Of a stretch of 35,346 nt of DNA, positions 1-35,346 are shown in pieces. The notes beneath the pieces were generated by a model, which had not been told where the DNA came from, searched no databases, and saw only the letters and a program-made list of their open reading frames with translations. A program made the translations under genes and the position numbers. This DNA is from Candidatus Wildermuthbacteria bacterium (GTDB taxonomy: Bacteria; Patescibacteriota; Minisyncoccia; Minisyncoccales; UBA10102). The DNA lies in NCBI GenBank assembly GCA_016203455.1, contig JACQMR010000012.1, forward strand, positions 1-35,346. Direction: 5' to 3'. Numbering within the stretch: position 1 is the stretch's first letter; every line of letters begins with the position of its first letter.

Positions 1-3
1 GGT

Positions 4-2109
4 ATGCCCAGACAATATCCCATTGAGAAAGTAAGAGACATAGGAATTATCGCCCATATTGACGCTGGAAAAACAACGACATCCGAGCGCATTTTGTTTT
101 ACACGGGCATTTCGCATAAAATAGGCGAGGTTCACGAAGGAGCCGCTGTCATGGACTGGATGGTGCAAGAAAGAGAGCGGGGGATTACCATTACTTCCGC
201 AGCAACCACATGTTTTTGGGTCCCCACCTATCTGGATAACAAGCAGGAGAACACTTACCGCATTCAGAGCATTGATACGCCGGGGCATATTGATTTTACC
301 GTTGAGGTTCAGCGATCTTTGCGTGTATTGGATGGGGCCGTGGTGCTTTTTGACGGCGTGGCGGGCGTGGAACCGCAGTCGGAAACCGTGTGGCGTCAGG
401 CCGATAAGTTTGGAGTCCCCCGCATTTGTTTCATCAACAAGCTTGACCGCATGGGCGCTGATTTTGAAAAAAGCTTTGCCTCTATCCAGGAAAAGTTAAA
501 CCCCAACGCCGTCGCGGTGCAGTATCCCATTGGAGCGGAGGACCAATTCTCCGGCATCGTGGATCTTATCGGCATGAAAGCATACGCGTTTGAAGGAGAG
601 TTTGGCCAGACGGTAAAAGAGATTGACATTCCCGCCGATGTTCTGGAAACGGCAAAAGCATGGAGAGAACGCCTCTTGGAAAAAGTGGCGGGAGAAGATG
701 AGGTATTGATGAATGCGTATGTGGCGGGAGCAGAGCTTAATGTTGACGATATAAAACGAGTGCTTCGCAGGGCATCTCTGGAGAATAAGCTGGTGCCGGT
801 GTTTACGGGGTCTTCGCTGAAAAACAAAGGGGTTCAGCTTATGCTTGACGGGGTTATTGATTATCTTCCAAGTCCCGCGGATGTTCCGGCTATCATTGGA
901 ACGGACTCAAAGACGGGGCAGGAGATTCAGCGGCATGCCAAGGATGACGAGCCATTTTCAGCTCTCGCGTTTAAAATCGCTTCCGATCCTTTTGTGGGTT
1001 CCCTTACCTATTTTAGGGTGTATTCGGGAGCATTGCAGAAGGGATCGTATGTTTTAAACGCAACCACGGGCGAACGCGAGCGTATTAGCAGAATATTGCG
1101 CATGCACGCCAATGAGAGAGAAGAGGTGGATGAATTGTACGCGGGCGATATTGCCGCCACTGTCGGCTTAAAGGGAACCATAACCGGGCATACTTTGTGC
1201 GATGAGGCAAGCCCGATTTTGTTGGAGCAAATTGTGTTTCCCGAGCCGGTCATTTCCGTGCGCATAGAGCCGGCAACCAAGGCGGATCAAGAAAAAATGA
1301 GTTTGGCGTTAAAACGTTTATCTGACGAGGACCCCACATTCAGGGTGAGTTCGGACCAGGAGACCGGAGAGACCATTATTTCTGGCATGGGAGAGTTGCA
1401 TTTGGAAATCATTGTTGATCGCATGAAGCGGGAATTTAGCGTGGATGCGAAAGTGGGAAGACCGCAGGTTGCGTATAAAGAAACCATTAAGAGTCAGGCG
1501 GAAGGAGAAGAAAAATATGTGCGGCAGTCCGGAGGGCGCGGCCAATACGGACATGTGGTGCTGGAAGTTGAATCAAAAGAGCGCGGATCCGGATTTGAAT
1601 TCGTGAATCAGATAAAAGGAGGCGTTATTCCCCAGGAGTATATTCCGGCCATTGAGAAGGGCGTGAAAGAGGCATTAGACAGGGGAATCCTTGCCGGGTA
1701 CACCGTGATAGATGTAAAGGCCACCGTAACCGACGGATCGTTCCACGAGGTGGATTCTTCGGAGTTTGCCTTTAAGATAGCCGCGTCCATGGCTTTCCAG
1801 GGAGCGGCCAGAAAAGCAAAACCCGTTATTTTAGAGCCCATTATGAAATTGGAGGTTGTTGTTCCGCCTAACTTCCTGGGAGATGTCATAGGAGATCTGT
1901 CCGCGCGCAGAGGGCGCATTGAACAAACGGACGATCGGGTGAATTTGAAGGTTATCAATTCCAAGATTCCGTTGTCTGAAATGTTCGGGTACGCGACTTC
2001 CATCCGTTCCTTGACGGAAGGGCGGGGAACATTTACCATGGAGTTTAACGGCTATGAGGAGGTACCCTCAAATATCGCCCAGGAAATTATTGAAGGTAAG
2101 CGAAAATAG
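4..2109 (+). CDS. fusA: Elongation factor G
   Basis: This GTPase moves tRNA and mRNA through the ribosome after peptide bond formation and acts with Frr in ribosome recycling. The 701-residue protein is of normal length. The G1 P-loop AHIDAGKTT is at residues 17-25, the G3 motif DTPGH at 91-95 and the G4 motif NKLD at 145-148. The GGRGQYGHV stretch of domain IV follows near residue 505. The start is the ATG at the window edge and gives the expected N-terminus. In other bacteria rpsL and rpsG lie upstream, here outside the window. The next gene starts 3 bases after its stop, so the two are probably cotranscribed. The identification is secure. Confidence 0.98.
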
Positions 2110-2112
2110 CAT

Positions 2113-2322
2113 ATGGATCTCAAAGAAATACAAAAGCTATTGGGAGACGGCGGAGGGAAGGTCGTTATTGTGGAGAATGGCAATCCGGTTATGATTATAT
2201 TGCCGTACAAAGCTTTTCAAGAGAAAGTAGGAGATACGCCCCCGGTCAGCTCGTATGAAAGGGAGGAGCAGTCGATCCTGCCCGAATCGGGAGAGTTGAC
2301 ACTTGATGATTTGCCGCTATAA
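2113..2322 (+). CDS. Small Phd/YefM-like protein between fusA and tuf
   Basis: A 69-residue protein of uncertain function. The core (residues 16-38, about KVVIVENGNPVMIILPYKAF) resembles the strand-turn-strand signature of Phd/YefM antitoxin N-terminal domains, where a short segment ends in a pattern like hGxPVxhhhxxxxY. The C-terminus is acidic and probably disordered. No toxin gene lies beside it: fusA is 3 bases upstream and tuf is 81 bases downstream. It could therefore be an orphan DNA-binding antitoxin fold or a lineage-specific translation-linked protein. The family call comes from pattern only. Confidence 0.6.
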   Translation: MDLKEIQKLLGDGGGKVVIVENGNPVMIILPYKAFQEKVGDTPPVSSYEREEQSILPESGELTLDDLPL

Positions 2323-2403
2323 TAGAAATCGTCGCGCGGGTACTTGCGGAGCAGGCATTCGTAAGTCCTAAAAACTAACAACTACAAACTAAAAACTATT
2401 TTT

Positions 2404-3597
2404 ATGGCAGGAAAATTTGAACGGACAAAGCCGCATGTGAATATTGGAACCATCGGTCATGTGGATCACGGAAAGACCACATTGTCAGCGTCCATTTTGC
2501 ATGTGTTGAAGTTAAAGGGTTTTAACGCAACAGAGAGGTCCGTGGATCAGATTGACGCGGCTCCGGAGGAAAAGCAAAGAGGCATCACCATCAACATCAC
2601 TCATTTGGAGTACGAGACCGAGAAGCGCCATTACGAGCACATTGACTGTCCGGGTCACGCCGATTTTATTAAGAACATGATTACGGGAGCGGCGCAAATG
2701 GACGGAGGAATTTTGGTGGTTTCAGCTCCGGACGGGCCCATGCCCCAGACCAGAGAGCATATTTTGCTCGCCCGCCAGGTGGGATTGCCTTCTTTGGTGG
2801 TATTCTTGAACAAAGTGGACATGGTTGATGACCCTGAAATTATTGATTTGGTGGAGTCAGAGGTGCGGGAGCTCTTGAAAAAGTACAATTACGACGGAGA
2901 CAACATTCCTGTTATCCGGGGTTCAGCTTTGAAAGCATTGGAAGCAAAATCGGCGGATGAGGAGGCGGCAAAGCCAATCCTTCAGCTCATGGAGGCGGTG
3001 GATGCCAGCATCGCAGAGCCGGTGCGGGAACTGGAAAAACCCTTTTTAATGGCAGTGGAAGATGTGTTCTCCATTGAAGGAAGGGGAACCGTGGTAACCG
3101 GAAGGATTGAAAGAGGAATCATAAAACAGAATGAAGAAGTTGAAGTAGTCGGCATTCGCCCCACTTCAAAGACGGTTGTGGTGTCTGTTGAGATGTTTAA
3201 CAAGTCCCTGGATGAGGGAAGAGCCGGGGATAATGTGGGACTTCTTTTGCGAGGCACAAAGAAAGAAGATGTGGAGCGCGGGCAGGTGCTTGCGAAAAAC
3301 GGATCCGTAACCCCCCATACCGAGTTTGACACCGAAGTGTATATTCTCGCCAAAGAAGAAGGCGGAAGACATACGCCGTTCTTTAAGGGATATAAACCGC
3401 AGTTTTATTTTAGAACAACGGATGTAACCGGAGAGGTGGAACTTCCCGAGGGGACCGAAATGGTTATGCCCGGAGATACGGTTAATTTGAAGGTAAAGCT
3501 TTTGGTTCCCATTGCAATGGAAGAAAAACAGAGATTCGCCATTCGTGAAGGGGGAAAGACCGTGGGAGCAGGAGTGGTGGCCAAGATTACCAAGTAG
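2404..3597 (+). CDS. tuf: Elongation factor Tu
   Basis: EF-Tu delivers aminoacyl-tRNA to the ribosomal A site in a GTP-dependent way. The 397-residue length is typical. The P-loop GHVDHGKTT is at residues 18-26, DCPGH at 81-85, and NKVD follows near residue 138. Domains 2 and 3 are complete and end in the usual GAGVV segment. The ATG start gives the family N-terminus ([12 protein letters not shown]). No Shine-Dalgarno sequence is evident; the preceding 81 bases end in an A/T-rich stretch. rpsJ follows after 21 bases. Confidence 0.98.
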
Positions 3598-3618
3598 TCA
3601 GCATATATACAGATTGAT

Positions 3619-3957
3619 ATGCCAAAGGCAGTTGCGCAAAAAGAAACACAGGCCCAGCCGAGAATCAGAATTAAGATTTCGGCGTATGATCACAAAGTGA
3701 TTGACGCTTCGTGTCGCCAGATTATAGATACGGCTCTGCGCCACGGGTGTCAGCTTGTGGGTCCCGTGCCTCTGCCAACGGAGATCAGGAAATACACGGT
3801 CAACAGATCTTCTTTCGTGCATAAGGATGCCAGAGAGCAATATGAGATGCGTTCTCACAAGAGAATCCTGGATATTTTGAGCCCGAACCCCAAGGTTATA
3901 GAATCCCTTACCAGTTTGAATCTTCCCGCCGGGGTTGATATTGAAATAAAGATGTAG
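3619..3957 (+). CDS. rpsJ: 30S ribosomal protein S10
   Basis: S10 belongs to the 30S head and, in other bacteria, also to NusA/NusB/NusE antitermination complexes. The 112-residue protein has a short basic N-terminal extension of about 10 residues before the conserved start (RIRIKISAYDHKVID). It also contains the S10 signature near residues 44-59 (GPVPLPTEIRKYTVNR). In E. coli S10 begins the S10 operon, but here a terminator and a new promoter separate it from rplC, so it closes the fusA-tuf unit. Confidence 0.97.
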   Translation: MPKAVAQKETQAQPRIRIKISAYDHKVIDASCRQIIDTALRHGCQLVGPVPLPTEIRKYTVNRSSFVHKDAREQYEMRSHKRILDILSPNPKVIESLTSLNLPAGVDIEIKM

Positions 3958-3980
3958 ATAACAGCGCATCAAAGATATTG

Positions 3981-4012
3981 CTTAAAACCGCCTTTCGGCG
4001 GTTTTAAGTTTA
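3981..4012 (+). terminator. Intrinsic terminator after rpsJ
   Basis: A perfect 12-bp hairpin: left arm CTTAAAACCGCC at 3981-3992, loop TTTC, right arm GGCGGTTTTAAG at 3997-4008. A short T tract is embedded in and follows the right arm. It separates the fusA-tuf-rpsJ unit from the rplC unit. Confidence 0.85.
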
Positions 4013-4022
4013 CGGCAACCCG

Positions 4023-4051
4023 TTGACATTTTTTTAGCATTCGTGTACTCT
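4023..4051 (+). promoter_or_regulatory. Putative promoter of the rplC (S10-spc) operon
   Basis: A perfect -35 box TTGACA (4023-4028) stands 17 bases before a weaker -10 candidate TACTCT (4046-4051), right after the upstream terminator. Transcription from it would start near 4058 and give a leader of about 90 bases before rplC. The -35 is convincing; the -10 matches the consensus at only three positions. Confidence 0.6.
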
Positions 4052-4057
4052 ATGAAT

Positions 4058-4081
4058 ATGGCGGTTTTGCTTCTCTTGTGA
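4058..4081 (+). CDS. Possible leaderless micro-ORF with four Leu codons (rplC leader)
   Basis: ATG at 4058 opens a 7-residue ORF (MAVLLLL, stop TGA at 4079-4081). It lies 6 bases after the proposed -10, the same distance seen for mnmA and other likely leaderless genes here. Four successive leucine codons (TTG CTT CTC TTG) recall attenuation leader peptides. At this length chance is a real possibility, so translation is speculative. Confidence 0.25.
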   Translation: MAVLLLL

Positions 4082-4098
4082 AGGGCAGAGCAGTCAGG

Positions 4099-4130
4099 GT
4101 AACAAATGAGGTTACGCCTCTATTTTTTTT
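4099..4130 (+). promoter_or_regulatory. Candidate attenuator with competing hairpins in the rplC leader
   Basis: GAGG (4108-4111) can pair with CCTC (4117-4120), followed by TATTTTTTTT (4121-4130), like a small terminator. GTAAC (4099-4103) can instead pair with GTTAC (4111-4115), which would exclude the first stem. Both stems are short, so the energetics are marginal and the call is tentative. Confidence 0.3.
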
Positions 4131-4150
4131 GTAAAAAAACTCTTGCATGA
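4106..4150 (+). CDS. Possible 14-residue leader peptide overlapping the rplC start
   Basis: ATG at 4106 opens an ORF encoding MRLRLYFFCKKTLA. Its TGA stop (4148-4150) overlaps the rplC ATG in an ATGA junction. A weak AGGG lies 6 bases before this ATG, whereas rplC has no Shine-Dalgarno sequence. Translation of this ORF could therefore deliver ribosomes to rplC by coupling. The ORF also spans the hairpin and T tract described for this leader. Confidence 0.35.
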   Translation: MRLRLYFFCKKTLA

Positions 4151-4713
4151 AAGCGATTTTAGGGAAAAAAGTGGGCATGACCCAGATATTTAAAGAAGAC
4201 AAGGTAATACCGGTTACGGTTATTGAAGCAGGCCCGGTACAAATTTTGTCCATAAAAACCAAGGCAAAGCACGGATACGATTCCGCGCAGTTTGGGTATG
4301 GAGAAAAAAAGAAGACCAAAAAACCAAGGTTCACGCGAGAATTCAAGAATATTGAGAACGCCGAGGCGGGGCAAACCATCAGTGTTTCTGAATTTTCAGC
4401 GGGAACCAAAGTGAGAATATCCGGAATTTCCAAGGGAAAAGGTTTTCAGGGCGCGGTAAAGCGGCACGGTTTTTCCGGCAGAAACGCCAGCCACGGAGTA
4501 AAGCACGAGCAAAGAACCATTGGATCTACGGGCATGCGGTTTCCCCAGCATGTGATTAAGGGAAGAAAGATGGCGGGCCGCATGGGTTCAGACAGAATAA
4601 CCGTGAAAAATCTTGAGATTGTCGCGGTGGATGCGGAGCGCAATTTGTTGTCCGTGAAAGGGGCGGTTCCCGGAAGCCCGGGAACGCTTTTGGAAATTAG
4701 AACAATGAAATAG
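4147..4713 (+). CDS. rplC: 50S ribosomal protein L3
   Basis: L3 is an early-assembly 50S protein near the peptidyl transferase centre. At 188 residues it is about 20 shorter than the E. coli form. The N-terminus (KAILGKKVGMTQIF) and the conserved central loop (ISKGKGFQGAVKRHGF and the GSTGMRFPQHVIKGRKMAGRMG region) are intact. It is the first structural gene of the long operon. Its start overlaps the stop of a short leader ORF. Confidence 0.97.
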   Translation: MKAILGKKVGMTQIFKEDKVIPVTVIEAGPVQILSIKTKAKHGYDSAQFGYGEKKKTKKPRFTREFKNIENAEAGQTISVSEFSAGTKVRISGISKGKGFQGAVKRHGFSGRNASHGVKHEQRTIGSTGMRFPQHVIKGRKMAGRMGSDRITVKNLEIVAVDAERNLLSVKGAVPGSPGTLLEIRTMK

Positions 4714-4718
4714 TATTT

Positions 4719-5351
4719 ATGGCACGAGTCATGACCTACAATATAGAGGGGAAAGAAACAGGAAGCGTGGAATTGCCAGCTCGCGTGTTTGAAGCGCCTT
4801 TTCGGGCGGATCTTGTGCACCAGGTGCTTGTGATTCAGCAGGGCAACCGGCGCCAGGTTTCCGCTCACGCGAGAGGCAGAGGAGAAGTTTCCGGAGGAGG
4901 GAAAAAACCCTGGAGACAAAAAGGAACTGGACGCGCCAGGCACGGCTCCATCAGGTCTCCGCTTTGGAAGGGAGGGGGCGTTTCGCACGGTCCCGTGAAA
5001 GAACGCAATTACAGAGGTGATATAAACGAGAAAATGCGCAAGGCCGCGTTGTTTTGCGTATTGTCGGAAAAAGCGCGCAACCAAGAATGCGTTGTCGTGG
5101 ATGGTTTGAATATGGAGAAACCCGGCACAAAACAACTGGCGGGTATTTTTGAAAAGCTTCCGCTTTCCGGCAAAACCGTTTTGCTGGCGTTGCCCGTTCT
5201 TTCAAGGGAGATATTGTTGTCGGCGCGGAATCTTCCCGGAGTGAGAGTGATGCAGGCGCGCGAGTTGACCGCGCTTGACGCGCTGAATGCCGGAGTCGTT
5301 TTGTTGCCGGCAGAATCGGTAAAGATATTGGCGGAAATTCACGGCGCATAA
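4719..5351 (+). CDS. rplD: 50S ribosomal protein L4
   Basis: L4 lines the peptide exit tunnel through an extended loop and in E. coli also represses its own operon. The 210-residue protein has the typical loop sequence (residues about 48-75: ARGRGEVSGGGKKPWRQKGTGRAR, here shown as separate motifs ARGRGEVSGGGKK and PWRQKGTGRAR). The C-terminal Rossmann-like domain follows. It starts 5 bases after rplC with no clear Shine-Dalgarno sequence. Confidence 0.97.
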   Translation: MARVMTYNIEGKETGSVELPARVFEAPFRADLVHQVLVIQQGNRRQVSAHARGRGEVSGGGKKPWRQKGTGRARHGSIRSPLWKGGGVSHGPVKERNYRGDINEKMRKAALFCVLSEKARNQECVVVDGLNMEKPGTKQLAGIFEKLPLSGKTVLLALPVLSREILLSARNLPGVRVMQARELTALDALNAGVVLLPAESVKILAEIHGA

Positions 5352-5353
5352 CC

Positions 5354-5761
5354 ATGGCATTTTCAATGTTTAAAAAGGAAAAGGAGGGTAAGAAAAAAAT
5401 CGCGGGCAAAATCGCGGATATTGCGGGCGTTCAGAAAGAAGCAGTCAAATCTCCCGTGAAAAAAGATGCGGGAAAAGCGATGCGCGTTCTGCAAGTTCCT
5501 TTGATAAAGGCGCGGGGAACAGAGAAAGCGTCTGTTCTTGGAAAGCATCGCCAGTATGTGTTTGAGGTGCGAGACGGGGCGACAAAGGGATCGGTAAAAT
5601 TCGCGGTTGAAAAAAGTTTTGGCGTTGTTGTGACCGGTATTCAGATGATCCAGAAGCGCGCAAAGAAGATTCGCGTAGGGAGGCGTGTTGGTGTTCGTCC
5701 CGGCACCAAGAAGGCGGTCGTGCGCTTGAAAGAGGGGCAGTCAATAGAGTTGGGTATTTGA
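5354..5761 (+). CDS. rplW: 50S ribosomal protein L23 with N-terminal extension
   Basis: L23 sits at the exit of the peptide tunnel and is a docking site for trigger factor and SRP. The conserved domain begins near residue 45 (LQVPLIKARGTEKAS, YVFEV, A-x-K-x-x-x-K-x-AVE) and ends KKAVVRLKEGQSIELGI. Before it lies a Lys/Ala-rich extension of about 45 residues, making 135 residues against the usual 95-100. The junction with rplD is TAACCATG, without a Shine-Dalgarno sequence. A later start inside the extension cannot be excluded, but no better-supported start is visible. Confidence 0.93.
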   Translation: MAFSMFKKEKEGKKKIAGKIADIAGVQKEAVKSPVKKDAGKAMRVLQVPLIKARGTEKASVLGKHRQYVFEVRDGATKGSVKFAVEKSFGVVVTGIQMIQKRAKKIRVGRRVGVRPGTKKAVVRLKEGQSIELGI

Positions 5762-5779
5762 CAAGGATATTATTGAAAT

Positions 5780-6565
5780 ATGGCAAACGCGTTTTCAAAC
5801 ATAAAGCCGCAGAAAAGTTTGGTTATGCATATCCGAAAGACCGGAGGCAGGTCTAGAGACGGAAGAATCACTGCGTGGCAAAGAGGGGGAGGAGCGAGAA
5901 AAATATATCGCTTGGTTGAGTTTGGACAGAGCCATTTTGGAAAGAAGGGAAAAGTTCTTCAACTGGAGAAAGATCCAAACCGCAATTGTTTTATCGCTCT
6001 CGTTGAATATCTTGATGGAGTCAAGGCGTATATTTTGGCTCCCCAGGAATTGCAGGCGGGCGACGAGGTTGTATGCGCGGAATCAGCGGAGATACGGCCG
6101 GGCAACAGAATGCTTTTGGTTAATATGCCGGTAGGCACTATGGCGCATAATATTGAGTTGCATCCGGGCAAGGGCGGCGTTATGGCGCGATCTGCAGGAG
6201 GGGGCGCGAAAGTGCTCGCGCACGAAGGAGGGTACACGCTTTTACAGCTCCCTTCCTCTGAAATCAGAAAAGCGCCATCCGCATGTTTTGCGAGTGTTGG
6301 CATGCTGTCCAATCCGGAATATCAGTACAAGAGGGTTCATAACGCGGGAAGATCGCGTTTGATGGGCCGGAGGCCCAATGTGAGAGGTACGGTCATGAAT
6401 CCCGTGGATCATCCTCATGGAGGAGGCGAGGGGAGAACCGGCAGGGGGCTGAAGAATCCAAAGACCCCATGGGGCAAACCCGCTCTCGGAGTGAAGACGC
6501 GCCACAAGAAGTGGACCGACAAATTGATCGTAAATAGAAGAAAGAAGAAAAACAAAAACAAATAG
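5780..6565 (+). CDS. rplB: 50S ribosomal protein L2
   Basis: L2 binds 23S rRNA, is needed for subunit association and lies close to the peptidyl transferase centre. At 261 residues it is slightly shorter than the usual 270-275, mainly at the N-terminus. The signature VDHPHGGGEGRTGRG is present near residue 210, and the C-terminus is the expected basic tail. A GGATAT stretch upstream may serve as a weak ribosome binding site. Confidence 0.98.
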   Translation: MANAFSNIKPQKSLVMHIRKTGGRSRDGRITAWQRGGGARKIYRLVEFGQSHFGKKGKVLQLEKDPNRNCFIALVEYLDGVKAYILAPQELQAGDEVVCAESAEIRPGNRMLLVNMPVGTMAHNIELHPGKGGVMARSAGGGAKVLAHEGGYTLLQLPSSEIRKAPSACFASVGMLSNPEYQYKRVHNAGRSRLMGRRPNVRGTVMNPVDHPHGGGEGRTGRGLKNPKTPWGKPALGVKTRHKKWTDKLIVNRRKKKNKNK

Positions 6566-6566
6566 C

Positions 6567-6914
6567 ATGGCGAGATCACTAAAAAAAGGACCGTATATAG
6601 ACGAACAACTGCTCTCGCAGGTGCGCGATTTAAAAGCGGGAGACCGCAAGATTATCAAGAGTTGGGCGCGCAGGGCGACTATTACTCCCGAGATGATCGG
6701 CTTTAATTTTGGGGTGTACAACGGCAAGGACTTTGTGACGGTTTTGGCGACCGAGGAGATGGTTGGGCATAAGCTTGGAGAATTTTCTCCAACCACGAAG
6801 TTCCACCGCCATGGAGGAAAAGTTCAGAAGGAGCAAGAGGAGAAGGCCGCCGCCGCAACTTCCGCGCCGGCCGCCGCGGCCGCAAAATCGGCGCCGGGAC
6901 CAAAAAAGAAATAA
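6567..6914 (+). CDS. rpsS: 30S ribosomal protein S19 with Ala-rich C-terminal tail
   Basis: S19 forms a head complex with S13 in the small subunit. The conserved protein (RSLKKGPYIDE at the start, MVGHKLGEFSPT near residues 75-86) ends about residue 88. It is followed by a low-complexity tail of about 27 residues rich in Ala, Glu and Lys, giving 115 residues against the usual 92. The DNA encoding the tail is a run of GCC/GCG-type codons. The gene starts one base after the rplB stop. Confidence 0.96.
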   Translation: MARSLKKGPYIDEQLLSQVRDLKAGDRKIIKSWARRATITPEMIGFNFGVYNGKDFVTVLATEEMVGHKLGEFSPTTKFHRHGGKVQKEQEEKAAAATSAPAAAAAKSAPGPKKK

Positions 6915-6917
6915 CCC

Positions 6918-7418
6918 ATGAAAGCCCATTTGAGATATTTAAGAATAGCTCCGCGAAAAGTGCGACTGGTCGCGGATCTTATCCGCGGGAAAAATATCGC
7001 TGACGCGCGGCGCGTGTTGAGTTTCGTGGAAAAAAGAGCGGCGACCCCGGTCTTAAAGACGCTCAATTCCGCGGCCGCGGCCGCCACAAACAATTTCCAG
7101 GCCGAAGAAGGCAATTTGTTTGTGTCTCAAGTGTTCGTGAATGAGGGACCCAAGTTAAAAAGAATCAGGCCCAGGGCAAAAGGAACCGCGTACCCGATTC
7201 AGAGAAAGACGAGTCACATAACTGTTGTTTTGGGAGAATTGGTTGCGGGAAAAAAGGCGGAAAAATCCGTTCAGAAAGTTCTAAAAACAAAAGAACTTCA
7301 AGAGAAAAAGGCGGGCGGGAATTCGCGCAAGAGAACATTTTTTGAAAAGAAAGAGAAAGCAAAGGTAGAGGGGCAAAGAGGAGGTAAAAGAAATGTATTT
7401 CAAAGAAAGAGCATTTAA
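6918..7418 (+). CDS. rplV: 50S ribosomal protein L22 with basic C-terminal extension
   Basis: L22 lines the peptide exit tunnel with a beta hairpin. The conserved domain occupies residues 1-110 ([17 protein letters not shown] near the start; [23 protein letters not shown] at the hairpin, quoted here as [12 protein letters not shown] and [11 protein letters not shown]). A Lys/Arg-rich extension of about 55 residues follows, giving 166 residues against the usual 110. The junction with rpsS is TAACCCATG. Confidence 0.96.
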
Positions 7419-7421
7419 TCT

Positions 7422-8057
7422 ATGTCTCACAAAGTTCACCCAAAAATTTTCAGGATTCGCGAAACCAAGGACTGGACTTCCCGATGGATTGTCAAGCGCA
7501 ATTTTTCAACGGCGCTTCAGCAGGACTATCTTATCCGCCAGTTTCTAGAGAAAAAACTCAAAGAGGCGGGTTTAGAGTCGGTTGAAATTGAACGGTTCGC
7601 GGATCGCATTATCGTAATCGTCAATTCGGCGCGGCCCGGGTTAATCATAGGGAGAGGGGGCGCGGGTGTTGAACTTTTGAGAAAACAGCTTCAAAAGTTG
7701 GCTCCGGGCATGAAAGATATGCGTCTGGAAATTCGCGAAGTAAAAAATCCATGGGAGTCATCGGTGCTGGCGGCTCAATGGATTGCCCAGCAGTTGGAAA
7801 AGCGCATGCCTTTTCGCAGAGTGTTAAAGCAGGCAATGGGAAAGCTCATGGCCAATAAGAGTATTCAGGGGGCGCGGCTTCAGGTAGGGGGCCGTTTAGG
7901 AGGGGCCGATATCGCGAGAACCGAATCATTAAAAGAAGGACGGTTGCCTTTGCAGACGATTCGTGCAAAGATAGAGTACGCGAGAGAAACAGCCAGGACA
8001 ACCTATGGCGCTATTGGCGTGAAAGTATGGTTGTATAAGGGAGATGAATTTGAATAA
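7422..8057 (+). CDS. rpsC: 30S ribosomal protein S3
   Basis: S3 is a head protein at the mRNA entry tunnel, with a type II KH domain. The 211-residue protein begins with the family start (SHKVHPKIFRI). The KH signature is near residues 66-80 (SARPGLIIGRGGAGVE), and the C-terminal domain contains GARLQVGGRLGGADIART. It starts 3 bases after the rplV stop. Confidence 0.97.
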   Translation: MSHKVHPKIFRIRETKDWTSRWIVKRNFSTALQQDYLIRQFLEKKLKEAGLESVEIERFADRIIVIVNSARPGLIIGRGGAGVELLRKQLQKLAPGMKDMRLEIREVKNPWESSVLAAQWIAQQLEKRMPFRRVLKQAMGKLMANKSIQGARLQVGGRLGGADIARTESLKEGRLPLQTIRAKIEYARETARTTYGAIGVKVWLYKGDEFE

Positions 8058-8081
8058 TCAAAAATTTCAGAACAGAGCCGT

Positions 8082-8492
8082 ATGTTGACGCCAAAGCGGG
8101 TAAATCTCAGTAAGTGGATGAGAGACAAGGCCAAGGGTATTGAGACCCGGGGCACCGCGCTTGTGTTTGGTAGCTATGGATTGAAAGCCATGGGAACGAC
8201 ATGGGTGCCGGCCAGACAGATTGAGGCAGGCAGAAGGGCGATCATCAGATATTTGAGAAAAGGAGGAAAGATATGGGTGAGAATTTTTCCCGACAAACCG
8301 GTAACCCAGAAGGGGGCGGAGACCCCCATGGGCGGCGGCAAGGGCGGCGTGGATCACTATGTGTTTTCCATCCGTCCGGGAAGAATTATATTTGAAGTTG
8401 AAGGCATCAAAGAGGACATGGCCAAAGAGGCCCTGGGAAAGGCGGCCGATAAATTGAGCGTGAAAACCATATTTATTAAAAAGGAGGATTAA
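8082..8492 (+). CDS. rplP: 50S ribosomal protein L16
   Basis: L16 helps position tRNA in the A and P sites of the large subunit. The 136 residues match the usual length. Typical segments are the start MLTPKRVNLSKWMR, the FGSYGLKAMG region near residue 30, and MGGGKGGVDHYVFSIRPGRI near residue 83. The start lies 24 bases after rpsC. In most bacteria rpmC (L29) follows, but here rpsQ begins 7 bases after the stop. Confidence 0.97.
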   Translation: MLTPKRVNLSKWMRDKAKGIETRGTALVFGSYGLKAMGTTWVPARQIEAGRRAIIRYLRKGGKIWVRIFPDKPVTQKGAETPMGGGKGGVDHYVFSIRPGRIIFEVEGIKEDMAKEALGKAADKLSVKTIFIKKED

Positions 8493-8499
8493 TGTATTT

Positions 8500-8736
8500 A
8501 TGCCAAAGAGACGGCTTATCGGCATCGTTATATCTGATAAGATGGAAAAGACCTGCGTTGTGGAGGTGGAGCTTTTAAAAATGCACAAAAAATATGCCAG
8601 ACGGTTTACTATTCACGAATCTTACAAAGCGCATAACGAAAATAACGAGTACAAAACCGGGGACAAAGTAACTATTGAAGAAACGCGGCCCTTGTCTAAA
8701 GATAAGCGCTGGAAAGTAGTAGGTAAGGCCGCATAA
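8500..8736 (+). CDS. rpsQ: 30S ribosomal protein S17
   Basis: S17 is a primary 16S rRNA binder with an OB fold. The 78-residue protein shows the typical segments [18 protein letters not shown] and [21 protein letters not shown]. An AAGGAGG sequence in the last codons of rplP, about 15 bases before the ATG, is one of the few Shine-Dalgarno-like sites in this operon. The gene follows rplP directly, leaving no room for L29. Confidence 0.97.
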
Positions 8737-8738
8737 CC

Positions 8739-9107
8739 ATGATTCAATTGAGAACACATGTGAATATTGCCGATAACACGGGAGCAAAAGTGATTGAGTG
8801 CTTTCATGTTATGGGAGGAGGAACCCGGAGATACGCCAGAATCGGCGATATTATTGTTGGCGCCGTGAAGGTCGCCGAACCCCGGCGTTTGGTGAAAAAG
8901 CATGAGGTTGTGCGCGCCGTGGTAGTTCGTCAAAAGCGGGCGTTCAGAAGAAAAGACGGTTCATACATCCGGTTTGATGAAAATGCCGCCGTTATTCTGG
9001 AAAAAGAAAAAGAGCCCAAGGGGGCCCGCATGTTCGGTCCTTTTCCGAGAGAAATTCGCGATATGGGATTTACCAAGATCGCCGCGTTGGCGCCGGAAAT
9101 CATATAA
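8739..9107 (+). CDS. rplN: 50S ribosomal protein L14
   Basis: L14 is a 50S interface protein contacting 16S rRNA. Its 122 residues are the standard length. The start is typical ([22 protein letters not shown]), and so are FDENAAVIL and the C-terminal [22 protein letters not shown]. The junction with rpsQ is TAACCATG with no Shine-Dalgarno sequence. Confidence 0.98.
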
Positions 9108-9109
9108 CC

Positions 9110-9415
9110 ATGAATATCAAGAAAGGAGACACAGTCCTGGTTATTTCAGGAAAAGATAAAGGGAAGAAAGGAGCGGTGCGCAAGGTCTTGAGAGACGAAG
9201 GCAGGGTTGTGGTTGAAGGCGTTAATATAAGAAAAAGACACAGAAGACCGGTGAAAACCGGTGAAAAGGGTCAAGTAGTGGATATTACTCTGCCTGTCGC
9301 GGTTTCAAATATCATGCTGGTATGCCCCAAATGCGGAAAGGCGACCCGTACGCAAAAGAAGGCGCAGGGCGAAATAAAAATCCGGGCATGTAAAAAATGC
9401 CAGAGCCAGATATAG
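9110..9415 (+). CDS. rplX: 50S ribosomal protein L24 with zinc-ribbon-like C-terminus
   Basis: L24 is an assembly initiator of the 50S subunit. The KOW motif is at the N-terminus (KKGDTVLVISGKDKGKKGAV). The C-terminal part carries CPKC (near residue 71) and CKKC (near residue 95), a possible four-cysteine zinc site seen in some bacterial L24 proteins. Length is 101 residues. The junction with rplN is TAACCATG. Confidence 0.97.
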   Translation: MNIKKGDTVLVISGKDKGKKGAVRKVLRDEGRVVVEGVNIRKRHRRPVKTGEKGQVVDITLPVAVSNIMLVCPKCGKATRTQKKAQGEIKIRACKKCQSQI

Positions 9416-9416
9416 T

Positions 9417-9977
9417 ATGATCAATCTTAAGGACATATACGCAAAGACCGCGATTCCCGCCTTGAAGGCAGAGTTTGGTTATACAAACTCCATGGCTGTT
9501 CCGCGCGTTGTTAAAGTGGTGTTAAACACTTCATTTGGCAAAGCTTCGGTTACGAAAACGAATGACGAGCAAAAAAAGATCGCGGAAGCCGTTCTGGAGG
9601 ATATTAGCAGAATCGCGGGGCAGAGAGCCGCTCTTACCCGGGCAAAAAAATCAATCGCCACATTTAAATTGCGCCAAGGCATGGCCATTGGAGCCAAAGT
9701 AACTTTGCGGGGCCAGCGCGCGTACCATTTTTTGGATCGCTTGATTCATGTGGTTTTGCCCAGGTCGCGCGATTTCAGAGGGATACGGCCCGAGTCCGTT
9801 GACAATAAAGGCAATATCAGTATAGGGATAAAAGAGCATATGTTTTTTCCGGAAATTTCCCCGGAAAAAATACGGTTTCCGTTTGGGCTTGAGATTACGG
9901 TGGAGACCACGGCGCAAAGCAAAACAGAAGGGCTGGCGTTATTTAGAGCTCTTGGATTTCCATTCGCGTCTTCATAA
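9417..9977 (+). CDS. rplE: 50S ribosomal protein L5
   Basis: L5 binds 5S rRNA in the central protuberance and contacts P-site tRNA. The 186-residue protein is of normal length. It contains the family segments [38 protein letters not shown] and, near the C-terminus, [10 protein letters not shown]. It starts one base after the rplX stop. Confidence 0.98.
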
Positions 9978-9988
9978 AAGCATACAAC

Positions 9989-10174
9989 ATGGCAACAAAA
10001 GCATTGATAGAACAAGCAAAGAGAACGCCCAAGTTTAAATCCAGATCGTTAAGGAGATGTTTTAGGTGCGGAAGAAAAAGAGGATATATGCGGGATTTTG
10101 GTTTATGCAGGGCGTGTTTTCGCGAAATGGCGAATAACGGTTTTGTTCCGGGAATAAAGAAATCATCCTGGTAA
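9989..10174 (+). CDS. rpsN: 30S ribosomal protein S14, zinc-binding (type Z)
   Basis: S14 is a head protein assembled late. This 61-residue form has the two CxxC pairs of the zinc-binding type (RCFRCG and CRACF), as in Gram-positive bacteria and Thermus. The other form, in E. coli, is about 100 residues without zinc. The C-terminus ends G-x-x-KKSSW, typical of the short form. It lies 11 bases after rplE. Confidence 0.96.
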
Positions 10175-10184
10175 TTTTCATGAT

Positions 10185-10577
10185 ATGACAGATCCAATAT
10201 CAGATATGTTAATACGGATAACCAACGCGCAGGCGGTTCGCAAAGAAACCGCGGAAATTCCTTTTTCGCGCATGAAGTTTGAGATAGCCAAAATTTTAGA
10301 AAGAACGGGATTCGTGAAAAAGGTGGAGCTTAAAGGAAAGCGCGCGAGAAAGCCCATTGATGTAACTCTCGCGTATGAAAACGGCGTTCCGGTTGTAAGA
10401 GGAGCGAGGCGGATCTCAAAGCCGGGCCAGCGAATATACGCTTCTGCCACAGATGCTCCAAGAGCCGGCAGAAAGCGGGGCCTTGTTCTGGTGTCCACCT
10501 CTAAAGGACTGATGACCGCGGGAGAGGCAAAAAAGTTGAATGTGGGAGGAGAAGTGTTATGCGAATTGTGGTCATAA
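10185..10577 (+). CDS. rpsH: 30S ribosomal protein S8
   Basis: S8 is a primary binder of 16S rRNA helix 21; in E. coli it represses the spc operon. The 130-residue length is normal. The start (DPISDMLIRITNA) and C-terminal motif (STSKGLMTAGEAKKLNVGGEVLCELW) match the family. The latter is quoted as STSKGLMTAGEAKK and NVGGEVLCELW. An alternative upstream ATG (10182) would be out of frame with the family start. Confidence 0.97.
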   Translation: MTDPISDMLIRITNAQAVRKETAEIPFSRMKFEIAKILERTGFVKKVELKGKRARKPIDVTLAYENGVPVVRGARRISKPGQRIYASATDAPRAGRKRGLVLVSTSKGLMTAGEAKKLNVGGEVLCELWS

Positions 10578-10581
10578 TATC

Positions 10582-11136
10582 ATGAGCAGAATAGGCAAAA
10601 AACCAATTGAAATACCCTCGGGGGTTACGGCGCTCGTGGAAAACGGAGAGCTGAAGGTGCGGGGACCCAAGGGCGAGCTTTCCAGGGATATATTCCCCGG
10701 TTTTGGCGTTTCTCTTGAGGGATCAAATCTTGTTATTACGCCTCCGGCGGGAATATCGGAAAAGAAGAGCAATTCTTTATGGGGATTGTATCGTTCTTTG
10801 TTTTCCAATATGATAGAAGGCGTGCATAAAGGATATGAAAAGAAACTTGAGATTGAAGGAACCGGATACCGAGCTTCGGTTGAAGGCGCCGTATTGAATC
10901 TGAACCTGGGGTTTTCGCACCCGGTGCGCGTGGACATTCCTAAGGGAATACTGTGCGCGGTTGATAAGAGCGTTATTTCCGTGTCCGGCATAGACAAGGA
11001 AGCGGTTGGAGAATTCGCGGCGGGTATTCGCAGATTAAGAACGGTGGAGCCCTATAAGGGCAAGGGAGTAAGATACCAGGGCGAGATTGTGAGAAGAAAA
11101 GAAGGGAAAAAAGCGGCAACCGCCGGATCTTCTTAG
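10582..11136 (+). CDS. rplF: 50S ribosomal protein L6
   Basis: L6 lies near the factor-binding site of the large subunit and consists of two related domains. From the ATG at 10582 the protein is 184 residues, beginning SRIGKKPIEIPSGV as in the family. A longer frame opening at 10540 would overlap rpsH and add 14 non-conserved residues, so I reject it. The second domain carries the signature PYKGKGVRYQGE near residue 155. Confidence 0.97.
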   Translation: MSRIGKKPIEIPSGVTALVENGELKVRGPKGELSRDIFPGFGVSLEGSNLVITPPAGISEKKSNSLWGLYRSLFSNMIEGVHKGYEKKLEIEGTGYRASVEGAVLNLNLGFSHPVRVDIPKGILCAVDKSVISVSGIDKEAVGEFAAGIRRLRTVEPYKGKGVRYQGEIVRRKEGKKAATAGSS

Positions 11137-11157
11137 GCATCGCATAGCTATACATAT

Positions 11158-11508
11158 ATGAAACGCGCCGTAAAAGTACAACGGAATATACGCCATCGCA
11201 GGATCAGGGCAAAGGTATCGGGAACTTTGCAAAAGCCCCGTTTGTTTGTGTTTCGTTCAAATAAGCATACGTATGCTTCTCTGATTGATGACCAGCAGGG
11301 GAAAACTTTGGGCATGGTGGCAGATAGCGATATGAAAAGCGAGAAGGGGAAGCCCGCGGAGATCGCGAATGAGATTGGAAAACGCATTGCCTTGCTTGCC
11401 AAAGAAAAGAATATAGCGACGGTGGTGTTTGATCGGGGAGGTAATAAATACCACGGCGTTGTGAAAGCGGTGGCGGAAGGCGCGAGATCGGAGGGTCTTA
11501 TATTATAA
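11158..11508 (+). CDS. rplR: 50S ribosomal protein L18
   Basis: L18 binds 5S rRNA with L5. The 116-residue protein has the basic start (RHRRIRAKVSGT), the conserved RLFVFRSNKHTYASLIDD region and the C-terminus with FDRGGNKYHGVVKAVAEGAR. It lies 21 bases after rplF. A 4-bp spacing-free Shine-Dalgarno sequence was not found. Confidence 0.97.
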   Translation: MKRAVKVQRNIRHRRIRAKVSGTLQKPRLFVFRSNKHTYASLIDDQQGKTLGMVADSDMKSEKGKPAEIANEIGKRIALLAKEKNIATVVFDRGGNKYHGVVKAVAEGARSEGLIL

Positions 11509-11515
11509 CCACATT

Positions 11516-12055
11516 ATGAAAGACGATAGAAGATTTAAGACAAGGCAAAGGCAGGAAAAGCCGTCCGAGTTTGACTCAAAGCTGGTTGATTTGGCGCGCG
11601 TAACCAGGGTGGCCGCAGGCGGAAGAAAGATGAGATTCAGGGCGGTGGTGGTTGCGGGCGACAGAAAAGAGCGCGTTGGCGTGGGCGTTGCCAAGGGCCT
11701 GGATGTTTCTCAAGCGGTGGAAAAGGCAACCAAGAAAGCCCAGCAATCCCTTATCGTGGTTCCTATTATAAGGGAAACCATAGGCCATGAAGTGGAGGCG
11801 ACATTTGGAGCTTCTCATGTGCTGTTAAAACCCCAGACCATGGGCAGGGGATTGGTTGCGGGAGGAGTAACGCGGATCATATGCGAAAAAGCCGGAATTA
11901 AGAATATCTCGGCAAAGCTCTTGTCGCGAAGCAGAAATAAATTGAATAACGCCATGGCAACCATATTGGCTTTGAGAAAGTTGCAGGCAATAGTAAAAAA
12001 AGAGTCCGTTGAACAGCCGGCGGCAAAACAAGAGCAGATTTCAGAGCAAGCATAA
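11516..12055 (+). CDS. rpsE: 30S ribosomal protein S5
   Basis: S5 is a 30S body protein that guards translational accuracy and mRNA entry. The 179-residue protein contains the double-stranded RNA-binding-like N-terminal domain (RVTRVAAGGRKMRFRAVVV) and the C-terminal domain with GRGLVAGGVTRIICEKAGI. It is followed directly by rplO, so the rpmD (L30) gene found between them in most bacteria is missing. Confidence 0.97.
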   Translation: MKDDRRFKTRQRQEKPSEFDSKLVDLARVTRVAAGGRKMRFRAVVVAGDRKERVGVGVAKGLDVSQAVEKATKKAQQSLIVVPIIRETIGHEVEATFGASHVLLKPQTMGRGLVAGGVTRIICEKAGIKNISAKLLSRSRNKLNNAMATILALRKLQAIVKKESVEQPAAKQEQISEQA

Positions 12056-12057
12056 TC

Positions 12058-12492
12058 ATGCAGATTCATCAGATACAACCGGTTCATAAACGGAAAAAAG
12101 CGCGCCGCGTAGGAAGAGGGGGGGCCAAGGGGGGGACTTACGCCGGCAAGGGAGGGAAAGGGCAAACAAGAAGGGCCGGTTTTAATGTTGCTCCCATTGT
12201 GCGAGAGTTGGTGAAACGCTATCCTAAAAGAAAAGGGTATCGCAAGAGAGGGAGAAGGAGCATGTTCCATGAAGTTACGCTTTCCGCTCTGGAGAGAAAT
12301 TTTGAGCAGGGCTCTCTTATTACTCCCGCATTACTTTTGGAAAAACGGATTGTGAGGCGCGTGAGAGGGCGGACTCCCCAGATAAAGATTATTGGCGCTG
12401 GTCCCGCGCAGAAAGTTTTGAAGATTGACGGCTGCGCGGCGTCTGCGGCCGCGAAAAAGGCGGTGCTTGCCGCCGGAGGAACTTTCACATGA
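12058..12492 (+). CDS. rplO: 50S ribosomal protein L15
   Basis: L15 is a late-assembling 50S protein. The 144 residues are typical. The Gly/Lys/Arg-rich N-terminal arm (KARRVGRGGAKGGTYAGKGGKGQTRR, quoted as RRVGRGGAKGGTYAGKGGKG) penetrates rRNA, and the C-terminal domain ends AAKKAVLAAGGTF. It starts 2 bases after rpsE and overlaps secY by 4 bases (ATGA). Confidence 0.97.
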   Translation: MQIHQIQPVHKRKKARRVGRGGAKGGTYAGKGGKGQTRRAGFNVAPIVRELVKRYPKRKGYRKRGRRSMFHEVTLSALERNFEQGSLITPALLLEKRIVRRVRGRTPQIKIIGAGPAQKVLKIDGCAASAAAKKAVLAAGGTFT

Positions 12493-13772
12493 ATATGTTA
12501 TCCTCAATAGCTCGCATATTCACATTTTCCGATCTTCGCAATAAGATCGTGTTTATTCTGGGAGTATTTGTGATTTTTCGTCTTATGGCGAATATCCCGA
12601 TACCGGGCATTGACGCGGAACGTCTCCAGCAATTTTTTTCGGGAAATCAACTGCTTGGACTCCTGAATCTTTTCACAGGAGGGGCCATGGACAATCTTTC
12701 AATTGTCATGCTGGGTTTGGGCCCCTATATCACCGGCGTTATCGTTATGCAACTGCTGACCATGATCTTCCCCGCGCTAGAGCGCATGTATAAAGAGGAA
12801 GGAGAGGCGGGAAGAGCGAAGTTTAATCAGTACGGGCGGCTGTTGACCGTTCCTTTCGCTTTCGCGCAGGGGTACGGGTTTCTTGCCCTGCTTTCCCAGC
12901 AGGGGATCATCGGTTCTTTGTCGCCCATAACGCTTGTAACGGCGCTGTGCACAATGGCCGGAGGGACATTGCTGTTGATGTGGCTGGGCGAGTTGATTAC
13001 GGAGAAGGGAATCGGAAACGGCGTGTCTTTGCTTATTTTCGCGGGCATTGTTTCTGGCGTTCCCGCAAGCGTGCGGCAGATTTTACTCGCGTATGATCCG
13101 TCCAAGTTGCTTTCGTACATCATATTTTTTGTCATGGCGATCGTCATCATAGCGGGAGTCGTATTTATTACCGAGGCCCGGAGAAATGTTCAGGTGTCAT
13201 ACGCCAAAAGAGTGAGAGGCAACAGAGTATACGGCGGAACTTCAACCTATCTGCCTTTGCAGATCAACCCCGCGGGGGTGATGCCCATCATTTTCGCGCT
13301 TTCCTTGCTTACTTTTCCCGGCATGATAGCTTCTTTTTTGTCCGGCGCGGGAGGAATCGTGGGAAGCATCGCCTTGGCGGTGCAGGGATTCTTTAATCCC
13401 GCTTCATTGACCTACGGTTTGTTATATTTTGTTTTGGTGGTCGCGTTTACATTTTTCTATACTTCAATCACTTTTGACCCAAAGAGCATTTCCACGAATT
13501 TGCAGAAAATGGGAGGGTTTGTGCCCGGAGTGAGGCCGGGAGTCCCCACCGCGCGCTTTCTTTCTTTTACGCTGAACCGCATTCTTTTAATCGGGGCTTT
13601 GTTTCTGGGAGTTATCGCCGTTTTGCCGTCTATTATTCAGGGCGTTACGGCCATTGGAGCGTTTCAGTTTTTAGTGGGAGGCACCGCCTTGTTGATCGTG
13701 GTGAGCGTGGTGCTGGAAACCGTGCGTCAGATTCGCGCCCAATTACACATGAGAGATTATGACTCGTTCTAG
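12489..13772 (+). CDS. secY: Protein translocase subunit SecY
   Basis: SecY is the channel of the Sec translocon, passing proteins across or into the cytoplasmic membrane. The 427-residue protein shows about ten hydrophobic spans. Typical segments are NIPIPGID near residue 35, the plug-region GGAMDNLSIVMLGLGPYI, and MWLGELITEKGIGNGVSLLI near residue 165. It is cotranslated with rplO through an ATGA overlap, and its end overlaps adk by 14 bases. Partners SecE and SecG are not in the window. Confidence 0.98.
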   Translation: MNMLSSIARIFTFSDLRNKIVFILGVFVIFRLMANIPIPGIDAERLQQFFSGNQLLGLLNLFTGGAMDNLSIVMLGLGPYITGVIVMQLLTMIFPALERMYKEEGEAGRAKFNQYGRLLTVPFAFAQGYGFLALLSQQGIIGSLSPITLVTALCTMAGGTLLLMWLGELITEKGIGNGVSLLIFAGIVSGVPASVRQILLAYDPSKLLSYIIFFVMAIVIIAGVVFITEARRNVQVSYAKRVRGNRVYGGTSTYLPLQINPAGVMPIIFALSLLTFPGMIASFLSGAGGIVGSIALAVQGFFNPASLTYGLLYFVLVVAFTFFYTSITFDPKSISTNLQKMGGFVPGVRPGVPTARFLSFTLNRILLIGALFLGVIAVLPSIIQGVTAIGAFQFLVGGTALLIVVSVVLETVRQIRAQLHMRDYDSF

Positions 13773-14463
13773 CAATCCGCGCGTTGTTCTTTTGTTCGGT
13801 CCTCCGGGAGCGGGAAAGGGAACGCAGGCGGAGTTGCTGGCGGAACGGTTTGGCTGGAGTCATGTGGAATCAAGCAAGTTTTTAGAGCATTGGATTACAA
13901 CCACTCCATCTGAAGCGCGGGTGGAAATTGAGGGAAATTTTTACACCGCCCAGGATCAGCAAAAAAAATGGGAAACCGGCATTCTCATGGATCCGCCTTT
14001 GGTGGCGTATCTGCTGAAGGGCGAGGTGCGGCGATTGCGCGAAACAGGCCAAAGCATTGTTACAAGCGGAGCGTTTCGCACGCTGTATGAGGCGCAGAGC
14101 GCTTTGCCTTTGGCGTTTGAACTGTACGGCAAAGAGAATATCCGCGTTGTTTCTTTGAATTTGAGCGAGGACGGGTCGGTATTTCGCAATTCTCACAGGC
14201 GGATTTGTTCTCTATTGCGCCACCCTGTGCTGTACGGGGAAGAAACCAAAAATTTGACTGCGTGTCCTCTGGACGGGTCTCTCTTGTTAAAAAGAAAAGG
14301 GCTGGATGATCCTGAAACTATCAGAGTGCGCTTGCGGGAATACAACGAAAGGACAAAACCGGTGTTTCAATATTTAGAATCCCAGGGCTTGCCCGCAGTT
14401 GATGTGAACGCGGATCAAACGCCTTCGCGGGTATTTGAAGATATTCAAAAAGCTATCGGGTAA
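13759..14463 (+). CDS. adk: Adenylate kinase, divergent
   Basis: Adenylate kinase interconverts ATP and AMP with two ADP. The P-loop GPPGAGKGTQ is at residues 14-23, and the C-terminal part has DDPETIRVRLREYNERTKPV, as in canonical enzymes. Other core motifs are altered: the AMP-site STGD segment reads VESSKF, and the usual DGFPR reads TSGAFRT (about residue 99). The lid keeps CPLDG but lacks the full zinc-binding cysteine set. Position after secY and before map supports the adk call. Substrate preference may differ from AMP. The start overlaps the end of secY. Confidence 0.85.
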   Translation: MTRSSNPRVVLLFGPPGAGKGTQAELLAERFGWSHVESSKFLEHWITTTPSEARVEIEGNFYTAQDQQKKWETGILMDPPLVAYLLKGEVRRLRETGQSIVTSGAFRTLYEAQSALPLAFELYGKENIRVVSLNLSEDGSVFRNSHRRICSLLRHPVLYGEETKNLTACPLDGSLLLKRKGLDDPETIRVRLREYNERTKPVFQYLESQGLPAVDVNADQTPSRVFEDIQKAIG

Positions 14464-14489
14464 GTTTGCGCGGGGTTACAGCGACTTGC

Positions 14490-14504
14490 CTCCGGATCCC
14501 GGAG
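14490..14504 (+). other. Hairpin in the adk-map gap
   Basis: CTCCGG (14490-14495), loop ATC, CCGGAG (14499-14504), followed by TTTCAAATTTGTTT. This 6-bp GC-rich stem with a poor T tract might be a weak terminator or a processing site between adk and map. Confidence 0.35.
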
Positions 14505-14517
14505 TTTCAAATTTGTT

Positions 14518-14540
14518 TAAACTTGGCCGGGCCAAGTTTA
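14518..14540. repeat. Palindromic element, copy 1
   Basis: An 11-bp inverted repeat with one central base: arms TAAACTTGGCC and GGCCAAGTTTA around a G. It lies 22 bases before the map start. A close copy lies at 28646-28666 in the opposite orientation, so it may be a dispersed intergenic palindrome of this genome rather than a gene-specific operator. Confidence 0.7.
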
Positions 14541-14562
14541 TTCATAAGTTTACTTTTTTACA

Positions 14563-15309
14563 ATGGTTCATATAAAGACCGAAAAAGAAATTGCCGTGAT
14601 GCGGCAAGGCGGCAATATTCTTGCTCGTGTTTTGCGAGATACCGCTCTTGCCGTTCGTTCGGGAATGAAAACAAAAGAGTTGGACGCCATTGCCGAACAG
14701 CTTACTCTTCAGGCGGGGGCGCAGGTTGCTTTCCGGGGATACCAGGGGTTTCCCGGAGTGTTGTGCGTGGCGGTGAATGACGAAGGCGTGCATACGGCTC
14801 CTTCCGGCAGGGCGCTGGAGAAAGGAGATATTCTTACTCTGGACATGGGCCTTATATGGCAGGGATGGTATTTGGATATGGCGCGCACGATTCCGGTGGG
14901 AGAAATTGACGAAGAAAAAAAGAAATTGTTGCGGGTTACAAAAGAATGCCACGAGCTGGCTCTCAAAGAAACACGAGTTGGAAAACGCCTTGGGGATATT
15001 GGGTTTGCCATACAGGATCACGCCGAGAAAAACGGATATAACGCGGTGCGAGAGCTTTGCGGCCACGGCATAGGCAGGGAGCTTCATGAAGATCCAAAGG
15101 TGCTGTGTTACGGCACGCCCGGCACGGGTCCGGAATTGAAAGAGGGCATGGTTATCTGCATTGAGCCCATGATTACGCAAGGGGATTGGAAGCTAAAGCT
15201 TGGCAAGGACGGTTTTAGTTTTAATACCAAAGACGGGTCTTTGTTTTGCCATATTGAAGATACCATTGCCATTACCAAAAAAGGCCCCGTAGTTCTCACG
15301 CAGGGATAG
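14563..15309 (+). CDS. map: Methionine aminopeptidase, type I
   Basis: This metalloenzyme removes the initiator methionine from nascent proteins. The 248-residue protein lacks the type II insert. The five metal ligands can be placed: Asp in LTLDMGL, Asp in YLDMART, His in GHGIGRELHEDP, Glu in ICIEPMITQG and Glu in HIEDTIAI. It is the last gene of the long operon and is followed by a terminator. Confidence 0.96.
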   Translation: MVHIKTEKEIAVMRQGGNILARVLRDTALAVRSGMKTKELDAIAEQLTLQAGAQVAFRGYQGFPGVLCVAVNDEGVHTAPSGRALEKGDILTLDMGLIWQGWYLDMARTIPVGEIDEEKKKLLRVTKECHELALKETRVGKRLGDIGFAIQDHAEKNGYNAVRELCGHGIGRELHEDPKVLCYGTPGTGPELKEGMVICIEPMITQGDWKLKLGKDGFSFNTKDGSLFCHIEDTIAITKKGPVVLTQG

Positions 15310-15321
15310 TTTTGAGATACG

Positions 15322-15345
15322 GCGCGCAAGGCGCGCATTTTTTTT
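15322..15345 (+). terminator. Intrinsic terminator after map
   Basis: GCGCGC (15322-15327), loop AAG, GCGCGC (15331-15336), then A and eight T residues (15338-15345). It closes the S10-spc-adk-map unit. Confidence 0.85.
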
Positions 15346-15354
15346 ATTTTCGTA

Positions 15355-15363
15355 TGCTATACT
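15355..15363 (+). promoter_or_regulatory. Extended -10 promoter before the glycosyltransferase gene
   Basis: TGC followed by TATACT (15358-15363) matches an extended -10. The ATG at 15372 lies 8 bases further, so the transcript would have almost no 5' leader. No good -35 is visible because the upstream bases belong to the terminator. Confidence 0.6.
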
Positions 15364-15371
15364 ATAACAAT

Positions 15372-16094
15372 ATGGTTTTTTTGTCTGTCATTATTCCGGC
15401 GTATAACGAAGAAAAGCGCCTGCCGCGCACGGTGAGGGCTGTTCATGAATACCTTGTCCGACAAAACTATTCCTATGAGATTATCGTGTCAGACGGAGGA
15501 TCCACGGACGGCACCAGAGAACTGGTAGTTTCTTTGGGCAAAGAGATTCCCGGCCTTTCTTTGCTGAAAGTGGAGAACAAGGGCAAGGGATACGCTGTGC
15601 GAACAGCCATGCTGAAGGCGCAAGGAGAATTTCGCGTGTTTATGGACGCGGATAACGCCACCACGATAGACCATGTGGAACGAATGTTTCCCAAGTTCAA
15701 AGAGGGATGTTCGGTTGTCATCTGCTCTCGGGATATGAAAGGGGCGGTTTTGGCCGTGGCTCAACCTTGGTGGAGGCGGCTTTTGGGAGATATATTTAAT
15801 CTTAAAGTGCAGGTAGTGTCCGGCTTGTGGGGATATTGGGATACGCAATGCGGGTTTAAGGGGTTTACGGCGCGGGCGGCAGAGGATATTTTCTCAAGAG
15901 CTGTTATTGATACATGGGCGTTTGATGTTGAACTGCTGGTAATTGCCAAGAAAAAAGGATTCCGCGTGGCAGAGGTTCCGGCCACATGGATGAATGATCC
16001 CGACAGCAAGGTGAAGTTTTCCGGCATGATAGCTATGTTTTTTGAGATATTGAGGATACGGATGAATATATGGAAGGGAGTGTATGAAAAATAA
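15372..16094 (+). CDS. Family 2 glycosyltransferase (dolichyl-phosphate glucosyltransferase-like)
   Basis: A cytoplasmic-face glycosyltransferase that probably moves a sugar from a nucleotide sugar to a polyprenyl phosphate. From ATG 15372 it has 240 residues. It shows the GT-A start SVIIPAYNEEKRL, SDGGSTDGT, the metal-binding DADN, and DTQCGFKGF, the last typical of ALG5-like and polyprenol-phosphate enzymes. No membrane span is obvious, though the C-terminal 30 residues are amphipathic. A frame opening at 15312 would add 20 residues encoded across the terminator and promoter, so I reject that start. The 3' end overlaps galT by 11 bases. Confidence 0.9.
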   Translation: MVFLSVIIPAYNEEKRLPRTVRAVHEYLVRQNYSYEIIVSDGGSTDGTRELVVSLGKEIPGLSLLKVENKGKGYAVRTAMLKAQGEFRVFMDADNATTIDHVERMFPKFKEGCSVVICSRDMKGAVLAVAQPWWRRLLGDIFNLKVQVVSGLWGYWDTQCGFKGFTARAAEDIFSRAVIDTWAFDVELLVIAKKKGFRVAEVPATWMNDPDSKVKFSGMIAMFFEILRIRMNIWKGVYEK

Positions 16095-17118
16095 GGATTT
16101 ACTGCCTTCTGAACTGCGGTATGACCCCGTTTCTCAAGATTGGGTTGTGATTGCCACGGGCAGGGCGCGCAGGCCGGATTCTTTCGCGAAAGACAGAAAG
16201 AGTGTTGTTCTTGCCGATTCCGTTGAGGAGTGTCCGTTTGAAGATATGGACACCCAGAAGACCCCGACACTTATGATTTCTCGGGGGGCGCGCCGGGAAA
16301 TTGTCGCAGGCGCGCCTTTGCCGCAAGATTGGACCACGGTTTCTTTTCCAAACAAGTATCCCGCGTTCGCGCCCGAAGGGAGTTTTGTCACGCGCATTCA
16401 GGGTCCCTATGAAGCAACGGACGGCATAGGGTTTCACGAGGTTGTGGCAACAAGAGATCACGCGCGGGATGTGGCTGATTTCACTCTGCCGGAAGCAGAG
16501 GAGCTTTTGGCGGCGTATCAGACGCGATTTCTTGAGTTAAAGAAAGTTGAATTTGTGAACTACATTTCTATTTTTAAGAACAAAGGCGCGGGCGCGGGAG
16601 CTTCCATAGCGCATCCGCATTCCCAGATTGTTGCCATTCCCATGTTAGATCCGGAAATTGAGGGAAGCATACGGGGTTCGCAGTCGTACTACGCAAAGAA
16701 AGGAACATGCGTGCATTGCGATATGCTGGAGTACGATAGGAAAGAGAAAATACGCGTGGTGTATGAAAACGAAAAATTCGTCGCCGTATGTCCATTTGCT
16801 TCCATTGTGGCGTTTGAAACAAGGATTTATCCCATTCACCATGCTTCGCGTTTTGAAGAAACGAGCAAGGAGGACATCGGTTTTTTTGCGGATGCCCTGG
16901 TTTTGGCTTTGGGAAAAATAAAGAAAGCGCTGGGAGATCCGGATTATAATTATTTCATTCATACTTCTCCCACGGACAGCGGGGAATACGGTCATTACCA
17001 TTGGCACGTGGAAATTCTTCCCAAGAGCGCGCACTGGGCGGGATTTGAATTAAGCACGGGCATTCCCATTTCAACTTTGGAACCGGAAAAAGCGGCCGAG
17101 TTTTTGCGAACAATATAA
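16084..17118 (+). CDS. galT: Galactose-1-phosphate uridylyltransferase
   Basis: GalT is a HIT-superfamily enzyme that transfers UMP between UDP-glucose and galactose-1-phosphate. The 344-residue length is normal. The catalytic HPH (H177-P-H179) sits in the segment ASIAHPHSQI, and a second histidine cluster (GHYHWHVEILP) is near the C-terminus. Cysteines in CVHCDML may bind zinc. No other Leloir gene is adjacent. Overlap with the glycosyltransferase suggests a shared role in nucleotide-sugar supply. A related nucleotidyltransferase specificity cannot be excluded. Confidence 0.9.
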   Translation: MKNKDLLPSELRYDPVSQDWVVIATGRARRPDSFAKDRKSVVLADSVEECPFEDMDTQKTPTLMISRGARREIVAGAPLPQDWTTVSFPNKYPAFAPEGSFVTRIQGPYEATDGIGFHEVVATRDHARDVADFTLPEAEELLAAYQTRFLELKKVEFVNYISIFKNKGAGAGASIAHPHSQIVAIPMLDPEIEGSIRGSQSYYAKKGTCVHCDMLEYDRKEKIRVVYENEKFVAVCPFASIVAFETRIYPIHHASRFEETSKEDIGFFADALVLALGKIKKALGDPDYNYFIHTSPTDSGEYGHYHWHVEILPKSAHWAGFELSTGIPISTLEPEKAAEFLRTI

Positions 17119-17131
17119 ACCTGCGACTCTT

Positions 17132-17749
17132 ATGGAATATATTTTGTCTTTTATAGCCCAAGCTGTTATTCGGTGCATTGAACTCACGGGATATGCCGGC
17201 ATTGCTTTGCTTATGGGGCTAGAGTCGGCCAATATTCCGATTCCATCAGAGATCATCATGCCGTTTGCCGGATTTTTGGCGTACGAGGGAAAGCTCTCTT
17301 TGTCTTGGATAGTGCTCTGGGGAGCCGCCGGGAATTTGGCCGGTTCCCTTGTTTCATACGCCATGGGATACTACGGAGGCAGGCCGTTTCTTAAAAAATG
17401 GGGAAAGTTCGTTTTTATCACGGCTCACGATGTGGAAAGAGCGGAAGCATGGTTTACAAAATACGGAAGCCAGGTTGCGTTCTTTTCGCGGTTATTGCCT
17501 GTGGCGCGCACCTTTGTTTCTTTCCCGGCAGGGATTGCCAAAACCAATATATGGAAGTTCTCTTTGTATACTTTCGCGGGTTCTTTGATCTGGAGTTTCT
17601 TGCTGGCGTACGCGGGGTATCAGGCGGGGGAGCACTGGGATTTTCTTAAGGGATTTTTCCATAAAGTTGATGGGTTTGCCATAGGTATTGTAGGAGCCGG
17701 AGTCGCGTGGTGGATATGGCGCAGGATAAAATTGGCCGGCAGTAAGTAG
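17132..17749 (+). CDS. DedA family (SNARE-associated) membrane protein
   Basis: DedA/VTT proteins are multispan membrane proteins; several act as lipid flippases, including for undecaprenyl phosphate. The 205-residue protein shows the family pattern: GLESANIPIPSEIIMPFAGFLA near residue 28 (quoted as ESANIPIPSE and MPFAGFLA), the G-x-x-x-x-YxxGYYGG region, and FFSRLLPVARTFVSFPAG near residue 115. The acidic and arginine residues typical of the family are present. It begins 13 bases after galT and is probably cotranscribed. Cargo cannot be read from sequence. Confidence 0.92.
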   Translation: MEYILSFIAQAVIRCIELTGYAGIALLMGLESANIPIPSEIIMPFAGFLAYEGKLSLSWIVLWGAAGNLAGSLVSYAMGYYGGRPFLKKWGKFVFITAHDVERAEAWFTKYGSQVAFFSRLLPVARTFVSFPAGIAKTNIWKFSLYTFAGSLIWSFLLAYAGYQAGEHWDFLKGFFHKVDGFAIGIVGAGVAWWIWRRIKLAGSK

Positions 17750-17790
17750 ATAGAAGTTTTTAGCAGTGCCGGTAGTTGCCTAAAAAAACC

Positions 17791-18489
17791 ATGAAAAAAA
17801 CATTTGCAGTCGGGAACTGGAAAATGAATCCGGTTGCTCTCAAAGACGCGGAGAAGCTCTTTTTGGCCATGGAAAGCAAGGCAAGAGGAATGACGGGAGT
17901 TGAGATTATGGTATGCCCCCCGTTCCCGTTTATAGCTCCCCTGGCAAAGTTCGCGAAAAAGATTGTTCTCGCCGGACAGGACTGTTCGTGGTCTGCCCAG
18001 GGAGCTTTTACCGGAGAAGTTTCTCCCTATATGTTAAAAAGCGCGGGCGCAAGGGCCGTATTGCTGGGTCATTCAGAGCGCAAAAAATATTGCAAAGAAA
18101 CCAGAGAGCTCGTCGCGCAAAAGATGAGCATTGCGCTGGAGGCGGGGTTAAAAGTGATTGTATGCGCCGAAAATCCAAAGGAGCTTGCCGTTACTTTACG
18201 AAGGCAAAAAGGGGAGTACGCGGGGCGCGTTATCGCGGCGTATGAACCTTCGTATGCCATAAGCACCCGGGGCGGCAGGAGTGTTTCTCCGGGAAAGATA
18301 GCGCGTGCGGTAAAAGATATGAGAAACATCGCTGGTCCCGGAGTGCCTATTTTATACGGCGGGAGTGTTTTTGCGGAAACCGCCGGGGAAATCATGCGAG
18401 AAGGAGATGCGGATGGATTTTTGGTGGGCGCGGCTTCTTTGAATGCCGCCGAGTTTTTGGATATTGTCGCGGAGGCCGAAATGGGGTAA
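17791..18489 (+). CDS. tpiA: Triosephosphate isomerase
   Basis: This glycolytic enzyme interconverts dihydroxyacetone phosphate and glyceraldehyde-3-phosphate. From ATG 17791 it has 232 residues. Catalytic residues are Lys11 in GNWKMNP, His94 in GHSERK and Glu152 in YEPSYAIST, with the phosphate-binding GGSV near residue 190. Loop 6 differs from the usual W-A-I-G-T-G-x sequence and is slightly longer (AISTRGGRSVSPG). A TTG at 17776 would add five residues; ATG is preferred by family alignment. It is shorter than the usual 250 residues. Confidence 0.95.
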   Translation: MKKTFAVGNWKMNPVALKDAEKLFLAMESKARGMTGVEIMVCPPFPFIAPLAKFAKKIVLAGQDCSWSAQGAFTGEVSPYMLKSAGARAVLLGHSERKKYCKETRELVAQKMSIALEAGLKVIVCAENPKELAVTLRRQKGEYAGRVIAAYEPSYAISTRGGRSVSPGKIARAVKDMRNIAGPGVPILYGGSVFAETAGEIMREGDADGFLVGAASLNAAEFLDIVAEAEMG

Positions 18490-18501
18490 GGTGGTGAAGC
18501 C

Positions 18502-19014
18502 ATGGACCATGTACTGGAACAACAATTTATAAATCCCACCAAGGGAAGCATGGATTTGAAATCGGTTTTGAGCGAGCTGGTTTTATACATGAAAGAAAAG
18601 CCGGAGCGTTCGTACGAGATTATCGTGGGGTGCGATTCTTCGGCCACGCAAGAGCCCGCGTTTCCTTTGGTTATCGTGGCTTTGCGAAAGCAGGAGGGGG
18701 GCCGTTTTTTCTACACGCGGGTTCAGTATCCCGCTCCCCGCAAGTTTTACAATTTGCATGACCGCATTTTAGAAGAGGTGCTGTTATCATGCCATCTGGC
18801 ATTGTGGTTGCGCGAAAATTTTACCAAAAAAATCAAAGAAGAAGGCGTAACCGTTCCGTATCAGTTTTTGCATATTCACGCAGATATCGGCGAGAACGGG
18901 GCAACGAAAGACATGATCAAGGAAGTAACCGGGCTGATTCGCGGAAACGGGTTTGAACCAATGATAAAACCGCTGTCTTTTGCCGCTTCAAAAGTCGCTG
19001 ACAGATTTTCCTAG
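18502..19014 (+). CDS. DUF458 RNase H-like protein
   Basis: A 170-residue protein like the Bacillus YkuK family (DUF458), which adopts an RNase H-like fold. The first strand carries IIVGCDSS, where the Asp would match an RNase H metal ligand. Later Asp and Glu residues lie in HIHADIGENGATKD. Activity has not been established to my knowledge, so a nuclease role is inference. A GGTGG sequence lies 9 bases before ATG 18502, which supports that start over ATG 18550. It follows tpiA after 12 bases. Confidence 0.8.
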   Translation: MDHVLEQQFINPTKGSMDLKSVLSELVLYMKEKPERSYEIIVGCDSSATQEPAFPLVIVALRKQEGGRFFYTRVQYPAPRKFYNLHDRILEEVLLSCHLALWLRENFTKKIKEEGVTVPYQFLHIHADIGENGATKDMIKEVTGLIRGNGFEPMIKPLSFAASKVADRFS

Positions 19015-19067
19015 AACAATTTGTTTTGCGCACGCGGAGAAATTATGCCTGAAAATGTTATCCACAA

Positions 19068-19095
19068 TTGACATGGTTGCGTGCGGTTCTAAAAT
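19068..19095 (+). promoter_or_regulatory. Promoter of the first micro-ORF unit
   Basis: TTGACA (19068-19073), 16 bases, TAAAAT (19090-19095). This is one of the best promoter matches in the window. Transcription would begin near 19102 and read the 19162 micro-ORF and its hairpin. A GCGAGG (19113-19118) to CCTCGC (19136-19141) stem lies in the leader. Confidence 0.7.
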
Positions 19096-19161
19096 GAATG
19101 AAAGAGTTACGCGCGAGGGATGGTCTCCTCGGGCGCCTCGCTAAAAAAACCGCACACACAC

Positions 19162-19197
19162 ATGGCTGCAAAGAAAAAGGGAAAGAAGAAGAAATAG
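19162..19197 (+). CDS. Lysine-rich micro-ORF, copy 1 (11 residues)
   Basis: ATG 19162 opens MAAKKKGKKKK with stop TAG at 19195-19197. It follows a strong promoter and is followed 13 bases later by a 20-bp hairpin terminator. No Shine-Dalgarno sequence precedes it. Its 3' half belongs to a 98-base segment nearly repeated at 19480-19579. The stop codon lies in the loop of a small stem, GAAGAAA (19188-19194) with TTTCTTC (19199-19205). It could be a true micropeptide, the tail of a decayed gene, or part of a small RNA that is not translated. Function unknown. Confidence 0.4.
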   Translation: MAAKKKGKKKK

Positions 19198-19268
19198 TTT
19201 TCTTCGTTTCATAAAAACAAAGAGAGAGAAGTGTCTATTTCTCTCTTTTTGTTTTTATGATATTGAAA
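19171..19268 (+). repeat. Direct repeat, copy 1 (micro-ORF tail plus hairpin)
   Basis: This 98-base segment aligns by hand to 19480-19579 with five substitutions and two one-base insertions. The two insertions in copy 2 fall in opposite arms of the hairpin, so pairing is kept. Confidence 0.9.
19211..19258 (+). terminator. 20-bp hairpin terminator of unit 1
   Basis: The left arm (19211-19230, ATAAAAACAAAGAGAGAGAA) pairs along its whole length with 19239-19258, with one G-U pair and an 8-base loop. The 3' side is T-rich, and A-rich DNA on the other side makes it likely to work on both strands. Confidence 0.8.
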
Positions 19269-19299
19269 TAATACAAAGCCAGAGCCGGAGGAAGGTTTC

Positions 19300-19410
19300 A
19301 TGAACGCGGTTCATTTCTTGTTTTTGGGGCCGATGCCCGCCCCGTTTGGGGCATTAGTCGGCAGTTGTTTAATTGCGGTCGCGCTCCTTTTGCTTTATAG
19401 GCGAACTTAA
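19300..19410 (+). CDS. Small single-span membrane protein (36 residues)
   Basis: ATG 19300 to TAA 19408 encodes 36 residues starting MNAVHFLFLG and ending LIAVALLLLYRRT. A hydrophobic stretch (about residues 17-33) followed by YRRT fits one membrane span with an inside-positive end. GGAGGAAGG at 19287-19295 is a strong Shine-Dalgarno sequence, rare for this window, 4 bases before the ATG. A terminator follows at once. The gene lies between the two repeat units. I recognise no family. Small toxins of type I systems have a similar form, but nothing here proves that. Confidence 0.6.
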   Translation: MNAVHFLFLGPMPAPFGALVGSCLIAVALLLLYRRT

Positions 19411-19437
19411 ATGCTCTCGTAAAGAGAGTATTTTTAT
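19411..19437 (+). terminator. Terminator after the small membrane protein
   Basis: ATGCTCTC (19411-19418), loop GTAAA, GAGAGTAT (19424-19431) with one G-U pair, then TTTTATT. It begins directly after the TAA stop of the 36-residue ORF. Confidence 0.7.
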
Positions 19438-19488
19438 TGAAAATCCGGAAAATGGTAGTATAAGGGCGATATGGCGGACAAGAAAAAG
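19435..19488 (+). repeat. Segment shared with the mnmA 5' region, copy 1
   Basis: TATTGAAAATCCGGAAA (19435-19451) is identical to 20351-20367. The similarity continues through the -10, the ATG and the first lysine codons, with one base more in the mnmA copy. Confidence 0.85.
19437..19464 (+). promoter_or_regulatory. Promoter of the second micro-ORF unit
   Basis: TTGAAA (19437-19442), 16 bases, TATAAG (19459-19464), then 6 bases to ATG 19471. The segment matches the mnmA promoter (20353-20381) almost base for base. A leaderless transcript is likely if it is used. Confidence 0.55.
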
Positions 19489-19506
19489 GGGGAGAAGAAG
19501 AAATAG
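19471..19506 (+). CDS. Lysine-rich micro-ORF, copy 2 (11 residues)
   Basis: ATG 19471 opens MADKKKGEKKK with stop TAG at 19504-19506. Compared with copy 1 it differs at two residues (A3D and K8E). Its promoter and first codons resemble those of mnmA, which begins MAEKKKKK. Its last codons and 3' hairpin match copy 1. Both differences from copy 1 keep a charged, open reading frame, but 11 codons are too few to test coding selection. Confidence 0.4.
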   Translation: MADKKKGEKKK

Positions 19507-19579
19507 TTTTCTTCGTTTCATAAAAAACAAAAAGAGAGAAGCGTCTATTTCTCTCTTTTTGTTTTTTATAATATTGAAA
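19480..19579 (+). repeat. Direct repeat, copy 2
   Basis: This 100-base segment is the second copy of the repeat at 19171-19268. The shared part runs from the poly-lysine codons through the stop, hairpin and a trailing ATATTGAAA. Confidence 0.9.
19520..19569 (+). terminator. 21-bp hairpin terminator of unit 2
   Basis: Left arm 19520-19540 pairs perfectly with right arm 19549-19569 around an 8-base loop (GCGTCTAT). It is one pair longer than the copy in unit 1, and the G-U pair there is A-T here. Confidence 0.8.
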
Positions 19580-19673
19580 CAGCTTTGTTCGCCTCGGACT
19601 TACAGCGAACAACTTGATTAGATCATGTTGCTCTTGCTGTGTTTTTGTTCAGTTTCAAGTTCGTAGTAACTTT

Positions 19674-20156
19674 CTATCCTAGCAATTTTCTTAATGCCGG
19701 ATATCTGCTGCACACTGGCAGGATGGAACACCAATGTTCTAATCCCCAGATACGGCCCGCTCTAATAGCTGACAAGAGCAATAGAGCGGCAATGTAAATG
19801 ATGTGTTCGTTTACTATATACGAATGCGCATTCGGGTATGGAAACTGGAGAATCGGCAGGTAATACATCAGCATGAGTATTGAGCCGAGAATAGATCCTA
19901 ATCTGACGAACACCCCCAAAATTAATGATATACCCAAGAGCGTAAGTCCCCACTCGTTTATAAAATTAACGAATGGCAGGATGCCGGGTTGCAAGAGCCA
20001 TTGATAGAAATCAGGAAATGTTTTTGATGCCTGCAAGTATCCAGCCGCCGACCAGTTAGGATCTGCTATCTTCGTAATTCCCGCGTAAAAAAACATCCAA
20101 CCAATCGTTAGCCGGAGAAGAAATACAGATAATTTTTGAAACAGTGTCGTATGCAT
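19674..20156 (-). CDS. DoxX family membrane protein
   Basis: A 160-residue minus-strand gene. It starts with LLRLTIGWMFFYAGITKIADP, where the LR-x-x-x-G-x-x-F-x-x-AG-x-x-K pattern is typical of DoxX/DoxD proteins. About four hydrophobic segments follow (residues 10-28, 68-88, 90-105, 118-132). Family members have been linked to quinone-dependent thiosulfate oxidation or redox stress. The role here is unknown. It is isolated between the micro-ORF cluster and mnmA, in reverse orientation to all nearby genes. The C-terminal 25 residues are not conserved with what I know of the family. Confidence 0.82.
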   Translation of the reverse strand: MHTTLFQKLSVFLLRLTIGWMFFYAGITKIADPNWSAAGYLQASKTFPDFYQWLLQPGILPFVNFINEWGLTLLGISLILGVFVRLGSILGSILMLMYYLPILQFPYPNAHSYIVNEHIIYIAALLLLSAIRAGRIWGLEHWCSILPVCSRYPALRKLLG

Positions 20157-20350
20157 ATTGGTCGTGAGGCCACTCGGTACTCATATCGGACAGGACGCAA
20201 ATGAATTTATACATTGCCGTCCTTGTGATTATGCGGATCCTCCGTTTATTTAGTATACAACAGAGATATGTTTTGGGGAACCCCGTTGATACGCCTGTGT
20301 GGTAGCATAAAGCACTGGGTATTATTTTTGAGTTTATTCAGGAGGGTTTG
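20157..20350. other. Intergenic region between doxX and mnmA
   Basis: It holds no convincing ORF. An imperfect inverted repeat lies at about 20194-20222 (AGGACG and CGTCCT ends, with AATG and CATT inside). It surrounds TATAAA on the minus strand, which could be the doxX -10. The rest shows nothing I can name. Confidence 0.35.
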
Positions 20351-20352
20351 TA

Positions 20353-20381
20353 TTGAAAATCCGGAAAGATGATAGTATAAG
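20353..20381 (+). promoter_or_regulatory. Promoter of mnmA
   Basis: TTGAAA (20353-20358), 17 bases, TATAAG (20376-20381), then 6 bases to ATG 20388, which implies a leaderless mRNA. This segment has a near copy before the second micro-ORF. Confidence 0.65.
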
Positions 20382-20387
20382 GGTTCT

Positions 20388-21443
20388 ATGGCTGAAAAGA
20401 AAAAAAAGAAGCAAACGGTGTTTGTGGGGCTTTCCGGCGGGGTGGATTCTTCCGTCTGCGCGGCTTTGTTAAAAAAAGCCGGGTTTTCTGTGACGGGAAT
20501 ATACATGAAATGCTGGACGGAAGGGGCATCTTGCACCACTCAAGAAGACGAGAGATCCGCCAGGATAGCCGCGGATCATTTGGGTATCCCGTTTTTTGCA
20601 TGGAACTTTCTGGATGAGTACAGGAAACGCGTGGTGGAGTACATGCTGGAGGGCTATGCAAAAGGCATCACCCCTAACCCCGACATGATGTGCAATAAAG
20701 AAATCAAGTTCGGCTTGTTTTTTGAAAAAGCAATGTCTTTGGGGGCTGACTTTGTGGCAACCGGCCACTATGCCAGAACGGAAAAGAGAAACGGCAAAAC
20801 CGTTTTGCTCAAAGGCGTTGATCCGGAAAAAGACCAGTCATATTTTCTCTCGTTTATTGCTCCCGCTGTATTAGACAGAGTGCTGTTTCCCGTGGGAAAA
20901 TTCACAAAAACGCAGGTGCGAGACCACGCGAGAAAAATATGCCTTCCCAACGCGGAAAGAAAAGACAGCCAGGGCATTTGCTTTGTGGGCAAGGTGAGCA
21001 TAGGGGATTTTTTGCGAGAATACATACCAGCCAAAGAGGGGAATATCGTGGACGCGAAAGGGAACATTCTGGGCAAGCATGACGGCTCATATTACTACAC
21101 CATTGGCCAGCGCGATGGTTTGGGTTTGGCAGGGGGCCCTTACTATGTGGTAAAAAAAGACATGCGGGCAAACACCGTTACGGTGAGCAAAGACGAGAAA
21201 GATATTTTGGAGGACACCATTACTCTCAAGGAAATGAATTGGTTTTCCCGCCCCGAACAAAGTTCCGCAAAGATGACGGCAAAGTTCAGATACCGGCAGG
21301 AAGATGCGCCTGTGTCTGTTGAGATACTAGACAAGGATTCTTGCGTTATTAAAGCTGACCAGCCCCAGCGTGCCGTAACCCCGGGCCAGTTTGCCGTGCT
21401 ATACAAAGAAGACGAAGTTATGGGAGCAGGCGTTATTGTGTGA
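20388..21443 (+). CDS. mnmA: tRNA-specific 2-thiouridylase MnmA
   Basis: MnmA puts sulfur on the wobble uridine of tRNAs for Lys, Glu and Gln, using ATP to adenylate the base. The PP-loop SGGVDSS is at residues 16-22. The catalytic cysteine pair is Cys102 (MMCNKEIKFG) and Cys198 (GICFVG), matching the E. coli pair. The 351-residue length is slightly short. A Lys-rich start (MAEKKKKKQT) precedes the conserved core. The sulfur donor system is not in the window. It stands alone in transcription, between doxX and alaS. Confidence 0.97.
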   Translation: MAEKKKKKQTVFVGLSGGVDSSVCAALLKKAGFSVTGIYMKCWTEGASCTTQEDERSARIAADHLGIPFFAWNFLDEYRKRVVEYMLEGYAKGITPNPDMMCNKEIKFGLFFEKAMSLGADFVATGHYARTEKRNGKTVLLKGVDPEKDQSYFLSFIAPAVLDRVLFPVGKFTKTQVRDHARKICLPNAERKDSQGICFVGKVSIGDFLREYIPAKEGNIVDAKGNILGKHDGSYYYTIGQRDGLGLAGGPYYVVKKDMRANTVTVSKDEKDILEDTITLKEMNWFSRPEQSSAKMTAKFRYRQEDAPVSVEILDKDSCVIKADQPQRAVTPGQFAVLYKEDEVMGAGVIV

Positions 21444-21453
21444 CCGGGGATTT

Positions 21454-21462
21454 TGGTATATT
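21454..21462 (+). promoter_or_regulatory. Extended -10 promoter of alaS
   Basis: TGG followed by TATATT (21457-21462), 8 bases before ATG 21471. It lies within 20 bases of the mnmA stop, so alaS may have its own leaderless transcript. Confidence 0.55.
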
Positions 21463-21470
21463 CTTTGCAT

Positions 21471-23399
21471 ATGACGATAGAAGAAATACGAACAAAATAC
21501 TTGGCGTTTTTTGAATCAAAAGGGCATAAGATTATTTCTTCGGCATCTTTGGTGCCGGACCAAGACCCAACCACCTTGTTTACCGGGTCTGGCATGCAAC
21601 CCATGATCCGGTATTTGCTGGGCCAGCCCCACCCCATGGGGAAAAGAATCGCCGATTCTCAAAAGTGTTTTCGCGCCGATGATATTGACGAGGTGGGGGA
21701 CAACCGGCATACCACATTTTTTGAAATGCTGGGCAACTGGTCTTTGGGCGATTATTTTAAAGAAGAACAGCTCCCCTGGATTTTTGAGTTTCTTACCAAT
21801 GAATTAAAGTTAGATCCCAAAAAAGTATATGTAACCGTGTTCGCGGGAGACGAGAAAAACCGGATTCCCAAAGATACCCAATCGGCGGGCATATGGAAAA
21901 AACTGTTCGCGGAAAAGGGAATTGACGCGAAAGATATTGAGATTGGCACGGAGGAAAACGGGGCAAAGACAGGCATGCAAGGCGGCAGGATTTTTTACTA
22001 CGGAGCCAAGAAAAACTGGTGGAGCAGGGCAGGCGCGCCCGAAAACATGCCTGCCGGAGAGCCCGGAGGTCCGGACTCTGAAATGTTTTATGAGTTTGCC
22101 GACATTGAGCATAATAAAGAGTTTGGAGAACATTGCCACCCCAACTGCGACTGCGGGAGATTTTTGGAGATCGCCAATTCCGTGTTTATGGAGTACCGCA
22201 AGAAAGAAGACGGGGGATTTGAGAAGTTGAGCCAGCAAAATGTGGATTTTGGCGGGGGACTGGAACGCATGGCCGCGGCAGTCAATGATAGCGCCGATGT
22301 TTTTACGGCAGACACTCTTGCTTTGATTATAGCGGACATGGAAAAGCTGTCCGGCAATTCTTACGCGGAGTTTCAAAAGGAATTTCGCGTTGTGGCGGAT
22401 CATTTGCGCGGGGCGGTGTTTATGATAGGGGACGCAGTAACCCCTTCAAACACGGAGCGGGGGTATTTTACCAGACGGCTTTTGCGCCGCGCCGTAAGAT
22501 ATGCAGACGCGATAGGACTTCCGGCCGGAAAACTGGCGCAACTCGCCAAGCGCGTGATTATGTCCTATGGACAAGCGTATCCTGAACTCGCGCGGAACGC
22601 GGATTTCATTCAAAGCGCCATAGGCCAGGAAGAAGAAAGGTTTCGTAAAACCCTGGAGAAAGGGCTTGGTGAATTAAAGAAAATAGCGACCGCGAACGCC
22701 AGGGGCGCCTTTGGATTTTCCGGAGACGCGCTGTTTGATTTGTATCAGACATACGGATTTCCCATGGAGTTGAGTATTGAGATTGTGGCAAACCTCTATA
22801 AAGAGCAGGGGAATACGGCGGGTATCCCCGAAGATGTGCGCAAAGAATTCGCGAAGGCGTTTACGGCGCAAATGAAAAAGCATCAGGAGCTTTCTCGCAC
22901 CGCCGCCGCCGGAAGATTCAAAGGCGGCTTGGCGGACGCTTCCGTTGAGACAACGCGCTTGCATACGGCGCATCATCTTCTGCTTGCCGCTTTGAGGAGC
23001 GTGCTGGGAGATCATGTGCATCAGAGAGGGAGTAACATTACTGCGGAACGATTGCGCATTGATTTTGCGCATTCCCAAAAAGTTACTCCCGAAGAATTGC
23101 AGAAGATTGAGGCCTTGGTTAAAGAGAAGATAGCCGAGAATCTGGATATGGTTCGTCTGGAGCTTCCGCTCAAAGAGGCCATGGTCATGGGAGCTGAAAT
23201 GGAATTTGGAGTGAAATACGGAGACATGGTTTCCGTGTATGTTGCCAAAGACAAACAAGGCAATATATTCAGCAAGGAATTTTGCGGAGGCCCGCATGCC
23301 AAAGGCACCGGAGAACTGGGAGCTTTTAAGATTCTCAAAGAAGAAGCTGTTGCTTCGGGAGTGAGGAGAATAAGGGCGGTGCTGGGGGATAACAAATAA
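21471..23399 (+). CDS. alaS: Alanyl-tRNA synthetase, short form without C-Ala domain
   Basis: AlaRS charges tRNA-Ala and clears mischarged Ser or Gly. From ATG 21471 it has 642 residues against about 875 in E. coli. The class II catalytic domain is complete (FFESKGHKIISSASLVP, RADDIDEVG, the motif 3 region DFGGGLERM). The editing domain has its metal site: H498 and H502 in HTAHH, C605 and H609 in CGGPH. The protein ends soon after that, so the C-terminal C-Ala domain that links the two activities on tRNA is missing. A GTG at 21453 would place the start over the promoter, so I reject it. Confidence 0.96.
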   Translation: MTIEEIRTKYLAFFESKGHKIISSASLVPDQDPTTLFTGSGMQPMIRYLLGQPHPMGKRIADSQKCFRADDIDEVGDNRHTTFFEMLGNWSLGDYFKEEQLPWIFEFLTNELKLDPKKVYVTVFAGDEKNRIPKDTQSAGIWKKLFAEKGIDAKDIEIGTEENGAKTGMQGGRIFYYGAKKNWWSRAGAPENMPAGEPGGPDSEMFYEFADIEHNKEFGEHCHPNCDCGRFLEIANSVFMEYRKKEDGGFEKLSQQNVDFGGGLERMAAAVNDSADVFTADTLALIIADMEKLSGNSYAEFQKEFRVVADHLRGAVFMIGDAVTPSNTERGYFTRRLLRRAVRYADAIGLPAGKLAQLAKRVIMSYGQAYPELARNADFIQSAIGQEEERFRKTLEKGLGELKKIATANARGAFGFSGDALFDLYQTYGFPMELSIEIVANLYKEQGNTAGIPEDVRKEFAKAFTAQMKKHQELSRTAAAGRFKGGLADASVETTRLHTAHHLLLAALRSVLGDHVHQRGSNITAERLRIDFAHSQKVTPEELQKIEALVKEKIAENLDMVRLELPLKEAMVMGAEMEFGVKYGDMVSVYVAKDKQGNIFSKEFCGGPHAKGTGELGAFKILKEEAVASGVRRIRAVLGDNK

Positions 23400-23462
23400 C
23401 CAATAACTCATAACAAATAACCAGCTTGTATTTCTTGTTTTTTGTTGTTGAAGAGTTAGCAG

Positions 23463-23490
23463 TTGAGTTCGTTGTTGGCTGGTGTACAAT
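23463..23490 (+). promoter_or_regulatory. Promoter of the Baseplate-J-like gene
   Basis: TTGAGT (23463-23468), 16 bases, TACAAT (23485-23490), then 6 bases to ATG 23497. The 60 bases before it contain AT-rich filler with repeats of AATAAC. A leaderless transcript is implied. Confidence 0.6.
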
Positions 23491-23496
23491 ACAATA

Positions 23497-24756
23497 ATGG
23501 CTAACTGGAAAATCAGAGATATCGCTCCGCCTCGGCGCAGAGAGAAAGATCGCGCCAAACCGGCAATGCCCCAGGCCCCGGAACCAAGGCCTCAAAAAAT
23601 GGCCGGAAAAAATTCACTTCTTGCAAAAGGACTGGCGGTCTTGGTGTTGCTGGGTATTGGTTCGGTTGGAGTTCTCCATGTTTTTTTTGCAACCGCGGAG
23701 GTAAGTATCTGGCCCAAGACCCGTGAAATTGAACTGCATCCCGTTCTGAAAACTATTGCGGAAGGATCTCTTGATATAGAGAACTCTCTTATACCCGCGC
23801 GGACTCTGGATTTGGCGAAAGAAGAAACAAAGGTGTTTTTTGCTTCGGGGAAAGCCGCGCGCGAGCAAAAAGCAAAAGGGACGATTCGCGTGTATAATTC
23901 GTATTCCTCTTCAGCGCAGGTTCTTGTCGCCAATACGAGATTTATCTCCGAAGACGGAAAATTGTTTAGATCTATCGCGCGGGTTTCCGTGCCGGGGGTG
24001 AGCATTGTTGACGGAAAGCAAACGCCCGGGTTTCTTGATGTTGAAGTCGCGGCGGCAGAAAGCGGGGAGGAATATAATATTGGTCCCGCCACCTTTTCTT
24101 TGCCCGGACTCGCGGGTTCTTCACGGTACGCCGCTGTGTACGGCAAGTCCCAGGATGCAATGACGGGCGGATCAAGAAAGGAGGTCGCCGTGGTTACCCA
24201 GCAAGACATTGAAGACGCGAAAGACGCGCTTATGTTGCAGGTTATTGAGCGATCGCGCCAGGAACTGCTTTCGCGGGTGCCCGAAGACATGATTTCCGGA
24301 GATGGCGCCTTGGTGACGAGATTTAAGGAAGCAACCGCATCCGCTCAAAAAGGAATGGAAGTTGAGCAGTTTACCGTAACGGCATCCGTAAAGACCTCTT
24401 TGTATCTTTTTTCCAGAAGCGACATAGCGGCTCTGGCAGGCGCTCTGCTCTCTGGCGATATTACCGCCAATGAGAGGGCGTATGAGGCGGGACTCCGCCT
24501 GGATTTCGCGGGTATTTCTTCCGCGAATGACACGCAAGAGGCGACAGTCAAAATGGATATGACAGCCGTGGCGTATGAGCATATAGACGACATGGAGATT
24601 AAACTCCGCGCGAGAGGCAAGGGCGAAGCCGAAGCGACAGCGGCGCTGGCGCAGTACGAATCGCTGAAAAAAAGCGCGTTTTCGTTTTGGCCGTTTTGGG
24701 TGCATTCTGTTTCCGGGGATGTGGATAAGATAAGCGTGCGCGTTGTTATTGACTAG
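23497..24756 (+). CDS. Membrane-anchored Baseplate-J-like protein
   Basis: From ATG 23497 the protein has 419 residues. It has a basic, Pro-rich N-terminal part of about 40 residues, one membrane span (about residues 43-64) and a large outer part. The segment near residues 125-150 ([12 protein letters not shown], then [14 protein letters not shown]) resembles the start of Baseplate_J domains. Proteins with that label are common in CPR genomes without a phage baseplate nearby. There is no phage gene here either, so I infer a cell-surface role. A GTG at 23482 overlaps the -10 and is rejected. The infA promoter overlaps its 3' end. Confidence 0.75.
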
Positions 24757-24777
24757 AAAAGGCAGTTCTGATATAGT
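24749..24777 (+). promoter_or_regulatory. Promoter of infA and the alpha operon
   Basis: TTGACT (24749-24754), 17 bases, TATAGT (24772-24777). The -35 box lies in the last codons of the previous gene. Transcription would begin about 13 bases before the infA ATG. Confidence 0.7.
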
Positions 24778-24796
24778 AAGGAAGTTACAAGACAGC

Positions 24797-25021
24797 ATGA
24801 TTGAAGACAACAAAGAAGGACGCGTGGTAACGGGCGAGATCATGGAAGCCCTGCCCAGTTTGAAGTTTAAGGTTCGCCTGGAAGACGGAAGCGAAATTTT
24901 GGCCTATCTTGCCGGAAAACTTCGCATGTTTAAGATTAGGATTTTACCCGGCGATAAAGTGAATGTTATGATGAGCCCGTATGATAATACGCGGGGCAGA
25001 ATAGTATACAGAAACAAATAG
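24797..25021 (+). CDS. infA: Translation initiation factor IF-1
   Basis: IF-1 binds the A site of the 30S subunit during initiation. From ATG 24797 it has 74 residues, the usual size, with the OB-fold sequence [19 protein letters not shown], then [18 protein letters not shown] and [11 protein letters not shown] longer frame opening at 24743 would start before the promoter, so I reject it. It heads the alpha operon and is followed directly by rpmJ. Confidence 0.97.
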
Positions 25022-25138
25022 ATGAAGGTTCAATCAACCATAAAATCCATCTGCAAAGATTGCAAGATCGTGAAACGATCCAGAAAGCTCTATGTTATTT
25101 GCAAGAAGAATCCCAAGCATAAGCAGAGACAGGGGTGA
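25022..25138 (+). CDS. rpmJ: 50S ribosomal protein L36
   Basis: A 38-residue gene, easy to miss because of its size. It begins [19 protein letters not shown] directly after the infA stop and ends NPKHKQRQG with TGA at 25136-25138. Zinc ligands Cys11, Cys14, Cys27 and His32 are present. L36 stabilises rRNA in the large subunit. The order infA-rpmJ-rpsM is the standard one. The stop lies in the left arm of a hairpin. Confidence 0.97.
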
Positions 25139-25159
25139 AAGACGCGCGGCGTCTTTCAC
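25135..25159 (+). other. Perfect hairpin over the rpmJ stop
   Basis: GTGAAAGACGC (25135-25145), loop GCG, GCGTCTTTCAC (25149-25159): 11 perfect pairs. No T tract follows, so it is more likely an RNA stability or translation element than an efficient terminator. Confidence 0.65.
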
Positions 25160-25165
25160 GGGCAT

Positions 25166-25171
25166 TATAAT
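25166..25171 (+). promoter_or_regulatory. Possible -10 before rpsM
   Basis: A perfect TATAAT 53 bases before rpsM. No matching -35 is visible, because the hairpin fills that place. A T-rich leader follows. It may provide a second start for rpsM to rpsI. Confidence 0.4.
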
Positions 25172-25223
25172 GTAGCTTTCTTATTTTAGGATTATTTTTT
25201 AGTATTTTATTTTCTTTACAACC

Positions 25224-25613
25224 ATGGCGCGACTCGTTGGAATTAACATACCGGACAACAAACAGATTCAAATCGCTTTAACCTATATATACGGCATAGG
25301 GCCCGCTTTAAGCAGGAGAATTTTAAAAGAAACAAAGGTGAGCCCATTCGCAAAGGCAAGCGCTCTTACGGCGGACGAATTGAATCTTTTGAAAGAAAGC
25401 ATTGAGAGATCATGCAAGATTGAGGGAGATTTGCGCAGAGAGACGATGACAAATATCAAGCGCCTGAAAGATATTGGATGCTGGCGGGGGGTGCGCCATA
25501 TAAAGCGGCTTCCTGTGCGGGGACAGCAAACCAAGACAAACACCAGAACCGTAAGAGGTAACGCGAGAAAAACGGTGGGATCGGGAAGGAAGCCGGCGGC
25601 TACGCCCACATAA
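25224..25613 (+). CDS. rpsM: 30S ribosomal protein S13
   Basis: S13 lies in the 30S head and contacts tRNA and the 50S bridge. The 129-residue protein contains the family start (RLVGINIPDNKQIQIALTYIYGIG), quoted as VGINIPDNKQ and ALTYIYGIG. The C-terminal segment RGQQTKTNTRTVRGNARKT is also present. Between them a short extra stretch (SPFAKASALTADELNLL) is slightly longer than usual. rpsK follows after 28 bases. Confidence 0.97.
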   Translation: MARLVGINIPDNKQIQIALTYIYGIGPALSRRILKETKVSPFAKASALTADELNLLKESIERSCKIEGDLRRETMTNIKRLKDIGCWRGVRHIKRLPVRGQQTKTNTRTVRGNARKTVGSGRKPAATPT

Positions 25614-25641
25614 CAGGCAATGATTTTTTAACGGCATATCA

Positions 25642-26073
25642 ATGGGAAAAAAACGCGTCATAGAGAAAGGAGATCAGGCGGGTTCGGAGGTGCAATCCAA
25701 TGCTCCTTCTTCTTCGCGCGGAACCGGCATGAAAGAGGGGAGGGTTTCCGTGTATTCTTCGTACAACAACACGATTATTTCTTTGGCAGATAGAAACGGT
25801 TCCGTGGTGTTCGCGACAAGCGCGGGACGGCTCGGGTTTAAGGGATCAAAGAAGTCCACTCCTTTTGCGGCTTCCAAGGTTGCAGAAACAGTCGCGGATG
25901 TTGCCAAGAACAAGGGCGTGGAACGGATTTGGGTTGCGGTAAGAGGCATAGGGCCAGGAAGAGAGTCGGCTCTCCGGTCATTGGGAACAAAGGGATTTGA
26001 GATACAGGCGATAAAAGACGCGACGGGCGTGCCGCATAACGGGCCCCGTCCCAGAAAAGTGCGGAGAGTATAA
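25642..26073 (+). CDS. rpsK: 30S ribosomal protein S11
   Basis: S11 lies on the 30S platform near the mRNA exit. The conserved part starts near residue 34 (GRVSVYSSYNNTIISLADRNG) and ends DATGVPHNGPRPRKVRRV. Before it lies a Ser/Gly-rich extension of about 20 residues more than usual, giving 143 residues. Confidence 0.97.
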   Translation: MGKKRVIEKGDQAGSEVQSNAPSSSRGTGMKEGRVSVYSSYNNTIISLADRNGSVVFATSAGRLGFKGSKKSTPFAASKVAETVADVAKNKGVERIWVAVRGIGPGRESALRSLGTKGFEIQAIKDATGVPHNGPRPRKVRRV

Positions 26074-26099
26074 TCTTTTGGAAAATTCAAACTATACTT

Positions 26100-26624
26100 A
26101 TGCAACAAGGAGTCGTACGAAAACGAAGACCCGCGCCGGTTTCTGAATATGGCAAGCAACTGCAGGCAAAGCAGGAGCTCAAGAAACAGTATCATCTGCG
26201 GGAAAAGCAGATGAGGCGGTATTTTTCCGAGTCCATCAGAAACGCCAGCAAAGGGAATTCCCCGGAGCTTTTTATGCAGGCGCTGGAACGAAGGATGGAT
26301 AGCGCGGTGTTTCGGGCAGGCATGGCAAAAAGCAGAGCGCAGGCGAGGCAGATGGTAAATCACGGGCATTTTTTGGTAAACGGCAAAGCGGCGGATATTC
26401 CTTCTCTGAAACTGCAAAAAGGAGATGTTGTAAAGGTCCGTCCGGCGTCTATGACGACTCCCATGATGCAGGCAGTTACGCTGGCCATGAAAAAACACGA
26501 GGCCCCGGCATGGATTCTTTTGAATAAAGAATCCATGGAGTTTAGCTTTCAGGATCTCCCGACGATGCAGGTGGTCGCTCCGTCGGTTGATATAGCGTTG
26601 GTATTTGAATTTTATTCCCGTTAA
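26100..26624 (+). CDS. rpsD: 30S ribosomal protein S4, N-terminally short
   Basis: S4 is a primary 16S rRNA binder and a fidelity protein. This 174-residue form starts at a point matching about residue 38 of E. coli S4 (the family segment H-G-x-R-x-x-x-LSxYGxQLREKQ reads RRPAPVSEYGKQLQAKQ here). The S4 RNA-binding domain is complete (LERRMDSAVFRAGMAKSRAQARQMVNHGHFLVNG, quoted as MDSAVFRAGMAKSRAQARQ). No in-frame start upstream restores the missing N-terminus, since only 26 bases separate it from rpsK. The loss is either real or a frameshift upstream, but no S4-like peptide is seen in another frame there. Confidence 0.93.
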   Translation: MQQGVVRKRRPAPVSEYGKQLQAKQELKKQYHLREKQMRRYFSESIRNASKGNSPELFMQALERRMDSAVFRAGMAKSRAQARQMVNHGHFLVNGKAADIPSLKLQKGDVVKVRPASMTTPMMQAVTLAMKKHEAPAWILLNKESMEFSFQDLPTMQVVAPSVDIALVFEFYSR

Positions 26625-26641
26625 TTTTTTACATTACTGTT

Positions 26642-27442
26642 ATGATTCCGCTTTCTCATACAACAAAAGTAGTAAGCAATGAGGGGAACAAGGGCGTTTT
26701 TGAAATTGAGGCATTGTACCCGGGATATGGAGTAACGCTCGGGAACAGTTTGAGAAGAGTTTTGCTTTCTTCTCTGGAGGGCGCGGCCATTACGCATGTG
26801 AAGATGAAGAATGTCAGCCATGAATTTTCGGGCATTCCGGGAGTTATGGAAGATATGCTGGGCATCATTCTTAACTTAAAGCAGTTGCGCTTTCGCGTGT
26901 ATTCAGACGAGCCGCAGAAGGCGGTGGTGAGAGTAAAAGGAGAAAAAGAGGTGCGGGCATCTGATTTTGATTTTCCGGCGCAGGTTGAGGTGATAAACAA
27001 AAACGCTCCCATTGCCCGCTTGACAGACAAAAATGCCGAGCTTGATATGGAGATAACCGTTGCAAAGGGAGTTGGGTATCAAGCCGCGGAGTCCAGAAAA
27101 GGCGGCAAAGAGGAATTGGGAGTTATGGAAATTGATTCTATTTATACTCCCATACAAAAGGTGAATTATCGCGTAGAGCAGATGCGCGTGGGAGATCGCA
27201 CCGACTTTGACCGTTTGATTGTGGATGTTGAGACAGACGGCACCATGTCCCCTGAAACGGCGTTTTGGCAAGCCGCGGAAATTTTGGTTAAGCAATTTGA
27301 AATTATTCGCGCGGGCGTAACGCCGGAAAAGACAAAAGTTTTGGATGAAAAAGAACAGCCCGAAGAAAATGCCGCAGGCGCGGAGGAAAAAGAAGATAAG
27401 CCGAAGAAAACGAAAAAGGCCCCGGCCAAGAAAAAGAAATAA
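26642..27442 (+). CDS. rpoA: RNA polymerase alpha subunit lacking the C-terminal domain
   Basis: Alpha dimerises through its N-terminal domain and nucleates RNA polymerase assembly. That domain is complete here (YPGYGVTLGNSLRRVLLSSLEGAAIT near residue 27, quoted as GYGVTLGNSLRRVLLSS; DRLIVDVETDGTMSPETA near residue 192). After residue 230 the usual linker and C-terminal domain are missing. In their place is a tail of about 35 residues, first acidic, then Lys/Pro-rich (DKPKKTKKAPAKKKK). Length is 266 residues against about 315-330. The protein should not be able to contact UP elements or activators in the classical way. Confidence 0.95.
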   Translation: MIPLSHTTKVVSNEGNKGVFEIEALYPGYGVTLGNSLRRVLLSSLEGAAITHVKMKNVSHEFSGIPGVMEDMLGIILNLKQLRFRVYSDEPQKAVVRVKGEKEVRASDFDFPAQVEVINKNAPIARLTDKNAELDMEITVAKGVGYQAAESRKGGKEELGVMEIDSIYTPIQKVNYRVEQMRVGDRTDFDRLIVDVETDGTMSPETAFWQAAEILVKQFEIIRAGVTPEKTKVLDEKEQPEENAAGAEEKEDKPKKTKKAPAKKKK

Positions 27443-27448
27443 GCCCGC

Positions 27449-27796
27449 ATGAAAAAGCAGTTCAAAAGCGTACAATTAAGAATGAAATCAGGTCCTCGCA
27501 AGGGATTGTTGCGGGGATTGGTGCGCTCTTTGGTATTGCATAAAAAAATCCAGACCACTCACGCGAAAGCCCAGGTTATTTCTCCCATGATTGAAAAAAT
27601 GATAACCAGGGCAAAAAAGGGAGATTTAGCTTCACGCCGTTTGCTTATTTCCGCGGTTGGCCAGGAAACCGCGAAAGCCCTTGTGGAAAAGATAGCTCCG
27701 CAGTATAAAGAAAAACGCGGGGGATACACCAGAATTTTAAAACTCGGGCCGAGAAAATCCGATAACGCGAGCATGGCTATCATTGAACTGGTATGA
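27449..27796 (+). CDS. rplQ: 50S ribosomal protein L17
   Basis: L17 is found near the tunnel exit of bacterial ribosomes. The 115-residue protein has the family pattern R-K-G-L-L-R-x-L-x-x-S-L-x-x-x-x-x-I-x-T-T-x-A-x-A (GLLRGLVRSLVLHKKIQTTHAKA) and ends GGYTRILKLGPRKSDNASMAIIELV, quoted as GGYTRILKLGPRKSDNA. It overlaps rplM by 4 bases. Confidence 0.96.
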   Translation: MKKQFKSVQLRMKSGPRKGLLRGLVRSLVLHKKIQTTHAKAQVISPMIEKMITRAKKGDLASRRLLISAVGQETAKALVEKIAPQYKEKRGGYTRILKLGPRKSDNASMAIIELV

Positions 27797-28152
27797 TTGA
27801 AATAACGCGTGAAACGCACACAATTGACGCCGGAGGCAAGGCATTGGGCAGGGTGGCTGTTCAGGTGGCAACTTTGCTTCGGGGCAAGCAAAGGCCCGAT
27901 TTCGCGCCTTACAAAGACCAGGGCGGAGTTGTGGTGGTTAAAAACGTGGGAAAGCTGAAGTTTACCGGCAACAAGTATATCCAAAAGAGATATTTTAAAC
28001 ATACGGGGTATCTGGGAAGCATTCATTCCAAATCTTTAAAGGAGCTGTTTTCAACGCGGCCTACCGAAGTTTTGCGAAAGGCGGTTATGGGCATGATGCC
28101 CAAAAACAAGTTGCGGGATGTTCAGATAAAACGCTTGCAGTTAGAGCAATAA
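27793..28152 (+). CDS. rplM: 50S ribosomal protein L13, short form
   Basis: L13 is an early 50S assembly protein. At 119 residues it is about 23 shorter than E. coli L13. The core is intact (IDAGGKALGRVAVQVATLLRGK near the start, quoted as GGKALGRVAVQVATLLRGK; AVMGMMPKNKLRD near residue 96). The C-terminal segment usually containing Y-x-G-x-x-H-x-H is missing. It starts with an ATGA overlap with rplQ. Confidence 0.95.
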   Translation: MIEITRETHTIDAGGKALGRVAVQVATLLRGKQRPDFAPYKDQGGVVVVKNVGKLKFTGNKYIQKRYFKHTGYLGSIHSKSLKELFSTRPTEVLRKAVMGMMPKNKLRDVQIKRLQLEQ

Positions 28153-28163
28153 TATCAATACGC

Positions 28164-28580
28164 ATGGAGCAAGAAACGAAAGATAAAACAGAACAATACT
28201 GGGCGGCGGTGGGCAGGAGAAAAACCGCCATCGCGAGCGTTAGAATGGAAGCCGCCAAGCATTCTTCTTTTACGGTGAACGGCAAAGCGGTGGAGGAGTA
28301 TTTTCCAACGCTGGAGTACAGATCGGTCGCGAAAGCGTCTTTAAATCAGTCAGAGACCGGCGTTTCTTTTGCTGTGTCGGTGCTGGTGCGGGGCGGAGGA
28401 GTGTCTGCCCAGGCCGAAGCCGTGCGCCACGGAGTTTCCAGAGCATTGCTTGAATACGACGCTTCTCTTAGGGGCCGTCTTAAGGGTCTTGGGTTTTTAA
28501 CAAGAGATCCAAGAATGAGAGAGAGAAAGAAGTTTGGATTAAAACGCGCGAGAAGAGCTCCACAGTGGAACAAGAGATAA
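28164..28580 (+). CDS. rpsI: 30S ribosomal protein S9
   Basis: S9 reaches the P-site tRNA with its C-terminal tail. The 138-residue protein contains AVGRRKTAIASVRM near residue 14, RGGGVSAQAEAVRHGVSRALLE and the final RKKFGLKRARRAPQWNKR, where the terminal KR is conserved. It is the last gene of the alpha operon. Confidence 0.97.
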   Translation: MEQETKDKTEQYWAAVGRRKTAIASVRMEAAKHSSFTVNGKAVEEYFPTLEYRSVAKASLNQSETGVSFAVSVLVRGGGVSAQAEAVRHGVSRALLEYDASLRGRLKGLGFLTRDPRMRERKKFGLKRARRAPQWNKR

Positions 28581-28593
28581 CGAGGATTTTTGC

Positions 28594-28627
28594 AACCCCG
28601 CGCCGTACGGCGCGGGGTTTGCTTTTT
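28594..28627 (+). terminator. Intrinsic terminator of the alpha operon
   Basis: AACCCCGCGCCG (28594-28605) and CGGCGCGGGGTT (28608-28619) form a 12-bp GC-rich stem with TA in the centre, followed by TGC and five T residues. It is the strongest GC-rich terminator in the window. Confidence 0.9.
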
Positions 28628-28645
28628 GAAAATAATTTTAGAGAT

Positions 28646-28666
28646 AAACTTGGCCCGACCAAGTTT
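28646..28666. repeat. Palindromic element, copy 2
   Basis: Arms AAACTTGG and CCAAGTTT around CCCGA. Read on the minus strand it matches copy 1 (14518-14540) at all but one base. There it lies 19 bases beyond the stop of the PEGA gene and could help end its transcript. Confidence 0.7.
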
Positions 28667-28684
28667 GAAATGAGAATTTTAGAG

Positions 28685-30103
28685 TTAGGGAAGGAGGGAT
28701 TCTGAAAGAGTGAGAGATTCGTTGCTCAAGAGATAAAAAGCAGAAAGAGAGTTTTTCCAGTATAGAATCGGGCTGGGGGATTCCGTTAATTTCGCGACAT
28801 TCGCCGCGCCGCGCGCGTCTGTTTCTACAATCTGTACGGCAGATCCTGCGGAAAAAAGTATGTGCCAGGGCGTAATCCACGCGATGTTCTTGACGAGCGT
28901 GTTTGTTTTAAGAAGGGGAGTTATTTCCCCCGCCTTTCTGGGAGTTTGTCCTTCCTGTTTTTTCAAATAAACCAAGAGGAGCTCATGTTGCGTTGCGGCA
29001 ATGGCTGATGATCCGTCCGGACTGGGTGAAAGAGAACTCGCGCGGAATGTCATGTCAGGGAAAAGGGGAGACCTCGCGCTTACGGTATCTTTCTGCATGA
29101 GCAGTACGGCATCTTGTATGGCATAAAGCGTTTTTTGTTCTTCTTTGAGCAGGGGAATAGACGAGAAGGGCAACGCGCGCCCTTCTTCTGTCTGGGCAAG
29201 ATTTCTTTCCCAGAGTTTTCCTTCTGTGTCTATCCAAATAACGGCATCGCCTTGCATAGTAAACGCCTCAACATTATTCGCGAGGCGGTTTATTTTAAAC
29301 GGCGCCGATAAGTTCTCCAAAGATTCTCGGGGCAGGTATTCGGTTTCAAATAACGATTGGGTTTCTCCCAGGAAAGAGGTGTACAGCAGGGTATCCGCGG
29401 AAAGCGGCGAAAAAGCAACAGCTCCGGTTTCTTTGGGCAGGGCATCTTTCCCGCACGGCGCCGCAAAACACGCGTCTTCTTTTGAGATTCCCCATACCGA
29501 GTACCGCAGGGCTTCCCCCTGACTGGTTTTCGCGAGCATTCTTTTTGAATTGCTCGCCCATGTAATATCCAGCAGATCTTCTTTGGAATTTTGCTGTGAG
29601 AACAAGAATTCTTCGGCGCGGGTTTCCAGATGTACCAGCGTTGCTTTCCATGTTTTGTTCGGTTCTTTCTTTTTGAGCAGGGCGTATTTTTCATCCGGAG
29701 AAAACCATGCCCGCTCTATGTTGTCTGCCACCGCCTGAAAAGAAATTTTGTCTTTAAACAAGATAACTTGCTTTGCTTCCGTAACATTCTTTGCGGTTAC
29801 GGGAAGGATTTTTTTCCACGGCTGGTATCCGTCTTTAAAAATCTCCACGAGATGATTTCCGGGAAATATGTTGCCTATGAATGCCGAGCCGAACAAGAGA
29901 TCGGTTCGTTTTGCCGGTTCTCCGTCAACAAAAATGTCCGCGCGGGGAGGAGCCGTTTTCACAAACAATGCCCCTGTATGGGTAACGCTAAGAGTGTGAA
30001 TATCCATGCGGTATCCCTGCGAATATAAAATAAGAATGGGGACTATGCCGATAAACGCCCCGAAAAGGCAAAAAAACAGCAGGGTGCGCTGGGGTTTTGT
30101 CAT
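28685..30103 (-). CDS. Membrane-anchored PEGA-domain protein
   Basis: A 472-residue minus-strand gene. An N-terminal membrane span (about residues 8-28, LFFCLFGAFIGIVPILILYSQGY region) is followed by a PEGA domain. Its signature is visible in APPRADIFVDGEPAKRTDL and FPGNHLVEIFKDGYQPW. The remaining 350 residues show repeated short hydrophobic strands with SPD motifs (AWFSPDEKYALL, SLSPSPDGSSAIA), which suggests a beta-propeller like TolB or WD40. It is probably an outward-facing surface or wall-associated protein. Start ATG is at 30103, 8 bases after a TATGGT -10 candidate. The family call is good, but the function is unknown. Confidence 0.82.
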   Translation of the reverse strand: MTKPQRTLLFFCLFGAFIGIVPILILYSQGYRMDIHTLSVTHTGALFVKTAPPRADIFVDGEPAKRTDLLFGSAFIGNIFPGNHLVEIFKDGYQPWKKILPVTAKNVTEAKQVILFKDKISFQAVADNIERAWFSPDEKYALLKKKEPNKTWKATLVHLETRAEEFLFSQQNSKEDLLDITWASNSKRMLAKTSQGEALRYSVWGISKEDACFAAPCGKDALPKETGAVAFSPLSADTLLYTSFLGETQSLFETEYLPRESLENLSAPFKINRLANNVEAFTMQGDAVIWIDTEGKLWERNLAQTEEGRALPFSSIPLLKEEQKTLYAIQDAVLLMQKDTVSARSPLFPDMTFRASSLSPSPDGSSAIAATQHELLLVYLKKQEGQTPRKAGEITPLLKTNTLVKNIAWITPWHILFSAGSAVQIVETDARGAANVAKLTESPSPILYWKNSLSAFYLLSNESLTLSESLLP

Positions 30104-30111
30104 GATTCTTT

Positions 30112-30117
30112 ACCATA
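30112..30117 (-). promoter_or_regulatory. Possible -10 of the PEGA gene
   Basis: On the minus strand TATGGT ends 8 bases before the ATG at 30103. A TTGCTG lies 16 bases upstream of it. This again implies a nearly leaderless mRNA. Confidence 0.4.
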
Positions 30118-30166
30118 CCCTAAAACGCAAAATCAGCAAAGAGCGATATGCCCTTATCCTTGTGTT

Positions 30167-30212
30167 ATCCTTAACCCCGTTAAGGTGTGGATAACTTAAC
30201 GGGGTTAAGGAT
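30167..30212. repeat. 18-bp inverted repeat between divergent genes
   Basis: Arms ATCCTTAACCCCGTTAAG (30167-30184) and its exact complement (30195-30212) surround GTGTGGATAA. Each arm holds its own small palindrome, TTAAC-NNN-GTTAA. No T tract follows, so it is not a typical terminator. It lies between the divergent PEGA and TPR-like genes and may be an operator or a cruciform-forming element. Confidence 0.85.
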
Positions 30213-30254
30213 TGCCGATGTACTCATCCCGCACGGTGTTTTAGGCACAAAGAT

Positions 30255-30283
30255 TTGACATTGGGTGCAAAAATGGGTATTGA
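30255..30283 (+). promoter_or_regulatory. Promoter of the TPR-like gene
   Basis: TTGACA (30255-30260), 17 bases, TATTGA (30278-30283). The -35 is perfect. Transcription would start near 30290 and leave a 26-base leader with GGAGGAG before ATG 30316. Confidence 0.55.
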
Positions 30284-30315
30284 GAAGGCGGCACTCAAAT
30301 TTTTTGGAGGAGATT

Positions 30316-31110
30316 ATGCCAGTGGTCGTAACTATTAGGGAGTTGGAAGACTGGTACCGCCAGGGGCGGTATGATGATCTGATTAATCTGAATCCCTCTT
30401 TGGTAGAAATTCCAGTTGATATTTCTGCCGAAGAGGTGCTGGCGCGGGTTAATCTTCTTCAGGCCTGGTCGCTTCATCAGAAAAAAGAGTACTGGCCTGC
30501 GGAGGTTGCTTTCGCCGCGTTGGCTACGCGATTCTTCGTGGATACTTTCGTAGGCGACTCCGCCCGGCGAGGGCTAGCCCATGCCCTCTTTCAGCAAGAC
30601 AAGATGGAAGAAGGGCGACGGGTTTTAGAAGAAATCCGTCCAGGCATTGAAAGGAGCAATGCAAGACTTAACGAGCTTTTGCGGGATGTTTTCGCCGGAC
30701 GGCCCATTCCAGTTGAAGAGGTTTTGCAAGCGGTTGCCCACGCGCTTGGAGATACGCCGTATCGCATAATTCATGGCCATGTTCTGAATAATGCGGCGTG
30801 GATACTGTTCCAAGCACGGCATCGGGAGGAAGCGAAGCCCTACCTGCCTATTCTTCAAGGCCTCATTGAGATGGCCCTCGGGATTTACGACCAAACCAAG
30901 GCCCAGCCCAACCATATCGCATCCTGCAGTTTTAGGGCGGCAACCATCTTTTTTGAGTCAGGATGGTTTAAGGGCGCCCTGACTCTCATTGACGAGTCCA
31001 TTTCTGCCTGGGAGAAGGCACTCCAAGGGAAAGAGGATCCGGCATTCCGCCGGAATCTCCAAGGCGCCGAAGAGTTTCGCCTGAAGATTCTTGCTCAAGA
31101 AACATTTTAG
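30316..31110 (+). CDS. TPR-like helical repeat protein
   Basis: From ATG 30316 the protein has 264 residues. GGAGGAG lies 5 bases before this ATG, a strong Shine-Dalgarno sequence unlike most genes here, and decides the start over an upstream ATG at 30265. The sequence is helical, with tetratricopeptide-like units: NLLQAWSLHQKKEYWPAEVAFAAL, ARRGLAHALFQQDKMEEGRRVLEEI, NNAAWILFQARHREEAKPYLPIL and SFRAATIFFESGWFKGALTLIDESI (described here by their cores WSLHQKKEYWPAE, HALFQQDKMEEGRR, WILFQARHREEA, IFFESGWFKGAL). It is probably a protein-binding scaffold with unknown partner. The flanks hold a large inverted repeat and an elaborate terminator, as for an independent cassette. Confidence 0.75.
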   Translation: MPVVVTIRELEDWYRQGRYDDLINLNPSLVEIPVDISAEEVLARVNLLQAWSLHQKKEYWPAEVAFAALATRFFVDTFVGDSARRGLAHALFQQDKMEEGRRVLEEIRPGIERSNARLNELLRDVFAGRPIPVEEVLQAVAHALGDTPYRIIHGHVLNNAAWILFQARHREEAKPYLPILQGLIEMALGIYDQTKAQPNHIASCSFRAATIFFESGWFKGALTLIDESISAWEKALQGKEDPAFRRNLQGAEEFRLKILAQETF

Positions 31111-31119
31111 CGCAAATTT

Positions 31120-31181
31120 GCGCCCATCGTTATAAAACTTAGTTTAACTAAGTTACCCATAACGATCGGGCGCGTTTTTTT
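31120..31181 (+). terminator. Large multi-part terminator after the TPR-like gene
   Basis: Three nested stems: GCGCCC (31120-31125) with GGGCGC (31168-31173); ATCGTTAT (31126-31133) with ATAACGAT (31159-31166); and AACTTAGTT (31136-31144) with AACTAAGTT (31146-31154). Seven T residues follow (31175-31181). Confidence 0.9.
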
Positions 31182-31223
31182 GCTTTTTAGATTTTAAAAT
31201 GGCGAGAAATGGGTTAAAAAGCG

Positions 31224-31244
31224 CTGGCGACAAAGTGTTGCCAG
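31224..31244. promoter_or_regulatory. Operator-like palindrome over the murA -35
   Basis: CTGGCGACA (31224-31232), AAG, TGTTGCCAG (31236-31244): 9-bp arms with one mismatch that could be G-U in RNA. It covers the -35 box at 31238-31243. Confidence 0.4.
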
Positions 31245-31266
31245 AACCCTTTTCTTGGCGTATAGT
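31238..31266 (+). promoter_or_regulatory. Promoter of murA
   Basis: TTGCCA (31238-31243), 17 bases, TATAGT (31261-31266). The ATG at 31281 is 14 bases beyond, giving a leader of about 8 bases and no Shine-Dalgarno sequence. Confidence 0.65.
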
Positions 31267-31280
31267 ATAAAGGATACGGC

Positions 31281-32558
31281 ATGGAAAAATTTATTATTGA
31301 GGGGGGAAATCAGTTGAACGGGGCGATAGATGTGCGGGGCGCGAAAAACGCCGCGTTTCCTGTTTTGGCCGCGACTATTCTCACCAAGGAAGATTGCGTT
31401 GTAAAGAACCTTCCGCTTATTGAAGATGTGTACCGCACTCTTGAATTATTAAAAAGCATGAAGGCCGAGGTTGAATGGATAGGCGAGCGCGCCGTGCGCG
31501 TGAACACAAAAAATCTTGACCCTTCAAAAATAGACACAGACATTGTGCTCAAGTTTAGAGGTTCCGTGCTCTTATACGGTCCTTTGCTCGCGAGATTTCG
31601 CAAGGTGCGTTTGCCCCAGCCCGGCGGATGCGTTATTGGAGCCAGACCCATAGATACTCATTTGGACGCTTTTTCGCAATTGGGAGTTGCGGTAAGGCCC
31701 TATCGCCGGGGATTTGAACTGGAGTATTCCGGAAAGCTCAAAAACACGGAAGTCATACTGAACGAATTTTCGGTAACCGCCACGGAGAACATACTGTTGT
31801 TTGGAGCATTATGCCAGGAGCGCGTTACCATAAAAATCGCCGACATGGATTATCAGGTGCAAGAGTTAATGCGCGCGGTAAAGAAAATGGGCGCGTGGGT
31901 GAGAATAGCGGGACTCCACGAATTGGCAATTCAGGGGAAAAAACAGTTGAAGGGCTTTACTCATTCTTTGGTGGCAGATCCCATAGAAGCCGGGACATTT
32001 CTGGTTATGGCCATTGGCACAAAAGGGGAGGTGCTGGTAAAAAATGTGCCGGATCAGTTTCTGCACTTTTTCATGAAAAAACTCAAGGATTTTGGAGCAA
32101 ACATGGAAATTTTGGCCGGAAAAAATGGCCAGTCCGATGTGCGGGTGCGTCCTTCAAAAAAGATTTTGATAGATAAAATTCAAAGTTTTATTTATCCCGG
32201 CATTTCTTCCGATCTGCAAAGCGTGCTGGGGGTGCTGGCAACGCAGACAAAGGGCTCCACGCTTCTACATGATCCATTATATGAAGGGCGTCTCAAGTAT
32301 TTGGAGGAATTGAATAAAATGGGAGCTGAAATTTATTTTACCGATCCCCATAGAGCCATTATTAACGGCCCCACCAAGTTGAGGGGAACGGATTTGGGGG
32401 CATTTGATCTGCGCGGGGGAGCCGCGCTCATTATGGCGGCTCTTATGGCCGAAGGAAAGAGTATTATCAGCAATATCTATCAAGTAGATAGGGGATATGA
32501 GAAGATTGAAGAGAGGTTGCAAAAGCTTGGCGCGCATATTAAGAGGATAGGCGGATAA
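31281..32558 (+). CDS. murA: UDP-N-acetylglucosamine 1-carboxyvinyltransferase
   Basis: MurA makes the first committed step of peptidoglycan synthesis, moving enolpyruvate from PEP to UDP-GlcNAc in the cytoplasm. The 425-residue length is normal. Lys22-Asn23 (GAKNAAFP) bind substrate, and Cys117 in PGGCVIGARP is the active-site cysteine targeted by fosfomycin. The C-terminal D-R-G-Y-E-x-x-x-E segment (VDRGYEKIEERL) is present. It stands before mreB, so wall synthesis and shape genes are neighbours. Confidence 0.97.
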   Translation: MEKFIIEGGNQLNGAIDVRGAKNAAFPVLAATILTKEDCVVKNLPLIEDVYRTLELLKSMKAEVEWIGERAVRVNTKNLDPSKIDTDIVLKFRGSVLLYGPLLARFRKVRLPQPGGCVIGARPIDTHLDAFSQLGVAVRPYRRGFELEYSGKLKNTEVILNEFSVTATENILLFGALCQERVTIKIADMDYQVQELMRAVKKMGAWVRIAGLHELAIQGKKQLKGFTHSLVADPIEAGTFLVMAIGTKGEVLVKNVPDQFLHFFMKKLKDFGANMEILAGKNGQSDVRVRPSKKILIDKIQSFIYPGISSDLQSVLGVLATQTKGSTLLHDPLYEGRLKYLEELNKMGAEIYFTDPHRAIINGPTKLRGTDLGAFDLRGGAALIMAALMAEGKSIISNIYQVDRGYEKIEERLQKLGAHIKRIGG

Positions 32559-32683
32559 TTGCGGAGGTCGCTTGGCACGCGGTTTTTCACTGAACCACCC
32601 CTCGCTTTGCCTCTTCGCTTTGGATGTTTAGTCATTGGGCGTTGATTAGACATTGGAAATTAAAAATTAGAAATTTTAGTACC
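32559..32683. other. AT-rich filler between murA and mreB
   Basis: The 3' half (from 32627) reads as short degenerate repeats: GTCATTGGGC, ACATTGGAAATTA, AAAATTAGAAATTTTAG. GTCATTGGGC recurs at 35336-35345, and similar A/T filler lies before tuf, after alaS and at the window end. No clear promoter or terminator is visible. Confidence 0.5.
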
Positions 32684-33697
32684 ATGGGCTTGTTTGTAAC
32701 AAAAATCGGGATTGACTTGGGTACGAGAAACTCTCTCGTGTTTGTGCCAAAGAAAGGCATTGTGCTGAATGAGCCGTCTGTCGTGGCGGTGTCTTTGCAG
32801 GACAACACTATTCTCGCGGTTGGGGAGGCGGCAAAAGAAATGACCGGCCGCACGCCAGACAGCATTAGGGTGTACCGGCCCATGAAAGACGGGGTCATTG
32901 CCGATTACAGGGTTACGCTGGCTATGATCAGGTATTTTTTAAAGAAGGTTATGCCTTCTTACCAGTTTTTTAAGCCCGAAGTGCTCATATCCGTTCCCGC
33001 GGGCGTTACTTCAACAGAGCGGAGAGCGGTGATAGAGGCCGCCATGGAAGCGGGGGCCAGAGCCGCGTTTGTGGCCAAGGAACCCATTTTAGCGGCCATT
33101 GGAGCTGGTATTCCCATTAACTCAACCTCCGGACACATGATTGTGGACATTGGGGGAGGAACAACCGAGGTCGCGGTAATCTCTTTGGGAGGAATCGTTG
33201 TGGCATCTTCTTTGCGGGTGGCGGGAGACAGGATAGATCATGCCATTTCAGAATATGTGAAAAAGAAATACAACCTCGCGGTTGGCGAAAATACCGCCGA
33301 GGATATTAAGATGAAAATCGGATGCGCTTTGCCGCTAAAACCGGAGGTTTTGCTTGAAATTCGGGGGAGAGATTTGGCTCAAGGTCTCCCCAGAAATATG
33401 AAATTAAACTCTACGGAAATTTGCCTTGCCATACAAGAGCCGTTGCAAGAGATCGTGCAAACCATAAAATCTCTTTTGCGCGAAACTCCGCCCGAGCTTT
33501 CCGCGGATATCATGGATAAGGGAATGATTTTGTCTGGCGGAGGATCTTTGCTCAAAAATCTTGACCAGCTGGTATCTCAAACAATCGGCGTGCCGTGTTT
33601 TGTGGCAGAAGATCCTCTGTATTGCGTTGCGAAAGGTACGGGCGCCGTCCTGGATAATCTGGAGGCATATAAGCGGAGTATTATGGCAAAAAGATGA
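32684..33697 (+). CDS. mreB: Rod shape-determining protein MreB
   Basis: MreB is a bacterial actin homologue that forms membrane-associated filaments guiding wall synthesis. From ATG 32684 it has 337 residues. The phosphate-1 loop (IGIDLGTRNSLVFV), phosphate-2 region (HMIVDIGGGTTEVAVISLGG, quoted as VDIGGGTTEVAV) and adenosine motif (GMILSGGGSLLKNLDQL) are intact. A frame opening at 32624 would add 20 residues from filler DNA and is rejected. MreC, MreD and RodA are not beside it. Its stop overlaps holB by 4 bases. Confidence 0.97.
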   Translation: MGLFVTKIGIDLGTRNSLVFVPKKGIVLNEPSVVAVSLQDNTILAVGEAAKEMTGRTPDSIRVYRPMKDGVIADYRVTLAMIRYFLKKVMPSYQFFKPEVLISVPAGVTSTERRAVIEAAMEAGARAAFVAKEPILAAIGAGIPINSTSGHMIVDIGGGTTEVAVISLGGIVVASSLRVAGDRIDHAISEYVKKKYNLAVGENTAEDIKMKIGCALPLKPEVLLEIRGRDLAQGLPRNMKLNSTEICLAIQEPLQEIVQTIKSLLRETPPELSADIMDKGMILSGGGSLLKNLDQLVSQTIGVPCFVAEDPLYCVAKGTGAVLDNLEAYKRSIMAKR

Positions 33698-34437
33698 TGA
33701 GCCATGAGGAATTTTTACGCAATTCTTTCGTGGCGGGAAAACTCGCGCACGCCTATATATTTTCGGGTAATGATCTAGCGGCAAAAGAGCGGGCTCTGCG
33801 GACTTTTTTTGCCGCGGTTGCCGGAAAAGACCGTGCCAAAAAACTGAAGGAAGATTTTTGGCACGCGGATGTTCTTTTTGTTTCCGGGGGCCAAGAGAAT
33901 GAAATTGGCATTGCTCACATGAGACGGCTGAAAGACGCCATGGCTTTGGGGGCATGGCAATTGCCTTTGAAAATTGCCATAATACGAAATGCGGATGCCA
34001 TGACCGCGGAAGCGCAAGCGGCGTTTCTTAAACTCATGGAAGAGCCGCGGGGGGAGCGGGTATTTTTTCTCCTTTCCGCGCATTCCGCGAGATTATTGGA
34101 CACCATACGGTCGCGCGCGCAGGAATTGCGGTTTTACGAATTTTTAGAGAACAAGAACGCGGACGGGACTGTTGTGCAAAATCTGCGAAATTCCTCGCTC
34201 GCGCATCGGTTTGAATACGCCAAGGCCATGGGGGAAGATCGCGAAAAAACAAGCACGGCAATGAAAGATATAACAAGCGGGGTTCGCGAGTTTCTCTTGG
34301 ACGCCTTGCCGAAAGGCAATCGGGATTTGGGGTACTGGAGGGGAATTATGAAAATAATTACGGAGACGCAAAAGGCCTTGCAAGACACCGAGGTTAACAG
34401 GCGAATAGTTTTAGAAAGAATTCTTTTGGAATTATGA
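33694..34437 (+). CDS. holB: DNA polymerase III delta-prime-like protein
   Basis: A 247-residue AAA+-like protein of the clamp loader. Typical parts are HAYIFSG near residue 19, IAIIRNADAMTAEAQAAFLKLMEEP near residue 88 (quoted as ADAMTAEAQAAFLKLMEEP) and LLDTIRSRAQELRF near residue 130. The P-loop is degenerate (SGNDLAAKERAL), the zinc-binding module is missing, and SRC reads SRA. This agrees with a delta-prime subunit, which is usually ATPase-inactive, but at reduced size. Two ATGs (33694 and 33697) are both possible. It overlaps mreB and frr by 4 bases each. Confidence 0.8.
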   Translation: MMSHEEFLRNSFVAGKLAHAYIFSGNDLAAKERALRTFFAAVAGKDRAKKLKEDFWHADVLFVSGGQENEIGIAHMRRLKDAMALGAWQLPLKIAIIRNADAMTAEAQAAFLKLMEEPRGERVFFLLSAHSARLLDTIRSRAQELRFYEFLENKNADGTVVQNLRNSSLAHRFEYAKAMGEDREKTSTAMKDITSGVREFLLDALPKGNRDLGYWRGIMKIITETQKALQDTEVNRRIVLERILLEL

Positions 34438-34991
34438 CATACCAAGAAAGTATCGCGCGAATACGCCCGGAATTTGAACACGCCCTGGAGGCATTCAAAA
34501 AAGAGCTTGCCAAAATACGGACCGGGCAAGCCCATCCCTCTTTGGTGGAAGATATTGAAGCGGATGTTTTTGGGCAGAATATGCCCATTAAGCAGTTGGG
34601 AGGCATTTCTTGTCCTGAACGAAGGCAGATTTTGATACAGCCGTGGGATGCTTCATATATTCCGGCCATTGAAAAGGCCCTGCAAAAAGCGGAGCTTGGC
34701 GCGTTTCCCGTTGTGGAAGGCAAAAGCGTGCGGCTTTCACTTCCTGTCATGACGCAGGAATATCGGGAGACCTTGATCCGTTTGTTGTCTGAAAAATCCG
34801 AGCAGACCAAGCAATCCATGCGAAGACACAGGGAAGATGCCTGGAATGAGATTCAGGATGCCGCAAAGGTTGGGGAGATTCGCGAAGACGATAAGTTTAA
34901 GGGCAAAGAAGAATTGCAAAAGCTGGTGGATAATTACGGGAGCATGGTGGAGGAGGCGGTGGAGCGAAAGCGGGTTGAGATTCAAGAGTAA
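34434..34991 (+). CDS. frr: Ribosome recycling factor
   Basis: Frr splits the post-termination ribosome together with EF-G. The 185-residue protein is standard in length. The segments KIRTGQAHPSLVEDI, the C-terminal triple-helix region VRLSLPVMTQEYRETLIRLLSE (quoted as LPVMTQEYRETLIRLL) and RRHREDAWNEIQDA match the family. It starts by ATGA overlap with holB. Confidence 0.97.
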   Translation: MTYQESIARIRPEFEHALEAFKKELAKIRTGQAHPSLVEDIEADVFGQNMPIKQLGGISCPERRQILIQPWDASYIPAIEKALQKAELGAFPVVEGKSVRLSLPVMTQEYRETLIRLLSEKSEQTKQSMRRHREDAWNEIQDAAKVGEIREDDKFKGKEELQKLVDNYGSMVEEAVERKRVEIQE

Positions 34992-35065
34992 GAATAAAAA
35001 ATTAATTTCGTTTTTATTTGTTTTAGTATGCTTTCCTCCCGCTTCCTCTCTCCAGAACCGCTTGT

Positions 35066-35143
35066 CCCCGCCTCCGGCTGGCGGGGCTTGCCCCGACGAG
35101 TATATCGGGGCAAGCCCCGACGAGCATATAAACTGCTCGGGGC
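35066..35143. repeat. REP-like GC-rich palindrome cluster
   Basis: CCCCGCC (35066-35072) pairs with GGCGGGG (35080-35086). GGGGCTTGCCCCGA (35083-35096) pairs exactly with 35105-35118. GCCCCGACGAG occurs directly twice (35090-35100 and 35114-35124), and GCTCGGGGC (35135-35143) pairs back to it imperfectly. Confidence 0.8.
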
Positions 35144-35158
35144 AAACTTGGCTCTCGC

Positions 35159-35236
35159 CCTGCCGACCCCCTCGTCGTCGCTACTCCTCGGGGGACCCAG
35201 CTCGGCAGGACTGCGAGGCATTCTTCCAAGAGGAAG
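35159..35236. other. Further stem-loops after the REP-like cluster
   Basis: CCTGCCGA (35159-35166) pairs with TCGGCAGG (35202-35209), enclosing CCCCC (35167-35171) with GGGGG (35190-35194). CTTCC (35223-35227) pairs with GGAAG (35232-35236). The region could be a structured RNA, but it matches no RNA family I recognise. Confidence 0.4.
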
Positions 35237-35346
35237 TGGGAGTACGCATCCTTTTATTTATTTGAAACATTTGAAGATGAGCAGTTAGCTAGAAGTTAGA
35301 AATTAACAGTATTGGCTCGCGTTTCCACTTGTTTGGTCATTGGGCA

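Follow-up and report, generated by a model that had tools for sequence, protein, structure and literature searches.

The palindrome at positions 30167-30212 of the window, by which we mean the whole stretch of 35,346 nucleotides analyzed here, is likely a copy of a REPIN-like non-autonomous element that belongs to a Patescibacteria family of tiny uncultured bacteria, is mobilized by a RAYT-like enzyme and has a DnaA box as its constant core. The plan of the element is hairpin-box-hairpin: the arms turn over and the core mostly stays. Such units recur through the host genome, are linked in relatives to one subgroup of Y1 transposase genes, occur in frame within ORFs and occupy sites that are empty in other genomes. 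The element was probably spread by a transposase.

Architecture and setting of the palindrome

The two arms, 30167-30184 and 30195-30212, are each 18 nt long and 100% complementary, as the earlier note had described them, and are separated by a loop of 10 nt. The motif TTAAC-NNN-GTTAA that it had pointed out is exact in both, at 30171-30183 and 30196-30208, with a centre-to-centre distance of 25 bp. On the plus strand the region is laid out as ATC CTTAACCCCGTTAAG GTGTGGATAA CTTAACGGGGTTAAG GAT. The left arm CTTAACCCCGTTAAG (30170..30184) has a stem of 5-6 bp and CT...AG ends, the right arm CTTAACGGGGTTAAG (30195..30209) is its reverse complement, and each arm is a small hairpin by itself. Between them lies the 10-nt core GTGTGGATAA (30185..30194), whose constancy emerged from the spacer survey described below. 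On the minus strand the loop reads TTATCCACAC, which opens with a perfect nine-base DnaA box, TTATCCACA (30186-30194, minus strand), a feature on which the earlier note had not remarked.

Chance does not explain the palindrome, since no inverted repeat with arms of at least 18 nt and a loop of 3-30 nt appeared when the window was randomized 200 times by a second-order Markov model; the real window has five, a count that takes in overlapping offsets and any other palindromes. Folded as single-stranded DNA, 30167-30212 reached -19.3 kcal/mol (z = -9.1). An Rfam scan of 29900-30500 returned nothing above the gathering score and two matches below it, their E-values no higher than 1.

The palindrome is flanked by divergent ORFs, the setting given for it earlier. 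To the left, a gene of 472 aa on the minus strand (28685..30103) has a weak PEGA-domain match (18.7 bits, below the cut-off of 20.8). To the right, a plus-strand gene (30316..31110) has weak TPR matches, every one below cut-off; its ORF starts at 30265 (GTG, longest ORF) or at 30316 (ATG).

Solitary arms of other types stand elsewhere in the window, at 28649, 31138 and 14522, two of them directly 3' of genes. The plus-strand arm CTTGGCCCGACCAAG at 28649..28663 belongs to another hairpin type, has no core and was counted 10 times in 417 kb of host DNA; arms of this type flank cores elsewhere in the host (C3:6477, C5:19712, C8:8019). The arm CTTAGTTTAACTAAG at 31138..31152 (plus strand, 8 counts in the same 417 kb) also comes without a core and lies 3' of the plus-strand ORF. 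The arm CTTGGCCGGGCCAAG is followed by TTTATTCATA at 14522..14546 on the plus strand, and this stretch looks like a decayed half-element.

Copies in the host genome

Recurrence in the genome and a conserved spacing in relatives, the two signs for which the earlier note had proposed to look, were both found. The host metagenome-assembled genome (MAG; G000), with 519 kb in 15 contigs and a completeness of 83%, holds 11 full copies, 30167..30212 being one of these, and several halves. In the 519 kb, TTAACNNNGTTAA was found at 29 places, against one for the pattern read backwards. The inner 40 bases of the palindrome have eight exact copies in 417 kb of host DNA, and the inner 22 bases, with up to three mismatches, were matched at 13 host places against none for the reversed control. 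The arm CTTAACCCCGTTAAG was counted 26 times in the same 417 kb, both orientations taken together, compared with zero in the relative G001 and two in G022.

The core emerges also when it is not asked for. A search for CT...AG hairpin pairs 6-16 nt apart, with the spacer left unconstrained, yielded 14 pairs in 402 kb of host DNA and 0-1 in each of five Markov genomes. All 14 host spacers are 10 nt long and differ by at most two mismatches from GTGTGGATAA or its complement. Further host copies combine the same core with other arms (CTTGGCCCGACCAAG, CTTAGTCTGCCTAAG and others) or with two unlike arms, and some are chained as hairpin-box-hairpin-box-hairpin. In one copy, at G000:C1:22187-22260, a long perfect palindrome (CTCTTGTTTCAATTCTATGCAATTGCATAG...) replaces the second hairpin directly after the core.

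Arm turnover and a constant core in relatives

DNA resembling a 62-nt query occurs in 14 of the 24 other family genomes, 13 of which displayed a box-bearing copy, and in one of 35 others of the order. With the core and short arm ends as the pattern, three of six family members among 383 class genomes gave matches (9, 2 and 12), as did two of the 377 class genomes outside the family, with one match apiece. A core-fixed pattern run over 84,980 species genomes returned 27 stretches, and the titles of all 27 name the Parcubacteria group, Candidatus Wildermuthbacteria, the Patescibacteria group or plain 'bacterium'.

In a spacer-blind survey of all DNA examined, a sample biased by the many loci that had been selected via the core, a gap of 10 nt was by far the commonest spacing (89 of 147 arm pairs). 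On one strand 66 of these 89 spacers read TTAT[CT]CACA and nine have the form TTATCCCCA, the remainder being others. Around them stand 81 distinct arms, a few of the pairs being chance. Arms thus differ from genome to genome and also within the host, and the core is mostly kept. Among 53 elements from three genomes, 32 are whole palindromes, 15 are mosaics of two arm types and six are intermediate. When 59 elements were selected without requiring CT...AG ends, 51 of them nevertheless had inner ends of this form at either arm. By a loose criterion, box-centred elements number 28 in G000 (at least two of which are evident false matches), 18 in G001 and 19 in G022.

Other spacings occur as well: a gap of 5 nt in 21 of the 147 pairs (16 with GAATC/GATTC) and one of 6 nt in 16 (GAGCTC-like). 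Many arms in G022 pair around GANTC or GANNTC spacers instead of the box, which counts against the REPIN-like reading. In that genome (L137-L170) similar hairpins form a second and a third repeat class, with GANNTC (6 nt) or GANTC (5 nt) as the spacer, for example at 190071, 226598 and 488015 and at 355542, 446865 and 605529. Outer flanks of the type AATAGTTC / GAGATATGCG often accompany these repeats. At G022 331323-331390 and 580525-580598, and also in G002 (L075), a hairpin unit CCCTTC(A/G)GGGTCTGAA... is fused to CTTAG/CTTAA arms.

Linkage to a subgroup of Y1 transposases

A protein search of 26 genomes identified a tight subgroup of Y1 proteins (at least 70% identity) comprising 10 genes in nine genomes. 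A hairpin-box-hairpin element lies within about 430 bp of nine of these 10 genes and of none of 20 other Y1 genes (p = 7e-7; 30 loci examined, of about 57 protein matches listed). At seven of the nine genes the arms are near-perfect and at two they are imperfect (L213, L218). The tenth gene (L217) starts at a contig end. Two of the 20 other Y1 genes have a box-like 9-mer nearby, without arms. In G014, which has two subgroup genes, elements stand on both sides of each. Read on the coding strand, the flanking elements show TTATCC[A/C]CA or TTATTCACA, TTAT first, at nine of nine genes.

The subgroup also follows the element across the family, being present in nine of 15 genomes with similarity matches and in none of 10 without (p = 0.003, a value that ignores relatedness; 'without' means lacking similarity to the 30167..30212 copy, so that elements with very different arms could escape). 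The HUH motif (H-[FY]-H) and the tyrosine motif Y-[IV]-N-x-x-NP are kept across 16 aligned Y1 proteins wherever the alignment covers them. The G022 subgroup gene contains an in-frame TAG. A search of solved structures with the Y1 protein sequence returned no significant relative (best E = 0.12).

Several results here weigh against the REPIN-like reading. Pfam Y1_Tnp scored above cut-off in seven of 10 genomes tested, relatives and host together, and the host is not among the seven. Profile and protein searches found no Y1 gene in the host MAG at its 83% completeness, and none was found in G005 or G019, both of which have similar DNA. The NCBIfam model of REP-associated tyrosine transposases (NF047646) gave 24.3 bits, below its cut-off of 80. 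A single-sequence structure prediction for the L112 protein gave no usable fold (pLDDT 36). As no Y1 enzyme was found in the host, its copies would depend on a gene within the 17% that the MAG lacks or be leftovers of a lost enzyme.

Signs of movement

Three host ORFs contain a copy in frame, a ksgA-like one of 290 aa and the ORFs C3|63 and C7|38, of 470 and 599 aa; another host ORF contains a half copy. In G001 the ORFs with a copy in frame are C2|29 and ksgA, the latter at a different place in the gene than in the host. From their motifs we take two of the element-bearing ORFs to be uvrC- and argS-like.

Conserved neighbouring gene pairs were compared across three genome pairs (120, 137 and 206). 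At 15 orthologous gene pairs the element is present in one genome only. In six pairwise cases, representing four distinct sites, it is present in both, with 0.4 expected and with different arms each time. That some sites are shared between genera beyond chance counts against the REPIN-like reading; such sites could be old ones that were retained, or just as well hot spots.

The 3' end of ksgA shows such turnover at a single place. Elements of three hairpin types occur there in G001, G024 and G022, with the box inverted in G022; G002 has a degraded element, and there is none in G018, which belongs to the genus of G022. In 19 relatives with a readable ksgA linker stretch the peptide is absent, and the length of the linker varies among them. 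The occupied and empty sites, at ksgA and between orthologs, demonstrate that sites come and go, some being old or re-used.

The DnaA box and its possible role

The box TTATCCACA agrees with the DnaA box consensus TT[AT]TNCACA as quoted in the portion of PMC6006769 used here. In another reading the unit serves the host. Dispersed boxes could titrate DnaA or couple genes to the replication cycle, with hairpins that present or insulate the box and with mobility as a secondary trait; we regard this as possible but rather unlikely.

Several observations favour this reading. The host has a dnaA gene, and TTATCCACAGGTTATCCACA precedes the conserved start region of that gene by 76-87 bp; DnaA-type sites spaced by 11 bp lie upstream of dnaA in six of seven loci from relatives and host (L102-L108; up to two mismatches allowed, counted without a chance control). 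In G022 the sites are poor, G024 lacks them, and one of those in G001 has the TTATCCCCA form. They may be an oriC or an autoregulation site in this family. The DnaA domain IV motifs RPRQ and GGKDHTT are kept in eight of eight proteins. In the host genome TTATNCACA occurs 44 times against five for the reversed motif, and over 417 kb of host DNA elements account for 23 of 42 boxes. The six shared orthologous occupancies, in which the arms differ, also fit a box of use to the host. From sequence, the core is best read as a putative DnaA-binding site.

Other observations oppose a host function as the main explanation. Across the 11 full host copies, three changes in 110 core positions compare with one in 330 arm positions (p = 0.05), so nothing suggests that selection has acted on the box since its insertion; this speaks rather for a role of the core in spreading. 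That the core changes after insertion at least as often as the arms is also a point against the REPIN-like reading. The TTATCCCCA form, seen in nine of the 89 gap-10 spacers, agrees poorly with the DnaA box consensus of E. coli. Only 10 of 39 boxes in G001 and 13 of 49 in G022 lie within elements, and box orientation relative to the replication fork is without bias in G022 (10 same, nine opposite).

DnaA-type boxes and hairpins are clustered at two host sites distant from dnaA, one upstream of ksgA (G000:C3:6420-6525) and one in an intergenic stretch (G000:C8:7311-8042).

Transcript ends, operators and cruciforms

It is improbable that the element is mainly a terminator or an mRNA 3' stabilizer. 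In three genomes, 23 of 52 intergenic elements lie at most 12 nt from the stop codon of a gene oriented toward them, where 13.7% would be expected. This excess is partly built in, because the TAA within the arms can itself act as the stop codon, and because genes were called by a simple script. Inspection of the sequence revealed no T tract 3' of either arm of 30167-30212, as the earlier note had said in setting aside a usual terminator, and the GC-rich hairpin followed by a T run that defines a Rho-independent terminator is not found there. For this copy, which stands between divergent ORFs, the terminator reading was therefore rejected despite the stop-codon enrichment elsewhere. A function at transcript ends would also leave the constant core and the in-frame copies unexplained.

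The earlier note had suggested binding by a dimeric regulator, and a pair of identical dyads, 25 bp from each other and lying between divergent ORFs, would suit a two-site operator. This is now very unlikely. The unit is dispersed genome-wide, beside unrelated genes and within ORFs; the arms, which such a regulator would have to recognize, vary freely among relatives and within genomes (81 distinct in 89 pairs), and the constant part is the loop with its DnaA box. The operator reading was rejected on these grounds, and the interpretation in the earlier note, taken as a whole, is partly supported. Equally remote is a cruciform or DNA-uptake signal, to which the very stable single-strand fold and the dispersed copies would lend themselves: many arm pairs in relatives form no single long palindrome (15 of the 53 elements being mosaics), extrusion would leave the constant loop unexplained, and some 20-28 box-centred copies per genome look few for an uptake signal.

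A possible mechanism

The portion of Corneloup 2021 (PMC8266576) used here describes TnpA-REP enzymes that bind single-stranded REP hairpins and cut at the adjacent CT, and a Marinomonas system with perfect 5-bp stems that tolerates a swap of the whole stem. By analogy with REP/RAYT, the REPIN-like element, two hairpins of about 15 nt with CT...AG ends around a constant 10-nt core with the DnaA box, would be recognized on single-stranded DNA by the subgroup Y1/HUH transposase encoded in trans. The enzyme would cut at the CT ends and then copy or exchange the hairpins. Recognition by hairpin shape, cutting at CT and an exchange of the arms that flank the fixed core are suggested by the 5-bp stems, the CT...AG ends and the freely varying stem sequences. 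The core itself may be read by the transposase, by DnaA or by both.

A more speculative extension, which we offer tentatively, is that the family has adopted the host initiator. DnaA bound to each core might tie the transposase to opened or replicating DNA, or insertions might titrate DnaA, turning a selfish element into a dispersed initiation dial in a reduced genome. Arm exchange by strand transfer at the CT ends would explain both the mosaics and the sites that keep their core while their arms turn over. A literature search, with the subscription literature largely outside it, found neither a published account of a DnaA-box-centred mobile palindrome nor a description of REP/RAYT in Patescibacteria. 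If our reading is right, an element with the putative initiator-binding site as its fixed part would make it possible to test directly, in very small genomes, if mobile elements take advantage of replication initiation or change it.

Comparison with known systems

Dispersed high-affinity DnaA boxes outside oriC recall datA of E. coli, a DnaA-titrating cluster. Unlike the mobile, hairpin-flanked repeat described here, datA is a single cluster.

Insertion of a palindrome in frame in protein genes is shared with the Rickettsia palindromic elements, which differ in being about 150 bp long, with no DnaA box mentioned in the portion of PMC10969869 used here. A link between the Y1 family and DnaA is known from TnpA-Y1 subclass 2.1, or TIRYT, as far as the portions of Quentin 2018 (PMC6006769) and Di Nocera 2013 (PMC3733652) used here go. 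Proteins of subclass 2.1.2 have a Bac_DnaA_C-like domain. There the DnaA-like part is on the protein and the repeats, GGGG[AT][CG]A[CG], are unlike a DnaA box (PMC6006769), whereas in the present element the box is on the DNA. A search of the Quentin 2018 text for Parcubacteria, CPR and Patescibacteria returned none of these terms.

The closest likeness is to REP/REPIN and RAYT, as presented in the portions of Bertels and Rainey 2011 (PMC3116915) and Corneloup 2021 (PMC8266576) used here. Common to both are short hairpins in inverted pairs, dispersed in many copies; a single Y1/HUH transposase gene with such repeats beside it (the REPtron, here in relatives); and a transposase that is missing from some genomes. 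The small, perfect 5-bp REP stems have their counterpart in the Marinomonas Mb system, and the CT at the hairpin ends is where known TnpA-REP enzymes cut (PMC8266576). REP and REPIN sequences differ in carrying GTAG or GTGG at the hairpin foot. The new element lacks this foot; its core is not a canonical REP guide, with GTGG placed 4 nt from the hairpin rather than GT[AG]G at the foot, and even this GTGG is not strictly kept (GGGG and GTGA variants in the spacer-blind survey). Other Y1 subclasses without the tetranucleotide appear in the portion of Quentin 2018 used here (PMC6006769). The element works like a REPIN and is a candidate member of REP/RAYT, one that lacks the GTAG foot. REPINs also reach hundreds of copies, compared with about 20 here, where arm types are mixed around one core, and they consist of conserved REPs around a spacer (PMC3116915), in contrast to a fixed 10-nt DnaA-box spacer between variable arms. 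If our reading is right, it would add a REP/RAYT-like system to the Patescibacteria and invert the usual REPIN logic, with the spacer fixed and the hairpins variable.
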